Below are positions 1-64,000 of a DNA stretch of 64,000 nucleotides, piece after piece. Numbering within the stretch: the first letter of the stretch is position 1; each line of letters opens with the position of its first letter. The notes below the pieces were generated by a model. The model was not told the origin of the DNA, did not search any database, and saw nothing but the letters and a program-made list of their open reading frames with translations. The DNA comes from Acidithiobacillus thiooxidans ATCC 19377 (lineage in GTDB: Bacteria > Pseudomonadota > Gammaproteobacteria > Acidithiobacillales > Acidithiobacillaceae), in NCBI RefSeq assembly GCF_009662475.1, contig NZ_CP045571.1, forward strand, positions 1,424,501 through 1,488,500. The letters are read 5' to 3'. The position numbers were made by a program, and so were the translations under genes.

Positions 1-2889
1 AAATTTGCCGATGAGTGGTTACCTGTACGAGCGGGCACCGATGCTGCGTTATTTCTAGCAATGGGTCATGTGGTATTACAGGAATTCTTTTTGCAAAAAA
101 GGACATCCTATTTTCAAGATTATGCAAGACAATTCACTGACCTGCCGATGCAAATACTATTAAGACCGTTGGATGATACCCGATACACCAGCGATCGTTT
201 TTTACGGGCCTCTGATTTTGATAATCAGCTGGGTCAAAATGAAAATCCCGAATGGAAAACTATCGTTTATGATACGAAAAGCGAGAGTTATCGATGCCCC
301 AAAGGATCCATAGGTTTTCGGTGGAGTCAAACTGAGGGTAACTGGAACCTGCTACAAGAAGATGCGACAACGAACGAATACATTGAGGCAGAATTATCCT
401 GCTTAGGTTTACAAGATATCGTGCTCCAAGTGGTTTTTCCTGATTATGGCAATAGTGACGGCCAAGCAAAGCTGGTTGAACGCAAGATCCCGGCGCGCCG
501 TTTACAAACTACGCATGGTGAACAATTTGTTTGTTCCGTCTTTGATCTGTTGCTTGCACAATATGGCGTCAACCGTGCCGAAATCGAAGGCACGACCGAT
601 GCAAACTATACAGATAGCAATCAGCTTTTCACTCCAGCTTGGCAGCAAGGCATTACCGGTATTCCACAAGAGAATTGCATAAGAATCGCGCAAGAGTTTG
701 CGGAAAACGCCGTGCTTACACAAGGGAAGTCCATGGTGATTGTCGGTGCCGGAACCAATCATTGGTACCATAACGATATGAATTATCGGTCAATTATTAA
801 TCTTGTGCATCTTTGTGGATGTGTTGGTCAAAGTGGCGGAGGCTGGGCACATTATGTTGGTCAGGAAGCACTTCGACCCCAGGCTGGGTGGTTACCTTTG
901 GCTTTTGCTGGCGACTGGCATCTACACTCGCGCCAAGCAGCGGGGACTAGTTACTGGTATTTACATACGGACCAATGGCGCTATGAGCGCGTCACCGCTG
1001 ATAGCCTCATGCATCCTGCCGCAAAAGCCAGCTACAAAGGCCACACATTGGCAGATTACAATATTGTGGCCGAGCGTTTGGGATGGCTTCCCGCCGCACC
1101 CCACTTTCAAAGTAACCCATTAGATATCGCCGAAGCCGCCAGCCAGGATTCAAAAGGTGTTGCGGATTATGTTGCTCATGAACTTCATAACGGACACCTC
1201 ACTTTTGCCAGTGAAGATATTGACCACCAAGAGAATTGGCCGCGCAATCTGTTCGTCTGGCGCAGTAACCTGATCGGTACCAACGCGAAAGGTCATGAAT
1301 ACTTTCTCAAGCATCTTCTCGGGGCCGAAAATGCCGTGCTGGGAGAAGATGGCTCGGGCAGAGCTTCGCAAGAAATCCAGTGGCACGAGAAAGCCCCCGT
1401 TGGCAAGCTGGACTTAATGATAGATATCAACTTTAGGTTAAATAGCACTGGGGCCTATGCGGATATTATCCTGCCAACGGCTACATGGTACGAAAAGGAC
1501 GACCTGAACACCACAGACATGCATCCCTTCATCCACCCTCTTGGTGCTGCAGTGGATCCAGGTTGGGAAAGTCGCAGCGATTGGCAGATTTTTCGGCATT
1601 TAGCCAAAAGCTTTTCAACACTTGCTGAAAAACATCTCGGGAAAAGAAAGGATTTGCTTGCTATTTCACTACTTCACGATACCCCTAATGAGCTGGGACA
1701 AGCTGTGGGAGTCAGCGATTGGAAACGTGAAGGAAAAATTCCAGAGCCTGGACGTACTTGTCCAAATTTTGAAATTGTGGAACGTGATTATCCGCATATT
1801 TATGAACAGTACAGCAGCATTGGACCGCTGCTGGCCACTCACGGCAATGGTGCAAAGGGCGAGCATTGGGAGACCGGGCAAGAAATTTCGGAATTGCTGG
1901 CGATTAACGGAACATTCCCTTCTTCAGGAAAGGGTAAAGAAGACGCTCGTCCCTCCCTTGAGAGTGATATCAACGCATGCAATATGGTTCTTCATCTCTC
2001 CCCGGAGACTAACGGAGAAGTGGCGCATAAAGGATGGCTGTCGTTGAGCACCAAAACTGGACTTTCTCTAACCAAACTTGCCAACGATCGCCGGGGTGAG
2101 AAATTTAGCTTTCATGACTTGCAAGTACAACCCCGAAAGGTGATTTCATCTCCTTCATGGAGTGGTCTGATGTCGGAAGAAGTCAGTTACAATGCTGGAT
2201 ATGTAAATGTGCACTATGCCACGCCCTATAGAACACTCACCGGACGTGGTCAGTTTTATCTGGATCATGAATGGATGTTGGATTTTGGTGAAGGTCTTTG
2301 TACCTATCGCCCGCCTTTAACCACACACGCCGTCGCAGGCTTGCCTGAGGCCATCGCCCAACAGGGTGGCATCGTATTACGGTTTCTTACGCCACACGAC
2401 AAATGGGGTATTCATAGCACCTATCATGACGATTTGCGCATGATGCACCTTTCCCGAGGGGGTCCACATATCTGGCTCAGCGAGAAAGATGCCGATCAGC
2501 TTAAAATATCTGATAACGACTGGTTAGAAGCAGTTAATGAAAATGGTGCCCTTATGGCACGTGCGGTGGTGAGCCAACGCATTCCAGAAGGGGTGGCCAT
2601 CATGTATCACCAACAGGAAAAAACACTGAATGTTCCAGGTGCGCCAAGCACAGGTAAACGTGGTGGCATCAATAACAGTGCTACTCGGGTGATTGTCAAA
2701 CCGACCCATATGATCGGTGGCTATGCACAACTTGCCTGGACACTGAATTATTATGGACCTGTCGGAAGTCAGCGCGATGCTGAAGTACTGATTCGCAAGG
2801 TAGACGATGCGCAAATCTCGTGGATGGAAAAGCAGTTAGGCCCGGATCTAGAGACAGAACTGCGTCAAGCAGTGGAGGAAAGTCAATGA
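1..2889 (+). CDS. narG: Respiratory nitrate reductase alpha subunit NarG, 5' end outside the window
   Basis: Catalytic molybdenum (bis-MGD) subunit of the membrane-bound quinol:nitrate oxidoreductase, reducing nitrate to nitrite on the cytoplasmic face. The frame is open from base 1 (KFADEWLPVRAGTDAALFLA) before the first Met, so the gene starts upstream; about 962 residues remain of the ~1240 usual for NarG. The N-terminal [4Fe-4S] motif and Mo-ligand Asp lie upstream and cannot be checked. Visible family blocks include GGGWAHYVGQEALRPQ, WRSNLIGTNAKGHEYFLKHL, DIILPTATWYEKDDLNTTDM and, near the C-terminus, YFGPVG-like LNYYGPVGSQRD. The stop overlaps the narH start by 4 bases, so the subunits are translationally coupled. 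Confident call from family conservation and operon order. Confidence 0.97.
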   Translation, partial: KFADEWLPVRAGTDAALFLAMGHVVLQEFFLQKRTSYFQDYARQFTDLPMQILLRPLDDTRYTSDRFLRASDFDNQLGQNENPEWKTIVYDTKSESYRCPKGSIGFRWSQTEGNWNLLQEDATTNEYIEAELSCLGLQDIVLQVVFPDYGNSDGQAKLVERKIPARRLQTTHGEQFVCSVFDLLLAQYGVNRAEIEGTTDANYTDSNQLFTPAWQQGITGIPQENCIRIAQEFAENAVLTQGKSMVIVGAGTNHWYHNDMNYRSIINLVHLCGCVGQSGGGWAHYVGQEALRPQAGWLPLAFAGDWHLHSRQAAGTSYWYLHTDQWRYERVTADSLMHPAAKASYKGHTLADYNIVAERLGWLPAAPHFQSNPLDIAEAASQDSKGVADYVAHELHNGHLTFASEDIDHQENWPRNLFVWRSNLIGTNAKGHEYFLKHLLGAENAVLGEDGSGRASQEIQWHEKAPVGKLDLMIDINFRLNSTGAYADIILPTATWYEKDDLNTTDMHPFIHPLGAAVDPGWESRSDWQIFRHLAKSFSTLAEKHLGKRKDLLAISLLHDTPNELGQAVGVSDWKREGKIPEPGRTCPNFEIVERDYPHIYEQYSSIGPLLATHGNGAKGEHWETGQEISELLAINGTFPSSGKGKEDARPSLESDINACNMVLHLSPETNGEVAHKGWLSLSTKTGLSLTKLANDRRGEKFSFHDLQVQPRKVISSPSWSGLMSEEVSYNAGYVNVHYATPYRTLTGRGQFYLDHEWMLDFGEGLCTYRPPLTTHAVAGLPEAIAQQGGIVLRFLTPHDKWGIHSTYHDDLRMMHLSRGGPHIWLSEKDADQLKISDNDWLEAVNENGALMARAVVSQRIPEGVAIMYHQQEKTLNVPGAPSTGKRGGINNSATRVIVKPTHMIGGYAQLAWTLNYYGPVGSQRDAEVLIRKVDDAQISWMEKQLGPDLETELRQAVEESQ

Positions 2890-4448
2890 AAGTACGTGCA
2901 CAATTTGCTCTCGTTTTTAATCTAGATAAGTGCATCGGTTGTCATACATGCTCGGTGACCTGCAAAAATACCTGGACCAACCGTCGAGGAACGGAATATA
3001 TCTGGTTCAATAATGTCGAAACCAAACCAGGAATAGGTTATCCCAAAAACTGGGAAAATCAGGACCAATGGCATGGCGGGTGGATATTGAAGAATGGTAA
3101 GTTATCCTTAAAACAAGGTGGTCGTTTCTGGGAGCTGATGACTATTTTTGCCAATCCACATTTACCCGAGATTTTGGACTACTACGAACCTTTTACGTAC
3201 GACTATGCACATCTCCTCAATGCACAATTATCAGAAACAGCACCGGTCGCACGCCCAGTTTCACTGGTGAGCGGTCAGGTTATGGAAAAAATTGAATGGA
3301 GTGCGAACTGGGAAGATCAATTGGGTGGTACTTATCAAACGCGATCTGTCGATTACAATCTTAGAGATGTCCCAGGCAAAGACCTTTTGGGGGAATTCGA
3401 GAAAACCTTTCTTTTTTATTTACCACGCATGTGTAACCATTGCTTAAATCCGGCCTGCGTTGCTGCGTGCCCTTCTGGGGCCATTTATAAACGAGAAGAG
3501 GATGGCATTGTTCTCATTGATCAGGATCGCTGTCGCGGTTGGCGTATGTGTATCTCTGCGTGCCCATATAAAAAGGTATATTTCAATTGGGACTCCGGTA
3601 AATCGGAAAAATGTATTGCTTGCTATCCCCGAGTTGAATCAGGATTGCCAACTATCTGCTCAGACACCTGTGTGGGGCGTATCCGTTACAATGGCATTAT
3701 GTTGTACGATGCGGACCGCATTGCTGAACTGGCCGGCACGACTGAAGAACAGGATCTTTATGAAGCACAAATGAACATTTTTCTTAACCCGCACGATCCA
3801 GAGGTAATCGCACAAGCACGCCTCGATGACGTTCCTGATTCATGGATTGATGCAGCACAGCGCTCGCCTATTTACAAAATGGCGATGGACTGGAAAATAG
3901 CACTACCTTTGCATCCTGAATTCCGAACCCTCCCCATGGTCTGGTATATCCCACCTTTATCACCTATGGGGCGCGAAATATCACCACGAAATATTCCCAG
4001 TAAGGCAGAGGACATAATTCCACGCTTGGAATCATTGCGTATACCAATCGACTATCTAGCCAGTCTTTTTACGGCGGGGAACCATAAGCCAGTAATCGCA
4101 TCGTTGAAAAAACTCATTGCTTTGCGAGCCTATCAGCGCAGTCTACATGTTCAAGGCGTGCCTAATACAGAGGTTTTAGACGGAGCCGATTTGGACGAGG
4201 CCACCGCTCAGGATATGTATCGGTATCTGGCCATAGCCAATTATGAAGATCGGTTTGTGATCCCTACCAGCCATCAGGAAACCATGATGGATGATCCATA
4301 CGATTTTCAAGGACAAAATGGCTTTGTGTTTGGTAACGAAAGTAGTGTGGGTATCAGCGCTGGAGAGCTATTCCCAAGGCGTCGCAAAGAAACACCAGCG
4401 GCGAACGTGCAGCCGCTCCATTTCGTTCGGCACCGGGGAAACGTATGA
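2886..4448 (+). CDS. narH: Respiratory nitrate reductase beta subunit NarH
   Basis: Electron-transfer subunit carrying four Fe-S clusters that wires NarI haem to NarG. 520 aa from ATG 2886, chosen because GGAGG lies just upstream and the ATG overlaps the narG stop (ATGA); a longer in-frame extension into narG is unlikely. Four cysteine clusters are visible: CIGCHTCSVTC near residue 16, CNHCLNPACVAACP near residue 184, CRGWRMCISACP near residue 217 (the Trp in place of a Cys marks the [3Fe-4S] site of NarH) and CIACYPRVESGLPTICSDTC near residue 244. The end overlaps narJ by 4 bases. Length and motifs match canonical NarH. Confidence 0.98.
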   Translation: MKVRAQFALVFNLDKCIGCHTCSVTCKNTWTNRRGTEYIWFNNVETKPGIGYPKNWENQDQWHGGWILKNGKLSLKQGGRFWELMTIFANPHLPEILDYYEPFTYDYAHLLNAQLSETAPVARPVSLVSGQVMEKIEWSANWEDQLGGTYQTRSVDYNLRDVPGKDLLGEFEKTFLFYLPRMCNHCLNPACVAACPSGAIYKREEDGIVLIDQDRCRGWRMCISACPYKKVYFNWDSGKSEKCIACYPRVESGLPTICSDTCVGRIRYNGIMLYDADRIAELAGTTEEQDLYEAQMNIFLNPHDPEVIAQARLDDVPDSWIDAAQRSPIYKMAMDWKIALPLHPEFRTLPMVWYIPPLSPMGREISPRNIPSKAEDIIPRLESLRIPIDYLASLFTAGNHKPVIASLKKLIALRAYQRSLHVQGVPNTEVLDGADLDEATAQDMYRYLAIANYEDRFVIPTSHQETMMDDPYDFQGQNGFVFGNESSVGISAGELFPRRRKETPAANVQPLHFVRHRGNV

Positions 4449-4996
4449 GTATCTTTCATCAACCCATTTTGCACGTTGTGGCACTGCTACTGGATTATCC
4501 AGACGACGAACTCCTACAGAACCTACCAGAGATCGCCTTCGCACTAGAATCACTAGACAATGCGCACAAGAAAGAAGTTATTATGTTGCACGATCATATA
4601 AAGTGGATGCAAAGTCTGGCCCCTTTGCAATTAGAAGCTTTATATGTGAATACATTTGACTGGAATCCCAGTTGCGACCTGCATCTGAGTAATCACATCC
4701 TTCCTGAGGATGATCGTGGCCGAGGCGACGTTCTCGTCCGACTTCTTGAATACTACTCTACTTATGGATGGGCTCCAGGTGCTCGGGCGTTGCCAGACTT
4801 CCTACCTGTTGTTTTGGATTTCGCGGCAACCTTAGAGATAGAGGAGTCTTACATCTTTCTGAGCAGCGCAGACGAAAGTATTCAGATATTGCGAAACAAT
4901 CTTTCAGAAATACAGAGTCCCTATGCCCGTTTATTAGAACCAGTACTGTATCGCAGTCATTTTCTTTCACCTATTTCATCAGGAGTTTCTGTATGA
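4445..4996 (+). CDS. narJ: Nitrate reductase molybdenum cofactor assembly chaperone NarJ
   Basis: System-specific chaperone of the TorD/NarJ type that holds apo-NarG until molybdenum cofactor and Fe-S cluster insertion; cytoplasmic and not part of the final enzyme. 183 aa, somewhat short for the family. Typical features are the hydrophobic N-terminal block HVVALLLDYPDDELLQNLPE and the central NTFDWNPSCDLHLSNHI, close to the YVxTFDxxxxxxLyLtyf signature of NarJ. ATG 4445 overlaps the narH stop and its own stop overlaps narI, so it sits in a tightly coupled four-gene unit. Little doubt given family motif and position. Confidence 0.95.
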   Translation: MSIFHQPILHVVALLLDYPDDELLQNLPEIAFALESLDNAHKKEVIMLHDHIKWMQSLAPLQLEALYVNTFDWNPSCDLHLSNHILPEDDRGRGDVLVRLLEYYSTYGWAPGARALPDFLPVVLDFAATLEIEESYIFLSSADESIQILRNNLSEIQSPYARLLEPVLYRSHFLSPISSGVSV

Positions 4997-5691
4997 TCTG
5001 GTCTTGGAATACCTTCTTGTTTGGCATCTATCCTTACATAGCCGGAACAATATTCTTGTTGGGTTCAATTATTCGCTATGAACGTGAGCAAGCTGGCTGG
5101 ACTAGCTATTCCAGCCAGATTTTAGCATCGAAACGCTATATGATGTGGGCGAGTAATCTCTGGCATATAGGCATACTGACGCTTTTTCTCGGACATTTTA
5201 CGGGATTTCTGACCGACATCCTGGAATGGCTAGGTTTAGATCCTGTCGAGCATCAATGGCTTGCTGCTAGCGCAGGTATCACAGCCGGAGTGGTGGCAAT
5301 GGTTGGTGGAGTTATGCTTTTATTACGCAGAGTGCTTGATCCAAAAGTACGTTACGCTAGTCGCCCTATGGATATTATTATATTAGTATGGTTATTGATC
5401 ACACTTTGCTTTGGTTTGAGCACCCAATTCATCAGTGTGCCCGAAGTGATTCATGATCATGTCCAAAATATGGAAATACTTATTCATTATGTTCGAAGTA
5501 TTGCCGAGTTTCAAGCCAATCCGCAACTCATTATAAACATTCCATTGATCTATAAGGTGCACATGTTTTGTGGATTTACTGTATTTCTCCTTTTTCCTTT
5601 CAGTAGGCTTGTGCATATATGGACCGTACCATTAAATTATGTTGTCAGGCCTTATCAGTTGGTACGCTCAAAGATTCGTTCCGTCGTTTAA
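4993..5691 (+). CDS. narI: Respiratory nitrate reductase gamma subunit NarI (cytochrome b)
   Basis: Membrane di-haem b subunit that oxidises quinol and passes electrons to NarH. 232 aa from ATG 4993, which follows AGGAGT and overlaps the narJ stop; upstream in-frame sequence within narJ is rejected as a start. Five hydrophobic segments are visible, beginning FLFGIYPYIAGTIFLLGSII. Candidate haem-ligand histidines occur in the second helix (WHIGILTLFLGHFTGF) and in the last helices (VHMFCGFTVFLLFPFSRLVH). Length agrees with E. coli NarI (about 225 aa). Last gene of the narGHJI overlap chain; narK follows after 77 bp. Confidence 0.97.
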   Translation: MIWSWNTFLFGIYPYIAGTIFLLGSIIRYEREQAGWTSYSSQILASKRYMMWASNLWHIGILTLFLGHFTGFLTDILEWLGLDPVEHQWLAASAGITAGVVAMVGGVMLLLRRVLDPKVRYASRPMDIIILVWLLITLCFGLSTQFISVPEVIHDHVQNMEILIHYVRSIAEFQANPQLIINIPLIYKVHMFCGFTVFLLFPFSRLVHIWTVPLNYVVRPYQLVRSKIRSVV

Positions 5692-5768
5692 TAGAGAGAA
5701 TACATCTTCTATTAAAGCGGAATCGTTTGGGAAAATTCGATTAATCATTATTATAGAATGGAGGTAAC

Positions 5769-7076
5769 GTGGGAGCCACCCAACCCACAGTAACCGGATC
5801 GGCCAACCGCGCATTAATTGGCGCAACCATAGGATTTTTTATTGGTGCAGGGTCTGTTTCCCTGTTTGGGCCAACCGCACACATCTTTCTGAAAGCTATG
5901 CACCTGTCTCCCCAACAAGTGGGACTATTGGTAGCTATGCCTATGCTCACTGGATCCCTGCTGCGCATACCCTTTGGTGCATCTGTTGACAGGAATGGTG
6001 GTCGATTACCCTTTCTTGTATTGCTAATTGCATCCGTTATTGGTATTGCCGGGCTTTATTGGATGCTTCTGACGCTATATCCGAATCATCTTACGGAAAA
6101 ATACTATCCGATGCTATTAACCTTTGGTGCACTAGCAGGGTGTGGAATTGCCACATTCTCTGTTGGTATTGGACAGGTATCGTATTGGTACTCAAAAAAG
6201 AAGCAAGGATGGGCGCTCGCCGTTTTTGGTGGACTCGGTGATTCATCACCAGGATTTGTTGTCTTGATATTGCCGGCTGTTATTATGACCGTCGGCCTTT
6301 GGGGTGGGTATTTATTTTCCTTGGCAATTATTATCGTTGGAATAATAATTTATTACCTCATGGGATTGAATGCACCATATTACCAATTCTATAAACGAAA
6401 CCATGATACTGCTCGTGCTACTGAGGAAGCCAAAAAGTACGGTCAAGAGCTTTTTCCTACTGGCGGAACCTGGCATACGCTCCTTTTATCGGCAAAGCAT
6501 TGGCGGACCTGGCCTCTAGTTATTCTGTATTTTACAAATTTTGGCGGATTTCTTGCATTAACTGCATGGTTGCCTATTTTCTGGCAAACGTATTTTCATG
6601 TGGGTGCATTTCATTCCGTAGTGCTTACTGCGGTATTTTCATTAATTGCAGCATTTATTCGTGTTTATGGTGGAAAATTGTCTGACGAGATGGGTGGCGA
6701 AAAGACCGCAGTTATTTCGCTGATTGTATTGCTAGTTGGATCTGTAATTATGACTTTTTCCAGCTTGTTATGGTTAACCATCATTGGGGAAATATTGGTT
6801 GGTGCGGGTATGGGGGTGAATAATGCTGCGGTGTTTAAACTGGTTCCACATTACGTGCCAGATGCTGTAGGTGGTACTGCGGGTTGGGTCGGAGGATTGG
6901 GGTGTCTTGGTGGTTTCGCAATTCCTCCGATACTAGGAGATATCGTTGCATTAGTGGGTATCAACGGCTACGCCTTAGGTTTCGGTATATATATTATATT
7001 ATCCATCTTATGTTTGTTATTGGTTTGGTTGCTGTATAGAACCAGAGCAAATCTCACGGCACATCTCAGTCGCTGA
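5769..7076 (+). CDS. narK: Nitrate/nitrite transporter, NarK-type major facilitator
   Basis: Inner-membrane MFS carrier of the nitrate/nitrite porter family, expected to bring nitrate to NarG and/or export nitrite. 435 aa with about 12 hydrophobic segments. The start is GTG 5769, chosen because GGAGG ends five bases upstream and no good ATG exists nearby. Family-like blocks are FFIGAGSVSLFGPTAHIF in helix 1, FGGLGDSSPG in the first half and GWVGGLGCLGGFAIPPILG in the second half, which correspond to the glycine-rich nitrate-signature helices. Position directly after narI supports the assignment; direction of transport cannot be told from sequence. Confidence 0.93.
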   Translation: MGATQPTVTGSANRALIGATIGFFIGAGSVSLFGPTAHIFLKAMHLSPQQVGLLVAMPMLTGSLLRIPFGASVDRNGGRLPFLVLLIASVIGIAGLYWMLLTLYPNHLTEKYYPMLLTFGALAGCGIATFSVGIGQVSYWYSKKKQGWALAVFGGLGDSSPGFVVLILPAVIMTVGLWGGYLFSLAIIIVGIIIYYLMGLNAPYYQFYKRNHDTARATEEAKKYGQELFPTGGTWHTLLLSAKHWRTWPLVILYFTNFGGFLALTAWLPIFWQTYFHVGAFHSVVLTAVFSLIAAFIRVYGGKLSDEMGGEKTAVISLIVLLVGSVIMTFSSLLWLTIIGEILVGAGMGVNNAAVFKLVPHYVPDAVGGTAGWVGGLGCLGGFAIPPILGDIVALVGINGYALGFGIYIILSILCLLLVWLLYRTRANLTAHLSR

Positions 7077-7262
7077 TATTTCTCGTGATTGAGTATTCTT
7101 TGCTATCATTCTGTCTGCCCACTACCGCTAAAGAACAAAATGAAAATTTTCTCTCTCGTTGAGCCATGGGTTTCCTGGTACAGAAGAGCCAAAACGACGC
7201 TTACTATTGATGTATTTGATTAATCTCTTACCGAAACTGCCCATTAACAATGGAGCCTTAAG
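7077..7262. other. Intergenic region after narK
   Basis: 186 bp without a recognisable gene. A 27-codon frame beginning ATG 7140 (MKIFSLVEPWVSWYRRAKTT) is present, but its ribosome-binding site is weak and I have no homologue to suggest. No clear terminator or FNR-like palindrome was seen. Confidence 0.4.
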
Positions 7263-7820
7263 ATGATATGGAATAATTACTTACTAAACAGCCTGCACAG
7301 AGTTTGTACTTTTGAGGTATTGAATCAAGCGTTCACACGTAGAAGCAGATCTGCAACGACAATCAAAGCCGCAAAAGAAAAGCCTACGAAATGGCTTATA
7401 ACCATTCTGCTTTGTTATTCACTATTGCTCAGTTATGGGGTGGCGTGGGCCGCCAATGAGCCTGCTTGGGGCCACGGACCTTACCGAATGCTCTTTGAAG
7501 TCGACTCAGCAAAACCATCAGCGTGGACGATGACTCTTGGTGCAGTCACTCACATCGTCCACAAGGTCGGCATTCCACCTGCCCGGTTGGAAGTGTTGGC
7601 CTGGGGGCCTGGCCTGCAAATGCTCTTAAAGAATGCTCCGGATGCCATGGAAATTACCATTTTACAGATGCGTGGAGTTCGTTTCGTAGCCTGTCAAACA
7701 TCCATGCGTCGGCTGCATATTACGGCGCGTCAATTAGCTCCCGGAGTGAATGTAGTGGCTGGAGGCATGGCAGAGCTGATGAAACGTCATAATGAAGGTT
7801 GGGCCGAAGTCAAAATGTAG
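7263..7820 (+). CDS. Exported DsrE-like protein
   Basis: 185 aa. After a long N-terminal tail there is a hydrophobic stretch WLITILLCYSLLLSYGVAWA ending in an AxA-type signal peptidase site (VAWA-AN), so the mature ~115-aa domain is probably periplasmic; translation might start later than ATG 7263. The mature part (RMLFEVDSAKPSAWTMTLGA, then LEVLAWGPGLQMLL, GVRFVACQTSMRR and a Gly/Val-rich end) has the pattern of the DsrE/DsrF-like family, including the single conserved Cys in the FVACQ context. Members act in sulfur transfer, but many relatives near nitrate genes have no known role. Function here is open; fold assignment is reasonable. Confidence 0.65.
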   Translation: MIWNNYLLNSLHRVCTFEVLNQAFTRRSRSATTIKAAKEKPTKWLITILLCYSLLLSYGVAWAANEPAWGHGPYRMLFEVDSAKPSAWTMTLGAVTHIVHKVGIPPARLEVLAWGPGLQMLLKNAPDAMEITILQMRGVRFVACQTSMRRLHITARQLAPGVNVVAGGMAELMKRHNEGWAEVKM

Positions 7821-7949
7821 AGCCTGGTTGCAATGTTCCCAAAACCTACGTAATCACCACCCCCCTGCCGCTAGCACGATTAAGAATCGTGACGCAGGGA
7901 GAAACACAGACGTCTTCCTTCTTTCCCGACGCAAAGGAGTACCTTTATC

Positions 7950-8468
7950 ATGTCACTTTTTGTTACTGCTCCTGACTTTGATGATCCTATTGGTCTACTG
8001 CTGGCCTGTCATAACAAAATTTTGAGCCATTGCGAAACACTGGAACAGTTGCCTGCACATCTGGTCAGTCACGGACCAGATGAGGAAGCCAGGCAGGCTG
8101 CTGGGCGTGTCCTCAAATATTTCTGTCAGGCTGAACGCCTTCATCATGACGATGAAGAACAAAATCTTTTCCCTTTACTCACTGCTTACCCCGATTTTCC
8201 AGAAAACCTACGCGCCCCCTTACACAATCTGAGCCTACAGCATCGTGATCTAGAAAAAGCATGGTCAAAACTTTCTCAAGATCTGGAAGCGATAGTGGCC
8301 GGGAAAGAAGTTCATCTTTCTCCAACCGCTTTCATCGCTATGAATCGCGCCCACATTATCCTCGAAAACAATGAAATCTTTCCCGTAGCCCTACAATTGT
8401 TGTCGAGGGATACCCTGGTCGAAATTGGTGCGGCCATGCGAGCACGTCATGTCGGGCCACTCACATAA
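7950..8468 (+). CDS. Hemerythrin-like (HHE) protein
   Basis: 172-aa four-helix protein of the HHE cation-binding family, likely binding a di-iron centre. Candidate ligands are the His of LLLACHNKIL, the HHDDEEQNLFP block (H-H...E), the His of SLQHRDLEKAW, and NNEIFPVALQ near the C-terminus. AAGGAG lies seven bases before ATG 7950. Such proteins (compare YtfE/RIC and DnrN relatives) act in NO or oxygen sensing, storage and Fe-S repair; that is family knowledge, not shown here. Its place between nar genes and a globin gene favours a nitrosative-stress role. A second HHE protein occurs at 10483. Confidence 0.85.
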   Translation: MSLFVTAPDFDDPIGLLLACHNKILSHCETLEQLPAHLVSHGPDEEARQAAGRVLKYFCQAERLHHDDEEQNLFPLLTAYPDFPENLRAPLHNLSLQHRDLEKAWSKLSQDLEAIVAGKEVHLSPTAFIAMNRAHIILENNEIFPVALQLLSRDTLVEIGAAMRARHVGPLT

Positions 8469-8523
8469 TCCATGTTTAACGAGAAATCATCTCTATCAAC
8501 ACAACAAGGTAAGGAATGCGAAC

Positions 8524-8565
8524 TTGACCAAAGTCAAGGAATGTCCAATGATAGTTCGTTACACT
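8524..8565 (+). promoter_or_regulatory. FNR/NNR-type operator and promoter of the globin gene
   Basis: TTGACCAAAGTCAA (8524-8537) is a perfect TTGAC-N4-GTCAA palindrome of the CRP/FNR (FNR/NNR/DNR) type. Its centre at 8530.5 lies 41.5 bases before an expected start near 8572 if the hexamer TACACT (8560-8565) is the -10 box. This is the classic class II FNR geometry. The globin ATG follows at 8630 with GAAGGAG upstream. The palindrome and spacing are directly visible; the identity of the regulator is inferred. Confidence 0.75.
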
Positions 8566-8629
8566 GGGGCCGTAGCACACAAGTAGGCATCTGTCTTCAT
8601 TTGTTTCATATAGAAGGAGTAACCAATAA

Positions 8630-9091
8630 ATGAGCATTAATATTCAACTGATCCAGTCCAGTGGTGCAGCTGTGAAAGACCTGGGTGTTCAGGTTGCCGA
8701 GCACTTTTATAATTATATGTTTACGCATTTTCCGGAAGTCCGGAAAATGTTTCCGGGAGACATGACCGAACAACGTATTCGGCTTTTTAATTCGGTCATT
8801 CTGATTGCGACCACTATCGACAATCTGGAAGTGTTGGTCCCCTATCTGAAAGAACTGGGCATTTCACACATCAAATATGATACGCGTCCGGAACATTATC
8901 CCATCGTCGGTAAAAGCCTGCTCAATACCCTGAAACATTTTCTGGGAGCTGCCTGGACTCAGGAAATGGCAGAATCCTGGATTGAGGCCTATAACCTCGC
9001 TTCCACGGTATGTATTGAGGCCGCCTATGAGGCAATGGCCCCTTCCCGTTTTGTCCCGGTCACCATCGACGACGTTCCGCCTGCTGTGTGA
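8630..9091 (+). CDS. Single-domain bacterial globin (flavohaemoglobin haem-domain type)
   Basis: 153 aa, the length of one globin domain. AEHFYNYMFTHFPEVRKMFP matches the B/C region of flavohaemoglobin and Vitreoscilla globin, and RPEHYPIVGKSLL carries the proximal His (F8) in the same context as Hmp. Hmp itself would continue with an FAD/NAD reductase; here the protein stops and a separate reductase gene follows 59 bp later. Likely role is NO dioxygenation (NO plus O2 to nitrate) or oxygen/NO binding with that partner. Controlled by the FNR-type site upstream. Family assignment is secure; the partnership is inference from gene order. Confidence 0.9.
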   Translation: MSINIQLIQSSGAAVKDLGVQVAEHFYNYMFTHFPEVRKMFPGDMTEQRIRLFNSVILIATTIDNLEVLVPYLKELGISHIKYDTRPEHYPIVGKSLLNTLKHFLGAAWTQEMAESWIEAYNLASTVCIEAAYEAMAPSRFVPVTIDDVPPAV

Positions 9092-9150
9092 TTCGAGCAT
9101 ACCGGTGGCGCAAGGATATTTCCGCTGCGCCACGCTGATGAGGTGACGCC

Positions 9151-10131
9151 ATGGAATACGAAATTTGTCTGGAGCCCTCCGGTGTCCGCTTCAAGGCGGA
9201 TGAAAACCAGAATATTGTCGAAGCGGCAAAAGCCCATCATGTGGCCATTAAACATGGATGCGCCAGCGGTTCCTGCGGAGATTGCAAGGGCACCATCCTG
9301 TCCGGAGAAAGTGAGCAAGGACCCTTCATGCCCCTGCTTTTATTGCCAACCGAGCGCGCTGCGGGCATGGCCATTTTGTGCAAGCTATATCCGCGCAGTA
9401 ATCTGCGGCTGCAAGCTGAAGTGATTTCCGGGGACATCTGGAATACTGAAATTGTGGGGTTGAGCAAACTGGCCTGGAATGTGCTGGAACTGCGGTTACG
9501 GCCGGAAAAACCCTATCCATACCGAAGCGGGCAATATGCACGGATGGCCGTGCCGGGACAGGAAAATCAATGGCGTTCCTACTCCATGGCCACCCCTCCG
9601 CAGGACTGGGGCGAGTTGGTTTTTCATATTCGTGAACTTCCGGGTGGTCTGTTCAGTCGCTGGCTTTTTTACCGGGCACAGCCCGGCGAAGTAATCACGC
9701 TCGGACCGCCACAAGGAGACTTCGCCCTCCAGGATAATACGCGGCCCCTGCTTTGTATTGCCGCAGGAACGGGATTGGCACCCATTGAAGCCATCATTCA
9801 GGAAAGTATGCACACAGGGCAAACCCGCCCGATTCATCTTTTTTACGGCGCCAAAAAAAAGCGGGATTTTTATCATCTGGAAACACTGCAGCAATGGGCC
9901 GGACAGTATGCCCATTTCACTTTTACACCCACCATTTCCGATGGCGAAGATACGCAGTGGAAAGGTGCCCGCCGTCTTCTGCCCACGGTGGCAGCCAACG
10001 GCCACTGGCAGGATCATGAAGTGTATCTGTGTGGCGGACCCGGCATGATAGAAGCGGCCATCGATCTCCTGCGTTCTCATGACGTGCCTCATGCGCACAT
10101 ACACTTTGACTCTTTTGCGCCCAACGGTTAG
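9151..10131 (+). CDS. NAD(P)H oxidoreductase with N-terminal 2Fe-2S ferredoxin domain
   Basis: 326 aa in three modules. Residues ~1-90 are a plant-type ferredoxin with CASGSCGDC and a later Cys in AILCKLYP; ~95-190 are the FAD-binding domain with RSYSMA (the RxYS flavin motif) and GGLFSRWLF; ~195-326 are the NAD-binding domain with IAAGTGLAPI and the CGGPGMIEAAI block. This matches the electron-transfer components of multicomponent oxygenases. ATG 9151 follows GAGGTGA. Directly behind the globin gene, it is the obvious candidate to reduce the haem iron, giving a two-polypeptide equivalent of flavohaemoglobin with an added 2Fe-2S centre. Physical interaction is inferred only. Confidence 0.88.
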   Translation: MEYEICLEPSGVRFKADENQNIVEAAKAHHVAIKHGCASGSCGDCKGTILSGESEQGPFMPLLLLPTERAAGMAILCKLYPRSNLRLQAEVISGDIWNTEIVGLSKLAWNVLELRLRPEKPYPYRSGQYARMAVPGQENQWRSYSMATPPQDWGELVFHIRELPGGLFSRWLFYRAQPGEVITLGPPQGDFALQDNTRPLLCIAAGTGLAPIEAIIQESMHTGQTRPIHLFYGAKKKRDFYHLETLQQWAGQYAHFTFTPTISDGEDTQWKGARRLLPTVAANGHWQDHEVYLCGGPGMIEAAIDLLRSHDVPHAHIHFDSFAPNG

Positions 10132-10151
10132 CGCGATTGGAGGAGATGAAG

Positions 10152-10397
10152 ATGAAAGTACAAATTCTGGTCTCGAAATGGTGCCCGGTTTGCCCGCAGG
10201 CTGAAGCAGTATGGAAACAAGCTGCGGAAAAGGTGCCGATGGAACTGCAGGTACTGGATGTGGCGGATCGCGAAGGGCGCGAAATCGTCAGCAATCTGCG
10301 CATTAAAACGGTCCCGGCCATTGTCGTGGACGGTGCCCTGAAGACAGTAGGCGCACAGCCTCTGGGCGAAGTGCTGAAAATGCTCGGCGCCCAATGA
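10152..10397 (+). CDS. Small thioredoxin/glutaredoxin-fold protein
   Basis: 81 aa with a redox-type motif WCPVCP near residue 11 and the cis-Pro loop VPAIVVDG around residue 57, both hallmarks of the thioredoxin fold. ATG 10152 is preferred over an ATG six bases earlier because GGAGGAG sits at proper spacing. It follows the reductase by 20 bp, so it is probably co-transcribed. The Pro after the second Cys is unusual for classical thioredoxins. Possible roles are thiol repair or S-denitrosylation, but the substrate cannot be inferred from sequence. Confidence 0.8.
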   Translation: MKVQILVSKWCPVCPQAEAVWKQAAEKVPMELQVLDVADREGREIVSNLRIKTVPAIVVDGALKTVGAQPLGEVLKMLGAQ

Positions 10398-10482
10398 ATA
10401 CAAGCTCCTGAATGCGCCTGAACAAAGCTTCGGCCACGTTCATGTCCCGTAGAAACACACCACAACCTTTTTGGAGAATGCC

Positions 10483-10941
10483 ATGACACCCATAGATCAG
10501 ATCATGCAACAGGACCATGAACGCCTGGATCAACTTTTGGAGCAAAGTGCCCAGGCTGTCCGCCAAGGCGCATGGCAGGAAGCTGCGCAGTTCCTGGAAG
10601 CCTTACGCCACGGCATTGTTGATGGTCATATGGTCGTGGAAGAAGGCACCTTATTCCCTGCCTTCGAGCTACAGGAAGGTAGCGAAGATCATCCTCTGAC
10701 TGCGCTACTCCGCAAGGGGCATCAGGATCTGCGGGTGTTTTTTGAAGAAATGGCGGAGGCCATTGCAGACCAAGACGCCGAGACCTTTGACGATCTGCTG
10801 AGTACCGTCCAAACCATTCTCAAACAACACGATGCCAAGGAAGAAACCGAACTTTATCCCTATCTGGCTAGCGCGTTGGCGGATCAGGGTGAAGCTGCGG
10901 GAAAACGTATTCTCGACTTTGAGGCGGAGGCCACATCATGA
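10483..10941 (+). CDS. Second hemerythrin-like (HHE) protein
   Basis: 152 aa, HHE four-helix bundle. Candidate iron ligands are His in IMQQDHERLDQLLE, HMVVEEGTLFPAFE, the His of LRKGHQDLRVFFEEM, and HDAKEETELYPYL. The motif pattern H...H..E..(L)FP...H..L...H...E is typical. ATG 10483 follows GGAGA; it is the fourth codon after a possible TTG start that is less likely. Its stop overlaps the next gene (10938) by 4 bp, so it is coupled to the lipoyl protein. It differs clearly from the protein at 7950, so this is not a recent duplication. Confidence 0.85.
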   Translation: MTPIDQIMQQDHERLDQLLEQSAQAVRQGAWQEAAQFLEALRHGIVDGHMVVEEGTLFPAFELQEGSEDHPLTALLRKGHQDLRVFFEEMAEAIADQDAETFDDLLSTVQTILKQHDAKEETELYPYLASALADQGEAAGKRILDFEAEATS

Positions 10942-11384
10942 GTGAATATAATGGTTGTGAACTGCCTGAAGACCTGTTTTATGATCTCGATTATGTCTGG
11001 GTGCGCCCGGAAGAAGACGGTACGCTGACAATTGGCGTCACAGACCCTGCGCAGACCATGTCGGGCCGCCTGCAAAAAGCCCGCATTAAAAAAACCGGCA
11101 CACATCTGGAGGCCGGACGGCATGTGGCTACGCTGGAAAGTGGCAAGTGGGCAGGCGGCGTACCCGTGCCCTTTGCCGGTGAAGTCATTGCCCGCAACGA
11201 GCAATTGTTGGAAGACCCGCACCTGATCAATATTGATCCTTACAAGGACGCCTGGATTGCCCGCGTCAAACCGGATGATCCCCAACATGCCCTGGACAAC
11301 GTGAAAACCGGCAGTGAGGCTATTGAAGCACTGGAGGCCTGGATCAAACGCTATGGGGTGCAGTGTATGCGCTGTTCGGAATGA
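10938..11384 (+). CDS. GcvH-like lipoyl-domain protein
   Basis: 148 aa related to the H protein of the glycine cleavage system. YVWVRPEEDGTLTIGVTDPA matches the GcvH N-terminal region and the lipoylation segment is ATLESGKWAGGVPVP with the acceptor Lys at about residue 70. No gcvT or gcvP is near. Sulfur oxidisers with the sHdr pathway use GcvH-like lipoate-binding proteins (LbpA), and an HdrB-like gene lies 7.6 kb away, but the present neighbours are NO-stress genes. The C-terminus CMRCSE carries an extra CxxC not expected in GcvH. Whether it serves sulfur oxidation or dithiol chemistry in stress defence is open. Confidence 0.8.
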   Translation: MSEYNGCELPEDLFYDLDYVWVRPEEDGTLTIGVTDPAQTMSGRLQKARIKKTGTHLEAGRHVATLESGKWAGGVPVPFAGEVIARNEQLLEDPHLINIDPYKDAWIARVKPDDPQHALDNVKTGSEAIEALEAWIKRYGVQCMRCSE

Positions 11385-11387
11385 TCC

Positions 11388-12314
11388 ATGAAACAGGCCG
11401 CAAGCCGTTTTACGCTCAGCCCGCCCGCGCCCTTTCGCCTGGACCTGACCGTCTGGGTGCTCCGTCGTCAGGCCCATAATCAGATCGATGCCTGGGATGG
11501 CGAAATCTACCGGCGGGCCTGGCAATATGCAGGAAACAGACTGGAGGTCCGGCTTTGGCAAAGTCAGGCAGGCAGGACGCCACTGCTGGAAGGAGAAGTC
11601 CAGGGGAACTGCGTTGATGCGTCAAGCGTTGCCTGGGTCAGCAGGCAACTTTCGTGGATGCTGGGTCTGGACCAGGATCTTCGCCCCTTCTACGCGATGG
11701 CCGCCAGCGACTTGCGGCTGGCAGCTCTGGCGGATCGCTTTCAGGGATTCAGGCCGCCGCGTTTTTCCTCCCTTTTCGAAGCGCTGAGTAATGCCATTGC
11801 CTGCCAGCAATTGAGCCTGCATGTCGGCATTCTCCTGCTCAACCGCATGGCAAGGCTGTGCGGTAACGATCCCGAAGTAACGGACCTGCTTGTGCCTTTC
11901 CCGAACCCTGCCGCCTTACTGCAGCAGGAAGCAGCCAGCCTGCGCAGCCTGGGGTTCAGCATCCAGAAGGCCAAGTTTTTGCTTGGAATTGCAGAAAGCG
12001 CTGCAGCAGGTCAGTTGGCGCGTGAAAACTGGCAAGACCTGAGCAATTCTGAAGCCGCACAGCGCCTGCATCAGTTGCGCGGTATCGGCCGTTGGTCTAC
12101 AGAATATGTGTTGCTGCGCGGGCTGGGGCGTCTGGACGTGTTCCCAGGTGATGATGTAGGCGCCCGCAAGGCCTTGTATCAGTGGCTGGAAGAAAAGTCT
12201 GCTCCGGACTATATGCAGGTAGCCAAAAGGTTGCAGTCTTGGCAGCCCTATGCCGGCATGCTGTATTTTCTTCTGCTCTTAAACCGCCTGGAGAAAGAGG
12301 GACATATATCATGA
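11388..12314 (+). CDS. DNA-3-methyladenine glycosylase II (AlkA-like)
   Basis: 308 aa HhH-GPD superfamily base-excision enzyme that removes alkylated purines. The helix-hairpin-helix and catalytic Asp segment is LRGIGRWSTEYVLLRGLGRL followed by DVFPGDDVGARKAL, with the conserved Asp of the GPD motif in FPGDD. The N-terminal ~150 residues match the AlkA beta domain region (ACQQLSLHVGILLLNRMARL in the middle). ATG 11388 starts three bases after the lipoyl gene stop and its end overlaps the DUF488 gene. A closely similar paralogue is at 21140. Nitrosative stress generates alkylating species, which fits the neighbourhood. Confidence 0.88.
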   Translation: MKQAASRFTLSPPAPFRLDLTVWVLRRQAHNQIDAWDGEIYRRAWQYAGNRLEVRLWQSQAGRTPLLEGEVQGNCVDASSVAWVSRQLSWMLGLDQDLRPFYAMAASDLRLAALADRFQGFRPPRFSSLFEALSNAIACQQLSLHVGILLLNRMARLCGNDPEVTDLLVPFPNPAALLQQEAASLRSLGFSIQKAKFLLGIAESAAAGQLARENWQDLSNSEAAQRLHQLRGIGRWSTEYVLLRGLGRLDVFPGDDVGARKALYQWLEEKSAPDYMQVAKRLQSWQPYAGMLYFLLLLNRLEKEGHIS

Positions 12315-12694
12315 CATCCCATTCGCCGTTACGATCTCAGCCCCCTGAGATCATTACCTGGCGCGTCTATGAGCGCCCTCTGCCAGCAGGCTACCACGTG
12401 CTCGCTGAACGTCTCTGGCCGCGCGGGGTGCGCAAGGAGGATCTTCCCCTGGACAACTGGCCCAAGGAACTCACACCCAGCACCGCTTTGCGTCAGTGGT
12501 TCGGGCATGTAGAAGATCGCTGGACCGAGTTTCGTGAGCGTTATCTGAACGAACTCGCCGAACACCAGGAAGAAGCCTGTCGTTTACTGGATAATGCGGA
12601 AGGTCGGCCGGTCATTCTGCTCTATGCCGCCCACGATAAAATCCATAATGGTGCCGTGGTACTTCGGGAGTTTTTGCTATCACAGTCCTGCTAG
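12311..12694 (+). CDS. DUF488 family protein
   Basis: 127 aa. The DUF488 signature is clear: VYERPLPAGYHVLAERLWPRG, then VRKEDLPLDNWPKELTPSTALRQWFGH, and VILLYAAHDKIHNGAVVLREFL. Start ATG 12311 overlaps the AlkA stop (ATGA); a longer in-frame reading into AlkA is not credible. The family has no established activity; members often carry a conserved Arg/Trp-rich core resembling a nucleic-acid or nucleotide-binding site. Coupling to AlkA here and a DUF488-AhpD-AlkA order at 20-22 kb suggest a shared role in DNA-damage response. Confidence 0.85.
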   Translation: MTSHSPLRSQPPEIITWRVYERPLPAGYHVLAERLWPRGVRKEDLPLDNWPKELTPSTALRQWFGHVEDRWTEFRERYLNELAEHQEEACRLLDNAEGRPVILLYAAHDKIHNGAVVLREFLLSQSC

Positions 12695-12765
12695 CCCGTT
12701 ACATGCCTCTGAACCCTTCTGAAGTTTCACCGATTTTCATGAGTTACTGATCACTGAATGTTACG

Positions 12766-12930
12766 CTACCATACGCATGAGCATCTGAGTGAATGAGTCA
12801 GTTGATCGAGAAGCGTCGTGGTCATTTTGGCATCTCCGAAGATCTTCACTAGTTCTCCGAAGGAGGGGTTGGTGGTGATAATCAGCGCGGTCTGTTCGTA
12901 GAGTTTGCTGATCAGATGGAAGAGCAAGTG
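12766..12930 (-). pseudogene. IS21-family IstB helper ATPase, C-terminal fragment
   Basis: Reading from 12930 down, the frame gives [20 protein letters not shown], then [24 protein letters not shown], the C-terminal part of IS21 IstB (AAA+ helper). It is preceded by a stop and lacks the Walker motifs, and the last residues deviate from IstB before TAG 12766-12768. No istA is present. The break coincides with a 23-bp sequence that recurs at 25481. A remnant, not functional. Confidence 0.75.
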
Positions 12931-12951
12931 TTACGTCTTTCGTTATCTGAG
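12929..12951 (+). repeat. 23-bp sequence shared with 25481-25503, copy 1
   Basis: TGTTACGTCTTTCGTTATC-TGAG here and the same with one T for C at 25481-25503. Both copies abut insertion-sequence debris (IS21 here, upstream of an IS66-type remnant there), so it is probably a preserved piece of one element's end. No function is claimed. Confidence 0.6.
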
Positions 12952-13092
12952 AAAGAGAGAGGCGTTGATGGTAGAAGCAACCGGTCAGCGGCAGACAGGC
13001 TTATACCGTGCTTTCATAACCTTGGGTCGGAGTGGTGGTCAGGGGCTGGAGTGCCGAATGTTTTTGTCCGGGTTTCCAGTGCAATTCTGCAA

Positions 13093-13652
13093 TCATGGAA
13101 AGCCCCGGACGCAAGGGGTGTTCCGGTTGTGTAGTGTTGCATCCTTTTTGCTGCTTAAGTGGCTGTTGGCGCGAATGACCTTTTGCAGGATGTCGCGGGC
13201 GGTTTTGGTCCAGATGAAGGGTTTGGGATGGGTGTTGTGGTGGTCGATGTACCCCTCAATGGCCTGGATGAGTTCAGGCACACTGGTGAACACCCCACGA
13301 CGTAACCGCTGGGTCGTGATATCCCGAAAGAAACGCTCGACCATGTTGAGCCAGGATGCTGAAGTGGGCGTAAAGTGCATGTGAATACGCGGGTGCTTGT
13401 CGAGCCACGCCTGTACTACCGGGTGTTTATGGGTCGCATAGTTGTCGGCAATCAGATGCAGAGCCTTGTCCTTGGGCGTCTGCCGATCAATTTTCTTCAG
13501 GAACTTCAGCCATTCCACATGGGTATGGCGCTGTTGACACTGTCCGATGACCTGACCATCCAGCACGTTGAGTGCGGCAAACAAGGTCGTAGTGCCATTA
13601 CGTTTGTAGTCGTGGGTCATCGTTTCTGCGCGGCCCTTTTTGAGGGGGAGAC
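13093..13652 (-). pseudogene. IS630-family transposase, C-terminal portion
   Basis: Encodes the second half of an IS630/Tc1-mariner-type DDE transposase: [20 protein letters not shown], the second catalytic Asp in [12 protein letters not shown], and the catalytic Glu in [12 protein letters not shown]. The first catalytic Asp region is missing because the frame joins directly to a foreign MFS-transporter sequence at about 13650. No upstream IS end is present, so this is a deletion product. Adjacent on the other side are other IS fragments. Confidence 0.85.
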
Positions 13653-14188
13653 ACATAAAACGGCCAGCGCCAACCGGTGCTGTCGGTGATCCAGCCACCG
13701 ATAAATGGACCCAGGGTAAAGGGCGTGAGCGCAGCGATCCCCCACAAGCTCAGACCGATGTTACGGCGATGTACTTGGATAGTGGCGCAGGATAATCTGC
13801 AAAGATCCCGGAATGGTCAATCCACTCGGGAACCCCTGAACAATACGGGCAATCAGAAAGATGTCATAATCATTCGATTGGGCACAGATGGCTGAAGCCA
13901 GGGCGAATACGATAAAAGCCCCTGCCAAAACCCGCATTTCCCCCCAGCGCTGCAAAAACCAGGGAGAAGTCGGAAAGGCCAGGGCCATGGCGAGAAAAAG
14001 TCTGACTGGGTCCAAATCGCAAAGTCCGGGTTGACGCCCAGACTCCCGGCAACATGGGGTATCATGGGCAGATAGGCACCGGTGTTTAATAATACCAGAA
14101 AATATCCGAGCCCGATCACCAGATTCAACAGCAGTACCATGCCGGTGCTGAGTGGAGAAACTGCCGAAGCATTATGTGAAAAAGCCAT
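13653..14188 (-). pseudogene. DHA2-type (EmrB-like) MFS efflux transporter, broken N-terminal part
   Basis: Three reading frames joined in order match the first ~170 residues of an EmrB-like 14-helix drug exporter: VIGLGYFLVLLNTGAYLPMI, then LIARIVQGFPSGLTIPGSLQ, then [20 protein letters not shown] and GWITD...WRWPFY. Frameshifts are needed near 14013 and 13766. At about 13650 the gene is cut and fused to the IS630 fragment, so the remaining ~300 residues are lost. A probable start is ATG 14188. Dead gene. Confidence 0.8.
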
Positions 14189-14229
14189 GAACAGGAAATC
14201 GCTTATATGCTGGTGAATTAAACGCACCG

Positions 14230-14678
14230 ATGATGCGGTCTTAGGGATGAACGGATGATCTCCCTTACCTTTTGATCAAAGTCGATCACCTCCTTATCCA
14301 TATTGATCAAGTGGTGCCGCTCCTTGAGATACGCCATAGTATTAAAAAAACCTCAACAGTGAGGTTCTTATCCTGGCGGATCAGAATTTTGCTGGGGAGG
14401 TCAATGGCTAGCGTGGGAGCGGCAAGCATTAGCGGCGTGCCGCCTTTGGGGTTGCCAAAAACTAGGACTACCGTCGGTAGCATCTGATACCCGACCTCTT
14501 GTGCCGCGCGGCTATGATCGAAATGAGTGAAGATGGTAAAGCCTTGAACCTTGAGAGCGTCTTCCAATTGCCGTGCTGTTTGGGCTACGTCGTAAGGCGA
14601 GTACCAATGGAAAAGACCTGCCAGCAATGAGTTATCCAACCGTTTCCTCCTTGGGAAAAGCCCGTCTGCAGCGTCCAC
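14230..14678 (-). pseudogene. DUF302 family protein with frameshift near its 3' end
   Basis: The main frame (14678-14307) has the DUF302 core: ALKVQGFTIFTHFDHSRAAQ, then GYQMLPTVVLVFGNPKGGTP and ML-AAPTLAIDLPSKILI. The expected family ending (x-YLxxRHxL) is found not in this frame but one base off as MAYLKERHHL. The shift point is a run of seven A (14344-14350 on the + strand), a typical slip site or assembly-error site. If real, the last ~30 residues are replaced by an unrelated tail. DUF302 proteins are small, often periplasmic or cytoplasmic, without known function. Confidence 0.65.
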
Positions 14679-14837
14679 CTTGCACCTACCAGAGACATCA
14701 ATGCTATTGCACTGACATAGTATATTGATTAATGAAGGTTATAGATAAAAAAGAGTCCACGCAAGCCAAGCTTTATCCAATATGAAATGGGTCTGGAGTG
14801 AACTGCAACACAATCGGATTCCGCTCATGATGGAGGG

Positions 14838-15080
14838 ATGAAAACCATCATGAAACTTGAAGGGTTAAAGACGATTGATCAACTGGACACTTTTCTGTCC
14901 CGCATCCATGTGGTGGCCTTTTCGGTCATAGATGTCAAGGATGCCTGCTATCGTTGGATTCAGGGAAAACTGATCAAGTTCCAGTATTTGACTTCGTCCC
15001 GTCCTGCCAGAAGGATGGAAATCCGCTATCTGATCTCATCAAGGGTACCTAGTACAACTTGCCTTCAATTTGTATGGCTA
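14838..15080 (+). pseudogene. Integrase-core (rve) transposase, N-terminal remnant
   Basis: MKLEGLKTIDQLDTFLSRIH, followed by VVAFSVIDVKDACYRWIQGKL and KFQYLT, resembles the N-terminus of rve-type transposases that I recall as common in this group (consensus with TIDQLE-FL, AVAFSV and YRWIQ-LVRFRYLTL). After about residue 55 the similarity dissolves and no catalytic DDE domain follows; the 185-bp repeat begins 36 bp later. A short decayed remnant. Identification rests on memory of the family pattern. Confidence 0.5.
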
Positions 15081-15115
15081 CCCCCTTACCATCCGTTCTC
15101 ATAACATCCACCGCC

Positions 15116-15300
15116 TGTTAAACAGCGCCTGAGATTTATCAGTTTTTAGCGGAAAAAAGCGTCGAAATGGTTTGTCCTTGGCCTGACACGTATTCCGCAG
15201 AATATCTCAATCTATCAAGTGGTTAAATACTCATTTTTAACAACGTTGCATGGTAAATGCATGATGCTGACATATGGCAAAAAGATGCCGCTGATTAACA
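15116..15300 (+). repeat. 185-bp MITE-like element, copy 1
   Basis: Begins TGTTAAACAGCGCC and ends with the inverse of TGTTAATCAGCG (ATTAACA at 15300). The ends match those of copies at 18213-18397 and 33362-34832, and the length is identical to copy 2 (185 bp). Interior similarity is weaker than at the ends. No coding capacity and no obvious target-site duplication. Confidence 0.75.
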
Positions 15301-15499
15301 TTCATCTGAAAAGCGCTGATCTATGATGAGGCGTATTGGTAATAATGGACAGATTTACTTCAAGCAGTAGTCCGTGTCAAAGTTGTGCGAACACCGGAGT
15401 GCGATAACTAATCCGTACTCACTCGGGTGGTTCTTGGCTAGCTAGGGCTTAGGAACTAGGCTATCTAACAGGGACTTATTGCATTAATAAGGAAGTGTC
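15301..15499. other. Intergenic region before the 15500 gene
   Basis: About 200 bp with no recognisable gene. AAGGAAG lies just before ATG 15500. The promoter of the 15500/sigma-factor unit is expected here, but no confident -35/-10 pair or operator was identified. Confidence 0.4.
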
Positions 15500-15871
15500 A
15501 TGGATTCCACGGTTATTCCACCGCATCAGCTTGATTATACGCTTCCCGAGGTGAATCAGAGAACGCTTTCTACCGCTGTCACACCCCCAGAAGGCGTCAC
15601 GCTGAATTTCACTACCCATGCTGGATCTCATCTGATGCTCCACGTGCCTCGGTCCCTTTTTGATGCGTTCTGTATACGATTGGGTAATGCCTATAAGGCG
15701 GGATGCTGGTTTGCCGCGCGCTGTAGAGAAGTGGATACCCTTTCACATCCATGTATCGAACGCTATGTGAACATTATGGCCCATGACAAACTCGGTCTGG
15801 AACGTGGTCAGAATATGGCGCATATCACGGTATCATCCCCAACGGGACGGCCAGAGACTGACGCATGTTAA
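15500..15871 (+). CDS. Uncharacterised protein translationally coupled to an RpoS-like sigma factor
   Basis: 123 aa, no signal peptide or membrane segment. I do not recognise the family. The N-terminal half is polar, the middle contains LNFTTHAGSHLMLHVPRSLF and a Cys-rich patch (AGCWFAARCREVDTLSHPCI). AAGGAAG precedes ATG 15500. Its stop overlaps the sigma-factor start (ATG 15865) by 7 bp, so the two products are probably made together. That position would suit a sigma-factor partner or modulator, which is only a guess from gene order. Confidence 0.6.
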   Translation: MDSTVIPPHQLDYTLPEVNQRTLSTAVTPPEGVTLNFTTHAGSHLMLHVPRSLFDAFCIRLGNAYKAGCWFAARCREVDTLSHPCIERYVNIMAHDKLGLERGQNMAHITVSSPTGRPETDAC

Positions 15872-16821
15872 CCGGGGATGCCGACAGGGATGTCTCCGGT
15901 TCCCCTGAAGCATTACACGAAGTTGGAGCAGAAGCGGCCTGCCTCTGGTCGGAAACCTCGGAACCTGAATCTATCGCCGAGCCTGTTTGGGAAGCTGAGT
16001 CAGATGAACCCGTTGATGCTACCACGCTTTATTTACAGGAAATCAGCCGCAACCCGCTCCTTACCGCGCAAGAAGAAGTCGCCCTGGGACTCCGGGTACA
16101 GCAGGGCGATCTCTCGGCACGCAATCGTCTGGTGGAATGCAATCTCCGGCTCGTCGTGAACATCGCGCGCCGCCATTCGCGGCAGCATCACACCCTGCCA
16201 CTTCTTGATCTCATCGAAGAGGGGAATCTCGGATTGATTCGTGCGGCGGAATTGTTTGATCCGGGACGGAGAATTCGGTTTTCTACCTACGCCACCTGGT
16301 GGATCCGTCAAAGCATAGACCGGGGCATTATGAACCAGGCGCGGGAGGTGCGGTTGCCGATCCATGTCATCAAAAATCTCAGTGCGGTGCTGCGCAGTAT
16401 CCGGGAACTTACACAAACCCTACAGGGTAAACCGCGCATAGAAGAAGTAGCGCAGGCTATGGGCAAGTCCGTCGCCTATGTAAAAGATTGTCTGCAGCAG
16501 GACCGTCATGCAGTCAGTCTGGATGCCCCCGTCTATCAGGAAGCGGATGGCCCCTCTTTGGCTCAGTCTCTGGCAGATACTGAACCGTCGAGTCTGGAGG
16601 CCTCTCTGGAGGAACAGGAGATTCTGAGGCAGATTTCTAGAATCCTCCTAAGTCTGGATATACGGCATCGTACTGTTCTGATCCGACGCTTTGGTCTGGA
16701 TGGTCAGGAAGCAGAAACATTAACCGCCATCGGCAAAGAGTTGGGCGTCAGCCGCGAACGGATCAGACAACTACAGGAGGAGGCATTCAATCTGCTGCGT
16801 CAGCATGAAGCGTTGCAATAA
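15865..16821 (+). CDS. RpoS-like sigma-70 family factor
   Basis: 318 aa group 2 sigma factor. Region 1.2 is DATTLYLQEISRNPLLTAQE; region 2 has NRLVECNLRLVVNIARRHS, LDLIEEGNLGLIRAAELFDP and RFSTYATWWIRQSIDRGIMN (promoter -10 recognition and melting); region 3 contains GKPRIEEVAQAMGKSVAYVK; region 4 ends with RRFGLDG followed by ELGVSRERIRQLQEEAF, the -35 helix-turn-helix. Length and order match RpoS rather than RpoD. The first ~50 residues are divergent. Coupled to the upstream small gene. A second, more divergent sigma-70 protein lies at 27946. Confidence 0.9.
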   Translation: MLTGDADRDVSGSPEALHEVGAEAACLWSETSEPESIAEPVWEAESDEPVDATTLYLQEISRNPLLTAQEEVALGLRVQQGDLSARNRLVECNLRLVVNIARRHSRQHHTLPLLDLIEEGNLGLIRAAELFDPGRRIRFSTYATWWIRQSIDRGIMNQAREVRLPIHVIKNLSAVLRSIRELTQTLQGKPRIEEVAQAMGKSVAYVKDCLQQDRHAVSLDAPVYQEADGPSLAQSLADTEPSSLEASLEEQEILRQISRILLSLDIRHRTVLIRRFGLDGQEAETLTAIGKELGVSRERIRQLQEEAFNLLRQHEALQ

Positions 16822-16842
16822 ATCATTCAGGAGCCCTTTTAT

Positions 16843-17622
16843 ATGGAAATCATTGATGTGTCTGCCCTGGACAGGCTGAGTGCCCAGGCCCAAGAGTTTC
16901 AGCATACCCGGCCTTACCCATGGATCCGCATTACGGATTTTCTGTATCCAGAAAAGTTTGAGCAACTTTGCAAGGATCTTCCTGATCCCGCGCTTTTTGG
17001 ATTGCAAATCGACTATAAAAGGGCGCTTGGGCAAGCAAGCCATGATCGTCTTGCACTACAGTATCGACCAGCGCTGGAGAAAGTCCTGACGCCCAGCTGG
17101 AGGAATTTTATTCACGAATTACACAGCGATGCTTACAAGAATTTCTGGCGCAAGATGCTCGGGTTAACATCTAGGACACCGGTTATTCTGACCATGCACT
17201 GGCGTTATGCGCCATCCGGCGCCTCCATTTCACCCCATACGGATGCCCGGCGCAAAATAGGTTCGCATATTTTCTATTTCAATACGCCCGAAGACTGGGA
17301 AGAAGCCTGGGGCGGACAGACGCTGGTTCTGGATGATGGTGACAAATGGTCACGTCATTCGGCGCCGGACTACAGCGATTTGCGCGAGGCCGGGGCTTCA
17401 GAGGTACTGGGGAATCGCAGTTTTCTCTTTGCGCAAACTGATCATTCCTGGCACGCCGTCAAAGCCGTGCAGTGTCCGCCCGGCCATTTCCGCAAGGTTT
17501 TTATTGTGGTCGCCAACCGCCTCACCCCGCAGGTCATCTGGCGGCGCATACGGGGCAAAGACGCCGATGGCTACCGTCTGTCTGGTGGTGTTCAAGAAAA
17601 ACCAAGTTTCAATGAACGCTAA
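16843..17622 (+). CDS. 2-oxoglutarate/Fe(II)-dependent oxygenase family protein
   Basis: 259 aa. The double-stranded beta-helix iron site is visible as HTDARRKIGSHIFYFNTPED (HxD ligands) and a distal His in DHSWHAVKAVQC with the Arg of FRKVFIVVAN that would bind 2-oxoglutarate. GGQTLVLDD in between is typical of prolyl-hydroxylase-like oxygenases. Follows the sigma gene by 21 bp with AGGAG upstream, so probably co-transcribed. Substrate unknown; a hydroxylation of protein, cell-surface or small molecule is possible. Confidence 0.8.
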   Translation: MEIIDVSALDRLSAQAQEFQHTRPYPWIRITDFLYPEKFEQLCKDLPDPALFGLQIDYKRALGQASHDRLALQYRPALEKVLTPSWRNFIHELHSDAYKNFWRKMLGLTSRTPVILTMHWRYAPSGASISPHTDARRKIGSHIFYFNTPEDWEEAWGGQTLVLDDGDKWSRHSAPDYSDLREAGASEVLGNRSFLFAQTDHSWHAVKAVQCPPGHFRKVFIVVANRLTPQVIWRRIRGKDADGYRLSGGVQEKPSFNER

Positions 17623-17652
17623 TAACAGATATATGGCAAAAGGAGAAGGTTC

Positions 17653-17860
17653 ATGCGCTCCCCATTTTTAACTCAACAATGGTTACGGTTATTCGGATTG
17701 GTCCTCTTGTTTTCATGGCACCTTCGACCTGGGCGGTTACCCTGATGTCCAGCGGGGTCCCCTATTTGAGCGTGGGTGCCGGCGCTTTCAATCTCGTCGG
17801 TGCGGTCGATGATGACGGCTACAACCAGACTCCGGCTGGATGACTACAGTGATGGTAAGG
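17653..17860 (+). pseudogene. Possible PagL-like acyloxyacyl hydrolase remnant
   Basis: ATG 17653 opens a short exported-protein start (QQWLRLFGLVLLFSW) that runs into a stop; a second frame continues with TLMSSGVPYLSVGAGAFNLV then GAVDDDGYNQTPAG. GAGAF plus an acidic DDD stretch is reminiscent of lipid A 3-O-deacylase/acyloxyacyl hydrolases. One frameshift is required and nothing follows, so this is a remnant of a secreted outer-membrane protein gene. Family guess is tentative. Confidence 0.4.
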
Positions 17861-17930
17861 ACAATGAAAATTGTGTTCGCAGCAAAGGCTAAGAATAGTT
17901 CCGAGATTCCATTTAAAAAGGAGTATTACC

Positions 17931-18278
17931 ATGACCAACCCTGACAGCAAGGCGGTTTCCCCTGAGCAGCGTCATTTAATGATTGCAGAGGCGGCCTACT
18001 ATCATGCCGAACGTCGCGGTTTCCAGGAGAGCGACCCGATTGCGGACTGGGTAGAGGCAGAAAAAGAGGTAGATGCCATGCTATGTCGTACCCCCATTCC
18101 GACCAAGGAAAAAACCGCAAAAGAAATCTTTGAGGATCATCTCGAAACACAACTCAAGGAATGGGATAAGCAAATTTCCGGATGGAAGAGGAAGGTCAAA
18201 AAAGTAGATGAGTGTCAAACAGCGCCAGTGATTGGCCAGTTTTCAGCAAAAATTGGCGTCTGGATCGTTCGCCCTTGA
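17931..18278 (+). CDS. DUF2934 domain protein with a repeat-derived C-terminus
   Basis: 115 aa. The DUF2934 core is LMIAEAAYYHAERRGFQESD followed by PIADWVEAEKEVDAML, a short helical domain of unknown role. AAGGAG precedes ATG 17931. The last ~22 residues (from about ECQTAPVIGQFS) are encoded by the 185-bp repeat that starts at 18213, so the native C-terminus has been replaced. The protein may still be functional because the DUF2934 core is complete. No partner gene is apparent. Confidence 0.75.
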   Translation: MTNPDSKAVSPEQRHLMIAEAAYYHAERRGFQESDPIADWVEAEKEVDAMLCRTPIPTKEKTAKEIFEDHLETQLKEWDKQISGWKRKVKKVDECQTAPVIGQFSAKIGVWIVRP

Positions 18279-18397
18279 AAGCATCAGCATTCTTCTAATA
18301 TACAAAATATTTCAATGCACTAATGATTTATATTTCGCAATATGAGGTGGTAAAAACCTGATGCTGAAAGATGGTTAATGAATGACGCTGATTAACA
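18213..18397 (+). repeat. 185-bp MITE-like element, copy 2 (intact)
   Basis: Left end TGTCAAACAGCGCCAGTG and right end, read inverted, TGTTAATCAGCGTCATTC. The outer 36 bases of the two ends match at about 27 positions as terminal inverted repeats, both ending in TTTCAGCA. The element overlaps the 3' end of the DUF2934 gene. Its interior is the empty-site reference for the ISAzo13-like insertion at 33.4 kb. Confidence 0.85.
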
Positions 18398-18594
18398 AAA
18401 AGTCACTGGGATTTGGGTCCGAGCTTCGTGGCTACCTATACAGAACCTGCGTACATAGCACATTGATCATCCGGACAATATTTATTTGTTTATACGGTTT
18501 GGCAAAGATTGTTGACCTGAATCACCGACTATAATAGAGGCTGTTGGTTGATCGCATTTTCTCATCGTCGGCCACTAGGCCAAGGAGCTTTCAC

Positions 18595-19935
18595 ATGAAC
18601 GACAATAGCACGCAACAAGGGTTAGCAGGGCACGGAGCTTTTTTCCAGGACACGAACTTATCGGCCAACGAGGCGGAAGCGGCCACGGCATGGGTACGCA
18701 GCCACGTTGACCGGCGCACCATGGACCTGGGCGAGCGGATGGATGATATACGTGATCACATGTGGGAACTGGAGAAGGAAGGTGAGATCATCGTCCACCG
18801 CATCAATCCCGGACACCAAGCGAAAGTGGTAAAAACCCTCTATGGTTGGGACAAGAAGATCCCCACCAATCGTCTCTGGCACCACAAGAGCTGCGGACAG
18901 TGTGGCAACATCCCCGGCTATCCCACCAGCCTCATGTGGTTCATGAACAAGCTGGGCATCGACTACCTTGATGAGACCGACCAGACTTCCTGCACTGCCT
19001 GGAACTACCACGGCTCTGGTATCGGCAACGTGGAGTCTTTGGCTGCTGTCTTCCTGCGTAACTTCCATCAGGCCTACGTCTCCGGCAAGCAGCACGGCTT
19101 CGAGAATGGCTACTTCTATCCCTTAGTGCACTGCGGCACCTCCTTCGGCAACTATAAAGAGGTCCGCAAATATCTCATTGAGTCCGCTGAGCTACGGGAG
19201 AAAGTTAAAAAGATTCTCGGCAAGCTGGGACGCTTGGTGGATGGTAAGATCGTTATCCCTGAGGAGGTGGTCCACTACAGCGAATGGCTGCACGTCATGC
19301 GCCAGCGAATTGCCAGCGAATTACAAACCATAGACGTTTCGCACATTCGGGTTGCTGTACATCCTGCCTGCCACGTCTATAAGATGGTGCCAGAGGATGC
19401 AATCTACGATCCTGAAATTCTTGGTGGTAACCGGGTCGCTGTTACTACATCAGTAGCCATGGCCTTGGGTGCGCAGGTGATAGATTATTCCACCTGGTAT
19501 GACTGCTGCGGTTTCGGCTTCCGTCATATCATATCGGAGCGTGAATTCACTCGTAGTTTTACTATGAACCGAAAGATAAAGGTAGTAAAAGAGGAAGCTA
19601 AGGCTGACGTGTTGATTACTCACGATACGGGCTGTGTCACCACTATGGACAAGAACCAGTGGATCGGCAAGGCGCACGATATGAACTATAGTGTACCCGT
19701 CATAGCTGACGTGCAACTGGCTGCCCTGGCCTGTGGCGCTGATCCTTTCAAGATCGTCCAGCTCCAGTGGCATGCTTCGCCCTGTGAAGATCTGGTGGAA
19801 AAAATGGGCATCAGCTGGGACAAGGCCAAAGCCGACTTCCAGGAATACCTCAAACAGGTCGAGCAGGGGAATGTGGAATACCTCTACAACCCCGAGCTCG
19901 CCATTGATCAGCACATCAACATGAATGCCGATTGA
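18595..19935 (+). CDS. HdrB-like heterodisulfide reductase subunit B (orphan)
   Basis: 446 aa from ATG 18595 (CAAGGAGC upstream). Two CCG-type cysteine domains are visible: SCGQCGNIP...DQTSCTAWNY...HCGTSF in the first half and HPACHVYKM...WYDCCGFGF...THDTGCVTTMDK in the second. This is the HdrB fold that holds a noncubane iron-sulfur cluster. In sulfur oxidisers, HdrB2-type proteins belong to the sHdr complex (hdrC1B1A-orf2-hdrC2B2 in Acidithiobacillus). None of those partners is adjacent, so this is an orphan copy. A role in thiol/persulfide oxidation is likely but not shown by context. Confidence 0.82.
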   Translation: MNDNSTQQGLAGHGAFFQDTNLSANEAEAATAWVRSHVDRRTMDLGERMDDIRDHMWELEKEGEIIVHRINPGHQAKVVKTLYGWDKKIPTNRLWHHKSCGQCGNIPGYPTSLMWFMNKLGIDYLDETDQTSCTAWNYHGSGIGNVESLAAVFLRNFHQAYVSGKQHGFENGYFYPLVHCGTSFGNYKEVRKYLIESAELREKVKKILGKLGRLVDGKIVIPEEVVHYSEWLHVMRQRIASELQTIDVSHIRVAVHPACHVYKMVPEDAIYDPEILGGNRVAVTTSVAMALGAQVIDYSTWYDCCGFGFRHIISEREFTRSFTMNRKIKVVKEEAKADVLITHDTGCVTTMDKNQWIGKAHDMNYSVPVIADVQLAALACGADPFKIVQLQWHASPCEDLVEKMGISWDKAKADFQEYLKQVEQGNVEYLYNPELAIDQHINMNAD

Positions 19936-20060
19936 TGTTTCTTGGTGCAGTTTAGATCGGCATAGGGGACGGCATAAGCCGCACCCTGCCACACCACCCA
20001 GTATGCGAGTTCGCACCGGGCGGTTCGAGGGGTTGGGGTCATGGGAGTCTGGGGAGGCCA
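19936..20060. other. GC-rich spacer between hdrB-like and DUF488 genes
   Basis: 125 bp with a short palindromic patch ATGCGAGTTCGCA (20003-20015) and GGGCGGTTCG just after it. The patch recalls flanks of group II introns, but no intron body or reverse transcriptase is present. The base composition rises sharply to GC-rich here and remains so to about 23.7 kb. Confidence 0.35.
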
Positions 20061-20681
20061 ATGTCGCCAGGGTATTTGGCCGTGATGTGCAATGTTGGCG
20101 CTGTTCCGGCTGAAGGGCCGGCGCCGCGAATCTGGACCATCGGCCACGGCGCGCGTTCCCTGGAAGAATTTATCGACATGCTCCGGGCCGACGGCGTGCA
20201 GGAATTGGTGGATGTGCGCAAGATGCCGCGCTCCCGACACAATCCCCAGTTCAATGGCGACACCCTGCCGACGGCCCTTGCGCCCTTGGGGATCGGTTAT
20301 CGCCATGCGGAGGCCCTGGGCGGGTTGCGCCGGGGGTGTGTCGATTCCCCCAACGGCGCCTGGCGCAATGCGAGTTTCCGCGCCTATGCCGATTATATGC
20401 AGACGGCGCCTTTCCAGAAAGGATTGGAGGCCTTGGAGACCTTGGCGCGTAGGCGCAGGACGGTCCTCCTGTGCGCCGAGACCCTCCCGTGGCGCTGTCA
20501 TCGCTTTCTCATTGCTGACGTCCTTACCGCCCAGGGTTTTACCGTGGATCACCTGCTGACGCCAGGGCATGACCAGAGGCATTGTTTGAGCCCTTGGGCG
20601 CGGCGGCGTCCCGATGGCGGGATCTGGTATCCGGCCCCTGATCCCCTTCCGCTCCAAGAAGGTTCCCACAGGAGTCCATGA
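20061..20681 (+). CDS. DUF488 family protein (long form)
   Basis: 206 aa of the DUF488 subtype starting with IWTIGHGARSLEEFIDMLRA. Other family blocks are LVDVRKMPRSRHNPQFN, and VLLCAETLPWRCHRFLIADV, where the C-x(n)-WRCHR motif is strongly conserved. ATG 20061 is selected by GGGGAGG four bases upstream. The stop overlaps the AhpD-like start, so the two are coupled. It is a different subtype from the DUF488 protein at 12311, though both sit next to an AlkA gene. No activity has been established for the family. Confidence 0.88.
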   Translation: MSPGYLAVMCNVGAVPAEGPAPRIWTIGHGARSLEEFIDMLRADGVQELVDVRKMPRSRHNPQFNGDTLPTALAPLGIGYRHAEALGGLRRGCVDSPNGAWRNASFRAYADYMQTAPFQKGLEALETLARRRRTVLLCAETLPWRCHRFLIADVLTAQGFTVDHLLTPGHDQRHCLSPWARRRPDGGIWYPAPDPLPLQEGSHRSP

Positions 20682-21139
20682 TGGAAATACGCCTCGACTA
20701 TGGCTTGGTATCCCCCAACGGCATCCGCAGCCTGCGGGATCTGGAGACTTATCTCCATGGAAGCGACTTGAAACCAGCGCTGCTGGAACTGGTGAAGCTG
20801 CGCGCATCCATCCTCAACGGCTGCGCCTTTTGCATTGACATGCACAGTAAGGAAGCCCGCGCTCGGGGCGAGATGGAGCAGCGTCTTTATGGCCTCGCCG
20901 CTTGGCGGGAAACGCCCTTTTTCAGCGAGCGCAAATGCGCGGTGCTGGCCTGGACCGACGCCATCACCCGCATCGACGAAGGCGTCTCGGACGCGCTCTA
21001 TGCAAACGTCCGCCGTTATTTCGAGGAGAAGGAACTGGTGGATTTGACCCTGGCCGTCGTGGCCATCAACGCCTGGAACCGCCTGGCCATTGCCTTCCGC
21101 ACCCCCGCCGGCAGTTATCGGCCGGATCTGGACCGATAG
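20678..21139 (+). CDS. AhpD-like carboxymuconolactone decarboxylase family protein
   Basis: 153 aa all-helical protein with the redox CxxC motif in LNGCAFCIDMHSKEARARGE, the hallmark of AhpD-type alkylhydroperoxidases; a His three residues after the second Cys completes the usual proton-relay motif. Start is ATG 20678 or the next codon ATG 20681. Adjacent to DUF488 and AlkA, it fits a peroxide/alkylation stress unit. The physiological reductant is unknown. Confidence 0.88.
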   Translation: MMEIRLDYGLVSPNGIRSLRDLETYLHGSDLKPALLELVKLRASILNGCAFCIDMHSKEARARGEMEQRLYGLAAWRETPFFSERKCAVLAWTDAITRIDEGVSDALYANVRRYFEEKELVDLTLAVVAINAWNRLAIAFRTPAGSYRPDLDR

Positions 21140-22108
21140 ATGGGATACTACTTCCGCCTCAGCCCGCGACCGCCCTTTCGCCTGGACCTCACGGTCTGGG
21201 CGCTGCGCCGTCAAGCCCACAACCGGATGGATGGCTGGGAGAGCGAAACCTATCGGCGGGTCTGGCGCTATGGGGACGGATGGCTGAAAGTCCGGCTCTG
21301 GCAGACGCAGGGCGATCCCGATCCGTTTCTGGAAGGAGAAATCTACGAAGGCCCCCAGGACGAGCGGACTGTCTCTTGGGTCCGTGCGCAACTCACCTGG
21401 ATGCTGAGCCTGGATCGGGATCTCGGCCCCTTTTACGCGGTGGCCGCTGCCGATCCTCGTCTTGCGTCCCTGGCGGCGCGCTACCGGGGTCTCCGGCCAC
21501 CTCGTTTCCCCTCCCTCTTCGAAGGACTGGTCAATGCCGTCGCCTGCCAGCAACTGAGTCTGCATCTGGGTATCACCCTCCTCAATCGCCTCTCGGAGCT
21601 CTGCAGGGAGGGGGTGGGAGAAATGGACTGGGTGTATCCTTTCCCGGATCCCCGCTCTCTGCTGCGACAGGAGGTGACGGCCCTGCGTGATCTAGGTTTC
21701 AGCCGCCAGAAGGTGACCGCCTTGCGCGCCCTGGCGGAAGAAGCGGCGGCCGGCGGACTAGAGCGTGAAGACTGGCAGGGCCTGCCCAACGCCGCAGCCT
21801 TACAGCGTCTGCTGCGTTTGCGCGGCATCGGCCGCTGGTCGGCAGAGTACGTCCTGCTGCGCGCCCTGGGGCGTCTGGACGTTTTTCCCGGTGACGACGT
21901 GGGGGCGCGCAAGGCCCTGGCCCGCTGGCTGGAGAAAAACAGCAGCTTGGATTATGCCCAGGTCGCCCATCGGCTCCGGCCATGGCAGCCCTACGCCGGC
22001 ATGGTATATTTTCTATTGTTGATGCGGCGACTGGAAGGAGAGGGACGTATGTGGAACCCCAGCGATGAACTGCCGCTGTCCCAAGCGGATCAGGCGGACA
22101 GGCGGTAA
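21140..22108 (+). CDS. DNA-3-methyladenine glycosylase II (AlkA-like), second copy
   Basis: 322 aa. Very similar to the protein at 11388: both begin FRLSPRPPFRLDLTVWALRR (here) versus FTLSPPAPFRLDLTVWVLRR, and share LRGIGRWSAEYVLLRALGRL and DVFPGDDVGARKAL including the catalytic Asp. It starts directly after the AhpD-like stop. The gene is more GC-rich than the 11-kb copy, so the pair are diverged homologues rather than a recent duplication. The C-terminus has a longer, acidic tail. It overlaps the convergent gene at 22090 by 19 bp. Confidence 0.88.
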   Translation: MGYYFRLSPRPPFRLDLTVWALRRQAHNRMDGWESETYRRVWRYGDGWLKVRLWQTQGDPDPFLEGEIYEGPQDERTVSWVRAQLTWMLSLDRDLGPFYAVAAADPRLASLAARYRGLRPPRFPSLFEGLVNAVACQQLSLHLGITLLNRLSELCREGVGEMDWVYPFPDPRSLLRQEVTALRDLGFSRQKVTALRALAEEAAAGGLEREDWQGLPNAAALQRLLRLRGIGRWSAEYVLLRALGRLDVFPGDDVGARKALARWLEKNSSLDYAQVAHRLRPWQPYAGMVYFLLLMRRLEGEGRMWNPSDELPLSQADQADRR

Positions 22109-22818
22109 TTGCGCAGGATTTCCAGAAAGCGGCTGATCAGCTCCGAATGCCCCTGAATGTGGAAGATATAACGCGGCACACTCCGTTCCGTACTGCGAGC
22201 CATGAAGGGCTCTCCCCAAAAGCTCAGGAGAGCCTCCGTCCGCCCCGTCGCCGCCGAATCCGCCACGATCAGGGAGATGCTTTCCTGATTATCGATCCAG
22301 GTGGGTTCCTGAACTTTATCCGCGCCTGGGCAGGCGCGGATAGTGGGCAGGATTTCTTCCCACAGACGGCGCTGATCTTTGTCCAGAATGAAGCGCATGG
22401 TCGTTATGCGTGGATTCTCCAGGGCCGGCCGGAGCAAGGCATCAAACAATGCCGGGGGCTTGTACATGGAAAGGCAGACATTGAACCAGATCATTTCGCC
22501 GCTGGCGTGGGCCAAGAACTCCGTGCTGACCTTGCGGATCCGGTTCGGCCCGATGAGTACGGCATCGGGAGGCAGGAGGCCCACTTCGATTTCACGCAGG
22601 CTTACCTGGACGGCCGCAAGTCGGCCCTCCAAACGCTCCATGGCCCTTTCCCGGCGCATATCGCGTAGAAAGAGCAGAGCGATGAGCGCAACAGTCAGGG
22701 TAAGCAATACCTCACCCTGAATTAGGTGCAAGAGTTCCATGACGATGGCCGCGACCGCCGCGATAACGCCTGCGATGGCATCCCATTCCAAATTGAGCAG
22801 GCGTTTCGTGTGCACCAT
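22090..22818 (-). CDS. Uncharacterised membrane-anchored protein
   Basis: 242 aa. Two hydrophobic segments near the N-terminus (AIAGVIAAVAAIVMELLHLI and GEVLLTLTVALIALLFLR) are followed by a short coiled region and a soluble domain of ~160 residues. That domain contains MIWFNVCLSMYKPPALFDALL and TMRFILDKDQRRLWEEILPT, reminiscent of nucleotide- or phospholipase D-like folds but without an HKD motif. I do not recognise the family. It is convergent with the AlkA gene and may be co-oriented with the DUF2945 and ferredoxin genes upstream. Confidence 0.7.
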   Translation of the reverse strand: MVHTKRLLNLEWDAIAGVIAAVAAIVMELLHLIQGEVLLTLTVALIALLFLRDMRRERAMERLEGRLAAVQVSLREIEVGLLPPDAVLIGPNRIRKVSTEFLAHASGEMIWFNVCLSMYKPPALFDALLRPALENPRITTMRFILDKDQRRLWEEILPTIRACPGADKVQEPTWIDNQESISLIVADSAATGRTEALLSFWGEPFMARSTERSVPRYIFHIQGHSELISRFLEILRNYRLSA

Positions 22819-22863
22819 TACCCCTCCATGATGACGGCTGCCTCCTCCGCAAGGCCTAGATGA

Positions 22864-23103
22864 TCAGTCCCGCGATCCTTCCTCAGCGAGACGCAGGACG
22901 CTGCCCCTGTGGTAGGCCACATGGCGGCTTTTGTCGCTTTGAATGGCATATTGCGGGTCTTCCGGGCTCGCATGGTGGATATAGCCGTGGACCGGAAAAT
23001 CCTGGTCGTGGATGGCAACGATCCGTCCCGTCACCCTGCCTGCCTCCGAATTCCAGGTAACGTGATCGCCCACGGCAAAGCGTGGTGTCGGCGGCTTTTT
23101 CAT
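22864..23103 (-). CDS. DUF2945 (hypervirulence-associated TUDOR) protein
   Basis: 79 aa. The family pattern is visible: FAVGDHVTWNSEAGRVTGRI, then HHASPEDPQYAIQSDKSRHV and AYHRGSVLRLA. Members are small beta-barrel proteins similar to TUDOR domains with no proven function. It starts 10 bp after the ferredoxin-DUF1971 gene stop and is probably co-transcribed with it. Confidence 0.8.
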   Translation of the reverse strand: MKKPPTPRFAVGDHVTWNSEAGRVTGRIVAIHDQDFPVHGYIHHASPEDPQYAIQSDKSRHVAYHRGSVLRLAEEGSRD

Positions 23104-23112
23104 GAGGCCTCC

Positions 23113-23733
23113 TCAGCGCCAAAAGCTTACGTAGAAACGTGCTGGGCCCAGGAACTCCACCCGGTGCGGCAGATCGGGCGGTATCCAGGCTGGCCGTGCC
23201 GGACTCAGGATCCAGGCGCGGGCGCTGCCGTCTTCCAGGCAATATCGCAAGTTCCCTTCCAGGAGCACGATGCGCCCCCAGACCCCGGCTTTGGTGCGAT
23301 GATCATGGAGCAGGCCGGCGGGGGCGTCGTCGTCGGTGAACTCCGGTGTGCGCTGGTATTCCATCAAGGGCACGGGCGGCTCGGGCAGGGGCAATTCCGC
23401 CCCATCTTCCCCGGTGTCCAGATATTGGCGTTTATCCCGCATATGCCGCCACTGCTCGGCATCGGGTAGGGCTGGCTTTTTTTGAATGATGACGGGCCAG
23501 CGGCGTGCCAGGCGCGCGTTGAGTTCCGGATATTTTTCCATGCCGTCCGGCAAATCCACGTCGCGGAAGATGGCGTCTACCGGACACTCGGGCACACAGA
23601 GGGTGCAATCGATGCATTCGTCCGGATCGATGGCCAAAAAGTTAGGGCCTTCGTGGAAGCAATCCACTGGGCATACTGTGACGCAATCGGTATACTTGCA
23701 GCGAATACAGGCTTCTGTAACCACATGAGTCAT
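23113..23733 (-). CDS. 7Fe-type ferredoxin fused to a DUF1971 cupin-like domain
   Basis: 206 aa with two parts. Residues 1-~107 are a FdxA-type ferredoxin with [18 protein letters not shown] ([3Fe-4S]/[4Fe-4S]) and [16 protein letters not shown]. Residues ~125-206 match DUF1971, the small cupin-like domain also found fused to tellurite methyltransferase Teh[21 protein letters not shown] then [19 protein letters not shown]. Fusion of an electron carrier with this domain is uncommon in my knowledge. The first Met has a modest ribosome site (AAGGGGAAT). A role in metal or oxyanion response is possible. The IS110 element lies upstream. Confidence 0.82.
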
Positions 23734-24012
23734 TGAATATTCCCCTTAACGTATGCCCCGAAAATGCCCTCAACACCAGATCTGCGGGATTGCGCTCGCC
23801 CCATTTCCGAAAATCCATCAAAACTGATCATCATGTCGATAAACAGATAGACTTTATCTGTCCCGCGACTCGCCCGCGTTATAGATGGCATGGATGCCTC
23901 CCCCTACAGGACCGGCAGCGGGGTGCTTCAGAAAGGAGTCCCCGCTTGATCCGGACGGCATCAAGGTGCCAAGGTGGAAATTTATCCACGGTAAGGACAA
24001 GGAGGACTCGTC
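23734..24012. other. Region upstream of the IS110 transposase
   Basis: About 280 bp. It probably holds the promoter of the ferredoxin gene (- strand) and the left non-coding end of the IS110 element, where elements of this family may encode a bridge RNA. A hairpin GTGGA-AATTTA-TCCAC lies at 23972-23987, and AAGGAGG precedes the transposase ATG. The exact IS end was not identified. Confidence 0.4.
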
Positions 24013-25044
24013 ATGCAGATTACAACTTATGGACTGGATTTGGCAAAAAAGGTTATGCAGCTGCACTGGGTAGACATGGAGACCGGTGAGATTCATCGCA
24101 AACAGATGAAGCGTCGGGCACTTCTGGAGTTCTTTGCCAATCGGCAACCGGGCATCGTGGCCATGGAAGCCTGTGGGAGTGCGCATTATTGGGGCCGGGA
24201 ATTACGCAAACTCGGTCATGAGGTCCGTCTGGTGGCGGCGCAATTTGTGCGGCCTTTCGTGAAGACCAACAAAAACGATGCAGCGGATGCAGCAGCCATC
24301 TGGGAAACCGTACAGCGGCCCGATATGCGCTTTGTGGCGGTCAAGAGTGAAGAGCAGCAATCCGTCCTGTCGCTCCACCGTATCCGGGAGCAACTCATCA
24401 AGGTCCGGACGATGCAGGTGAACCAGATCCGGGGCTTGCTCTATGAATTTGGTGCTGATCTGCCGCAAGGTCGCCAGAAGGGCCTGAAAGAAGTGCCGGA
24501 TGCTTTGGCCGATCTGGAAGAATCTCTATCGCCCATGTTCCTGGACACCGTTCGCCAGCAATTAAAACGGCTTGAACAGATGGACAAGGATATTGCGGAT
24601 ATCGAAAAGTGTTTGGCGCTGTGGAAGAAAGATCAGGAAGCGGTGACGCGATTGATGGCGATTCCTGGCGTGGGGTTACTGACAGCTACCGCCATCATCG
24701 CCACCGTGGGCGATATAAAATCCTTTCGGTCAGGGCGGGAGTTTGCGGCGTTTCTGGGGCTGGTTCCCCGCCAGAGTGGAACCGGCGGTAAGGTCCGGTT
24801 GCTGGGCATCAGTAAACGCGGAGACAGCTATCTGCGAAAGCTGCTCACCCACGGAGCGCGGGCAGTCGTGAATTGCCAGATCAAGAACCGGAATCTCTGG
24901 ATCGACAAGCTACTCTGCCGACGGCCCCACAACGTGGTTGTCGTGGCACAGGCCAACAAGATGGCCCGAACTATCTGGGCACTACTGGTGAAAAATACAG
25001 AATATGTGGCAAGTCACACAATAAATGCGGCTTCTATATCGTAA
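24013..25044 (+). CDS. IS110-family transposase (DEDD recombinase)
   Basis: 343 aa, full length. The N-terminal RuvC-like DEDD domain starts ITTYGLDLAKKVMQLHWVDM (first Asp), continues with IVAMEACGSAHYWGRELRKL (Glu) and FVKTNKNDAADAAAIWE (Asp pair). The C-terminal transposase_20 domain contains LMAIPGVGLLTATAIIATVG and SGTGGKVRLLGISKRGDSYL, with the candidate catalytic Ser in RQSGTGGK. AAGGAGG precedes ATG 24013. AMEACGSAHYWGREL is typical of the IS1111 branch. No frameshift is seen, so it may be active. Confidence 0.92.
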   Translation: MQITTYGLDLAKKVMQLHWVDMETGEIHRKQMKRRALLEFFANRQPGIVAMEACGSAHYWGRELRKLGHEVRLVAAQFVRPFVKTNKNDAADAAAIWETVQRPDMRFVAVKSEEQQSVLSLHRIREQLIKVRTMQVNQIRGLLYEFGADLPQGRQKGLKEVPDALADLEESLSPMFLDTVRQQLKRLEQMDKDIADIEKCLALWKKDQEAVTRLMAIPGVGLLTATAIIATVGDIKSFRSGREFAAFLGLVPRQSGTGGKVRLLGISKRGDSYLRKLLTHGARAVVNCQIKNRNLWIDKLLCRRPHNVVVVAQANKMARTIWALLVKNTEYVASHTINAASIS

Positions 25045-25205
25045 TGGTTACAGAATTGTTGAAGTTCAACAAAAGGCGTTGCGCAGGCTGATAAACGATT
25101 GATGGCAAAACAGGTCAGACCACGGAAGAGAGAACCTGGTGGTTACTTGTCCTTCGAGGACGTGTGATAGATAAGGACTTTTCTGGCGGATTCCATCGGG
25201 GCCAG

Positions 25206-25279
25206 CAGGCTTATTATCCTGCATCAAAGGCCGGATATAAGACAGGCTTATTATCCTGCATCAAAGGCCGGATATAAGA
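25206..25279 (+). repeat. Tandem duplication, 2 x 37 bp
   Basis: Two identical adjacent units beginning CAGGCTTATTATCCTGCATC at 25206 and 25243. The perfect identity means a recent duplication. The unit is internally partly symmetrical (GCAGG...CCTGC). It lies about 160 bp after the IS110 transposase stop, in the zone where IS1111-type elements are expected to carry non-coding RNA. Confidence 0.85.
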
Positions 25280-25480
25280 CAGCAACCCGACCTCAATATG
25301 CCAGACATCAAAATCATCTTGCGAACATGGAGGCAGTGCGACGTGAAGTCGCGTAAGTTATTTTTTTAGACTGTTCTCTCTTGAAAAAGAGAACCTGGTG
25401 TTCGTCCACCAGTGCCCGTATGGCACATGCGCACAAGCAGTAATGCTAGCGTGTGAAGCTGCCATAAAAGTACCCACGGG

Positions 25481-25503
25481 TGTTACGTCTTTCGTTATTT
25501 GAG
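25481..25503 (+). repeat. 23-bp sequence shared with 12929-12951, copy 2
   Basis: TGTTACGTCTTTCGTTAT followed by TTGAG; one mismatch to copy 1. See the entry at 12929. Confidence 0.6.
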
Positions 25504-25674
25504 TAGGGGGCTGGCGATTTATCCCATGGTCATTCAGAAGGATTTGGAGAACGGCTTCTCGTAGAGGGTGGGACGCAGAGGGTATAAAAGAACATAGAAA
25601 GGGCGGAATCTCCTTTGCTATCGTGGGAAGTGAATCAGACTTTCACGATAACCAAACCCATAGGAGGTCCGCCC

Positions 25675-25920
25675 TTGCATCGTATTGTAGCGGGTATTTA
25701 TACCCTGAAGCATCACCGTGTCACCCTGGCCCGAGATCCTGAGCGCTATCGGCCCGCCTGTTGTGCAAACTGTGGCCGGAGCCATCCCTGGCATCATGGT
25801 CACTACACCCGCAAAGCTGACCGGACGACGTCCGGGCAGGAGAATCCGGTGCCGATTCCCCGTTACTTTTGCTCCAGCTGCGGGCAAACCTGTTCCCGTT
25901 TGCCTTCTTGCATAGCACCA
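25675..25920 (+). pseudogene. Transposase N-terminal domain (DUF6431-like, zinc-binding), truncated
   Basis: From TTG 25675 (AGGAGG seven bases upstream) the frame reads RIVAGIYTLKHHRVTLARDP and then a Cys/His-rich zinc-finger region ACCANCGRSHPWHHGHYTRK and YFCSSCGQTCSRLPSCI. This N-terminal domain is typical of a transposase family whose catalytic domain should follow, but after about 25920 the sequence changes into an IS66 C-terminal domain in another frame. A chimera formed by deletion; not functional. Confidence 0.65.
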
Positions 25921-26378
25921 CGACGCTGGTACGGATCGACCTGCTCGTTGCCGCTCATCGGGATGTGGCCGATGGACCGCTCAGCGATGACCGGATGGCT
26001 CAAATCAACGCGGACTACACCACGATACTGGCCAAAGGCGACACGATCCACCCGATCAAGAGGCGCAAGGATGGCTCCGCGCATCGGAAGCAATCCTATC
26101 CGACCAATCTGTTGCGACGACTGCGTGAATATCGTGAGGATGTCCTGCGTTTCCTCTCGGATCCGGAGGTGCCCTTCACCAACAACATCGCAGAACAGGC
26201 AGTGCGGATGCCCAAGGTTAAACAGAAGATCTCCGGCTGTTTCCGGACCTTTGATGGGGCAGCCGCCTTCTGCACAATCCGATCCTATCTGGAAACCTTA
26301 CGCAAGCAGGGCGTCGATCTGCTGCACGCGTTGGTTCAGTCTTTTCAGGGGGAAACCCCGCAGCCCGCCATGGGGTAA
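25921..26378 (+). pseudogene. IS66-family transposase, C-terminal fragment
   Basis: The frame gives QSYPTNLLRRLREYREDVLR, FLSDPEVPFTNNIAEQAVRM, PKVKQKISGCFRTFDGAAAF and CTIRSYLETLRKQGVDLLHA, which is the conserved C-terminal block of IS66 TnpC including the catalytic Glu in NNIAEQ. The first two thirds of TnpC and the accessory genes are missing. The IS end (GGTGAACAGTTAC at 26389-26401) directly cuts the neighbouring mlaC-like gene. Confidence 0.8.
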
Positions 26379-26397
26379 CTGTACCCCTGGTGAACAG

Positions 26398-26673
26398 TTA
26401 CGATAATTTATACCAGGAACGACCAAGACTATAACGTGCAATTTCAGTAAAATTAAAACTTTTACTAACGGTCCCATATAGTTTTCTGTAGCGTTGTTGA
26501 AAGCTGCTATGCGGACCTAGTTTCATTGTGGCAATGAGTGCATTATTAAGATGGATAATAACCATTTCTGGCGCACTTATTTTGTCCGCCCATGCAGCAC
26601 TATTACCAAACAAAAAAACAAGTGTGCAAGCAAAGATTAAACGTGCTTTCTTTGACAAAATAGAGGCTAGCAT
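26398..26673 (-). pseudogene. MlaC/Ttg2D-like phospholipid-binding protein, truncated
   Basis: 91 residues remain of about 200. A signal peptide (LIFACTLVFLFGNSAAWA) is followed by the N-terminal MlaC domain: PEMVIIHLNNALIATMKLGP then LYGTVSKSFNFTEIARYSLG and RSWYKL, the family block preceding the main barrel. The stop is supplied by the end of the IS66 remnant. No other mla gene is adjacent, so this was probably an isolated MlaC-family (for example hopanoid- or glycolipid-linked) gene. Non-functional. Confidence 0.75.
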
Positions 26674-26828
26674 ACAATCTCCAGTAAGTAGGATGGATGA
26701 ACTATGACGATCTTGGTAAATCAGTAAATCTGAAGTAGTGTTGTAAAATCACAAGATGAATAAAATCAGCAAAACTATCCTTATCACAACATATTTAATG
26801 AGAACCATAAAGCATGAATTCGCGTTCT
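26674..26828. other. AT-rich intergenic region
   Basis: 155 bp between two - strand genes. AT-rich, with no recognisable gene or clear terminator. Confidence 0.4.
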
Positions 26829-27902
26829 TCATCCTATATATTCAATTTGAAGAAAATTAACATATGTTTTGTGGAGAAAAGCTAACATGGTAACCGTCCA
26901 TGCAGTTAATGCAATAAAAAAGAAGATATAGGCCAAAAGAAACAAAAATGACAGGCTAAACGATTTTTCTAAATGTAACGTACAAAGGGAATACATGCCA
27001 AGAGGGAAAACCATGCCCCAATAGGATGAATCGTAAGAAAAATTGATTTTATGCACAATAAAGCGCCACCAGCCCAAAATAAATAGTAGAGGAATCCACC
27101 AGGTCGCCGTGGTCCAGAATAATAATGTAAAGCCTTTTATAAAGGGAATCAGATCATGTAAAAAGAGAGAATCCTTGGTGCAAGACACAAGCAACGCTCC
27201 GGCAAGGGTTGAGATAGATGCCGCACCCATATTAATCCAATAGGGTGGCATGAGATCCTGTGCTGATAGTTTAAAGAAAATCATTCGGTAGAGAATGAGC
27301 AATATAATCACGATATAAAATACATCACCCAAAAGCCATAATGAAAAGCTTATGAAATTAAAACAAGAGCAATATGGTAGAATATTTTGTGCTTGTAGAA
27401 CAGAGAGTAATGCAGAGATAGACTGAATAGCAACTGTAATGAGTAGCCACGTCCCACTTATTTCAGTTTCAAAAGAAGACTTGTTAATTTTGGTGATGAA
27501 AGAAAAAAATAATCCGTAGTTTAATAGCAACCACAGTATTCCGGAAACACCCAGAAAAATTATTCCAATAATAGCCTGATGATCAAGAAGAACAAATTGA
27601 CTGCCCAGTATTGCAGAACCAGCGACGATGGTCAGAAATCCCGTGCCGCGCCCAAGATCTCTGAAATCATCACTCAAATTTCGTGGGAATTTATAGGCAC
27701 GCATGATAAGCACTATCCATAAAAAAATATAAATTACAATATTGACCCAGAGCAATACGTTGGACAGTGGAATAAACCCCAATATTTTTGCAGACAAAGC
27801 GATAGCCCCTGTTGCCATGACAACAGCGAACGAGCCTGGCGCAAGATTCTGAGTAGTACGATTCAACCAGTGATTTAATGTATTTTCTGTAGCTGGCTTC
27901 AT
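26829..27902 (-). CDS. TDT-family (tellurite resistance/dicarboxylate, SLAC1-like) transporter
   Basis: 357 aa with about ten hydrophobic segments. The start LAPGSFAVVMATGAIALSAK matches the first TDT helix (P-G-F--VM-TG-), and SYWGMVFPLGMYSLCTLHLE carries the family block W-M-FP-G-Y. The family includes TehA, Mae1 and sulfite exporters such as Ssu1, so candidate substrates are organic acids, anions or sulfite. The gene is very AT-rich compared with the blocks on either side of 26-30 kb, suggesting acquisition. It follows the sigma factor by 43 bp. Confidence 0.85.
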   Translation of the reverse strand: MKPATENTLNHWLNRTTQNLAPGSFAVVMATGAIALSAKILGFIPLSNVLLWVNIVIYIFLWIVLIMRAYKFPRNLSDDFRDLGRGTGFLTIVAGSAILGSQFVLLDHQAIIGIIFLGVSGILWLLLNYGLFFSFITKINKSSFETEISGTWLLITVAIQSISALLSVLQAQNILPYCSCFNFISFSLWLLGDVFYIVIILLILYRMIFFKLSAQDLMPPYWINMGAASISTLAGALLVSCTKDSLFLHDLIPFIKGFTLLFWTTATWWIPLLFILGWWRFIVHKINFSYDSSYWGMVFPLGMYSLCTLHLEKSFSLSFLFLLAYIFFFIALTAWTVTMLAFLHKTYVNFLQIEYIG

Positions 27903-27945
27903 TTATGCTTCTTTTCCAAGGGCATGCTGAAAATAATGCTTAGAA

Positions 27946-28863
27946 TCAAACGGAAACATCGTTTAAATAGGAATTATCAAGTTGTGATGCCATTTGTCTT
28001 AATTCATCCATTGCCGTTAGCCTGATATTGCTTGCACGCTGCGCACTAAAACCAAAAATTGTTCCAATTTGCATATTATTCAGTGGCCCTAAGGGATTAA
28101 TTCCATAGAAAAGCTCCACAATCTCCCGTTGAGGTGACGGTAAATCATTTACCCATTTATGGACTATATTTTCAAACTCTTTACATTCATATTGATCTTC
28201 AATGGATATGGCTCCCTGATCAGCTATCACATCCCCAAGATTTGTCTTGTCGTCCGCATCCTTTGCGTTATTTAAAGAAAGGATCCGTTCATTAAGATGA
28301 TTCTGGGCTTCGTTCTTTGTTTGCTCTGAATCACTACTTGAATTTAGAGTGGCTCGTAGCTTTTTAATGACAGGAATGGGCAGACGTATCATGCGCGACT
28401 GATTCATGATTGCGCGCTCTATGTATTCACGTATCCATATAGTCGCATACGTTGAAAATCGGTAACCCAAGTCTGGATCGAACTTTTCAGCTGCGTGCAT
28501 TAATCCTAGATTCCCTTCCTCGATCAAATCTGACAGAGTCAAACTGTTCTTTTGCCCATATCTGCGTGCTATCTGCACGACCAAGCGTAAATTCGACTCG
28601 ACAAGCTGCTTCCATGCCTCATGTGCTCCTTGTTGGATAAGCCGGCCTAGCTGAATTTCTTGCGTTTTAGTTAAAAGAACATGGCAAGATATTTCCTTGA
28701 GATAAGTTTGTATCGAACTTTGAGACACAAAAGCTTCCAACTTATTTTCTGGATTTACATTGTTCCGCCTGGTTTTTGTCACTTCTGGAGTTGTATCGAT
28801 ATTCATTTCGTTCACCGTTTTGAACTCCAGTTGATTGCAAGGAGACTCCTTCTTTCGAGCCAC
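27946..28863 (-). CDS. Divergent sigma-70 family (RpoS-like) factor
   Basis: 305 aa. Region 1.2/2 is well preserved: SIQTYLKEISCHVLLTKTQE, QLVESNLRLVVQIARRYGQK, LSDLIEEGNLGLMHAAEKFD and FSTYATIWIREYIERAIMNQ. Region 3 is reduced to a polar Asn/Asp-rich linker, and region 4 (ELFYGINPLG then MQIGTIFGFSAQRASNIRLT) is atypical, with no RERIRQ recognition helix. It should therefore bind RNA polymerase and a -10 element but has an unusual -35 preference. The TDT transporter lies downstream and the LysR gene is divergent, suggesting a small regulated unit. Confidence 0.85.
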   Translation of the reverse strand: MARKKESPCNQLEFKTVNEMNIDTTPEVTKTRRNNVNPENKLEAFVSQSSIQTYLKEISCHVLLTKTQEIQLGRLIQQGAHEAWKQLVESNLRLVVQIARRYGQKNSLTLSDLIEEGNLGLMHAAEKFDPDLGYRFSTYATIWIREYIERAIMNQSRMIRLPIPVIKKLRATLNSSSDSEQTKNEAQNHLNERILSLNNAKDADDKTNLGDVIADQGAISIEDQYECKEFENIVHKWVNDLPSPQREIVELFYGINPLGPLNNMQIGTIFGFSAQRASNIRLTAMDELRQMASQLDNSYLNDVSV

Positions 28864-29112
28864 ATCATGATATTCCTAATTTTTGCAGGTTGATGTGAAT
28901 AGTGTTTTGATTATATGTATGATTTTATTTTTTGTCTTTCATTTGCGGGAAGTCCTTTGTTGTTAAGAGATACCATATGTGAAGCCGTTTTCAATACAGC
29001 ATCTGTTTTTTCCTTCTCAAACGGAGTAGCTGTGGATTACTTTCGACTTTACTGATATTGTCGGCATGTCAGCAAACGTGTTTTTTTGTGATCCTTACCG
29101 GAGAAATCGATA
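28864..29112. promoter_or_regulatory. Divergent promoter region between sigma factor and LysR genes
   Basis: 249 bp between two divergently transcribed genes and therefore expected to hold both promoters. LysR regulators normally bind T-N11-A sites near their own start; several AT-rich candidates exist, none clearly better than the rest. No exact site is called. Confidence 0.45.
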
Positions 29113-30009
29113 ATGGTAGACGATGAACAGCTACTTTCTCTCTTGGCGGTCGCACAGTACGGAAGCATCAGTGCTGCTGCTGAACACCTCAACCGTGGGC
29201 AGTCCGCCATTTCGGAGCGTCTTCGAAAATTGACGGATCAGGTCGGCGAGCCGTTATATACCCGCGAAGTCAATGGAGTAAAGTTAACCCCGGCGGGTGC
29301 TAGCTTGATCCCTGATATTGAAAGGCTCCGCAGAGTTTTGCGTGACATCGATAGTGTCATCAAACGTCGCAAAACGCTTGCTGAAGGCAATCTTAATATT
29401 GTTTCGACCAGCCTTATCACCAATTATTTTTTGATTCCTTACCTCTCACGGTTTCGACTTGAATATCCACACATTAATTTGCATATAAAAAGTGGTGAAA
29501 GATATATGCATGATGTTGCAGCTGGTGATGTGGATTTATTTTTTTATGAAGGAAATAGCGATATTCCGGAATTGCCTGATTATTTTGATAGCATTCCCTG
29601 GCAGGATAATGAAATAGTTCTGGTTACTCCTCTGAACCATTCTTTAGCGCAAAGAACGGATCTCACATTTGAAGAAATAAAAGACTACTCTATTATCTGG
29701 CGAGAACCTGGCTCTGGCGTTCGTAATGCTGTGGAAAAGGAGTTCAAGAAACGTAATATCATTTTAGAGCGATATATTGAAGTTGCTGATATTGAGTCAG
29801 TCGGTTCTTTGGTTAGTGCCAATCTGGGTGTGGGTTTCATGAGTAAAAAAGTACTGACGCTACGCTCAGATTGGAAAGTATCCACGGCCACGCTGGAAAC
29901 TCACGAGATGATTTGTCTCAATTTTATGGCTGCACCATCACCCGGTAGACGTTCGAGGGTTCTGGATAAGTTCCTGGAATGGATTCAAGATCCAGCAAAA
30001 ACAACCTGA
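29113..30009 (+). CDS. LysR-family transcriptional regulator
   Basis: 298 aa. N-terminal winged helix: LLAVAQYGSISAAAEHLNRG then QSAISERLRKLTDQVGEPLY, with the LysR pattern A-YGS-S-AA--L---Q-A-S. The C-terminal ligand-binding domain includes LNIVSTSLITNYFLIPYLSR and SIPWQDNEIVLVTPLNHSLA. Divergent from the sigma-factor/TDT transporter pair, which are the likely targets. The inducer is unknown; if the transporter handles an organic acid or anion, that molecule would be a sensible guess. Confidence 0.88.
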   Translation: MVDDEQLLSLLAVAQYGSISAAAEHLNRGQSAISERLRKLTDQVGEPLYTREVNGVKLTPAGASLIPDIERLRRVLRDIDSVIKRRKTLAEGNLNIVSTSLITNYFLIPYLSRFRLEYPHINLHIKSGERYMHDVAAGDVDLFFYEGNSDIPELPDYFDSIPWQDNEIVLVTPLNHSLAQRTDLTFEEIKDYSIIWREPGSGVRNAVEKEFKKRNIILERYIEVADIESVGSLVSANLGVGFMSKKVLTLRSDWKVSTATLETHEMICLNFMAAPSPGRRSRVLDKFLEWIQDPAKTT

Positions 30010-30156
30010 ATCTGCTCGTGCCCTTCATCTTGTAGTTGACATTTCTTCATGTGCTCTTGTCAGTTTGATTTTACCGATTAGATATTTTTTTGTTAAATGA
30101 ATTTAGTATTTGTGTGGGATTTTTTGCTTACTGATAGCAAAAAACAGTTTTTTTTA

Positions 30157-31458
30157 GGCTCTTCGTCAGATTGAGTGGGTAGGGGGTAGAATGCTGTGGA
30201 GCGGTCGTGCCCTGAATAGGAGTTAGCTGATGGTCCCTGAAGAGCTGTTTTCTCTCGCGTTAGGATTGGTTCCGCCGTGGTTGGTGGATCATGTGACTTT
30301 CACGGTGGAGGAGAAACGCCTGGATCTGCACATCAACTTTCCCAAAGGTAGTCGCTTTGCTTGCTCCGTCTGTGGTGAGGAGTGTCCGGTACATGATACC
30401 CGTGACCATACCTGGCGGCACATGGATTTCTTCCAGCATGAAGCCTATCTCCATGCCCGTGTACCTCGTGTGAAGTGCCAGGAGCATGGAGTGCATCAGA
30501 TATCTGTTCCCTGGGCGCGGGAAGGCTCGCGTTTCACCCTGCTCTTTGAAGCGCTGATCATGACCCTGGTGCGGGAGATGCCGGTATTGACGGCAGCTCG
30601 CATGGTCGGTGAGACCGACAAGCTCCTGTGGCGAGTGATTGACCATTATGTGCCCGAAGCTCGTGCTGCGGTGGATATGGCCAATGTCCATGCCGTCGGC
30701 GTCGATGAAACCAGCAGTCGGCATGGACATGACTACATCACGCTCTTCGTGGATCTGAATGCCCGGCGACTCTTGTTCGCTACTCCCGGCAAGGATGCCA
30801 AGACCTTTGAGAAATTCTCCGCAGATCTACAGGCCCATGGTGGTAGCGCGGAAGCGATCACCGATGTGAGCATGGACCTCTCGCCGGCCTTCCAGAAAGG
30901 GGCTGCCGAGCACCTGCCCAATGCGGAGATCACTTTCGATCGTTTTCACCTCATGAAGCTCGTCAACGAGGCCGTAGACGACGTGCGCAAGGGGGAAGTC
31001 CTCACCCAGCCAAATCTCAAAAAGACCCGCTGGCTTTGGCTCAAGAACGATTGCAACCTCAAAATGAAGCAGAAAGAAAAGCTGCAGGAATTGCTCAAAG
31101 ACCAGAACCTCAAGACGGCGCAGGCCTACCAGTTCCGCCTGACCTTTCAGGACATCTTCACGATCAAGAATCGCCACCAGGGGGCTACCCTCTTGAAAGC
31201 CTGGTTGGAAAACGCCAGAACCAGCGATCTGCCGCCTATCGTCAGGGTCGCCTACACCATCATGAATCACTGGGATGGCGTGCTCCGATGGTTCGAGAGC
31301 CAGATCACCAATGGAATTCTGGAAGGTTTCAACAGCCTCATTCAATCCGCCAAGGCCAAGGCTCGGGGTTACCGCACGCACAAGAACTTTATCAACATGG
31401 CCTACCTGATCCTGGGCAAGCTGGATCTCAGGCTACCCACTTGAAATGACGAGGAACC
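30157..31458 (+). mobile_element. ISL3-family insertion sequence, complete
   Basis: 1302 bp. Terminal inverted repeats start GGCTCTTCGTCAGATT (left) and, read inverted from the right, GGTTCCTCGTCATTTC; 20 of 26 bases match and both end in GTGGGTAG. An 8-bp direct duplication TTTTTTTA lies at 30149-30156 and 31459-31466, the duplication size known for ISL3. One full-length transposase gene is inside. The copy looks intact and relatively recent. Confidence 0.9.
30230..31444 (+). CDS. ISL3-family transposase
   Basis: 404 aa, full length for ISL3. A zinc-finger region at the N-terminus (ACSVCGEECPVHDTRDHTWR) is followed by the DDE_Tnp_ISL3 domain: VHAVGVDETSSRHGHDYITL (first Asp), AITDVSMDLSPAFQKGAAEH and ITFDRFHLMKLVNEAVDDVR (second Asp), and the catalytic Glu in NGILEGFNSLIQSAKAKARG. 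The start ATG lies 73 bp inside the left end. No interruption is seen, so it may be active. Confidence 0.93.
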   Translation: MVPEELFSLALGLVPPWLVDHVTFTVEEKRLDLHINFPKGSRFACSVCGEECPVHDTRDHTWRHMDFFQHEAYLHARVPRVKCQEHGVHQISVPWAREGSRFTLLFEALIMTLVREMPVLTAARMVGETDKLLWRVIDHYVPEARAAVDMANVHAVGVDETSSRHGHDYITLFVDLNARRLLFATPGKDAKTFEKFSADLQAHGGSAEAITDVSMDLSPAFQKGAAEHLPNAEITFDRFHLMKLVNEAVDDVRKGEVLTQPNLKKTRWLWLKNDCNLKMKQKEKLQELLKDQNLKTAQAYQFRLTFQDIFTIKNRHQGATLLKAWLENARTSDLPPIVRVAYTIMNHWDGVLRWFESQITNGILEGFNSLIQSAKAKARGYRTHKNFINMAYLILGKLDLRLPT

Positions 31459-31466
31459 TTTTTTTA

Positions 31467-31707
31467 CTATTTTTACGGCTTTATATTTGGACAAATACGT
31501 CCCTCCGGAAAATATTATAACTCACACAATCATTTCACACTGACATAGTTAGCACGTAAATAGCCTTGGGTTTTCTGAGCCAGCTACAGCTTGCGAGCAT
31601 TGTGCAATGCCATAACTTCATGATCTATTTATTTATCATGTGCCTTCGGCAAACTGTACTACAATTAAATTGTTCATTGTTTAATTGTTACTTTCAAGAG
31701 GTTGTCC
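31467..31707. other. Intergenic region upstream of pgi
   Basis: About 240 bp, AT-rich, containing the pgi promoter. CAAGAGG lies just before the pgi start. No specific operator or -35/-10 pair is called with confidence. Confidence 0.4.
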
Positions 31708-33327
31708 ATGTCGGCTGTACTCTGTAATCTACCTGCCTGGCGACGCTTACAAGAGCATCGCCAGTCTTTGGAACATGTCACTCTGCGTCAGCTTTTTCAG
31801 GAAGACCCCCATCGCGCCGGGCATTTTTCGGCAGAAGCCTGCGGGATTTATCTGGATTACTCCAAGCATTTGCTGCGTCGGGAAACCCTGAATCTGCTTT
31901 TTGATCTTGCCCACAGTCGTGATCTGGAAGCGCGCCGCGACGCCATGTTTGCCGGGGAAAAAATCAACCATACCGAGGGTAGGGCCGCATTTCATGCGGC
32001 TTTGCGAGCGCCCAGGGGTATGGTTATGCGCACCGGGGGGGTGGACGTTGTCCCTGAAGTGCATCAGGTGCTGGAACATATGGCCCGTTTTACCCAGTCC
32101 ATTCATGAACAGTCCTGGCGGGGTGCCACCGGTCAGCCGATTCGGCAGATTGTGAATATTGGTATTGGCGGTTCTTACCTGGGTCCGGAAATGGCCTGGA
32201 AAGCCCTGCGTGCCTACCGTCATACTGATGTTCATCTGCATTTTGTGGCTAACGTGGATGGCGCGACGCTCAGCGATGTGACGGCGAATCTGGATCCTGC
32301 AGAAACCCTGTTCATTATTTCATCCAAGACGTTTACTACGCTGGAAACCATGACCAATGCCCATGCCGCCCGGCACTGGATTACCTCTGCTTTGGGCGAA
32401 GACGCAGTCTCCCGGCATTTTGTGGCGGTTTCTACCAATGCTGAAGCCGTCAAGGCCTTTGGTATGGATACTGAACATATGTTCGGTTTCCGGGACTGGG
32501 TGGGGGGGCGCTATTCCATGGATTCGGCTATTGGCTTGTCCACCATGCTCGGCGTGGGGGTGCAGCATTTTCAGGAAATGCTCGCCGGTTTTCATGCCAT
32601 GGATATGCATTTCCAGAACGCGCCGCTGGAACAGAATCTGCCGGTGCTGCTGGGTTTGATGTCCATCTGGTACAACAATTTCTGGGGAGCGCAAACCCAG
32701 GCCATTTTACCCTATGCTTATGATCTGGCGCGTTTCCCGGCCTATTTACAGCAGCTACAAATGGAAAGTAATGGTAAAAGTGTCGATGAAGCCGGGCAAC
32801 TGCTGTCCGTAGATAGTGGTCCCATTATCTGGGGCGAGCCGGGAACCGATGGACAACATTCTTTTTATCAGCTGATTCATCAGGGTACGCGATTGATTCC
32901 CTGCGATTTCATTGGCTTTTGTCATCCCCTCAGTGCTTCAGCAGAACCGCATGAATTGTTGATGGCGAATCTGATTGCCCAGGCAGAGGCTTTGGCTTTT
33001 GGCAAAACGGCGGAGGAATTGCGTGCTGAGGGTGTTTCCGAAGCGCAAGTTCCCTTCCGCACGTTTGCCGGAAACCGTCCGAGTAGCGTGCTTCTCGTGG
33101 ATGCCCTGAGTCCGCACAGTCTGGGTACACTGGTTGCTCTGTATGAGCACAGCGTATTCACCCAGGGACTCATCTGGGGCATTGACTCTTTTGATCAGTG
33201 GGGCGTGGAATTGGGTAAGGTGCTGGCTCAGCGCATTGTTTCTGATATGCAGGGTAAAACCCAACACCCCCATGATGGGTCCACATCGACCCTGCTGGAA
33301 CGCTATTTGCGGCGACGTGGGCACTGA
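31708..33327 (+). CDS. pgi: Glucose-6-phosphate isomerase
   Basis: 539 aa enzyme interconverting glucose 6-phosphate and fructose 6-phosphate. Family signatures: [19 protein letters not shown], the nucleotide-like phosphate loop [71 protein letters not shown] and [20 protein letters not shown] with the catalytic Glu and His. ATG 31708 is chosen over a TTG two codons earlier because of AAGAGG spacing. Housekeeping gene, complete, flanked by two insertion sequences. Confidence 0.97.
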
Positions 33328-33408
33328 TTTTTGTATTGCGGTTTACCTGTGGTTGAATGGATGTTAATCAGCGTCATTCATTAACCATCTTTCAGCATCA
33401 GGTTTTTA

Positions 33409-34692
33409 GGAATCATAAATAAACTACATGAACTTTTTGTTTGGTGAGATGACGTAATTCCATTCCCCATGGAAGTTATCGCGGTCAATTTGGATGGTAG
33501 CGAATTCAGCGTTAGTGACTTTGATACCCTTGGGGTAGGGTGTAGGATCAATGGCGGCGTACACTTTCAAGCCTTTGCTGGTGGTTGTAGCCGCGATCAA
33601 ATTGACAATGACTTCGTGACTCACCAAAGGTCGCCCCCGCCAATTCATGCTGATATAGGAAAACAGACGGTGCTCGATTTTGTTCCATTTGCTGGTGCCC
33701 GGAGGAAAGTGGCACACCCGAATCGGCAGATTGAATTCATCGGCAAGCCCTTGTAATTCCAGCTTCCAGAGGCGCACCCGAGACCCATTGCTCCCGCCCC
33801 CATCGGCCGTGATCATCAACTCCTTGGCGTCGGGATAAAGAGGCTGACCCATGCCTAACCACCAGCGCCGGATAGTGGCTACCGCAAAGCTGGCGGTATC
33901 ATGATCCGTGCCCACACTCACCCAACCCGCGTTTTGGGCGAGATCGTAAACCCCATAGGGGTTGGCCCGCCCCAGTTCCTTATCCACAAAGTCATGCACC
34001 TGGACGACTTCCGGTTCACCCTGCGGCCGCCACTCCTGACCCGCATTTTTGTAGTTGCCAACCAACTCTTTTTTCTTGGTGTCCACCGAAATGACGGGCT
34101 GCACTGCGTCCAGTGCCTGCTGCGTCTTCTCCTGTATATACCGGAATTGGGCATCTCGGTCTGGGTGATCAGTGCCTTCCAAGGTCTTGCGATTGCCTTG
34201 CAAGCTGTACCCTAATTCCTTGAGCAGAATGCCCACAGAAACATGGCTGATGCGGTGCCCCTGTTCGCTCAGTTCCCGTGCCAATTGCTTGAGGCTCTTG
34301 CAAGTCCAGCGCAGCGGTGACTGGGGATCACCGCGTGCCGCAGGATCTACCAAACCCTCCAAGGCCACCAGCAAGTCCGGATCGCGATCCACCAGCCTTT
34401 TTCTCCCGCCACCCGATCGACGAACTCTGCCTTGCGGGAGCCTGTTCTCCGGATCCTTGAGCTCTTTGAGACCCGCCATGATGGACCCCCGCGCGACTCC
34501 GGTAGCCTCACTCACCCGCTTGACACCGCCATGACCCAGCACCTTCGCTTCTACTGCCGCATATAGCCGTCTCTGCCGCTCATCCAGTATCCCTTCGAGC
34601 GCTTGGTGTCGAGCGGCTATCAGTGCGTCTGCTTCCATGCCGCAAGACTATACCCGCTACATAGTAAGTACAAGTTATTTATTTATGAACAC
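33409..34692 (-). mobile_element. ISAzo13-like insertion sequence, complete
   Basis: 1284 bp, delimited by comparison with the empty site in copy 2 of the 185-bp element. Ends are imperfect inverted repeats: GGAATCATAAATAAACTACA (left) and, inverted, GTGTTCATAAATAAATAACT (right); about 20 of 27 bases match. The target TTA appears on both sides (33406-33408 and 34693-34695), consistent with a 3-bp duplication. Confidence 0.88.
33424..34638 (-). CDS. ISAzo13-family transposase
   Basis: 404 aa. Recognised from the family blocks GHGGVKRVSEATGVARGSIM, RRSGGGRKRLVDRDPDLLVA, AVQPVISVDTKKKELVGNYK (first Asp), MITADGGGSNGSRVRLWKLE (second Asp) and HFPPGTSKWNKIEHRLFSYI (catalytic Glu). This matches the Rhodopirellula-type DDE transposases of ISAzo13. 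The frame is uninterrupted and covers nearly the whole element. Confidence 0.92.
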   Translation of the reverse strand: MEADALIAARHQALEGILDERQRRLYAAVEAKVLGHGGVKRVSEATGVARGSIMAGLKELKDPENRLPQGRVRRSGGGRKRLVDRDPDLLVALEGLVDPAARGDPQSPLRWTCKSLKQLARELSEQGHRISHVSVGILLKELGYSLQGNRKTLEGTDHPDRDAQFRYIQEKTQQALDAVQPVISVDTKKKELVGNYKNAGQEWRPQGEPEVVQVHDFVDKELGRANPYGVYDLAQNAGWVSVGTDHDTASFAVATIRRWWLGMGQPLYPDAKELMITADGGGSNGSRVRLWKLELQGLADEFNLPIRVCHFPPGTSKWNKIEHRLFSYISMNWRGRPLVSHEVIVNLIAATTTSKGLKVYAAIDPTPYPKGIKVTNAEFATIQIDRDNFHGEWNYVISPNKKFM

Positions 34693-34940
34693 TTACCACC
34701 TCATATTGCGAAATATAAATGATTAGTGCATTAAAATATTCTTTATATTATAAAATACTGATATTTTCAATGGTGAACAATCCAGACGCTAATTTCTGCT
34801 GAAAACTGGCCAATCACTGGCGCTGTTTGACATCATGAATGCTGGAGAGACCCAAAACGCCTTTGGATTGGCATACTGTAGTCAAAGGATTGCGAACGGA
34901 TGACCCGCGAGGTTGAGGAGGGTTCTGTTGGGCGTGGTGT

Positions 34941-35082
34941 AGGTTACCAACTTTATTTGCACAAAATTTAGCGGGTCTTGGGCTCGATCAGACATAAAGT
35001 TACCAACTTTATTTATTTTTGAAAATTTCGATGTGCCAATTTTACTGGCTTAGGCCAGATAAAAGTTACCATCTTTATTTGT
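34941..35082 (+). repeat. Three direct repeats of GTTACCAACTTTATTTG
   Basis: Copies lie at 34941-34962, 34995-35015 and 35060-35082, in the same direction, spaced by about 54 and 66 bp; the third has one substitution (ATC for AAC). Multiple spaced ~20-bp sites are typical of transposon ends bound by TnsB/rve-type transposases or of iterons. The core ACTTTATT is shared with the motif cluster at 39.1-39.4 kb. Confidence 0.7.
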
Positions 35083-35147
35083 ATCCTACAATTGTCCCAA
35101 GACGTCCTGATTTATTTTGTCCTAGAGGTGCGTCGGATTTTCCCAAG

Positions 35148-35620
35148 CTCCGATATATCGCTATGGCCGAATGTGGGACCCACCTTGTGCTATACAGAAC
35201 CCGGCACTTACGGACCAAGGGGAGTGAGCCATGGCCTTCTCGGTCATGGCGCATGCGGATTCCAGCATGCTGGTGACCGCCGACGGAGGGTTTTATAGTT
35301 ACGCATTCTGGAAGCACGCCCTCGTCACGAATACACGCCTGCTGTTTCGACTGAGCAGTGTCGTGCACCCTCCCCCGAGAAGAGGCATCGCCCGACGGGT
35401 CGTATTTCAGCACCATCAACCCCAGTCCAACAGAATGAAAAAACAGAGCAATGGGGTCACGGGTCCGCATAAACGAATACGCCTTGAAGGGCATCCCCGA
35501 TGCTAAGCCGGTTTACCGCTTGATCACCAGATGGTTGGGTCCCATTGAGGCACCTGCCCTGGAATTGGACGAAAACAGACACCGCTTTCAACCGTCACCT
35601 TAATTCTGATTCTCGATTTT
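35148..35620 (+). pseudogene. IS4-type transposase, internal remnant in several frames
   Basis: Pieces in different frames line up as one decayed transposase: MLVTADGGFYSYAFWKHALV then RLLFRLSSVVHPPP, followed one frame off by GIPDAKPVYRLITRWLGPIE and APALEL. The order and motifs (ADGGFYSY with the second catalytic Asp, KPVYRLIT) fit IS4-type DDE transposases. The N- and C-termini are missing and several frameshifts are needed. Confidence 0.6.
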
Positions 35621-35756
35621 ACCAAAAAGCGCGAAAAGCCCAGGCGTTCAGGCCGGGGATGGATAGCGCGGCGGCGAGACGGCTCAACGCCGTCGAAGCC
35701 GTCTGCCTAGCGATAAATTTTGCCAGCCAATGCCTTTAACTGTATAATTATACACC

Positions 35757-36965
35757 ATGCTGATTCGCATGGCCGTGCGCTACCGTCTCGAAACCACTCC
35801 GGAGCAGGAAAATCTTCTGGCCCGTGCGGTCGGCTGCGTGCGCTTCGTCTGGAACCGAGCGCTGGCCGTGCAGAAGAGCTATCTCGATCATCATTGCGGC
35901 ACCCTGAATTATGCCGGCCTGTGCGAACTACTCACGTCTTGGCGCAATTCGGAAGCCTTTGGGTTTCTCGCAGAATCCCCGTCGATGCCGCAACAGCAGA
36001 CGCTCAGATATCTGACGCAGGCGTTGAAAGAGGCATTCAATAAGAACTCAGCTAAAAACTTCCCAAATTTCAAAAAGAAGTTCGTCCACGACAGCATGCG
36101 CTACCCGGAACCGGGCCATATTCACTTTGATCTGAATCCCGTTGATCGGGATGGCCGCAAGGTGCTCCCCAAAATCTTCCTGCCATGTATTGGCTGGGTG
36201 AAATTTCGCAAATCCTGCATCATTGGCGGCGAAATCCGCAATGTCACCGTCAGCAGGGCTGGTGGTCACTAGTATGTCGCCATACAGACCGAAAAAGAAG
36301 TGCCGGACCCCGTGCATCCCTCCACTACAGCGGTCGGTGGCGACCGGGGAGTAGCAAACCTGCTTACATTGTCCGATGGCACCATGTTTCTGCCAGTAAC
36401 CGCCTATCGGGATTTGCAGAAGAAACTAGCGCGGGAGCAAAGAAAGCTCGCGCACAAAGTGAAGTTTTCGGCCAACTGGAAGAAACAGAAGGCCAAAATC
36501 ACGCGATTGCACCAGCGTATCGCGGAAATACGGAAAAACGTGCTTCATCAGGTCCGCACCACCATCAGCAAAAACCACGCGGTCGTGGTGCTGGAAGACC
36601 TGAAAGTGCGGAACATGACGGCATCCGCAAAGGGTACCGTGGATAAACCCGGACGCAATATCCGGCAGAAATCAGGATTGAACAAATCCATCCTCGATCA
36701 GGGATGGGGACTGCTCAAACGGATACTGGACTATAAGCTCCAGTGGGCCGGTGGCATGCTATTTTGGGTGAATCCGGCCTATACCTCGCAGACCTGTTCG
36801 GTTTGCGGTGTGGTGGATGCCGGGAATCGCCCCAATCAGGCGGTGTTTCGCTGCCTGCACTGTGGGCATGAAGCACATGCCGACGTGAATGCGGCACAGA
36901 ACATCCTCGCAAGAGGATTGCAGTCAACGGCGGGGCACGCCGGGGTAGCCTGTTCTCCAAAGTAG
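35757..36965 (+). pseudogene. tnpB: TnpB RNA-guided nuclease gene (IS200/IS605 type) with an amber stop
   Basis: One continuous frame of 402 codons interrupted only by TAG at 36270-36272 in the context GGH-stop-YVAIQTE, where relatives usually have Trp (GGxWyVsIQ); a single TGG-to-TAG change explains it. All nuclease elements are otherwise present: RuvC-I Asp in AVGGDRGVANLLTLSDG, RuvC-II Glu in AVVVLEDLKVRNM, the zinc finger CSVCGVVDAGNRPNQAVFRC-LHC, and RuvC-III Asp in HEAHADVNAAQNI. No tnpA is adjacent. A restart at a later ATG would lack the N-terminal domain. Confidence 0.9.
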
Positions 36966-36999
36966 CGGAGAGAAGCGGCTGATGTAGGGCCGCTGCTGG

Positions 37000-37045
37000 C
37001 AGGAAGGAATCCTCGTCCTTCAGGACGAGGAGGAAGTCAACCAAA
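37000..37045 (+). ncRNA. Candidate omega-RNA 3' end / right end of the TnpB element
   Basis: A perfect 9-bp hairpin CCTCGTCCT-TC-AGGACGAGG (37011-37030) lies 46 bp after the tnpB stop, followed by AGGAAGTCAA, a typical right end of IS605/IS1341-type elements. In this family the region overlapping the tnpB 3' end is the guide RNA, whose guide would be the flanking sequence. Structure is visible; RNA function is from family knowledge. Confidence 0.6.
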
Positions 37046-37545
37046 GGGCGTAGCTGCGGCTTCCTTGTCACAGGACACCTACCCCCCCCAAGGTGTCGAC
37101 GATCATGGTCTTTACCGCCTCCGGAATGGCCTTTTGCGGATATTCTTCTTCACCCATTGGGTGAGCCTCCATACACATGGAAAACACAATAATATCAAAT
37201 GGATAATCTCATTTCAGCAGGGGTAATTGCTATTTTCAGGATCAAACAAAAGCGAAACGCTCTGCCTGGTCGTTCCGCTTTGCGCTCTGGGGCCGCTAAG
37301 TACTCTGACTTTTCCAGCCTGTCGATTAGATTGCGCTTCCCGAACGACAGCACTGCACGTTAGTCTGCGAGCGCATGCAGTCGGCGGTCATCCAACACCG
37401 GGAAACGAAGTACTTCCATCAACCAGCCTTCAATGCTGCCTTTGCAGCTGCAGACGTCGCCGCAGCCGTGGCACTTTTAGTTGCGGTAACGCTCGTGAAT
37501 TTCAAAAAACTCATCAATTAACTAACTATTTTTCCGCTATTTTCA
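37046..37545. other. Intergenic region between the TnpB element and the porin gene
   Basis: 500 bp without a convincing gene. On the - strand a 29-codon start-like frame (MGEEEYPQKAIPEAVKTMIV) occurs around 37159-37073; it could be a gene start truncated by the TnpB insertion, but I recognise no family. The remainder shows no repeats or hairpins of note. Confidence 0.4.
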
Positions 37546-38871
37546 TCAAAAGGCAATCATCGCCTGCATGGCAAACTCATTATCCACGGCATCAGAAATA
37601 CTATTCGCAACAGGATTAGGCTGATGCGGTACATCCAGTGTCCGGAAGTAGTAACCGGCCATGATTTTGGTCAGTGGCGTGAAGTGATACTGCAGACCTA
37701 TAGCCCAGGTTCTGAATATGCGTTGCTGTGCTGGATCATTCGGCAAACGGTCGTAATAGTCATAACGTAAATTCGCTTCAATATGCTTGGTCAAAAACAA
37801 GCCGCCTTCCAGCATGTAACCATTGGCCGTGTTCTGACTGCCGGGGTAAAGTTGGGTGTTGGTCAGCGTTGCAGGCAGACCAGGGGCGCTGCTGAATGCC
37901 GAAGCTGCCGATATCCAGCCGGTACCACGCATGTACTGGAAGCGGAATTGCCTGCCCCATTGGTGCATATAGCCTTGCAAGTACTGCACATCCACGCCGT
38001 AGCGATTCATACTGTAACTGGTGTCATTCAATTCAGGACTGGCATGCTGATACCAGATACCCGCCTGCACATCGCTACGGAAGGGTCCTTTCCCTCCGAA
38101 TATATAAGCTTCCTGTAGACGCGCAGCATAAATGGGACTGCTAGATTGGTTACCGGCTGCAACAGTTCCAAACATTCCGATCATGGTACCATAGGTAAAT
38201 TCCCAATGACCGTTACGGAACCAGTCAAAGGCCATGATGCCTGGATAGCGGAAAGCGTTATCTCCCAAAGATTGTTGGCCATTTATCAGGTATGCGTTTG
38301 TCTGTTGATTGATTTTGTAGGGGTCGTTAGAGTTATACATCGGTTGTTGCATCAACTGCCCAATAACTGTCGATGGCAACACGAAGTTGTTGCTCATGAA
38401 TCCCTGCATGGCTCCTTCGGCGCTGGGTGCACGAATGAGGCCTGCCTCAATTCTGGCGCCCGGAATATAACTGAAGGTAAAATGCCCATCAATGAGACCC
38501 GGCTGGTATCTCCTGCACACATGCGTGAAACCATTATCTCCAAACTCACCGCCAAAAAAGTAAGAAATATTAGGGTTCAGATTTCCACGCAACTCGATTC
38601 TCGCCCTCAGGATATTGGCGGTAGTACTTTGCGAAAGCCCGGGCGCTATAAGATCGGTGTTCGGGATATGATTCTTTTCAAGGTTGTCTTCATTACCGGG
38701 TTGTGCATAAATACTCGGCTCAATAAAACCAGAAACGCTAAACATCGGAGCCTTCGCCGGAGAAACTCCCTGCAACTTAAACCAGTTAGCAGCATGAGCC
38801 AGTGGCGACAAACCAAGCATGGCTGCTGTAACAATAAGCGTATTTTTGGAAATTTTATAATCGTGATACAT
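37546..38871 (-). CDS. Outer-membrane porin
   Basis: About 441 aa from ATG 38871, preferred because GAGGTG sits six bases upstream (ATG 38877 overlaps it). Signal peptide NTLIVTAAMLGLSPLAHA-AN, then alternating beta-strand sequence with many aromatic residues and a C-terminal Phe (NEFAMQAMIAF), as required for outer-membrane insertion. ARIELRGNLNPNISYFFGGE and IEANLRYDYYDRLPNDPAQQ recall phosphate-selective/Omp40-like porins of acidithiobacilli. Ion selectivity cannot be told. Its upstream region joins the motif cluster at 39.1 kb. Confidence 0.8.
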   Translation of the reverse strand: MYHDYKISKNTLIVTAAMLGLSPLAHAANWFKLQGVSPAKAPMFSVSGFIEPSIYAQPGNEDNLEKNHIPNTDLIAPGLSQSTTANILRARIELRGNLNPNISYFFGGEFGDNGFTHVCRRYQPGLIDGHFTFSYIPGARIEAGLIRAPSAEGAMQGFMSNNFVLPSTVIGQLMQQPMYNSNDPYKINQQTNAYLINGQQSLGDNAFRYPGIMAFDWFRNGHWEFTYGTMIGMFGTVAAGNQSSSPIYAARLQEAYIFGGKGPFRSDVQAGIWYQHASPELNDTSYSMNRYGVDVQYLQGYMHQWGRQFRFQYMRGTGWISAASAFSSAPGLPATLTNTQLYPGSQNTANGYMLEGGLFLTKHIEANLRYDYYDRLPNDPAQQRIFRTWAIGLQYHFTPLTKIMAGYYFRTLDVPHQPNPVANSISDAVDNEFAMQAMIAF

Positions 38872-39118
38872 GTTCATCACCTCGTGATATTTTGGCAGAA
38901 TATTAATACTTTTTAAAACAAGTGTGAGCCAGCCCGATGGTGCGTGACTAACCTGTACTTGAAAATAGAATAAAGCAAAATACATGCCAAAAATAAAATC
39001 CATCAATTTGTTGGATCTGGACTGCTTAAGCGGTCAAAAAAGCACAAAGACCTGTACTTACAATACACAATGAATCGGAGTGTTTCGCTGCGGAATATCA
39101 GGCGTTGCTGTTCAGTGA

Positions 39119-39370
39119 CGAAAAAGTATCATCCTGATTGGCACGCAACTTATTGATTATGCGTCGCCGTTTTTGTTAGTCTATTGGAATAAGAATCATC
39201 CTGAGTTGCCCATCAAACACGCCACTGACAGGGGCGCAGAACAATAAAGTGACATCCTTATAGTAACTTAACTCGTTGTTTCTTTGTCCGACACACACTT
39301 TCTATCACGTTTTTGCTGTACTCCAGGATGATACTTTATTGTCCTGAGGTGACATTATTTTGTCCGTCAG
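39119..39370. repeat. Cluster of five ~19-bp motifs (GGATGATACTTTATTGTCC-like) in inverted arrangement
   Basis: Three copies read on the - strand (39119-39137, 39186-39208, 39239-39259) and two on the + strand (39325-39346, 39346-39366). Best copy: GGATGATACTTTATTGTCC; others differ at 3-7 positions. Inverted groups of spaced sites are typical of the ends of transposons using TnsB/rve-type transposases. The cluster ends exactly where the 39374 reading frame begins and marks the change to the plasmid-like region. Confidence 0.65.
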
Positions 39371-39373
39371 CAG

Positions 39374-39835
39374 TTGCAGGCGCAATATGCCCTGCAGGAT
39401 CTCAAAACGGTGCCTTACGCGATGATGCCGCGAAGAGCGGAGCTGCTGGCAATGGCGGAAACCTATGAGCGTTTCGGAAAGACCATGGAAATTGCCGTGA
39501 ACACGCAAGGTGCGGTGGTCCGCAAAATGTTTCTGACCGTGGCGATGCGCACACGAGACTTCGTGATGGAAACGCGTCGGGATGCGGAAAGCTGGGTGGA
39601 CAGAATCATGACCGTCATGGACCAGCAACTCCAGCGTTTCGAAGCGCAGACGGAAGAAGAATTACAGGCCCTGCAACAGATCGCCAAAGCGGTGGAGTTT
39701 GTGGAAACGCGCGTACAGCAACTGGAGCAGGCGCTGATGGAGGTACAGAGCAAGGAAGAACGGCTTAACCAGGCCGCATTCCCTTTCATGAAATTGATGG
39801 CCGCCGACATTATGGCGTCGTCAGCTTCCACCTAA
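39374..39835 (+). CDS. Uncharacterised coiled-coil protein, probably 5'-truncated
   Basis: 153 aa from TTG 39374, with the frame open further upstream into the motif cluster and no credible ribosome site, so the true N-terminus seems to have been lost. The C-terminal half is strongly helical and heptad-like (QLQRFEAQTEEELQALQQIA then VEFVETRVQQLEQALMEVQS). A Met-rich basic helix precedes it. I do not recognise the family. It converges on parE with a 4-bp overlap of stops. Confidence 0.5.
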   Translation: MQAQYALQDLKTVPYAMMPRRAELLAMAETYERFGKTMEIAVNTQGAVVRKMFLTVAMRTRDFVMETRRDAESWVDRIMTVMDQQLQRFEAQTEEELQALQQIAKAVEFVETRVQQLEQALMEVQSKEERLNQAAFPFMKLMAADIMASSAST

Positions 39836-41811
39836 ACATCCAGATCGGCCGTCCAGCCATCCCTTTCCATCCATGCCCGGCGCTCACCCGCCGACTGTTT
39901 GCCCATGAGCAGATTGAAGCGTTCCTGCAAAAAGGCTTGTTCGGTAAGTGTCATGGTGAGGGGGACCAATGACCGGGTATCTGGACACAAAGCCGTTTCC
40001 CAGAGTTGATCTGGATTCATCTCGCCCAGGCCCTTGAAACGCTGAACCGAAATAGCGGATTCCTTGACGCCTTCAGCGCGAAGACGCTCTATGGCCGCAT
40101 CCCGCTCTGTTTCGGCTTCACAATAGATTTTGCGGGCTTTGCCACGCCAGGTAGTATCTACCCGATACAGGGGCGGCTTCACCACAAATACATGCCCACG
40201 CCGGAGGAGTGCCGGAAAATGGCGCAGAAACAGCGTTAGAATTAGCACCTGAATATGGCTACCATCCACATCGGCATCCGAAAGAATCATGATTTTGCCG
40301 TAGCGCAATCCCGCCAGCACCTGTTCGGGATCGGCATCAACGCCATGCGGCTCTATCCCCAGGGCCACCGCCATATTGTGGACTTCCTGATTTTTGAAAA
40401 TCAGATCGGCATCCACCTCCCAGGTATTCAGCACCTTGCCCCGCAGCGGTAAAAGCGCCTGATATTCTTTATCACGCGCCGCCTTGGCGGAGCCGCCCGC
40501 CGAATCCCCTTCTACCAGAAACAATTCATTACGCTGAATATCTGTGCTTTCGCAATCGGTCAGCTTACCCGGTAAGGTCGCCAGCCCCGACCCCTTTTTG
40601 CGTTCCACTTTTTTCGCCGCACGACTGCGTAGCTGTGCGCTCTGAATGGCCTGTTCGACAATGGCCCTGCCCGCCTCGGGATGACTGTTCAGCCACAGTT
40701 CCAGAGGGTCACGAATGGTCTGCACCATGAGCTTGTAAGCCTCACGACTGGTGAGTTTATCCTTGGTCTGCCCCTGAAACTGAGGGTCAAGAATCCGTGC
40801 GGAAAGCACCAAGGCCATTTTGCCGGTGACGTCCTCCTGTACCAGCTTCACCTTGGCCGGCATCAGACTGTGATGTTCCATAAAGCTGCGCACAGCTTCA
40901 AAAACGCCGGCGCGGAACCCCGACTCATGGGTTCCCCCATCCAGGGTAGGGATAAGATTCACGTAGGTTTCGGGTTTCGGACAGCCCTGCGCCGCCCAGC
41001 AGATGGCCCAATTCGCCCCCTCCCCCTCAGCAAAGCCATGGCTGTCATCATTCTGGTAAACGGACTGCGTGAAAATAGGGGTGATGGTTTCGGTATCAGC
41101 CAGCAGTTCTTCCAGATAGCCGGAAAGTCCAGCATCGTATTGCCAGAGGATGGGCTCCTGTTCGGGCAGGGAGAGCGTGACCCGCAACCCGGGCAAAAGA
41201 ATCGCCTTTGAACGGAGAAGATGGGTGAGTTCACGAATATTGACCCGATTTGAATCAAAATAGCGGGCATCCGGCCAGACCTGAACCCGCGTACCGTGTT
41301 TGCGGGAAGTGCTGTTTTCAATGCGCACCAGAGGCGCTTCAATGGCGCTGTCAGCGAAGCCCAGGCGGTAATGGCCATAGCCTGAACCTTCCGGATCTCG
41401 GGTGTGAATATCCACCACAACCCGCTTTGACAGGGCGTTCGTAACAGCGACACCGACGCCGTGCAATCCGCCCGAAAAACGATACGCGGAAGCTTGGTCT
41501 GTCTTATCGAATTTGCCACCGGCATGCAGTGTTGTGAAAGCGAGTTCTGCAGCCGGACGGGACTCACCGGGCGGGATGCCAACGGGAATACCCCGCCCGT
41601 TATCTTCCACTATGACCGAGCCATCCGGGCAAACCGTCACATCAATCTGGGTAGCCTGTCCAGCCAGGGCTTCATCCGCAGAATTATCTATCAGTTCCTG
41701 CACGATATGGGTGGGACAAGTGGTACGCGTGTACATGCCCGGGCGCAATCGCACGGGCTCCAGGCCTTTAAGAACGGTAAATTGATCAGCGCTGTAATTT
41801 TTGGATGCCAT
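39832..41811 (-). CDS. parE: DNA topoisomerase IV subunit B (ParE-type)
   Basis: 659 aa type II topoisomerase ATPase subunit. GHKL ATPase: VQELIDNSADEALAGQ (N box), VIVEDNGRGIPVGI (G1) and SGGLHGVGVAVTNALS (G2/ATP lid). Transducer domain in the middle, then TOPRIM: ELFLVEGDSAGGSAKAARDK (EGDSAGG, catalytic Glu) and IMILSDADVDGSHIQVLILT (DxDxD). RFKGLGEMNPDQLWETALCP closes the subunit. LNTWEVDADLIFKNQEVHN is ParE-like rather than GyrB-like. AAGGAG precedes ATG 41811. No parC is in the window, so it could be the chromosomal gene or one carried by the element. Confidence 0.92.
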   Translation of the reverse strand: MASKNYSADQFTVLKGLEPVRLRPGMYTRTTCPTHIVQELIDNSADEALAGQATQIDVTVCPDGSVIVEDNGRGIPVGIPPGESRPAAELAFTTLHAGGKFDKTDQASAYRFSGGLHGVGVAVTNALSKRVVVDIHTRDPEGSGYGHYRLGFADSAIEAPLVRIENSTSRKHGTRVQVWPDARYFDSNRVNIRELTHLLRSKAILLPGLRVTLSLPEQEPILWQYDAGLSGYLEELLADTETITPIFTQSVYQNDDSHGFAEGEGANWAICWAAQGCPKPETYVNLIPTLDGGTHESGFRAGVFEAVRSFMEHHSLMPAKVKLVQEDVTGKMALVLSARILDPQFQGQTKDKLTSREAYKLMVQTIRDPLELWLNSHPEAGRAIVEQAIQSAQLRSRAAKKVERKKGSGLATLPGKLTDCESTDIQRNELFLVEGDSAGGSAKAARDKEYQALLPLRGKVLNTWEVDADLIFKNQEVHNMAVALGIEPHGVDADPEQVLAGLRYGKIMILSDADVDGSHIQVLILTLFLRHFPALLRRGHVFVVKPPLYRVDTTWRGKARKIYCEAETERDAAIERLRAEGVKESAISVQRFKGLGEMNPDQLWETALCPDTRSLVPLTMTLTEQAFLQERFNLLMGKQSAGERRAWMERDGWTADLDV

Positions 41812-41854
41812 ATCGCTCCTTGTTTCGAGATGCAGGATGTTCGGGCATCAGCCC

Positions 41855-42310
41855 TTATCCGTCCAGCAGTTTCCGCAAATCCTGTTGTTCCGGTTTCGTG
41901 ACATGCGGTGCAACACCTGCTTTTTTCTGCACGTTTTTTTGAGCGCCAGAGGCACGCGTCAAATAGCGTTGCACCAAAGCCTGGAAACGGGCCATATCGC
42001 GGTCCGTCCTTTCTGGCCCGGTGAACGGATCCACAATCTGATGCGCTTCACTGGCTTTGAGGCCCAGAATCTCCATAATCGGCCCATCGGAGCCATCTTC
42101 CACGACCAGGAAAAAGACCGTAACTGGGGATTGCTGCCCTTCCCGGTCCACGCGCCAAATCACTTGCTGATGCGTGCCTGACGACCAGTCCAGTTCCCCG
42201 AACACCACGACGGAGCAGCGATGTTGCAACCGTTGCTCAATCCATAGAAAAATATTCCACGGACCCAAAGGACCGAAATCCCGCCGACCGAACGATATTG
42301 TCGGCTCACG
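41855..42310 (-). pseudogene. SNF2-family helicase, C-terminal fragment
   Basis: The frame contains CSVVVFGELDWSSGTHQQVI followed by WRVDREGQQSPVTVFFLV and MEILGLKASEAHQIVDP. These are helicase motifs V and VI of plasmid/phage-type SNF2 proteins (usual form FGELDWSPGVHEQ-IGRV-RDGQ). The Trp in place of Gly and Asp in place of His in motif VI suggest decay. The N-terminal part lies beyond the IS607-like unit at 44302-45218, and about 200-250 residues between them are absent. Confidence 0.75.
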
Positions 42311-42311
42311 T

Positions 42312-42354
42312 ACCGGACTCCCACCGGTAAGCGTATAGGGCGGCCTAAACCGCC
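42312..42354 (-). ncRNA. Candidate omega-RNA 3' region of the IS607-like element
   Basis: Two hairpins near the tnpB-like stop: GGCGG-CCTAAA-CCGCC (42339-42354, spanning the stop codon) and ACCGG-ACTCCC-A-CCGGT (42312-42328). This arrangement resembles the 3' end of guide RNAs produced from IS605/IS607 right ends. Right-end flank would provide the guide. Structure seen, function inferred. Confidence 0.45.
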
Positions 42355-44051
42355 GCCACAACCAGAACCTCTGGCTTCCTCCTTGCGGACTTCACCATAC
42401 GTTCCGGAGGGTCGGATTGCCCCGCCACACGCTGCGCTGCAAGCGCCGCTTTCATCTTCCGGGAAACTTTGCCCAACAGAGTCCACACATGCTTCTGCTC
42501 ATTCCACGCGGGATAAGAGAAGGTGACCTGCGCACCACGTCCATCCGGTGCGGTGATGGTCTTGCGGCCATCACGCCCTGTTCGGCCTATCGGCATTTCC
42601 CGAAGTCCGAATTCCTTGAAATTTTTCCCGGTATGCGGGTTCTTCGCAAACCGGCCGAAAGCCCTGCGCCCAATGACCACCGCTGCGCCCTGATGCACGG
42701 TCAGTCCATAACGCGCCGCATAGTTGATGCGTCCCAACACAGAAGTGAATTTCGGGCTGACGGTTTTTACTTCCACCCCGTCTTTGGCGGCACGTGCAGC
42801 AATGGCATCATGAATCTTTCGATAAGACAGACTGGATAACATGCGTGCGTAACGCGGGCCGTCCACTTCACTAAGTTGCGTTTTCTTTTGGGAGAAATCC
42901 AGCTTTTCCAGAACCAGTGGTTTACCCGTCTGTTTGGCCCGTTGGGTGAGCGCGATGGCCGACGCCTCAATGAGCGCTTCTGCCTGCGTTGCGGTTTTCC
43001 CATAAGTCACACAAGGAATGTTCCCTGTTTCCATGGGATTACCAAAACGGTCCAGTTCCGCCCAGGCCAAATGGTCCGCATTCAGGTCAACGCCAATGGC
43101 TCCGGCCTGAACATGGGTTTGAACGGCAGCAGCGGGTTGATGAAAACTCACCATCACCCGCCAGCCTTTTTGATCCTTGTCCCGCTGAAAACGCCAGGAC
43201 AACGCGCTGAGTGCTTCGGGATACACAATACGGGAATACGGTTTACCGGCCTTGGACCGGTTTGTGATTCGTGGCAGGTTCTCTTTGGATAATTGGGCAT
43301 GCAGCGCTACGACATTACGGAGTTTTTCTGCTTCGTAGGGGAACTGGAGCGGCCCGATTGTCACCCGCTTTTCTCCTGTTCCCGGCAGCCGCAGGTCCAG
43401 CAGGAAAGTCCCGTCGCTCTGTATTCGGGCGACACAGCCCTGACATCCTGCCGCTTCATCATTGGATCCCAGCACGAAAAACTGGCGAGACCGCGCCAAT
43501 TTCCAGTCCGCCAGCCATTCCGCGTGGTTTTGGTAACCATTTTCCTGCAAATGATGTTGTGCATGAAACAGTTTCCTCCCGCCGAAGCAGAGTCCGGATC
43601 CGAGCGGCCGTTTCTGTTCATTAATGACCTGAGATTGTCTTTCCAACAGGTTTGCGAGCTTTCGCTTCTTTTGGTGCAAACGATTTTTCAGCCGCTGTAT
43701 GACCGCAACCGGCTGTTGTTCCATCACGGCTTTTTGTATTTGCAACACTATCTTGGGCAACAGTTTTTGGAGTGCGAGGATTTTATCACTCAGCATATTT
43801 TCCTGGTTTTTCAAGTTCTCCAGGCGGTTACTAGCGAGACCCTCCACAGACAGACATATCGCATTGAATTGTCTGGCGGTCAAAGCAAAACGGCGTAGAT
43901 AGTCCTTTTTGAATGATGCACCGGTCCGTTTTTCGTGGACCATATCCGTCACAAGATGATGGGCGACGTGATTGAAGTGTTCTGCATAGGTGGATAAGGC
44001 GGCATCCTGCTCCGGGGTAAGGTTTCGGATACGGGTGTGCAGCGTAATCAT
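42345..44051 (-). CDS. TnpB-like RuvC-fold protein of the long (568 aa) type
   Basis: 568 aa, longer than ordinary TnpB (~400). Residues 1-150 are helical and charged, 150-310 mixed, and 315-460 hold a RuvC core: GAIGVDLNADHLAWAELD (Asp322), KPLVLEKLDFSQKK (Glu382), and, where TnpB has ADxNAA, the segment YGLTVHQGAAVVIGRRAFGR with His453 in place of the third Asp. There is no CxxC zinc finger. I recall a family annotated as TnpB-related accessory proteins with the same H-Q-x-A-A motif. ATG 44051 overlaps the tnpA fragment stop by 3-4 bp. Likely RNA-binding; nuclease activity uncertain. Confidence 0.82.
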   Translation of the reverse strand: MITLHTRIRNLTPEQDAALSTYAEHFNHVAHHLVTDMVHEKRTGASFKKDYLRRFALTARQFNAICLSVEGLASNRLENLKNQENMLSDKILALQKLLPKIVLQIQKAVMEQQPVAVIQRLKNRLHQKKRKLANLLERQSQVINEQKRPLGSGLCFGGRKLFHAQHHLQENGYQNHAEWLADWKLARSRQFFVLGSNDEAAGCQGCVARIQSDGTFLLDLRLPGTGEKRVTIGPLQFPYEAEKLRNVVALHAQLSKENLPRITNRSKAGKPYSRIVYPEALSALSWRFQRDKDQKGWRVMVSFHQPAAAVQTHVQAGAIGVDLNADHLAWAELDRFGNPMETGNIPCVTYGKTATQAEALIEASAIALTQRAKQTGKPLVLEKLDFSQKKTQLSEVDGPRYARMLSSLSYRKIHDAIAARAAKDGVEVKTVSPKFTSVLGRINYAARYGLTVHQGAAVVIGRRAFGRFAKNPHTGKNFKEFGLREMPIGRTGRDGRKTITAPDGRGAQVTFSYPAWNEQKHVWTLLGKVSRKMKAALAAQRVAGQSDPPERMVKSARRKPEVLVVAAV

Positions 44052-44252
44052 TCAGCCCTCATTACGGGGGCTATGCCGCCCGCTGCCATCGCCTTTTCTG
44101 CCCGATGTTTTGCAGAGCGCCGCCCATACAAAATAGTGCCTGTCGCCGACTGACGGGCTGGCACGGACCAGGTCCCGGTTTTGAACCACTCCCATGCGGT
44201 GCGATAAGACACCCCCTAACTTTTTGCCCATGCGCTTAATTTCATATTTCAT
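44048..44252 (-). pseudogene. IS607-type TnpA, DNA-binding head only, frameshifted
   Basis: From ATG 44252 the frame starts MKYEIKRMGKKLGG, then a one-base shift gives GVSYRTAWEWFKTGTWSVPA and TGTILYGRRSAKHRAEKAM, the MerR-like helix-turn-helix of IS607 serine transposases (usual order GVSYRTAWRWFKaG...). The catalytic serine recombinase domain (~140 residues) is missing, and the frame ends in a TGA overlapping the tnpB-like ATG. The element therefore cannot move by itself. Confidence 0.7.
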
Positions 44253-44301
44253 ATGTGACTGTATATTTATACATAAAGTTCCGTATTATCGGCAACAGTT
44301 G

Positions 44302-45218
44302 TTAACCCAGCGCCTTGGGATGGGCGATGCGTCCGTAGCTATCGGCCCATTCGCGCATGAAGTCGTCGTATTCTCCCAAGACGGTCTCGTCAATGAAACG
44401 CATCACATTCCACATTTCCACGCCGTAGTTGTAGATAGGCGTAGCTGTCAGCCCGAGATGGTACTCGGTATGTTGCGTAAGCACCTTCGCGGCAGCGACA
44501 TGGCCGTGCTGGCACCGGTGCGCAGGGATTGCGGTTCGTCATACACCACCGTCCTGAAAAAGTCGGTCGCAAAAATATCGGCCCACCCCATGATTTGGGA
44601 AATACGGAAGACATACACATCGGCGGGCGGCAGCGCGTAAGGACTGGTCTTTTTGATGCAATGCACGCGCAAATGGGTGAAGCCGGTAACCTTTTCGAGC
44701 CACTGGATTTGCATATGCGCATCACAGACCACGGCAGCCGGCAACGTCCCGGGCACTGAACAGAGGAAGGCGGCCGCCACGAAGGTTTTGCCCAGCCCCC
44801 CTTCATCGCCCAGCAACAGGGATTTTCGGTAGCGGAGCACTTCCACGGCCTGGGCCTGATAGTTGCGCAACTGTTGGCCATCGCGCAATCCGGTAATGGC
44901 GCCGGCTTTGAACGTGGGCAGCAGAATGCTTTCCAAATGGTCCTGGCGTTCCACAAAGCCTGTCTTATCGACCTCAAGCCGGCGCCTGTCGGCCGCGCTG
45001 ATACGCAGCGGATAACGGGACATGAACCAATCGAGGTCCGCAGCGGTTATCAGGTCGGCAGGTAGCAGAAAGGGACCAGCGGACTGTTTAGGGATTTTGG
45101 GAAAGAGCTGCTTCAGACGAATGGCGACATGGGGTTCTATCCCTTCCAGGGACCACTGATGCCGTGTCCCATCAGAAACATACCGGCAAACGCCATAGGT
45201 CCGGGAGGCCTCAGCCAT
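44302..45218 (-). pseudogene. SNF2-family helicase, N-terminal fragment, frameshifted
   Basis: Reads as the first ~300 residues of an SNF2/DEAD-like helicase: RNYQAQAVEVLRYRKSLLLG then DEGGLGKTFVAAAFLC (Walker A; usually DExGLGKT), VVCDAHMQIQWLEKVTGF, TVVYDEPQSLRTGAST (motif II in the form DEPQ) and, one frame off after about 44497, HTEYHLGLTATPIYNYGVEM (motif III). It ends at the left end of the IS607-like unit (HPKALG-stop). Overlaps the nuclease gene by one base, so helicase and nuclease were once one operon. Confidence 0.8.
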
Positions 45219-45565
45219 TAGAGCCAGCCTTTGCCCAGCGAAGCCATGACAGCTGGTTTCTCCCGTATAGTTTCCGGCAACGTCATGGAGAGGTTGGTGG
45301 CCAGTACAATGCCGCGCACTTCCGGATGATGGGCATAACGGTCAAGCTGCCGAAACACCGCCATCTTTTGCGCTGGCCGCAATTTGCACTCAATCACTAT
45401 CCCGTCCTGCAGCAAAAAGTCGGGGATATCCCGGGCAGACAATGCCTGCTCACGGGCAAAGGACAACCCGGCCTTCCGGAGCGCGGTTTCGAGATCGCTT
45501 TGCAGCCGTTTTTCATCCGAAAGATCCAGGCGCAAGGATTCAATAATCTGAACGATTTTCTGCAT
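45218..45565 (-). CDS. PD-(D/E)XK nuclease-like protein
   Basis: 115 aa. The fold core is DIPDFLLQDGIVIECKL, the D-x(n)-E-x-K pattern of restriction-endonuclease-like nucleases, preceded by a helix LQSDLETALRKAGLSFAREQ and followed by LDRYAHHPEVRGIVLATNLS. The short length and its place directly before an SNF2 helicase gene (sharing one base) suggest a helicase-nuclease pair as in phage and plasmid DNA processing. The helicase partner is now broken. Specific substrate unknown. Confidence 0.72.
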   Translation of the reverse strand: MQKIVQIIESLRLDLSDEKRLQSDLETALRKAGLSFAREQALSARDIPDFLLQDGIVIECKLRPAQKMAVFRQLDRYAHHPEVRGIVLATNLSMTLPETIREKPAVMASLGKGWL

Positions 45566-45593
45566 ATTCTGTATAATTACCTGTTTTATTTAC

Positions 45594-46040
45594 CTATTCT
45601 GCCTGTTTCACGCCACGCAAGACGGCGAGGGCCTGGGGCCAATGAAAACCATCGACAAAAGCGAGCAACGTCCCCGGAAAATTTGCGCAATTTGCTCTGT
45701 GCGGTCGGTCGTCGCACAAATAATCTCCTGCATCGCCAAGTAGGCCTTTATCATGCGTAATGATGAGGCGGCGTTCCAATTCAGGAAGATGCTGAAAAAT
45801 CCATGCCGCTTTGTCGGCATAGGCAAACGCAATGCCGGTAGGTGGCTTGGTGGCAATCCAGACCTCAAAACCCAGGTCGATGACACTCCGCACGGCTTCC
45901 AGAGCCCCATCGATAGGCGGCATAGCCAGATAGGCCCCAGGCTGGCGTTTAATTTCTGCCGCCGTCAAACCGGAGGACTGCATATAGGCCGCAAAATCGA
46001 CAATCACCCCATCCATATCCACAAAAACACGTCGAGCCAT
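45594..46040 (-). CDS. 5'(3')-deoxyribonucleotidase-like HAD phosphatase
   Basis: 148 aa. The HAD nucleophile motif VFVDMDGVIVDF at the N-terminus, then VIDLGFEVWIATKPPTG (motif II Thr) and LIITHDKGLLGDAGDYLCDD with an acidic DD (motif III/IV). This is the NT5C-type family that dephosphorylates deoxynucleoside monophosphates and is common in phages and large plasmids. AAGGAGGGT precedes ATG 46040. Fits a nucleotide-metabolism role next to DNA-processing genes. Confidence 0.82.
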   Translation of the reverse strand: MARRVFVDMDGVIVDFAAYMQSSGLTAAEIKRQPGAYLAMPPIDGALEAVRSVIDLGFEVWIATKPPTGIAFAYADKAAWIFQHLPELERRLIITHDKGLLGDAGDYLCDDRPHRANCANFPGTLLAFVDGFHWPQALAVLRGVKQAE

Positions 46041-46091
46041 ACACCCTCCTTCAGGACATCAACCGCCATGGCGCCGATAAAAAACCGGGCG

Positions 46092-46274
46092 CTAATCTGC
46101 CAGAACAGGCCGGTCAGATGGAATGTTTTCCAGATCCTCTTCCCGACACAAAACACAAAGATCATTCGGGTCATCGACCATCTTCACGACCAAAGCACCG
46201 CTGAATGTCCTTCCCACATAAGTTACCCGCTGATGCGTTTCTATAGACCATAACGGCTCTTTTAAGTTAACCAT
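46092..46274 (-). CDS. Small uncharacterised protein
   Basis: 60 aa: a basic start (NLKEPLWSIETHQRVTYVGR) and an acidic end with a CxxC (DLCVLCREEDLENIPSD). AAAGAGG lies upstream of ATG 46274. No family recognised. Separate from its neighbours by 50 and 100 bp but same strand, probably in the same transcription unit. Confidence 0.55.
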   Translation of the reverse strand: MVNLKEPLWSIETHQRVTYVGRTFSGALVVKMVDDPNDLCVLCREEDLENIPSDRPVLAD

Positions 46275-46375
46275 GATAATTCCTCTTTATCAGCATTCGG
46301 CGTATTAACAGACTCATATTAACATGACCACCACATCACTATCGGCGCACACCTTTTACGCCAGAAAGCCTTAGT

Positions 46376-46948
46376 TCACGGCGGATAAACACCCGTAACC
46401 ACGCGTCGGAACTGCCTTACTTGGACACGCCTTTCTGCCTCGTACACAAATCTGTTCAATGGTTCACCCCTCAATGTGGCCTGTACGGTTAGATATTCTA
46501 TAACCGCACGGGACGTCCAAAATGCCGCTTCAGCGCCATAATCCAATAACGCCCGAATAGCAATATCTGCAGGAAAAATAAGGGTGCTGTCGCCCTGGTC
46601 CTTTTCATCACGAAGACGCAATGCCGTCTGATAAGCCTGCCTAAGGGCTTTTAGGGAGATCTGTCCACAGGCGTTCCACTCGGCAACATCCAGCAGTTCG
46701 AGATATTCCGGATCCTGTAACACACGCCGGGCCGACCAGACGGCAAAGAGCCGCCATTCCCGCTCATATCGTGGTTCGGCCCGGCAACAAAAAAGTGTAT
46801 CATCCAGCCCCAAAATTTCGAGAATGGTGGCAAAAGGTAACGGCTCGCTATCCAGCTTCTTTTTGTTTAGGCCTTCCAGCAAAAGAATCATCAAAGTGGA
46901 ACGGCGCCCGAGAAGTCCGTTGAGGCGCTTGGTGGTCGTGGTCAGCAT
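46376..46948 (-). CDS. Uncharacterised protein
   Basis: 190 aa from ATG 46948, which overlaps the stop of the DUF4326-SLOG gene; a longer in-frame extension lies inside that gene and is rejected. Helical and rich in Arg/Leu; contains REWRLFAVWSARRVLQDPEY and LLDYGAEAAFWTSRAVIEYL. No motif or membrane segment. Unknown family; coupling suggests a role with its upstream neighbour. Confidence 0.65.
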   Translation of the reverse strand: MLTTTTKRLNGLLGRRSTLMILLLEGLNKKKLDSEPLPFATILEILGLDDTLFCCRAEPRYEREWRLFAVWSARRVLQDPEYLELLDVAEWNACGQISLKALRQAYQTALRLRDEKDQGDSTLIFPADIAIRALLDYGAEAAFWTSRAVIEYLTVQATLRGEPLNRFVYEAERRVQVRQFRRVVTGVYPP

Positions 46949-47814
46949 ATGACCTCCCGCGATACCTGTTCTGCTAATTTCGCCATAGCCTTTTTCGCAT
47001 GGGCCAAATTGATAACAGGGATGCCCCAAAGGTCCGCCAACGCAATCGCTTGTCCGGTACCGCCGGTAGCGCGTGAACGGGTCGCTGCATTTTCGCAACC
47101 ATCAGGCGTCCAGCACACCACAAAATCCACCGGAGAACGCAAATCGGCACCCAGCACTTGATGGCTATTCCGCGCCATCAGGGATTGCGCGGAGGCTTTG
47201 AGTTTACCCCAGGCCGGATGCCCGACTTCTGCCACGCGAAAAGCCTCACTGCTCGGCAAGGTCACACAATGGCGACCTTGCAACTGGCGGAATCCCGGCC
47301 AGGGGAGATAGATTTCCTTTCTACCGAAGCATCCCTGCTCAAACGCGGAATCGGCCCCTTCTGCTCCGCCGGAAAGCAGCGTATATCCCAATTCGGAAAG
47401 CCGGTGTGCGATTTTCTGCATTTGGGCCAACACGTGTTTCGGCGTATGGCGGGAACCAATTCCTGCGTAACGCAAGGTCCTCGCGGTCCGATGGCGAAGC
47501 TGCGCCTGCACACCGGCATCCAGTGCGGCGGCTATCACTTCTGCATGGCAGGGAGCGGGCGCACAATGACAGGCAAGCGCCTGGCCGGGCTGAATACTCA
47601 GCAGGGCCGTAGCAACCACCGGATCACGCTCGGCAATGCGGGCGGCAAGCCAAGCACGGTACCGCTCAATGACCGCTTCCCGCTCGCCATCAGGACCGAT
47701 GGCATACGGATTGCCCAGGGGGGATAGGCGGCCAGAAGAGGACCGACCCACATAGAAGGCCTGCCGACAATCGTGCGTTTCCACGTTCAAAATGGCATGC
47801 GGCATCCTAGGCAT
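46942..47814 (-). CDS. DUF4326 domain fused to a SLOG/DprA-like Rossmann domain
   Basis: About 290 aa. The N-terminal ~110 residues match DUF4326: FYVGRSSSGRLSPLGNPYAI then EAVIERYRAWLAARIAERDP and LACHCAPAPCHAEVIAAAL (the CxC-x-PxxCH motif). The C-terminal ~180 residues begin RYAGIGSRHTPKHVLAQMQK and have ELGYTLLSGGAEGADSAFEQ, the GxRx...SGGAxGAD signature of SLOG proteins such as DprA and DUF2493, which bind nucleotides or nucleotide-derived ligands. ATG 47814 is chosen (AAAAAGG upstream; 8-bp overlap with the preceding gene). Function unknown; fusion seen in phage/plasmid regions. Confidence 0.78.
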   Translation of the reverse strand: MPRMPHAILNVETHDCRQAFYVGRSSSGRLSPLGNPYAIGPDGEREAVIERYRAWLAARIAERDPVVATALLSIQPGQALACHCAPAPCHAEVIAAALDAGVQAQLRHRTARTLRYAGIGSRHTPKHVLAQMQKIAHRLSELGYTLLSGGAEGADSAFEQGCFGRKEIYLPWPGFRQLQGRHCVTLPSSEAFRVAEVGHPAWGKLKASAQSLMARNSHQVLGADLRSPVDFVVCWTPDGCENAATRSRATGGTGQAIALADLWGIPVINLAHAKKAMAKLAEQVSREVIC

Positions 47815-48013
47815 ACCGCGAGCCTTTTTGTCCCGGCGCATTACTGCCTGTGCAATCCAGGTGGTGATCCGTGGCTTTCGGGCAGCGTTTGTTTCCGCAG
47901 GTCGGGCAGACAAACATTCTGGTCATCGTTAAGCGAAAAAACGGCGTCTCCTTATCGCAATGCGCATCTTTCCAAGACTCAGCGCAACGATAGCAGCAAG
48001 TGGGCTCGCTCAT
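47807..48013 (-). CDS. Small cysteine-rich zinc-ribbon-like protein
   Basis: 68 aa with CCYRCAESWKDAHCDKE and FVCPTCGNKRCPKATDHHLD, giving two CxxC knuckles plus extra Cys/His residues, as in zinc ribbons. It overlaps its neighbours by 4 bp upstream and 8 bp downstream. Similar small zinc proteins are frequent in plasmid and phage DNA-metabolism operons. No specific function can be assigned. Confidence 0.65.
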   Translation of the reverse strand: MSEPTCCYRCAESWKDAHCDKETPFFRLTMTRMFVCPTCGNKRCPKATDHHLDCTGSNAPGQKGSRYA

Positions 48014-48309
48014 GACAAATCCTCCTCGCGGTCAGTTTTTTGCAAGCGGATACGCTGTTTTTCCCAAAAACCGTTCTGATTAAGCCGCAACCAAACTGCC
48101 GCCTTTTCTTCAGGGGTCATGACAATCCATCTGCTCACTTCTTCAAAAGTTCTCCCACAAGCCTTACACACGTCATCCCCCAACGCGGTAGTGCAATAAC
48201 CCAAACATGGAGAGTCCGGCTGTAGGCCATTCTCCCCTTGGGCGGTAAAGCAATCCGCAGAACCTTTAGCAGAGACCATGAGATTCGAGAGCGTCAATAA
48301 TTTAATCAT
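48010..48309 (-). CDS. DUF1289-type small Fe-S/zinc protein
   Basis: Core DUF1289 motif: DSPCLGYCTTALGDDVCKAC followed by GRTFEEVSRWIVMTPEEKAA and VWLRL; the pattern SPC-x3-C-x(7)-C-x2-C and the W-x-M--EEK block are typical. Start is uncertain: ATG 48309 overlaps the previous gene's stop; ATG 48279 is an alternative, and neither has a strong ribosome site. About 100 aa. The family is widespread and uncharacterised. Confidence 0.7.
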   Translation of the reverse strand: MIKLLTLSNLMVSAKGSADCFTAQGENGLQPDSPCLGYCTTALGDDVCKACGRTFEEVSRWIVMTPEEKAAVWLRLNQNGFWEKQRIRLQKTDREEDLS

Positions 48310-48718
48310 CAGTAAGCCCATTGAAAACAAAATGATCGGGATAAGTTTTCTGGTAATCGGTGAGCGTCTTCGCATCCACTTCCCGCGTGTATTCGATTTT
48401 GAAAACCTCTCCCTTTTCCAGCACGACCAGCATGGTAGGTTTCTTAAGAATCTTTTTAATCTGTTTGAGCTTGTCCGTTCGATTGACCAGGTTACTCACA
48501 AACCAATCCGCCGATGGCTTCAAGGTGGCCGGCTTGCCTGTGTCGGGGTCATTGAAAGTGCAGGTAATATCTGGCAAGGACTGAACATATTCATCCAACG
48601 CGCTGCGGTCTTCAGGAGAGAGATTGAACATTACAGGACCACCGCTGGCGTCATCTATTACGGTACCCAAACGCTGTTTGCCCAAATAGAGCGTAGCGTT
48701 GAATCCTTGGCCTTCCAT
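48302..48718 (-). CDS. Uncharacterised protein, possible N-terminal frameshift
   Basis: 138 aa from ATG 48718 (GQGFNATLYLGKQRLGTVID, then GPVMFNLSPEDRSALDEYVQ). The frame continues sensibly upstream of this Met as TYHVKNLKIFRG until a stop, while a strong start (GGAG then ATG 48767) lies in a different frame just before it. A one-base slip between 48745 and 48765 would join them to a ~154-aa protein. No family recognised. Either a real frameshift or a sequence error. Confidence 0.6.
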   Translation of the reverse strand: MEGQGFNATLYLGKQRLGTVIDDASGGPVMFNLSPEDRSALDEYVQSLPDITCTFNDPDTGKPATLKPSADWFVSNLVNRTDKLKQIKKILKKPTMLVVLEKGEVFKIEYTREVDAKTLTDYQKTYPDHFVFNGLTDD

Positions 48719-48767
48719 GCCACGAAAGATTTTCAGGTTTTTGACATGATAAGTCGGGTCTGTTCAT

Positions 48768-49032
48768 GCAGAATTTCTCCTTTCTGGGGCTGAAAGGTTT
48801 ATTTTAACAGATAACAAAACGACACTTCCTCCTTATCATATCAAGGAATCGTGTTTGGTCCACTTCCTGCAGCATAGTAAAAACGCAAGACGCGTGCGTT
48901 GTATCAGTGTTCACCCGTGATGTCCATCATCGTTAGAAAAAGCGCGAAAAAAGCCGCTTTATAAAGACATTATAAGCAGACAAAAACCACATCCTACTCG
49001 TGATTGTAATACACAAGCACGAGAAATGATCG
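48768..49032. other. Divergent intergenic region
   Basis: 265 bp between the - strand gene block and the methylase remnant. GGAG for the - strand gene lies at 48777-48780. AT-rich, with a GCGCGAAAAAAGCC stretch that is similar to one at 58906. No gene or firm promoter is called. Confidence 0.4.
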
Positions 49033-50021
49033 ATGGTGAAAAACGGCAATCTTCACAAAGCAAAAAGCGAAAAGAACGACGAGTTTTATACTCAGTTGAC
49101 GGACATTGAGAAAGAACTTAAACACTATAAGGATCAGTTCAAAGGAAAAATGGTTTTTTGCAATTGCGACGATCCCGGTTGGAGCAACTTCTGGGCGTTT
49201 TTCAGCCTGAATTTTAACCACTTCGGCCTGAAAAAGCTGATCTCTACGCAAAAATCACACCATTGCGCTGTAATGGCGATTTCCGTAGTGATGAAGCCAT
49301 CAGTATTTTGTTGGAATCCGATATTGTAGTCACGAATCCGCCATTTTCTTTGTTTCGTGAATACATTGCGCAGTTGATGGAGTACAAGAAAGATTTGTTG
49401 GTAATAGGCAGTATGAACGCCATATCCTATAAAGAAATCTTCCCATTAATCAAACACAACGCATTATGGCTTGGAGTGACGACTGGTGCGCGAGCCTTTA
49501 TTTTGCCAAAAAATGCACCAGAAAAATCCACGGATAAAATTATTGATGGAAAGCGTTGTACGGTATTGGGTAATACCTGCTGGTTTACAAACATTACCCA
49601 TTCAAAACGTAATCAACCCATTGAGCTTTACCATACCTATCGTGGTCACGAAGAAAATTATCCAAGGTATGATAACTATGATGCCATTGAAGTGAGCAAG
49701 GTCAAAGATATACCTTGTGATTATGATGGTGCTATGGGTGTACCTATTACTTTTCTGGAAAAATGTTGTCCTGATCAGTTTGAAATTCTTGGTATAACGG
49801 CAGGACGAGATGAATTTGAATGCAGACCATCAAAAAGATATAAAAATCCAGTTCAACACAACGCAAACGGGTCAACATCGAACGGAAGTAAAGCAAACAC
49901 ACGATCAACCATACTTATTTATAGAACACCGTCTGGGACTTATTATACCGCTGACAATGCAGATTCAAAATTCTTGATAGTTTATGCAAGAATTTTGATA
50001 AAAACAAAACAAAGGAGTTAA
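49033..50021 (+). pseudogene. EcoRI-type adenine-specific DNA methyltransferase, internally deleted
   Basis: The first frame gives KNDEFYTQLTDIEKELKHYK and GKMVFCNCDDPGWSNFWAFF, the start of M.EcoRI-like methylases. After about 49245 the reading moves to another frame (ITPLRCNGDFRSDEAISILL) containing the catalytic motif DIVVTNPPFSLFREYIAQLM and the C-terminal part YDGAMGVPITFLEKCCPDQF. About 20-30 residues between the two are missing and the frames disagree, so the enzyme is inactive. DUF262 remnant follows, suggesting a former restriction-modification or defence pair. Confidence 0.82.
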
Positions 50022-50024
50022 TCG

Positions 50025-50260
50025 CATGCAAATCGAACTCAAACTAATCAAAGTCCGTGAAATCACCAAAGACTACGCCGACCGTGGCGAAAATGGCGTC
50101 TTTGGCTTCTCCGGTAAACTAAACATCCGTCCACCCTAGCAGCGCGAGTTTATCTATAAAGACAAACAGCGTAACGCGGTCATTGATACGGTACGCAAAG
50201 GGTTCCCGTTGAACGTCATCTATTGGTCGGCCAATGCGGATAACCAAATTGAACGATAAC
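50025..50260 (+). pseudogene. DUF262 (GmrSD-like) protein, N-terminal remnant with stop codons
   Basis: From ATG 50025: QIELKLIKVREITKDYADRG then GFSGKLNIRPP-stop-QREFIYKDKQRNAVIDTVRK and GFPLNVIYWSA. DUF262 proteins normally read RPPYQREFIWxxxQ, so TAG at 50137-50139 replaces a Tyr codon. A further stop follows at 50257 and the C-terminal domains are absent. DUF262 occurs in GmrSD and other DNA-modification-dependent restriction systems; the neighbouring methylase is also dead. Confidence 0.75.
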
Positions 50261-50341
50261 CAAAAAACAAATAGCAAGGCTTGGATATGGTCGAGTAGAA
50301 AACAGGTAACGATCATCCTATTCGATGGTTTACACCGAATC

Positions 50342-50533
50342 TCACTCTGTATGGGTGACGCGCTCAATCCGAAGCAATCTTTGCTCAAGCTGAGCCGCCT
50401 TTTTGAGCAATTCCTCCCCAATATTCGCCAGCAGAAAGTTATCCGCCTTTCCCAGTTCCTGCAGGTCCTGTACAAACAAATTAGCCGATTGGGAAGCCTT
50501 CACGAGCCTTTCTGTATCCATTGCGTTCAGCAT
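50342..50533 (-). CDS. Small helical protein
   Basis: 63 aa, amphipathic: MDTERLVKASQSANLFVQDL then GEELLKKAAQLEQRLLRIER. A very strong ribosome site AAGGAGGT precedes ATG 50533 by five bases, which makes this a real gene despite its size. No family recognised. Possibly a structural or regulatory peptide of the element. Confidence 0.6.
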   Translation of the reverse strand: MLNAMDTERLVKASQSANLFVQDLQELGKADNFLLANIGEELLKKAAQLEQRLLRIERVTHTE

Positions 50534-50590
50534 TTTTTACCTCCTTATCAAATAGTGGACAGAACCATTCCAACCCATGTTCATACCTTA

Positions 50591-50866
50591 TCACGTGATG
50601 GCAGCCGGCTTTTCCTGAAATTTGCCGCACACTCTGGGTGCCATAGGAAAGCACGCCGCATAGCCATGATCCGGGTTGGTATCCGGCGGCAAGCCCTGGC
50701 GGTCGGGGACGGTTTTGCCCGTTTCTTCCACCCTCACCTGCCGGTTTTTGGTGTGCGCGCAAAAACCCAGACCACTCGGGGTAGAGCCAGGTTCAAAATG
50801 CTGGCAGTCCTCACAAAAGACTTTGCCGGTTTTGCGGAGTTCTTCTTTGGTCAGAAACAGTTGCAT
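50591..50866 (-). CDS. Small protein with four-cysteine zinc-type motif
   Basis: 91 aa. CEDCQHFEPGSTPSGLGFCA followed by a late Cys (GYAACFPMAPRVCGKF) resembles the short zinc-binding phage proteins with C-x2-C-x(13)-C-x(n)-C. ATG 50866 follows AAGGAC. Same strand as the 50342 gene, 57 bp upstream. Function unknown. Confidence 0.55.
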   Translation of the reverse strand: MQLFLTKEELRKTGKVFCEDCQHFEPGSTPSGLGFCAHTKNRQVRVEETGKTVPDRQGLPPDTNPDHGYAACFPMAPRVCGKFQEKPAAIT

Positions 50867-50957
50867 AATTTAAGTCCTTACAGCCGGCAGCGAATAGGTT
50901 TTGGAGGGTAAGACATCTTGCCGCGTTGTAACATTTTTTGCGATTTTCGTGATCTCG

Positions 50958-51704
50958 CTAGGGAACACACATCCACGCCGCATCCGCCCCTTTCGAATTG
51001 CCAGCTTCCTGATTCACCTGCACCCCATGTTGAGTCAGTCGATACGTCAGATAGGACTGAATTTTGGGATGAGATAACACGTCCGGATTCAGCACAGCAT
51101 ACACGTCCCCAATACATCGTGCGGAGATGGTAACCAACCCCGGGTGTCCCTCAGTCTTCAATCGGATTCCTATCGGCTGCGAAAAATGGTAGCTCTCTGC
51201 ATCTACCAGCGCGGGATACTCTGCGACACGTGGGCGCAGGTCCACCAAAGCAGCGTCACAACGGACCCCATATAATAAACGATCCACGGTAATGCTTTCC
51301 CGACCACCAGAAATCACCATCTGCTCAAAGCCTGCATCGCGCAACAGCCGTGACCTCCAGTGGTGTACCGTTTCGTAGACGGAGGTTTCCACCGTATCCG
51401 CACCATACCAAACGCCAAAGGAACCATCGCTGTATCGGCTCACCGTCCAGTTTTTAAATGGAAACCAGATAGCAGCGAACCATTCCGCTTCCTCGAAGGG
51501 TCGGTTAATGGCCGGTGTCTGGGAAGTATAGTGGGGCGGCTTGGCAGCGGCTTCGTGCCGCTGTGCCACAGTCCAGTCTTCTGGGCTAACCGACAGATCG
51601 TTAAACAGGTCTTCCGATACCCGCAAACTGATGATATTGCGAATCAAGGTTTGGTGCGTGTCCGACAGGGTAAGACCGTCATAAAATGACTCCGCCACAA
51701 TCAT
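50958..51704 (-). CDS. RES-domain toxin of a type II toxin-antitoxin pair
   Basis: 248 aa from ATG 51704, overlapping the antitoxin stop (ATGA). RES family features: [14 protein letters not shown]-like N-terminal Arg/Ser motif lost upstream of this start is not required; [20 protein letters not shown] holds the conserved Tyr/Glu pair (YxA-x-E--A-E-), and [20 protein letters not shown] the C-terminal Ser. RES toxins degrade NAD+ (MbcT-like phosphorylase). The partner Xre/MbcA-type gene is directly upstream, the standard order. C-terminus extends past the usual domain. Confidence 0.82.
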
Positions 51705-52102
51705 TCGCCCCTGGCATGATCCAGATAGGCTCGCACCATCAACAATCCGGTAAATCCCCACTCGCGGACCACTTCTACGGGAGTCCGATAATCGAACGCA
51801 CGGTTACGGGTGGTCATCCACTGATAAGCCAAATCCCGGTCATGTGGAAACAGTAATCGCAGATTTTTATGGATAGCAAGTAAATGGCCCGCACGTTCAA
51901 GCAGATCCCTATTTGCGCCTAAGGGTTCCCCTTTGCGATACCGACTGAGGGCTGCGCGGTTCTCGGCCGCCAAGCCCAGTAAGGCAAGTTGCCCTTCATT
52001 GTCCACCATCCAGAGCTCAAAGGCCTTCATGAGCATCTTTGCCAAGACTATGCGATCGTGGATTTTGTTTTCCCTGTCTGAGATGACTGCAGTTTGCGTC
52101 AT
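51701..52102 (-). CDS. Xre/MbcA/ParS-type antitoxin
   Basis: 133 aa. N-terminal helix-turn-helix region ([20 protein letters not shown]) and C-terminal toxin-binding DUF2384 domain: [40 protein letters not shown] and [20 protein letters not shown]. It overlaps the RES toxin gene and should neutralise it and autorepress the promoter. AGGAGGCC precedes the start ATG 52102. Complete and in the usual order. Confidence 0.85.
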
Positions 52103-52282
52103 GAGTGGCCTCCTACATCATGAAACAACTATAACAAATAATGGTGCATCTGCAACCACCTTGGTCTTCTTAGGAGGCCCACACGTCAGCTACAGCAGTG
52201 CAGTAAGCTCTTATAACGTTAAACCGTGCGTAACAGCGAACGCCACCAGCCAGTCCGGGCGTTCCGGGACCGTATTTGGATG

Positions 52283-52510
52283 ATGCCAGACGTTTCGGCA
52301 TATTCCAGCCCTTACGCAGTACGGGCATACTCACAGCTGAACGTGCTGGGCAAAAAGCTCGTATTCCGCCTCCAGTCCGGCGGCGACAACGAATCTACGG
52401 TCCAGAACAACAACAAGGAATCCGATATCAATCTCTACAGCTTGGTGGGCATCGCCGAACAGAACGTCTTCAAGCCCATGTCCCTGCGCTCCAAATTCCA
52501 GAGCATATAA
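52283..52510 (+). pseudogene. C-terminal fragment of an uncharacterised protein
   Basis: About 75 codons that look like coding sequence: PDVSAYSSPYAVRAYSQLNV, GKKLVFRLQSGGDNESTVQN and NLYSLVGIAEQNVFKPMSLR, ending TAA 52508-52510. No start or ribosome site is found, and the upstream part belongs to another frame (ITNNGASATTLVFLGGPHVS). I do not recognise the family. Probably the tail of a gene truncated by rearrangement. Confidence 0.45.
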
Positions 52511-52571
52511 ACAACGAGTTACAGACGCGCATATCGTGAAATTGGGATTTTTCGAGGTGCCCAGTCCTAAG

Positions 52572-52880
52572 TTATGGCACGGCCACTTCTCTGGTGCGCC
52601 GCATTACCACATGTTTGATCAATGGCTTGGCGGGACTCGGCACATTGGCCATACGAATCCTGGATTTGAAACTCCCAAATCCTAGAGTTTGAGCCAACCG
52701 GCCCACGCATTCATCCGCAAAAGAGGGGGTTGGCGCAGAATTTTCAAAGTCCAACACCACCACATCGTGCTCCCGCAACATGGAGAGCAGATACTCACGG
52801 GCGTCCATTCCGTTTAGCCGAGTCGCCATCGGAAACTGAGAGCGCATCCTGACCCTAAAAATCCCAGTTGAAGTCGTCAT
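52572..52880 (-). CDS. STAS-like (DUF4325) protein
   Basis: 102 aa from ATG 52880, overlapping the end of the ATPase gene. The DUF4325 motif is VVVLDFENSAPTPSFADECV followed by GRLAQTLG, where the D-F-x(6)-SFADE pattern corresponds to the STAS fold used by anti-sigma-factor antagonists. The partner encoded upstream is a GHKL ATPase, so the two may form a switch like SpoIIAB/SpoIIAA. No conserved phospho-Ser context can be proven. Confidence 0.78.
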   Translation of the reverse strand: MTTSTGIFRVRMRSQFPMATRLNGMDAREYLLSMLREHDVVVLDFENSAPTPSFADECVGRLAQTLGFGSFKSRIRMANVPSPAKPLIKHVVMRRTREVAVP

Positions 52881-53739
52881 CCTCATCCTCCTTCTGTTCA
52901 TTGGGCCACCGCGCGTATACCGCCCCACTATTTAGCGGCCTGCTGGTGTCCCATTCCAGTACAATCAGTGTACCATACAAGTTGAGATCTGCGATTGTGC
53001 CTGCGTGGAGCCCACCCACCCCGCTACTGGAGAACCATTCGTCCACGGAAAGTATATGCAAAGCCCCGCCATTTTGCATCATAAGATCCCGGGCGAGGGT
53101 GAGCCCGTAGCCTGAATGCCCATTACCCGCTTTGCTGGTCACACTATATTCCGTTGCCAGAGTACAGGCGTTTTCCGTAGCCAGGCGATCCCCATATTGT
53201 CCACAGCACTCTAGTGTCTGACGAATACCTATTCCACTGTCGATGACCGCGATCTGCGCACGCCGAGCCCGCTTCCATACTTGTCCACAGACAAAACCAT
53301 ATGGCTCGGACTCCATTCCTCCAGCATGAGCAACACAGTTACCTAAAATCTCCACCACTAGACTGTAGATGCTGTACTTGGTCACGTCGTCAGTACAAAT
53401 AGGCTGGAACAACTCAATAATTTGGTCAGCAATTTGAGACACGTCATCGTCTGACTGAATGGATGTCAAAGGCTGGAAACGACCCGTTTCTCGATACTCA
53501 TTCATAAGAACCGGGGGTTCCTGTCCCAGAACCTGCCAAAGATGCATCCGTGCCGCATAATGCTCCAAATCTCCCTTTGGCATATGAACGGTCCGGTCTG
53601 TGGCAGCGTTCATCTTTGCTGCCAGAACGGCCAAATGATAAGGCTTGATGAAGGCAGGATTTGTGCAACTGCCTTGTCTGATCAGATCATCTGTTTGGCG
53701 ATGCCATGAAATGAGTTCGCTAATGCTCGTGGTTTCCAT
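52855..53739 (-). CDS. GHKL (histidine kinase-like) ATPase
   Basis: 294 aa. C-terminal HATPase with N box SLVVEILGNCVAHAGGMESE, G1 box IAVIDSGIGIRQTLECCGQY and G2 box NGHSGYGLTLARDLMMQNGG. The N-terminal ~130 residues are helical with no sensor, receiver or His phosphoacceptor domain. It overlaps a STAS-like DUF4325 gene by 26 bp. A divergent Cro-like gene lies 48 bp away. The pair is of a type found in mobile islands; it may be a defence or partner-switch system, which is inference. Confidence 0.8.
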   Translation of the reverse strand: METTSISELISWHRQTDDLIRQGSCTNPAFIKPYHLAVLAAKMNAATDRTVHMPKGDLEHYAARMHLWQVLGQEPPVLMNEYRETGRFQPLTSIQSDDDVSQIADQIIELFQPICTDDVTKYSIYSLVVEILGNCVAHAGGMESEPYGFVCGQVWKRARRAQIAVIDSGIGIRQTLECCGQYGDRLATENACTLATEYSVTSKAGNGHSGYGLTLARDLMMQNGGALHILSVDEWFSSSGVGGLHAGTIADLNLYGTLIVLEWDTSRPLNSGAVYARWPNEQKEDEDDDFNWDF

Positions 53740-53787
53740 GGAAAGGTATCCTTAACAAAAATGGTGAAGATTGCTTTACTGTTCATC

Positions 53788-53965
53788 ATGAGCACCATCC
53801 TAACCAAACAGGAAGCAATCTTCGGCTGCACTATGAAAGCCGTTGGCGATGCGCTTGGGATCGGTCGCCAAGCCGTTTACCAGTGGCCCGAAGAGTTGCC
53901 CCAAGACACTTCCGATGGATTGGTCGGTGCGGCAATCCGTCTAAAGAGGTACCCAAAAGATTCTA
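53788..53965 (+). CDS. Cro-like helix-turn-helix regulator, end uncertain
   Basis: About 58 residues: STILTKQEAIFGCTMKAVGD then ALGIGRQAVYQWPEELPQDT and VGAAIRLKR, matching small Cro-like repressors (usual ending GAAxRLGr). The frame fails to stop after this and runs antisense through the uracil-DNA glycosylase gene to 54198, so a stop seems to have been lost; a shift of one base would give a stop near 53967. Divergent from the GHKL ATPase gene and a plausible repressor of it. Confidence 0.55.
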
Positions 53966-54583
53966 AAGCACATCCACCATGCGCTGCACCTGTTCGACAC
54001 CGACTGCCGCCCATTTGCGCCCATCCGGGGCGTTGCGGTTCCAGGCTAAAGGCGAGGTGTGCGGCATGGGAAACAACCGCGTGCCCTCCGGCCATACGCG
54101 GCGAATTTCCAGTGGATAGAGCATCTCCGCCAGCTTCGGGTCCTGCCCATATTCCGCCAGAAACCGCATATTCTCCGACAAACCCCGAATTCCGGTAATC
54201 GCCCGGGTGGCGGTTTCGCCCACGGTCAGCACAGCTTGCGGTTGTGCCCGTTCCATAGTCTCCGCCAGATAAGGCAGGCAATGCCCGATTTCTATCGTTG
54301 TGGGCTTGCGATTTTCCGGCGGTCGGCAACGAACGATATTCGCGCAACCGTAGTCCAGCCCACGACGCAAACCATGCGCTTCCAGGAGCGTGTGCAATGT
54401 CCGCCCAGCGCGCCCCACAAAGCCTTTCCCTTGGGCGTCTTCGTCGGCGCCTGGGGCCTCACCGACCACCAGAACACGACAAGGCCGTCCAAACTCCGGC
54501 AAATCCGGCGCCACTATCTGGGTACGGGACTGACAAAGCGCCGGGCATTTTTGGCAATGGGTGGATCTTTCAGGCATCCGCAT
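53963..54583 (-). CDS. Uracil-DNA glycosylase, family 4 type
   Basis: 206 aa base-excision repair enzyme with [4Fe-4S] cluster. Two Cys near the start (HCQKCPALC) and two later (CANIVRCRPPENRKPTTIEI, HCLPYL) serve the cluster. The active site is VVGEAPGADEDAQGKGFVGR and the substrate loop is FPMPHTSPLAWNR (family H-P/T-S-P). Overlaps the P-loop gene upstream by 14 bp. Carrying its own UDG fits a mobile element with DNA repair genes. Confidence 0.88.
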   Translation of the reverse strand: MRMPERSTHCQKCPALCQSRTQIVAPDLPEFGRPCRVLVVGEAPGADEDAQGKGFVGRAGRTLHTLLEAHGLRRGLDYGCANIVRCRPPENRKPTTIEIGHCLPYLAETMERAQPQAVLTVGETATRAITGIRGLSENMRFLAEYGQDPKLAEMLYPLEIRRVWPEGTRLFPMPHTSPLAWNRNAPDGRKWAAVGVEQVQRMVDVL

Positions 54584-55037
54584 ATCCCGCGCTTTCCAGC
54601 AGGTCCAGATAATGCGCCTGACTATGGATCATCTGCAGTTCATGGCGGATTTGTTCGCCACCTATTCCCTTATTTCTGGTAAGCAGCACAAACAGGCTTT
54701 CAGGGGGAAAGTATTGGATGACCACATCCAGAATACCCAAGCCTTTGAGTGTCTGGAGGTCCTCGCGGAGCTGGGCATCCTCCAGGTTTTTGCCGTCCAG
54801 TATCATGACGGCGTGATGTCTGGCGGCTTTCAGGGCGCTGAGCCATTCCGCCTGATTCCGGACGGACGCTTCAGGTGTAGGAATAATCGCCATATTCAGT
54901 GTGCTGTACTTCTTTTGCATCTGCTGAGCCCAGGTGCTTTTCCCGGAAGCCGTGACCCCAATGGGGATGATGACCAGAGGGTGTTGTGAAAGGACCTCTT
55001 CGGAAAGAGGACGCTTTTTTAATGTAGGAATGGGCAT
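54570..55037 (-). CDS. P-loop kinase-like protein
   Basis: 155 aa from ATG 55037 (longer starts at 55076 or 55106 are possible). Walker A is IPIGVTASGKSTWAQQMQKK; no clear zeta-toxin or PNK catalytic Arg/Asp set is visible, though AVMILDGKNLEDAQLREDLQ has the position of the D-x-T/N motif in polynucleotide-kinase-like proteins. Probably phosphorylates nucleic-acid ends or a nucleotide. Coupled to the uracil-DNA glycosylase gene. Confidence 0.65.
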   Translation of the reverse strand: MPIPTLKKRPLSEEVLSQHPLVIIPIGVTASGKSTWAQQMQKKYSTLNMAIIPTPEASVRNQAEWLSALKAARHHAVMILDGKNLEDAQLREDLQTLKGLGILDVVIQYFPPESLFVLLTRNKGIGGEQIRHELQMIHSQAHYLDLLESAGYADA

Positions 55038-55207
55038 AAAGTGGCTACCGAATTCATAGATCCAAGGATTCCGCATCGTAACATGAAAGCGTTTTTTGTG
55101 GCGCAACCAGCTGCAGACGGCGCATTGGTTTTTGCACGTTCCCGGCGCGCTCGCACTGCATCACACCAGATTTTCCAAAACTGCGTCTTGTTAGCCACCG
55201 TCATCAT
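55019..55207 (-). CDS. Small uncharacterised protein, possibly frameshifted
   Basis: 62 aa from ATG 55207, which overlaps the stop of the Suv3-like gene. Starts TVANKTQFWKIWCDAVRARR. In an alternative frame, the second half reads TCKNQCAVCSWLRHKKRFHV and continues into the P-loop protein start, which looks equally natural; the two frames may be parts of one gene with a shift near 55130. No family recognised. Confidence 0.35.
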   Translation of the reverse strand: MMTVANKTQFWKIWCDAVRARRERAKTNAPSAAGCATKNAFMLRCGILGSMNSVATLCPFLH

Positions 55208-57621
55208 TCCCGCTGCGATCGGTAACATCTTTCGCAAATTCCGTAAGCACTTTGGGCGGGAAGCGCCTTTCCGCAACTTCTGCAGTGACGTTTCAGACCC
55301 TGGCGGATCTGGACAATCAGCTGCTGGACGCAACGTTCCCTTTCCGCCGTAGCCCGGTGTATTTCGGGAAAAAATTGCGGATAACGATAGTGAAACCAGC
55401 AATACAGCGAGAGATGCTTGTAGTCAGATTCCAGTTCTTCCGTCTGCGCCCGCGTTCCACTGCATGCAGGAGAATGATGGGGCCGCTGTTCCAGAATGGC
55501 GGCAACCATCCTCCGGAAATGTTGCATCTGGCCGGCCCGCACATCGACGGGTGCCGTCAGGATTTGCAGACGCTCCGCCATGGACAAGCGATGAGAACCA
55601 GCCAGCGTGTCCAGAATATGGGCTTTATCCAACGTTTCAGTGAGATCCATGCAGGTGAACCAGTCAGAACCTTTAAGCGTTTTCTGCCAGGCAACCAGCA
55701 AGTCATGCACGCCAATGTCGGGCGCCGCATCCATGGCGCGGTCGATCCAGGTCCGGGTGGGCGCGGCAAAAATGGTGGGAAAGTTAATGGCGCTATCCGT
55801 TTTGTTGAGCGCTTTCTGGATTTGCCGGTGAATGGCGGCATCAGCGCCAGCGGCATGACCCACATCGTGATGCCCGTACCGCCCTGCCCGTCCAGCAATC
55901 TGCCGAATTAACGGCTTGGGTACGGCGGCGCTGATGCGGCCATTGTACTTTTCGCCTTCGCCAATAACGACCGTATGCGCCGGCAAATTCAGGCCCATAG
56001 CCACAGCATCCGTAGCGACCAGGATAGCGGCCTCCCCCGCACGGAAGCGACGGGCTTCTTCACGGCGGACTTCCGGCGGCATAGCCCCGTAAATCTGCGC
56101 GACCGAATGCCCGCTTTGACGGAAATATTCGCCCCAGCGAATGACCGAATTGCGGGAGAACACCACAAAAATACTGCCGGGCTTTAAGGCCTTGGGTGAG
56201 ATGGCCTGCGGCGTCATCGCCAGTTGCGTGAAACGCTTGGTGTGATGAACGGTCAGCGTATCACCGGTGATTTTCGCAAACGCCGTCAGCAGCGGTTCCA
56301 CGGCCGGACTGCCGAGTACAAAAAGACGGTCAGCAGACAATTCGAACAGCGCTTGCGTCCAGGCCCATCCCCGTTGCTCATCCGCGACCATCTGCATTTC
56401 GTCAATGACTGCCACGGCGTAATGCTGGTCACTGTCCAACATCTCAATCGTGGAACAAACCACCCGGGCCTGCGGGTCCAGATCGCGCTCTTCTCCGGTC
56501 ACCAAAGAAACCGCCACCCCTTGGCTGCGCAGTTCTTCGCAAACTTCGATGGCCAGCAGACGCAACGGTGCGAGGTAGACGCCATGCTCGCCGGGTTTGA
56601 GAGCTTTCAGGGCTTGCAACGCCTGGTAGGTTTTACCGGAATTGGTTGGCCCCAAATAGGCTTCCAGTTGTCGGGCACCCAGTTGCGGATTCGGGAAAAG
56701 GTGGTCCCAATGGCGGCCAGCAGCGATATTCAGTATGGGCGCGAACGCTTGTTGACCAACAATAGGCGGATACGGTGGTTTGCAGGACAATGGGGCACTG
56801 GGCATAGAGGCTTCCTGCAATAGAGCTTCCGTGTCTATCCGGTTGAGGCCATCACGACGCAACCTTTCCAGAGCGTCAGGACGGTACTGTGCCAAGGTTC
56901 TGCGAAAATCCAGATATGCTACCGTCCGCATAATATCCATCTGGTCACAATCCCGCCGGGATAAGGGCTCGTATCCCGCATCCATGATAAACTCATCGTA
57001 AGCCTCCGCGTTCCCTACGGCCAATTTGAAAAAATCACGGCATTCAGGACACGCATTGGGCGCATCAACCACGGCTCTTTCTGCCGCAGACCGCAATGCG
57101 TCATAAACAATATGTCGCGCCGATTCTTCGATGGAAGCCAATTCTTCGATGGAATCAGACACGGGCTCATTCATAAACTCGCCTAATGTGCCATAGCGCG
57201 AAAGATCGTATTCCTCATCCACCGCCCAATTAATCACATCTTCCGCGATCTGTTCGACGACCGATTCCTCATTTAAAATTTGCTCTGCCAGTGAAGCTAT
57301 CCATTCCAGAGCTAGATCGCTTTGCGGATGATGAGACAACAACATTCGATATTGCTGGCACGGTCCATGTGAGTTGTTTCGCAGTCGCATATCCCAAGCG
57401 GTATGAATCAGATCGCAAAGAGGGATGTTCTTCTCCAGGAATGGCCCTTCCGCTGCCAGAATGCCGCGCTGAATGAGCGCATCAGCGACACGCTTTGCAT
57501 CGCCGGACTGCGCTGCAAAGCCCAATTGGGCAAGTGCAATGGAAATGGCACCATTCCATGATGTTGTCGGCCCTTGCTTAGGTTGACCGCGTTGCTTACG
57601 ACGACGGGATTTGCTGCCCAT
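55204..57621 (-). CDS. Suv3-like superfamily 2 helicase
   Basis: 805 aa from ATG 57621 (TTAGGAGC upstream). The C-terminal ~450 residues are a Suv3-type helicase: EAYLGPTNSGKTYQALQALK (Walker A in the mitochondrial Suv3 form GPTNSGKTY), APLRLLAIEVCEELRSQGVA, VAVIDEMQMVADEQRGWAWT (DEMQM; Suv3 has DEIQM), AAILVATDAVAMGLNLPAHT and RQIAGRAGRYG (motif VI). A zinc-type tail CRSCGKALPAQSAYGICERC ends the protein. The N-terminal ~330 residues are unrecognised. Likely an RNA or RNA-DNA helicase. Confidence 0.83.
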   Translation of the reverse strand: MGSKSRRRKQRGQPKQGPTTSWNGAISIALAQLGFAAQSGDAKRVADALIQRGILAAEGPFLEKNIPLCDLIHTAWDMRLRNNSHGPCQQYRMLLSHHPQSDLALEWIASLAEQILNEESVVEQIAEDVINWAVDEEYDLSRYGTLGEFMNEPVSDSIEELASIEESARHIVYDALRSAAERAVVDAPNACPECRDFFKLAVGNAEAYDEFIMDAGYEPLSRRDCDQMDIMRTVAYLDFRRTLAQYRPDALERLRRDGLNRIDTEALLQEASMPSAPLSCKPPYPPIVGQQAFAPILNIAAGRHWDHLFPNPQLGARQLEAYLGPTNSGKTYQALQALKALKPGEHGVYLAPLRLLAIEVCEELRSQGVAVSLVTGEERDLDPQARVVCSTIEMLDSDQHYAVAVIDEMQMVADEQRGWAWTQALFELSADRLFVLGSPAVEPLLTAFAKITGDTLTVHHTKRFTQLAMTPQAISPKALKPGSIFVVFSRNSVIRWGEYFRQSGHSVAQIYGAMPPEVRREEARRFRAGEAAILVATDAVAMGLNLPAHTVVIGEGEKYNGRISAAVPKPLIRQIAGRAGRYGHHDVGHAAGADAAIHRQIQKALNKTDSAINFPTIFAAPTRTWIDRAMDAAPDIGVHDLLVAWQKTLKGSDWFTCMDLTETLDKAHILDTLAGSHRLSMAERLQILTAPVDVRAGQMQHFRRMVAAILEQRPHHSPACSGTRAQTEELESDYKHLSLYCWFHYRYPQFFPEIHRATAERERCVQQLIVQIRQGLKRHCRSCGKALPAQSAYGICERCYRSQRE

Positions 57622-57667
57622 AAAAATGCTCCTAATTCTCGAGGCAATTAGCATTCAGCATATAATG

Positions 57668-57823
57668 CTAACCTGGGTAACGCCTTTTTCGTCGCTGTCT
57701 CCGTTCGGTTTCGGAATCTACCTTGATATTATCATCCCGTTCTTGGTAGATAGCCTGTTCTCCATGTGTATAATCAGGAATATTCAAATCGCGCGGGTAC
57801 CAGAAACGGGGTTTATGACGCAT
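57668..57823 (-). CDS. Small basic protein (51 aa)
   Basis: ATG 57823, preceded by AGAAGGA; too short for a default gene finder. Sequence starts RHKPRFWYPRDLNIPDYTHG and ends in a strongly basic tail (ERRQRRKRRYPG). Lies 46 bp before the Suv3-like gene on the same strand. No family recognised; basic tail suggests nucleic-acid binding. Confidence 0.4.
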   Translation of the reverse strand: MRHKPRFWYPRDLNIPDYTHGEQAIYQERDDNIKVDSETERRQRRKRRYPG

Positions 57824-57873
57824 TCCTTCTGGATGTTTTTTAGTCAAATCAGGTCCTCAGAATAGAAACAAAA

Positions 57874-58071
57874 TCAATGTTCGACGTGTTGATCAATCCA
57901 CGCCTGCACATCTGCTCTCCGCCAACGCGGGCCTCGAGTGCCAGGTAAGCGCGTGACGCGCGGCAGGCGGCATTTTGGTGAGTGCGAAACATGCCAGATG
58001 ATGGTGCTGCGCTTCACACTTAGAATTTCCGCAAGATCATCAATCGTCAAGAGTTTTTCAATTTCTTTCAT
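57874..58071 (-). CDS. AlpA/excisionase-like DNA-binding protein
   Basis: 65 aa from ATG 58071 (GAGGTTTTT upstream). LLTIDDLAEILSVKRSTIIW is the helix-turn-helix of AlpA/Xis-type winged helices, and LPGTRGPRWRRADVQAWIDQ the typical RW-x-DVxxWI ending. Such proteins regulate integrase genes or act as excision factors, but no integrase is visible nearby. Supports the mobile character of the region. Confidence 0.75.
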   Translation of the reverse strand: MKEIEKLLTIDDLAEILSVKRSTIIWHVSHSPKCRLPRVTRLPGTRGPRWRRADVQAWIDQHVEH

Positions 58072-58122
58072 AAAAACCTCATGTGATAACAAGGAAGGTG
58101 AAATACAATCAACTTTCTATAA

Positions 58123-58401
58123 CTACGCCATAACGCTATTCGCCTCTCGCGCAACCTGCGCGCCACGAGCGGACAGCGTGTAAAAGAATTGATGCGGATA
58201 ATCTTGTTTTCGCAAAACCCCCTCTTGGGATAGCTCATGTACAAGTCCCGCCGGCACAATGCCCTGTTCGTTTTTAACCCGCACAATGAAGGGCGCATCT
58301 TTGACATTCCGGGACCGGCTGATAGTGGCCCCATGATGTAAAGCTATTAGGAGCGCTTTCCTTTGGGCGCAATGTTGAAAGTCCAGATAATCGTCGTTCA
58401 T
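58123..58401 (-). CDS. Uncharacterised winged-helix-like protein
   Basis: 92 aa from ATG 58401 (GGGAG upstream). NDDYLDFQHCAQRKALLIAL at the start, then IVPAGLVHELSQEGVLRKQD and YPHQFFYTLSARGAQVAREA, the pattern of a winged helix (recognition helix then beta-hairpin). No family recognised. Lies downstream of ncRNA copy 1 on the same strand, but a terminator separates them. Confidence 0.55.
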   Translation of the reverse strand: MNDDYLDFQHCAQRKALLIALHHGATISRSRNVKDAPFIVRVKNEQGIVPAGLVHELSQEGVLRKQDYPHQFFYTLSARGAQVAREANSVMA

Positions 58402-58514
58402 GTGGTAACTCCCTGTATCAAGTGGTATATGTAGTATTATACCAAGTGATTTTTCGCGTTTATTTCGATAATAAAATAGCGGGCCTGGGATCAATTTGAT
58501 CTCTTTTGCCACCG

Positions 58515-58548
58515 TGCAAAAACAAAAAAGCCGCCCAAAAAAGGCGGC
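58515..58548 (-). terminator. Rho-independent terminator of ncRNA copy 1
   Basis: On the - strand: GCCGCC-TTTTTTG-GGCGGC followed by TTTTTTGTTTTTG. Strong stem with U-rich tail; positions 58530-58548 for the stem. Confidence 0.85.
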
Positions 58549-58730
58549 CTGCTTGCCCCCGATAAAGGAAGAAACCCGTGGCAAACTGCAGGTGTTATAT
58601 TCTGACCCAACCTGCCGCGCAAGCCCCTGGCTTAGAAATGAGGAGAATGCTTAGGCTGAGCCAGGCCCCAAAGACACCGCCTGCTGGTCATTGGGGTCCA
58701 TGAAAAACAACGCTTGCCTAAATGGGCAAT
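58518..58730 (-). ncRNA. Candidate structured small RNA, copy 1
   Basis: Read on the - strand: a 5' hairpin TTGCC-CATTTA-GGCAA (58714-58729), a stem CCCCAA/TTGGGG (58691-58696 with 58667-58672), loop sequence GCAGG..GTGT (58674-58684) that can pair with ACACCTGC (58588-58595) as a pseudoknot, a long variable hairpin CCTGGCT/AGCCAGG (58626-58632 with 58659-58665), and a terminator. Conserved in copy 2 at 62.0 kb. No open frame of interest within. Confidence 0.65.
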
Positions 58731-59219
58731 TTGAATAAGCGATCGAATAAACCAGAAAAAGATGTTGGTGCGCCAGATATTCAGGCCACATTTTTGGACC
58801 ACAGATAACGCAGGATGTTTCTGGTTGGCGCAACTTAGCGCGCTGATGCCGTGCGGGCTAACGCGAAAAATCGCTTAACTATTATTCTGAAACATCCATG
58901 AAAAAACGCGAAAAAAGCCCGTTAATGCAGCCGCGTGTGCCCCTATCTCGCGGTAGAATGGTGCCGTTTATAGGTACGGGCGACACCCCGAACTCCAAAC
59001 GCACGACCCCCTTTTCTGGCTCGGGGTTTGTGTCTTGCGCAAGAGCCGTTTCATATAGGCGCACAACCTACTGGCCCTGCCATTCTGGAAGGGTCCAGAA
59101 AAATCTGTTGTCTTTTTTCAGAACATCCGGCGCGCCTGTGCCGATGATGTCCCTCTTTTACGGGCAGCATGCCCATTATTCAAGGAGCACCAATAATGAA
59201 GCACATCAAGGAATAGTCC
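58731..59219. other. Intergenic region
   Basis: 490 bp without a recognised gene. It should contain the promoter of the ncRNA (- strand) and that of the + strand ligase unit. Near the end, AAGGAG precedes a seven-codon mini-frame ATG 59194 (MKHIKE-stop) that ends eight bases before the next start, MKHIDN; this looks like a duplicated gene start. Confidence 0.45.
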
Positions 59220-59555
59220 ATGAAACATATAGACAATCTGGAACTCGTGGCAGTCTGCACAGAGGATGATTTTCCAGGCAGCTTGAAACCGGTAATCGCC
59301 ATCCCGTTGAAGCCACACATGACAGCGGAAAATTTCCACGAGGCGGTAATCGATATCGTGGAGAATCGCTGTTTTGAAGAAGCCTGGTGGTGGCCTGATG
59401 AATATTACGAGGAATTGATCAGCATGATCAATGCGCGTTTCGCTGGCGATCTGGTGGCAAAGTCAACAATGATTTCTGAAAATTTGGCAGATAAAAAAAC
59501 GTATGCCTGCATACGTGTCATCACGCCAACTATTGAATGCAATGATGGATTCTGA
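59220..59555 (+). CDS. Uncharacterised acidic protein
   Basis: 111 aa: HIDNLELVAVCTEDDFPGSL then NFHEAVIDIVENRCFEEAWW and YYEELISMINARFAGDLVAK. Acidic and aromatic-rich, no signal peptide or membrane segment, no family recognised. Starts at ATG 59220, whose ribosome site is probably the AAGGAG 40 bases upstream used by a mini-frame just before it. Ten bases before ligA on the same strand. Confidence 0.6.
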   Translation: MKHIDNLELVAVCTEDDFPGSLKPVIAIPLKPHMTAENFHEAVIDIVENRCFEEAWWWPDEYYEELISMINARFAGDLVAKSTMISENLADKKTYACIRVITPTIECNDGF

Positions 59556-59565
59556 AGGAGCACTT

Positions 59566-61467
59566 ATGAACATCGAAGCACTAGCTGCCGAGCTGGCAGA
59601 AGACAATCGGGCTTATCGGGCCGGCAATCCCCGCATTACGGATCATGAATACGACCAGAAGGTGGAAAAGCTACGGAAAATATATCCGGCGCATCCTTTT
59701 CTGAATCAGGTGGAACCAGAACCGGAAGGCGTTTTTTCCGGTGAAAAGGTACGCCATAAAACCCCCATGCTCTCTACCAAGAAAGCCTACAGCGCGGAAG
59801 AAATAGACACATTCATCCGAAGCGTCTTACAGGCCGCCCAGGCGTTGGGTATTCCGCTCGATGATGTGCGGTTTAGAGCGACACCCAAATTAGACGGCCT
59901 ATCGGGTCGCTACGACGGTGCCGGACATCTCTACACACGCGGCAACGGTACGGAAGGCCAGGACATTTCTAACGCCCTGGCCAAGGGACTTATTATCGAC
60001 GGCACTGGGAACCCCGGAGATGGGGAAATTGTGGTAGACGAGCAATTTTTCCAGGAACACCTATATGGCAAAACGTTCAATGGCCGTCCACTGAAGCACC
60101 CACGCAATTTCATGGTGGGATTCATTGGTGCGGACACTCTGGGGGAACACCACCGTCTGGCGGTCGCCGCCCAAGCCGCCCGATTCGTCCCTTATACGGA
60201 GATTAACCAGGTAACGGGTGACAGCCTATCCCTGCTGGAAAACCTGGAAGAAATTTCACGCACATTGAGAAATGACTGCGCCTATCGAACTGACGGCATC
60301 GTCATTGAAGCGGAGGATCCGCAAATCAAGGCTTTTTTAGGCGCGACCGATAGTTACCACCGTTGGCAGATTGCCTATAAGACCAAGGGAGAAACGGCGG
60401 ATGTCATGGTCAGGGAAGTCACCTGGCAAGTGGGACGCACAGGGCGCATCACGCCGGTCATAGAACTAGACCCGGTGGAACTCTCTGGGGCCGTCATACA
60501 ACGGGTAACGGCCCATAACGCTGCCACGGTAAAAGCCAAAGGCATCGCACCATGCACAATTATCCGCCTCATTCGGGCGGGTGAAGTGATTCCCACCATG
60601 GATACGATCATCAAGCCTTCCGGACAAGTGAAAATTCCAGACCTGTGCCCATGTTGTAGCGGACCGTTACAGTGGGAAGGAGAAAATTTGATCTGCTCGG
60701 CAGGTGTATTGTGCCAAGACCAGGTAGAAGGCGCGATGGAACACTTCTGCCAGACCCTGGAAATTGAGGGCTTCGGACCCAAGATCGTTGAAAAACTGGT
60801 CGCAGAAAATGGCATCCGGTACTTCAGCGATGTTTTCACATTGGGACTGGAGGAATGCATCGCCCTGGGCATCAGCCCTGGGGTGGCCAAAAACCTCGCC
60901 AAAGTGGTCGATAACCGCAAGAAAACGCCTATCGATGATTGGCGCGTTTTGGCGGCCTTCGGTATCCGCAATCTGGGTCGTGGCGACGCGAAAAATCTGC
61001 TGCGGCACATCCGGATAGACGGCTTGAACGGCATTACGACGGAGTTCATTCGTGGCATAGAAGGCTTTGGGCCAATCACCTCCGGCCAAATTGCCGGAGA
61101 CCTCCAATCAAACCAGGATGAAATCCATCGGGTAGTTAGGCATCTGCACATCGTCCACAGCATGGATGATGCCGGCCAAAAGCCACTGCAGGGAGAAAAG
61201 ATGGTGTTTACCGGAACATTTCAATCGGCGGACCGGAAAACTTTGGAAAAAACAGCGGAGGATCTGGGGGCCACGGTGCAATCTGGCGTTAATGCCGGGA
61301 CGACGTTGCTGGTCATCGGCGACAAACCCGGTGCCAAGAAAACCACGGCTGCAGAATCCCTTGGCATTCAGACCATGGACGAAGGGACCTATCTGGATTG
61401 GATAAAAAGCGTACCTCTCACCAGCAAACCTGCAATCCATAAGTCCGCTCCAGAGTCCCTTTTTTAA
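59566..61467 (+). CDS. ligA: NAD-dependent DNA ligase
   Basis: 633 aa from ATG 59566 (AAGGAGC upstream). Adenylation domain with active-site Lys about residue 108 in TPKLDGLSGRYDGAG; domain Ia is partly preserved (KVRHKTPMLSTKKAYSAEEI). OB fold WQVGRTGRITPVIELDPVEL, zinc finger CPCCSGPLQWEGENLICSAG, HhH domain GFGPKIVEKLVAENGIRYFS and a BRCT domain (MVFTGTFQSADRKTLEKTAE). Divergent from chromosomal LigA at the usual HxxPMLSL block and slightly short, so probably element-encoded. Joins nicks in DNA using NAD+. Confidence 0.92.
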   Translation: MNIEALAAELAEDNRAYRAGNPRITDHEYDQKVEKLRKIYPAHPFLNQVEPEPEGVFSGEKVRHKTPMLSTKKAYSAEEIDTFIRSVLQAAQALGIPLDDVRFRATPKLDGLSGRYDGAGHLYTRGNGTEGQDISNALAKGLIIDGTGNPGDGEIVVDEQFFQEHLYGKTFNGRPLKHPRNFMVGFIGADTLGEHHRLAVAAQAARFVPYTEINQVTGDSLSLLENLEEISRTLRNDCAYRTDGIVIEAEDPQIKAFLGATDSYHRWQIAYKTKGETADVMVREVTWQVGRTGRITPVIELDPVELSGAVIQRVTAHNAATVKAKGIAPCTIIRLIRAGEVIPTMDTIIKPSGQVKIPDLCPCCSGPLQWEGENLICSAGVLCQDQVEGAMEHFCQTLEIEGFGPKIVEKLVAENGIRYFSDVFTLGLEECIALGISPGVAKNLAKVVDNRKKTPIDDWRVLAAFGIRNLGRGDAKNLLRHIRIDGLNGITTEFIRGIEGFGPITSGQIAGDLQSNQDEIHRVVRHLHIVHSMDDAGQKPLQGEKMVFTGTFQSADRKTLEKTAEDLGATVQSGVNAGTTLLVIGDKPGAKKTTAAESLGIQTMDEGTYLDWIKSVPLTSKPAIHKSAPESLF

Positions 61468-61478
61468 GGAGGATTGAT

Positions 61479-61853
61479 ATGTCCTATTTTAAGGAAGCGA
61501 ATGCCTTTCTTCGCATGCTCAAAAAGGGAGAAATGGATCGCCAAAAAGCGCAAAGACATATTGACAAAATTCTGGTCATTGCCGCGCGCATTGAATTGAC
61601 AGCGGGTATGCCTGGGGACGATAGCCCGAGCGACTTGGCTCCGGAACTACAGGACCTCTACTATGACACTTTGACGGCCGAATTGGAAAAGGCCAATCCG
61701 GATCGCTCTCACGCTGAACACGGGTCGCAGAGATTCCCGACAGGGAAAGTAACACGTTGGTTACAGTGTCATAAAGGGCATGAAACCTTTGGTCCCACGA
61801 CAATGCAGCAAGTTCCTTGCAGCATTTGCGGGGAATATCTCCTGTCAAACTAA
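61479..61853 (+). CDS. Uncharacterised protein with C-terminal zinc knuckle
   Basis: 124 aa. Helical N-terminus (YFKEANAFLRMLKKGEMDRQ), then a C-terminal ribbon WLQCHKGHETFGPTTMQQVP-CSICGEYL. AAGGAGG lies seven bases before ATG 61479 and 11 bases after ligA, so co-expressed. A terminator follows directly. No family recognised. Confidence 0.65.
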   Translation: MSYFKEANAFLRMLKKGEMDRQKAQRHIDKILVIAARIELTAGMPGDDSPSDLAPELQDLYYDTLTAELEKANPDRSHAEHGSQRFPTGKVTRWLQCHKGHETFGPTTMQQVPCSICGEYLLSN

Positions 61854-61860
61854 TCCATAC

Positions 61861-61886
61861 GGAGGGGCTCACGCCCCTCTTTTTTT
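61861..61886 (+). terminator. Rho-independent terminator of the ligA unit
   Basis: GAGGGGC-TCAC-GCCCCTC followed by TTTTTTT (61863-61887), eight bases after the 61479 gene stop. Strong stem and U-run. Confidence 0.9.
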
Positions 61887-61997
61887 GTCCGGAATCTGCG
61901 GGAAGACTGCGGGAGTGCATCACGGACCATTAATTGGTTTCTCAAAAAAAACATGGCCGGGATCAATTTGATCTCTTGATCGTTTTTATGCTACCGC

Positions 61998-62140
61998 ACA
62001 AAAATAAAAAGCCGACCCAGAAAAAGGTCGGCCTGCTTGTCCCCGGCGGAGATATAGGAGAACCGTGGCAAACTGCAGGTGTTATTTTCTGGCTATAGCC
62101 AGTCTCCAAAGACACCGCCTGCCGGCCTTTGGAGAGCCTA
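61998..62140 (-). ncRNA. Candidate structured small RNA, copy 2
   Basis: On the - strand: stem TCTCCAAAG/CTTTGGAGA (62127-62135 with 62103-62111), loop GCAGG..GTGT (62113-62123) pairing with ACACCTGC (62075-62082), a short perfect hairpin CTGGCTATAGCCAG (62089-62102) in the place of the long hairpin of copy 1, then the conserved AGTTTGCCACGG and a terminator. Stem bases differ from copy 1 but pairing is kept. The next gene downstream is on the other strand, so this is not a leader. Confidence 0.65.
62000..62032 (-). terminator. Rho-independent terminator of ncRNA copy 2
   Basis: On the - strand: GCCGACC-TTTTTCTG-GGTCGGC followed by TTTTTATTTTTG; stem at 62011-62032. Same place as in copy 1 but with different stem bases. 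Confidence 0.85.
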
Positions 62141-62304
62141 AAAAACGCACGAATCGACACCGATCTATTTTTGGCGGTTAAATAAACAATCAATTAATCC
62201 CGCAAAAGTTTGTGAGCATCAGCTTCCCCAACAAATAACTTTGACCAGATTTGATGCCATATGTTTCTGACGGAGTGGAAATTTTTGTGCGGATTACGTG
62301 ACGC

Positions 62305-63174
62305 CTATTCACTCGAAAAATGGCTGACATATCCTTTAGCGTCCATAAAAACCCCGCAATTTTCCGTGTGATTCCAGAGTGTCAGCCCCATATCATCCCG
62401 TTCTTTGGAAACCGCCTGATAAGCCCCACTATCCAGAAAAACATGACTGCGTATTTCCAGCGGGCCTTGGCCGGATACAGGCGGAATGATGGTGTGGCCG
62501 ACATAGGTCCGGGAGAGTGATTCTTGATGCCTCGACGGCAAAAGCTGGCTTTTCCGCACACGATTCCTGAAATCCACGATCAAACTTCGACCCCACAAAA
62601 CATGATCCTTCCATGTCCCCATATCGTCAAAGCCGACGATAAAATGTTTCAGGTCCCAAATCGCGGATTCTCCCGCATCCAGCAAAGCATCTGTCCAGGA
62701 ATCATTCGAAAGTGCATTGGTGAGTTCCGCATGGGCAACATGGAACCGACCTTTTACGCTCCCGACAACCCGCACCAAAGGCACCCGCTCCAATAAAGGC
62801 ATATATTGCGCTACCCGGTTAAATCGCTTGACCCATTGCCAACCCTTAATGCAAGTAAAAGCATATGCGTAATCCCGTTGCCGACGGTCTTTAGTTTTTC
62901 CGTCAATCCACGCCATCAGCATGGCGTCATGGTTGCCAAGAACCGGATAAAACCAGGGTTCTTCCAGGAGGGCCAGGCATCCTGCTGAATCCGGGCCACG
63001 GTCCACCAGATCGCCGACACTGAACAGGCGGTCATTTCCCGGTTCAAAAGACACCTGTGCCAGTGCGTCATCCAGCATGGCCCGGCAACCATGGAGATCA
63101 CCTACAATAAAATCACGTCCGACAGGATTGGCTGAATGCCGGGATATGGCCGGATTATTTTCAAGAAACCGCAT
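62305..63174 (-). CDS. PPP-family serine/threonine protein phosphatase / metallophosphoesterase
   Basis: 289 aa. Two-metal phosphoesterase motifs in order: FIVGDLHGCRAMLDDAL (GDxHG), FSVGDLVDRGPDSAGCLALL (GDxxDRG), YPVLGNHDAMLMAWIDGKTK (GNHD/E), FHVAHAELTNALSNDSW in place of the usual HGG, and TYVGHTIIPPVSGQGPLE (GH). Similar to phage lambda-type protein phosphatase and ApaH-like enzymes. It could dephosphorylate proteins or hydrolyse dinucleoside polyphosphates. Common in phages and plasmids. Confidence 0.85.
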   Translation of the reverse strand: MRFLENNPAISRHSANPVGRDFIVGDLHGCRAMLDDALAQVSFEPGNDRLFSVGDLVDRGPDSAGCLALLEEPWFYPVLGNHDAMLMAWIDGKTKDRRQRDYAYAFTCIKGWQWVKRFNRVAQYMPLLERVPLVRVVGSVKGRFHVAHAELTNALSNDSWTDALLDAGESAIWDLKHFIVGFDDMGTWKDHVLWGRSLIVDFRNRVRKSQLLPSRHQESLSRTYVGHTIIPPVSGQGPLEIRSHVFLDSGAYQAVSKERDDMGLTLWNHTENCGVFMDAKGYVSHFSSE

Positions 63175-63238
63175 CAGCCCTCCATCAGCTATCTGGCCAT
63201 AGTAACAAACAAGGCGACCACCACTTGCAGCACAACGC

Positions 63239-63619
63239 TTAAAGAATATGGCGAATCAGATCATCACCGATTCCAAAACCGATGCCCCGAACAATAGCTT
63301 GGCCAAAACCAGAATGATGGAGGGAATGCGCGAAATTTTGATAATTACCACCCGATGGATTCCCATGCGGATGATCTGTGTCAGGGGAATGGCGTTGGAT
63401 GCCTTCGTGAATCGTTTGCAAGAGAACCAGGATTTGCTGCTGTTCGGCTCGATAGCTCTGGGAAATGCTTTTCAGGTCGTTATACAGTCCAACAAGTTGC
63501 GCATCTCCACTTTGTGCCGCATCGTGCAGCTTGACAGCAAAATCATGCAACTGCTGTGCGAAGGCGGCATTGCAGGATTTCAGACTGTCAAATTCGGTAT
63601 TGATTTGTTCGACATTCAT
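63239..63619 (-). CDS. Uncharacterised helical protein
   Basis: 126 aa. Mostly helical (SCNAAFAQQLHDFAVKLHDA, YNDLKSISQSYRAEQQQILV), then a His/Gly/Asn-rich linker and a Gly-rich C-terminus (SGFGQAIVRGIGFGIGDDLI). AAAAAGGAG precedes ATG 63619. No family recognised. The tail might interact with membrane or pack as a helix hairpin; no claim. Confidence 0.6.
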   Translation of the reverse strand: MNVEQINTEFDSLKSCNAAFAQQLHDFAVKLHDAAQSGDAQLVGLYNDLKSISQSYRAEQQQILVLLQTIHEGIQRHSPDTDHPHGNPSGGNYQNFAHSLHHSGFGQAIVRGIGFGIGDDLIRHIL

Positions 63620-63674
63620 AATAGCTCCTTTTTAAGCAACATCTATTTCTTCAATGGATAGCGTAACACACCCA

Positions 63675-64000
63675 TCAGAACAAGAGGAAAGGGGCAGAGC
63701 ACAGGTATGAAAGAGAATTGGTTATGTCAGCATGACGAAGTAATGTATAACGCCAAACTAAAGCCTTGTTGTCCGATAGTTCTGATAAGCTTTCCATAGA
63801 AATAATAGCGTCAAATTCATAACCACAAATTGTTGCAAGACAATGGCCCAGTTCCCGCAAATTATCGAATAAGTCATAATGAAACTGGAACTTGCCAGCC
63901 AGACCAACCGTATCAGCCAGGGTCGATAAAAGAGTTTCCCTAAACTGGCGAAAATATACGTCCCGACCGGAAGCCATGTCCACCAGATCGCGGTCGGCGC
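63675..64000 (-). CDS. Uncharacterised protein, 5' end outside the window
   Basis: At least 108 codons; the frame is open to the right window edge (ADRDLVDMASGRDVYFRQFR), so the start is probably beyond. Contains TLADTVGLAGKFQFHYDLFD and ELSDNKALVWRYTLLRHADI. A possible internal GTG 63983 could be a start but has no ribosome site. No family recognised. Confidence 0.5.
   Translation of the reverse strand, partial: ADRDLVDMASGRDVYFRQFRETLLSTLADTVGLAGKFQFHYDLFDNLRELGHCLATICGYEFDAIISMESLSELSDNKALVWRYTLLRHADITNSLSYLCSAPFLLF

Follow-up and report, generated by a model that had tools for sequence, protein, structure and literature searches.

Organization of the locus

The window, i.e. the whole 64-kb stretch of DNA analysed here, encodes a globin and, starting 59 nt after the globin stop codon, a separate reductase with [2Fe-2S], FAD and NAD domains, as the original prediction had described and as ORF coordinates and Pfam matches bear out. 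The pair and its surroundings comprise the following features, all on the forward strand:

2820..7076, +: narH-narJ-narI and a gene for a NarK-like transporter, with narG before them (NCBIfam narH, 6.6e-247; NarK family, 6.1e-45)
7950..8468, +: second hemerythrin (HHE) gene, just upstream of and outside the box-controlled unit (Pfam, 1.4e-12)
8524..8537, +: FNR/DNR-type box TTGACCAAAGTCAA, centred at 8530.5, identified from the sequence and conserved upstream of orthologues
8560..8565, +: -10 element TACACT, 22 nt after the box, identified from spacing conservation; predicted transcription start at about 8572
8614..8619, +: ribosome binding site AAGGAG of the globin gene, identified from the sequence
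8630..9091, +: single-domain F-type globin, 153 aa (ORF and Pfam)
9105..9133, +: intercistronic hairpin GTGGCGCA...TGCGCCAC, between the globin stop and the reductase start
9151..10131, +: [2Fe-2S]-FAD-NAD(H) reductase, 326 aa (ORF, Pfam and NCBIfam, MmoC/BenC-like)
10149..10397, +: thioredoxin/glutaredoxin-like protein, 82 aa (Pfam Thioredoxin_3, 5.6e-13)
10483..10941, +: hemerythrin (HHE) protein, 152 aa (Pfam, 5.8e-18), a conserved neighbour
10938..11384, +: GcvH-like lipoyl carrier, 148 aa, whose gene overlaps the hemerythrin gene (Pfam GCV_H, 6.3e-33), a conserved neighbour

Within the nar block, which is conserved as a whole at locus L007 and is a probable source of nitrite, narJ and narI were named from their position. 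Between narK and the upstream hemerythrin gene (7263-7820) is the gene of a small protein that weakly resembles DsrE and seems to begin with a membrane or signal segment. The thioredoxin-like, hemerythrin and GcvH-like genes that follow the pair (10149-11384) are often conserved with it; the thioredoxin-like gene is inverted in some species, absent from next door in others, and in places carries an FNR/DNR-type box of its own (L018, 9485). The lipoyl carrier is puzzling company in what would be an NO-stress cluster.

The globin and its haem pocket

The 153-residue protein matches the Pfam Globin family (9.5e-16), and its top matches come from Acidithiobacillus concretivorus (100%) and A. sulfurivorans (99%). 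Among solved chains, Vitreoscilla haemoglobin (VHb) is the closest (1vhb, 4.5e-19), with Hmp at 4.3e-17 (1gvh). In the helix numbering of Hmp and VHb, the characteristic residues are TyrB10 (residue 27), PheCD1 (41), GlnE7 (48), LeuE11 (52), HisF8 (80) and TyrG5 (90), all of which are invariant in an alignment of the Acidithiobacillaceae and Leptospirillum-like globins; the haem-pocket residues likewise line up with those of a Lysinibacillus Hmp and a Paraclostridium globin. As a stand-alone chain with TyrB10, GlnE7, HisF8 and TyrG5, the protein belongs to the single-domain F-type globins of the VHb/Cgb kind.

The pocket is also Hmp-like, in agreement with the earlier assignment to the Hmp haem-domain type, with a sole departure: the column of GluH23 holds alanine (Ala132) in the window, in the Acidithiobacillales and in the Leptospirillum-like copies. 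As a residue of the proximal network, GluH23 is known for VHb and Hmp, rather than as a demonstrated requirement of all members. In VHb, this network consists of HisF8, TyrG5 and GluH23, and changes of TyrG5 abolish the NO dioxygenase activity (PMC8306070); TyrG5 is retained in the window globin.

The reductase and its kinship

Pfam detects the domains Fer2, FAD_binding_6 and NAD_binding_1 in the downstream protein. Its cluster ligands Cys37, Cys42, Cys45 and Cys77, its FAD motif RSYS (142-145) and its NAD motif GTGLAP (206-211) are invariant in all eight of the orthologues aligned. Against the NCBIfam models it scores 188 bits for MmoC, 179 for BenC and 87 for Hmp, each score lying below the curated cut-off of its model (432 bits in the case of Hmp), and the solved chains that it matches are reductases of P450, carbazole, benzoate and methane mono-/dioxygenases. 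An N-terminal plant-type ferredoxin, the FAD and NAD domains, the cluster ligands and the RxYS motif place it with the MmoC/BenC kind, although such reductases are encoded with their oxygenase and the neighbour here is a globin.

Hmp, by contrast, is one fused chain without a 2Fe-2S domain. Here, a stop codon separates the two ORFs, the genes are separate in all orthologues, and the reductase carries Fer2, a difference from Hmp that had been pointed out correctly before. The term ‘split flavohaemoglobin’, under which the pair was originally described, is nevertheless a misnomer: since the reductase is nearer to MmoC and BenC than to Hmp in its NCBIfam scores, we rule out an origin from a split Hmp. 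Judged by its sequence, it is a separately recruited MmoC/BenC-like partner of the globin rather than a reductase part detached from an Hmp.

Conservation of the gene pair

Of 29 Acidithiobacillaceae genomes searched, 26 contain the globin. Defined by an identity of 76% or more, the orthologous globins of this family number 36. In 35 cases, the orthologous reductase gene is the next one downstream, in the same orientation; the distance to it from the last globin codon is 61-93 nt, except for two cases with 265 nt. The exception is one copy in A. ferriphilus (G004:C143, locus L021), where the globin stands alone; orthologous reductase matches without a globin amount to only two, both of them partial and one at a contig end. 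The order includes a second family, and both of its matched genomes have the pair as well. In a class-wide sample of 369 genomes, globin matches of 1e-59 or better and reductase matches of 1e-108 or better occur in this order only and are paired every time. Outside the order, the sample shows a gap, with globin matches no stronger than 2e-28 and reductase matches no stronger than 5e-74. None of the eight weaker globin matches in the class (2e-28 to 6e-26) has a relative of this reductase adjacent to it, and the BenC-like proteins found across the class, at 1e-62 to 1e-74, represent a separate paralogue that the source genome of the window has as well.

The original prediction had proposed a search for the pair in other genomes and regarded a reductase that consistently accompanies an oxygenase, together with a globin found alone, as evidence against itself. 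We observe the opposite, namely complete orthologous reductases directly behind the globin. No oxygenase gene was seen beside the orthologous reductases at the loci looked at, and we reject the idea that the reductase partners an oxygenase elsewhere, having found no such case among the orthologues.

The globin also occurs in six Nitrospirae MAGs, which we take to be Leptospirillum-like, the genus being our own assignment. There it is 59-61% identical and has no such reductase adjoining it, and the only matches elsewhere in these genomes are to the FAD/NAD domains (24-31% identity). Because these genomes keep the globin without it, not every host requires the reductase. In the same MAGs (L025-L030), the globin lies beside glycine-cleavage and rhodanese genes.

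These Leptospirillum-type globins, the oxygenase-reductase character of the enzyme and the conservation of thioredoxin-like, HHE and GcvH genes nearby could all be taken to mean that the reductase chiefly feeds one of these three proteins, or an unlinked oxygenase, and that the globin is reduced by other means. We consider this improbable, since constant adjacency, with the partner directly upstream, is seen for the globin only; the thioredoxin-like gene, for instance, does not keep its place, and an oxygenase gene is missing beside the orthologues that we looked at.

Promoter architecture

The predicted transcription start at about 8572, set 12 nt past the first base of the -10 element, puts the centre of the box at -41.5. 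Within the window, TTGAYNNNNRTCAA occurs a single time, with 0.45 occurrences expected by chance, so that it is not unusual alone. Conservation, however, sets it apart: a box, typically cTTGACCgaaATCAAGG, lies upstream of all 23 Acidithiobacillaceae loci for which upstream DNA is available, and a TANNNT element follows exactly 22 nt past it at 21 of these 23 loci, or in nine of ten non-redundant upstream regions, a result that none of 5000 shuffles reached. While a single box could be due to chance, its conservation and the fixed spacing to the -10 element indicate that the class II FNR-type geometry is real in silico, and the earlier placement of the box exactly 41.5 bases before the start predicted from TACACT is thereby upheld. 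The Nitrospirae globin copies have TATGAT-N4-ATCATA in the same upstream region.

A consensus scan lists precisely the pair TTGACC and AATGAT, 17 nt apart, in this region, and TTGACC at 8524 could thus be an ordinary sigma-70 -35 hexamer with a coincidental palindrome around it. Conservation leads us to reject this as highly improbable: both half sites of the box are retained in all Acidithiobacillaceae loci, and it is the TANNNT element at 22 nt that is conserved, not the hexamer at 17 nt.

The source genome has 22 sites of the box pattern, compared with 7 of the reversed pattern. Three of the 22 precede its three globin copies, another is at the beginning of a DUF2249-like ORF, either shortly ahead of it or already inside it, and most of the others are inside coding sequence.

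The probable regulator and its signal

Where the sequence around an Acidithiobacillales globin reaches far enough, most loci also contain a DNR-like Crp/Fnr gene; loci L064, L075 and L078 have it, too. Its product carries an E..SR recognition helix, and among solved relatives with a named function, DNR of P. aeruginosa is the closest (3dkw, 2.6e-29). Two marks of a DNR regulon are thus present, a DNR-type box and, at most loci, a dnr-like gene close by; the window copy itself has no such gene adjoining it, and the source genome encodes it beside its third copy of the pair. Plasmid p1 of A. ferrooxidans carries boxes of this kind as well: one, with TATTGT at +22, stands before hcp, and another stands before a DUF2249-hemerythrin unit. 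As hcp is an NO-stress gene, this ties the box to NO stress. A search for Hcp in the source genome found none.

The regulator is therefore likely to be a DNR-type, NO-responsive Crp/Fnr protein, and with a DNR-like gene beside most copies, the expected signal would be NO and not low oxygen alone. Of the two inducers named before, low oxygen or NO, the evidence thus points to the second. Low oxygen may nevertheless act through an FNR-like protein that the source genome also encodes; this protein has an E..SR recognition helix and three of the cysteine positions typical of FNR, and the box suits FNR as well as it suits DNR. Control by such an iron-sulfur regulator in place of DNR and NO, which would leave the function of the enzyme the same, strikes us as unlikely, however, because the genomic neighbour of the pair is the DNR-like and not the FNR-like gene, and because the FNR-like protein lacks the third N-terminal cysteine.

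The intercistronic hairpin

A stem-loop is present in the gap between the globin and reductase genes of every Acidithiobacillaceae clade looked at, with sequences that are unrelated between clades. Computed for single sequences, the z-scores are all negative, at about -1.0 to -3.1, and reach -9.4 for the highly structured 265-nt gap of A. sulfuriphilus (L017:6460-6724, -140 kcal/mol), compared with -0.6 to +1.3 for six control stretches of the same operons. The alignments within clades contain no compensatory two-sided changes; all substitutions that keep a pair are one-sided and of the G-U type, a few pairs are broken, and we therefore reject covariation as support for the hairpin. The short gap in a genome of the sister family (L065) has no evident hairpin. 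By analogy with other intercistronic hairpins, from which we infer its role, the structure may cause more globin than reductase to be made.

Gene copies in the source genome

The cassette occurs three times in the source genome (at 1433130, 2375203 and 2570103; L001, L031 and L032), and the encoded proteins are 97-100% identical. Copy 2 is preceded by a second nar operon and followed by ParA/ParB-like genes, and copy 3 lies behind an EmrB-TolC-EmrA-like efflux operon. Apart from these three copies, no Hmp-like globin was found in this Acidithiobacillus genome, which consists of one 3.4-Mb contig. At 13093-14227, the window contains an IS630-like transposase ORF on the minus strand, followed by a truncated fragment of an EmrB-like MFS protein; its counterpart in copy 3 is intact (L032, 4837-6381). 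The transposase and the truncated fragment suggest a rearrangement at the window copy and the loss of the DNR-like gene next to it.

Proposed function

We consider it reasonably probable that the locus encodes a two-protein NO dioxygenase, that is, a globin fed by its reductase, under NO-sensing control of the DNR type and perhaps with a hairpin that favours globin over reductase. The enzymatic part of this reading was already put forward in the original prediction and stands as the most likely function. It is favoured by the pairing of 35 of the 36 orthologues, the residues of the haem pocket, the cofactor motifs, the box with its -10 element and the DNR-like gene, as well as by the box shared with hcp, the lack of a further Hmp-like globin, the nar operon upstream of the window copy and of copy 2, and an agreeing published prediction (PMC1274295).

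In the proposed mechanism, NADH would reduce the FAD of the reductase, from which electrons would pass to its [2Fe-2S] cluster and on to the haem in the separate globin chain. In its oxy form, the globin would oxidise NO to nitrate and then be re-reduced. NO would form in acid from nitrite, produced by the neighbouring nitrate reductase or supplied from outside; the DNR-type Crp/Fnr regulator would sense it, bind the box at -41.5 and recruit RNA polymerase in a class II manner, and the intercistronic hairpin might keep globin output above that of the reductase.

Evidence against this reading comes from the Leptospirillum-like globin without a reductase, the lone globin at L021 and the replacement of GluH23 by Ala132. 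A further point is transcriptional. The A. ferrooxidans gene AFE_0861 is presumably an orthologue, and from position and order we take the genes of Bellenberg et al. to be the first and third of the operon. Expression of AFE_0861 rose most in cells of pyrite biofilms; the authors ascribed this mainly to oxygen/ROS control (PMC6450195), and read in this way, the rise counts against an NO dioxygenase.

The globin might instead serve in oxygen handling, by delivery to an oxidase or by buffering of free O2, as proposed for VHb, with a reductase that keeps it ferrous and with NO removal as an incidental activity. VHb is its closest solved relative, and FNR-type sites occur at the vgb promoter, too (PMC8306070). 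The DNR-type regulator and the occurrence of the same box before hcp, however, point to NO, and we regard oxygen handling as the unlikely main role. TyrB10 and GlnE7 in combination with a dedicated reductase also fit NO dioxygenases, as is established for Hmp.

A more specific version of the two-protein NO dioxygenase is conceivable, but we hold it to be rather doubtful: an oxygenase-type 2Fe-2S reductase would be the native electron donor of a globin that lacks GluH23, the two would form the dedicated haem NO dioxygenase of the order, and a hairpin conserved in structure but not in sequence would set their ratio.

Relation to known systems

The arrangement is a confirmed instance of a published prediction and not a new one. 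Rodionov et al. (2005) predicted an A. ferrooxidans operon, cgb-COG0543-COG0446 with a DNR site, to be an NO-detoxifying system, and reported two dnr paralogues (PMC1274295). With the operon and its DNR-type control predicted then, the value of our analysis lies not in discovery but in order-wide support and a sharper test; a literature search found no experimental test of the predicted operon. Added here are the pairing throughout the order, the promoter spacing, the hairpin, the loss of GluH23 and the Leptospirillum-type globin without a reductase. The long-standing adjacency of the globin and one particular reductase within the order makes for a clean and directly testable pair, which may account for the ability of iron- and sulfur-oxidising bioleaching bacteria to withstand the nitrite-derived NO that they face in acid.

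Like the window, the operon of Rodionov et al. combines a globin, a flavoreductase, a DNR-type box and a predicted role in NO detoxification (PMC1274295). It differs in its COG0446 gene, in place of which the window has the thioredoxin-like, HHE and GcvH genes, and in that the window copy, one of three in its genome, has no adjoining dnr. Locus L078, with the globin, this reductase, a COG0446-like oxidoreductase (read from the sequence) and a dnr-like gene nearby, has the arrangement described by these authors.

Other systems share individual features. According to work cited in PMC3820574, Legionella pneumophila has an NO-regulated bicistronic operon of GlbN and a ferredoxin reductase, i.e. 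likewise a globin with a separate partner of the ferredoxin-reductase type, but its globin is truncated and controlled by NsrR, whereas the window has an F-type globin and DNR-type control. Cgb of Campylobacter jejuni is, as here, a single-domain globin under a regulator of the Crp/Fnr family, NssR, and protects against NO; the NssR box TTAAC-N4-GTTAA, however, has a different half site (PMC1274295), and the sources cited here mention no reductase paired with Cgb. Hmp has a homologous globin domain and the same expected reaction, but is one polypeptide without a 2Fe-2S domain, in contrast to two proteins with a reductase of the MmoC/BenC type. Finally, VHb shares the single-domain F-type fold, as the closest solved structure, and an FNR-type regulatory site, while the window globin has alanine for GluH23 and a dedicated reductase gene directly downstream.

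What the first reader, a model, noticed from the sequence alone, without database searches (positions are those of the whole stretch)
58515..62140. Two-copy structured RNA family with covariation and its own terminators
Two intergenic segments 3.4 kb apart (58518-58730 and 61998-62140, - strand) share CAGGCGGTGTCTTTGG, AACACCTGCAGTTTGCCACGG and a rho-independent terminator. Pairing is conserved while bases change: CCCC/GGGG in one copy is CTCC/GGAG in the other; the terminator stem is GCCGCC versus GCCGACC; the central hairpin is long in one and a 14-base palindrome in the other. A possible pseudoknot (GCAGG..GTGT with ACACCTGC) is kept in both. Both are also followed by the palindrome GATCAATTTGATC. 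Copy 2 has no - strand gene behind it, so this looks like a free-standing sRNA, possibly duplicated regulatory or incompatibility RNA of the element. I do not recognise it as a known class.
Basis: partly seen in the sequence, partly recalled or inferred. Interest (0 to 1): 0.78.

Follow-up and report, generated by a model that had tools for sequence, protein, structure and literature searches.

The report
Duplicated orphan small-RNA gene on ICE
A large mobile DNA element in an acid-loving bacterium carries two diverged copies of what looks like a small RNA gene with its own stop signal; it matches no known RNA family and was found nowhere else, so its existence as an RNA is likely but its job is unknown.

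Summary
Two minus-strand intergenic units (58518-58700, 61998-62140) share identical blocks, an intrinsic terminator and upstream sequence. No further copy was found in the genome, 31 genomes of the order, 369 of the class, plasmids or phages; Rfam has no match and no reading frame is kept. Best reading: a free-standing, terminated small-RNA gene of a large integrative conjugative element, duplicated once.

The covariation claim is thin: two sequences, one fully compensatory pair, one compensated terminator insertion, one broken pair, otherwise invariant; 268 of 500 shuffles reach the observed score. The pseudoknot never varies, so it is possible but untested, and its CCTGC strand could equally pair with a second GCAGG beside the terminator.

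The shared palindrome is not part of the RNA: it is one of 26 identical GATCAAWTTGATC sites confined to 270 kb of the element, probably sites for an element-encoded DNA-binding protein.

An incompatibility role is unsupported; target prediction did not beat shuffled controls, no sigma-70 promoter was matched, and no expression data exist. Modest interest.

The parts
58518..58700 (-). RNA unit, copy 1 (P1 hairpin to terminator U-tract)
61998..62140 (-). RNA unit, copy 2
58666..58696 (-). P1 hairpin, copy 1 (CCCCAATGAC...GTCTTTGGGG, one U.U mismatch; loop holds GCAGG at 58680-58684)
62104..62134 (-). P1 hairpin, copy 2 (CTCCAAAGGC...GTCTTTGGAG; loop holds GCAGG at 62118-62122)
58576..58596 (-). 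Invariant strand AACACCTGCAGTTTGCCACGG, copy 1; CCTGC (58588-58592) can pair with the P1 loop or with GCAGG beside the terminator
62063..62083 (-). Invariant strand AACACCTGCAGTTTGCCACGG, copy 2; CCTGC at 62075-62079
58518..58550 (-). Intrinsic terminator, copy 1 (9 pairs, then TTTTGTTTTT)
61999..62034 (-). Intrinsic terminator, copy 2 (10 pairs, then TTTATTTTTG; extra compensated A-U pair)
58731..58753 (-). Upstream conserved block, copy 1, GGTTTATTCGATCGCTTATTCAA; possible promoter region
62178..62200 (-). Upstream conserved block, copy 2, GGATTAATTGATTGTTTATTTAA
58794..58823 (-). Distal upstream conserved block, copy 1, CAGAAACATCCTGCGTTATCTGTGGTCCAA; possible activator site
62240..62269 (-). 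Distal upstream conserved block, copy 2
58489..58501 (.). Palindrome GATCAATTTGATC; one of 26 element-wide sites, not RNA-specific
61961..61973 (.). Palindrome GATCAATTTGATC; one of 26 element-wide sites

Best explanation
Each segment is an independent small-RNA transcription unit of a large integrative conjugative element, duplicated once within it. Transcription starts upstream of P1 from a conserved but non-canonical promoter region and ends at the intrinsic terminator, giving an RNA of about 140-190 nt. Shown: two paralogous units, a terminator on each, conserved upstream blocks, no protein frame, no known family. Inferred: that it is transcribed, and that it acts in trans by base pairing of its invariant stretch (AACACCTGCAGTTTGCCACGG) and the P1 loop (GCAGGCGG) with an mRNA of the element or host. 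The GCAGG/CCTGC long-range pairing may hold the RNA closed until a target competes for it.
For: Two copies with identical blocks of 17-23 nt while P1's 5' strand, the apical hairpin and a spacer differ. Terminator in both, one with a compensated A-U insertion. One compensatory pair in P1. Copy 2 folds better than shuffles (z = -3.35 with terminator). Upstream blocks conserved beyond the RNA. No reading frame kept in both copies. Copy 1 has no minus-strand gene upstream, so it needs its own promoter. Phosphatase relatives in other genomes have no such RNA behind them, so it is not simply that gene's 3' UTR. The element encodes a TraI_2 relaxase, TraD/TraG and VirB4/TrbE-type proteins.
Against: No sigma-70 promoter match in either upstream region. 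Folding without the terminator is no better than shuffles (z = 0.56 and -1.25). Pair counts are reached by 268 of 500 shuffles. No target better than shuffled seeds. No ProQ/FinO chaperone gene in the genome. No relatives to show conservation. No expression data.
Confidence: 0.5

Rival explanations
1. The duplicated unit works as DNA: a segment with binding sites for element proteins (replication, transfer or segregation), duplicated around the ligase operon, with the terminators merely insulating neighbouring genes.
For: Similarity extends over about 340 bp including upstream blocks and the palindrome. The palindrome is an element-wide site. The two units form direct repeats around a three-gene plus-strand cassette.
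Against: The best-conserved parts lie between P1 and the terminator. The terminator stem is kept through a compensated insertion. Apart from the palindrome the unit occurs only twice.
Confidence: 0.2
2. Cis-acting or 3'-UTR RNA: copy 2 is the 3' UTR and terminator of the upstream phosphatase mRNA (62305-63174), copy 1 a displaced duplicate; any small RNA is a processing product.
For: Copy 2 begins about 165 nt after the phosphatase stop codon on the same strand with no other terminator-like site between them.
Against: Copy 1 has no minus-strand gene upstream. Phosphatase relatives in the genus have no such RNA downstream. Upstream blocks are kept in both copies.
Confidence: 0.17
3. Structured RNA that works with a protein rather than by antisense pairing (RNA antitoxin, guide or decoy for an element protein).
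For: Possible pseudoknot with invariant loop and strand; the invariant sequence exceeds what the stems need.
Against: No repeat array as in type III antitoxins; no nuclease, toxin or reverse transcriptase family recognised among the flanking genes; no Rfam hit.
Confidence: 0.1

Closest known systems
Mobile-element small RNAs with intrinsic terminators (for example FinP of F plasmids, as a general kind; from general knowledge)
   Same: Short, intergenic, stem-loops ending in an intrinsic terminator, on a conjugative element
   Different: Two paralogues; no antisense target found; no FinO/ProQ protein in the genome; no Rfam family matches
Rfam suhB/mmgR (RF00519) and anti-hemB (RF02837)
   Same: Sub-threshold matches over the 3' end of copy 1 only (17.4 and 19.3 bits)
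   Different: Gathering scores are 41 and 49.5 bits; the matches cover the GC stem plus U-run that many terminators give
Type III toxin-antitoxin RNA antitoxins (ToxI; from general knowledge)
   Same: Possible pseudoknot, terminator, mobile element
   Different: No tandem pseudoknot repeats, no toxin gene of such a family recognised next to it

Membership tests
Any Rfam 15 family | Match at or above the gathering score | tested here: not met
   no match at either copy; best sub-threshold 19.3 bits against 49.5
Intrinsically terminated bacterial small RNA (general kind) | Intrinsic terminator at the 3' end | tested here: met
   (consensus match in both copies)
Intrinsically terminated bacterial small RNA (general kind) | Own promoter | tested here: inconclusive
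   No sigma-70 match, but conserved upstream blocks
Intrinsically terminated bacterial small RNA (general kind) | Non-coding | tested here: met
   no start codon plus open frame kept in both copies
Intrinsically terminated bacterial small RNA (general kind) | Transcript detected | not testable with these tools
   no expression data available
FinP-like antisense or incompatibility RNA | Complementary target transcript | tested here: inconclusive
   best duplexes among 1325 start regions no better than shuffled seeds
FinP-like antisense or incompatibility RNA | FinO/ProQ chaperone encoded | tested here: not met
Type III antitoxin RNA | Tandem repeats followed by a toxin nuclease gene | tested here: not met

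The most novel reading that the evidence does not exclude
A new, element-specific regulatory RNA class in which one strand (CCTGC) switches between a pseudoknot with the P1 loop and a long hairpin with the GCAGG next to the terminator, so that the RNA controls its own termination or the exposure of its target-pairing strand, with two paralogues tuned differently.
Probability: 0.08. Interest if true: 0.6.

Novelty: new member of a known kind. Interest (0 to 1): 0.3.

Why it matters
If transcribed, it would be a small RNA without known relatives, carried as two diverged copies on an integrative conjugative element of an acidophile group in which regulation of such elements is little studied. It gives two clear probes (the invariant 21-mer and the P1 loop) for a simple test. 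The dispersed palindrome set found alongside may say more about how this element is regulated or segregated than the RNA itself.

Tried and rejected
Further copies: DNA search and 17-mer with 3 mismatches in the own genome, DNA search in 17 genus genomes (leftover hits are short chance matches, and those inspected lie in unrelated sequence), plasmids, phages (one 46-bp match at E = 0.4 in a phage gene), exact patterns in viral contigs and genome contigs (neighbourhoods of 15 and 16 read, those of 66 and 67 scanned with the covariance model), covariance model in 31 order and 369 class genomes, the element, and phosphatase and ligase relatives: none. Protein-coding explanation: a shared frame appears in the 3' half (ITPAVCHG...KRSN), but the DNA there is identical or terminator, no start is shared and copy 1 has no continuous frame across the unit; rejected. 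Decayed phosphatase copy upstream of copy 1: not supported. Antisense targets in the element: no better than shuffles. ProQ/FinO: absent. tRNA or tmRNA in the window: none. Literature: no paper found in the held library describes this RNA or the palindrome in this group (titles and abstracts only were looked at).

Full report
What is there. The window is G000:C1:1424501-1488500 of a 3.4-Mb single-contig genome. Two minus-strand intergenic segments, 58518-58700 and 61998-62140, are paralogous. Identity is concentrated in GCAGGCGGTGTCTTTGG, ATAACACCTGCAGTTTGCCACGG, CAAGCAGGCCG and the terminator, and blastn within the element region gives E = 1e-20 for the 3' half and 2e-6 for the 5' half.

Structure. 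P1 is a hairpin of 10 potential pairs with an 11-nt loop: seven pairs never vary, one is changed on both sides (C-G to U-A), one on one side (A-U to G-U) and one is a U.U mismatch in copy 1. P2 is 12 bp in copy 1 and 5 bp in copy 2. Both copies end in an intrinsic terminator; copy 2 has an extra A-U pair inserted in register. The proposed pseudoknot, loop GCAGG with CCTGC, is possible in both (about -10 kcal/mol for the isolated duplex) but never varies, so it has no covariation support. A second GCAGG immediately 5' of the terminator can pair with the same CCTGC, together with TTTGCC/GGCAA, with similar energy (-12.8 and -10.7 kcal/mol). Whole-unit folding beats dinucleotide shuffles for copy 2 (z = -3.35) and weakly for copy 1 (-1.2); without the terminator neither does clearly. 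The shuffle control for pairing gives no significance (268 of 500), as must be expected from two sequences.

Is it an RNA gene? For: terminators on both copies, no gene behind copy 2, no reading frame kept, conserved upstream blocks. Against: no sigma-70 promoter match and no expression data. Copy 2 begins about 165 nt after the stop codon of a NinI-like phosphatase gene on the same strand (62305-63174) with no terminator-like site between, so a 3'-UTR origin is possible; but copy 1 has no upstream minus-strand gene, and phosphatase relatives in other genus genomes have no such sequence behind them.

Distribution. No Rfam match. Only these two copies were found in the genome. None was found by DNA search in 17 genus genomes, in plasmids or phages, by exact pattern in viral contigs and 84,980 species genomes, or by covariance model in 31 order genomes and 369 class genomes and 72 viral loci. 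The ligase that lies between the copies has relatives (50-66% identity) in three other genus genomes, but the RNA does not accompany it.

Setting. The copies flank a plus-strand operon of a 111-aa ORF, an NAD-dependent DNA ligase and a 124-aa ORF. The sequence to the right, about 270 kb, encodes a TraI_2 relaxase, a TraD/TraG-type coupling protein, a VirB4/TrbE-type ATPase, type IV pilus proteins and many DNA-repair proteins, which makes it most likely an integrative conjugative element; its exact ends were not mapped.

The palindrome. GATCAA(A/T)TTGATC occurs exactly 26 times in the genome, all between 1,482,989 and 1,752,694, and its extension G(G/A)GATCAAWTTGATCCC is nearly invariant. The two sites beside the RNAs are the leftmost of this set, so the palindrome is not part of the RNA. 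It lies mostly between genes, in divergent, tandem and convergent gaps. A ParB_N protein is encoded in the element (G000:C1:1743628), so parS-like or KorB-like sites are a reasonable guess. One or two copies occur in eight other genus genomes, in at least two of them roughly 100-130 bp upstream of a Dam-family methyltransferase gene, with a third similar case not confirmed by a family search.

Mechanism. The most likely reading is an element-encoded small RNA, duplicated once, acting by base pairing through its invariant strand; probability about one half. Target prediction over 1325 start regions in the element region did not beat shuffled seeds, and no ProQ/FinO chaperone gene was found in the genome, so the acting step is inference only. 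Rivals are a DNA-level duplicated site, a 3'-UTR product, and a protein-binding RNA.

Verdict. An orphan, narrowly distributed candidate small RNA is a common kind of finding in mobile elements; interest is modest unless expression and a target are shown.

Noticed in passing
window 58489-58501, 61961-61973 and 24 more sites in G000:C1:1499265-1752694 (L059-L061, L130-L136): Palindrome GATCAAWTTGATC (extended GGGATCAAWTTGATCCC): all 26 exact copies in the 3.4-Mb genome lie within 270 kb of the element, mostly intergenic; likely binding sites of an element-wide DNA-binding protein (a ParB_N protein is encoded at G000:C1:1743628)..
   Followed up: partly
L210, L214, L217 (other genus genomes), about position 1502 of each: The same palindrome as a single copy roughly 100-130 bp upstream of a Dam-family adenine methyltransferase gene (PF05869 confirmed for L210 and L217; L214 similar by eye); the palindrome itself holds two GATC sites..
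   Followed up: partly
window 58901-58926, 48936-48962 and about 15-20 more places in the element (e.g. G000:C1:1509541, 1571691, 1657420, 1714468): A second dispersed motif, approximately ATAAACGGCTTTTTTCGCGTTTTTT, mostly in intergenic gaps of the element, often near the palindrome..
   Followed up: partly
window 58899-59000 and G000:C1:1714466-1714567: About 104 bp upstream of copy 1 are 80% identical to another place in the element, 230 kb away..
   Followed up: no
window 25394-25510 (+): Match to a group II intron family (RF02012, 45 bits)..
   Followed up: no
window 55204-57618 (-): Suv3-like RNA helicase near the element's left part, with plasmid relatives at about 35% identity..
   Followed up: no
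window 39832-41811 (-): GyrB/ParE-type topoisomerase subunit (659 aa) about 17 kb to the left of the RNA copies..
   Followed up: no
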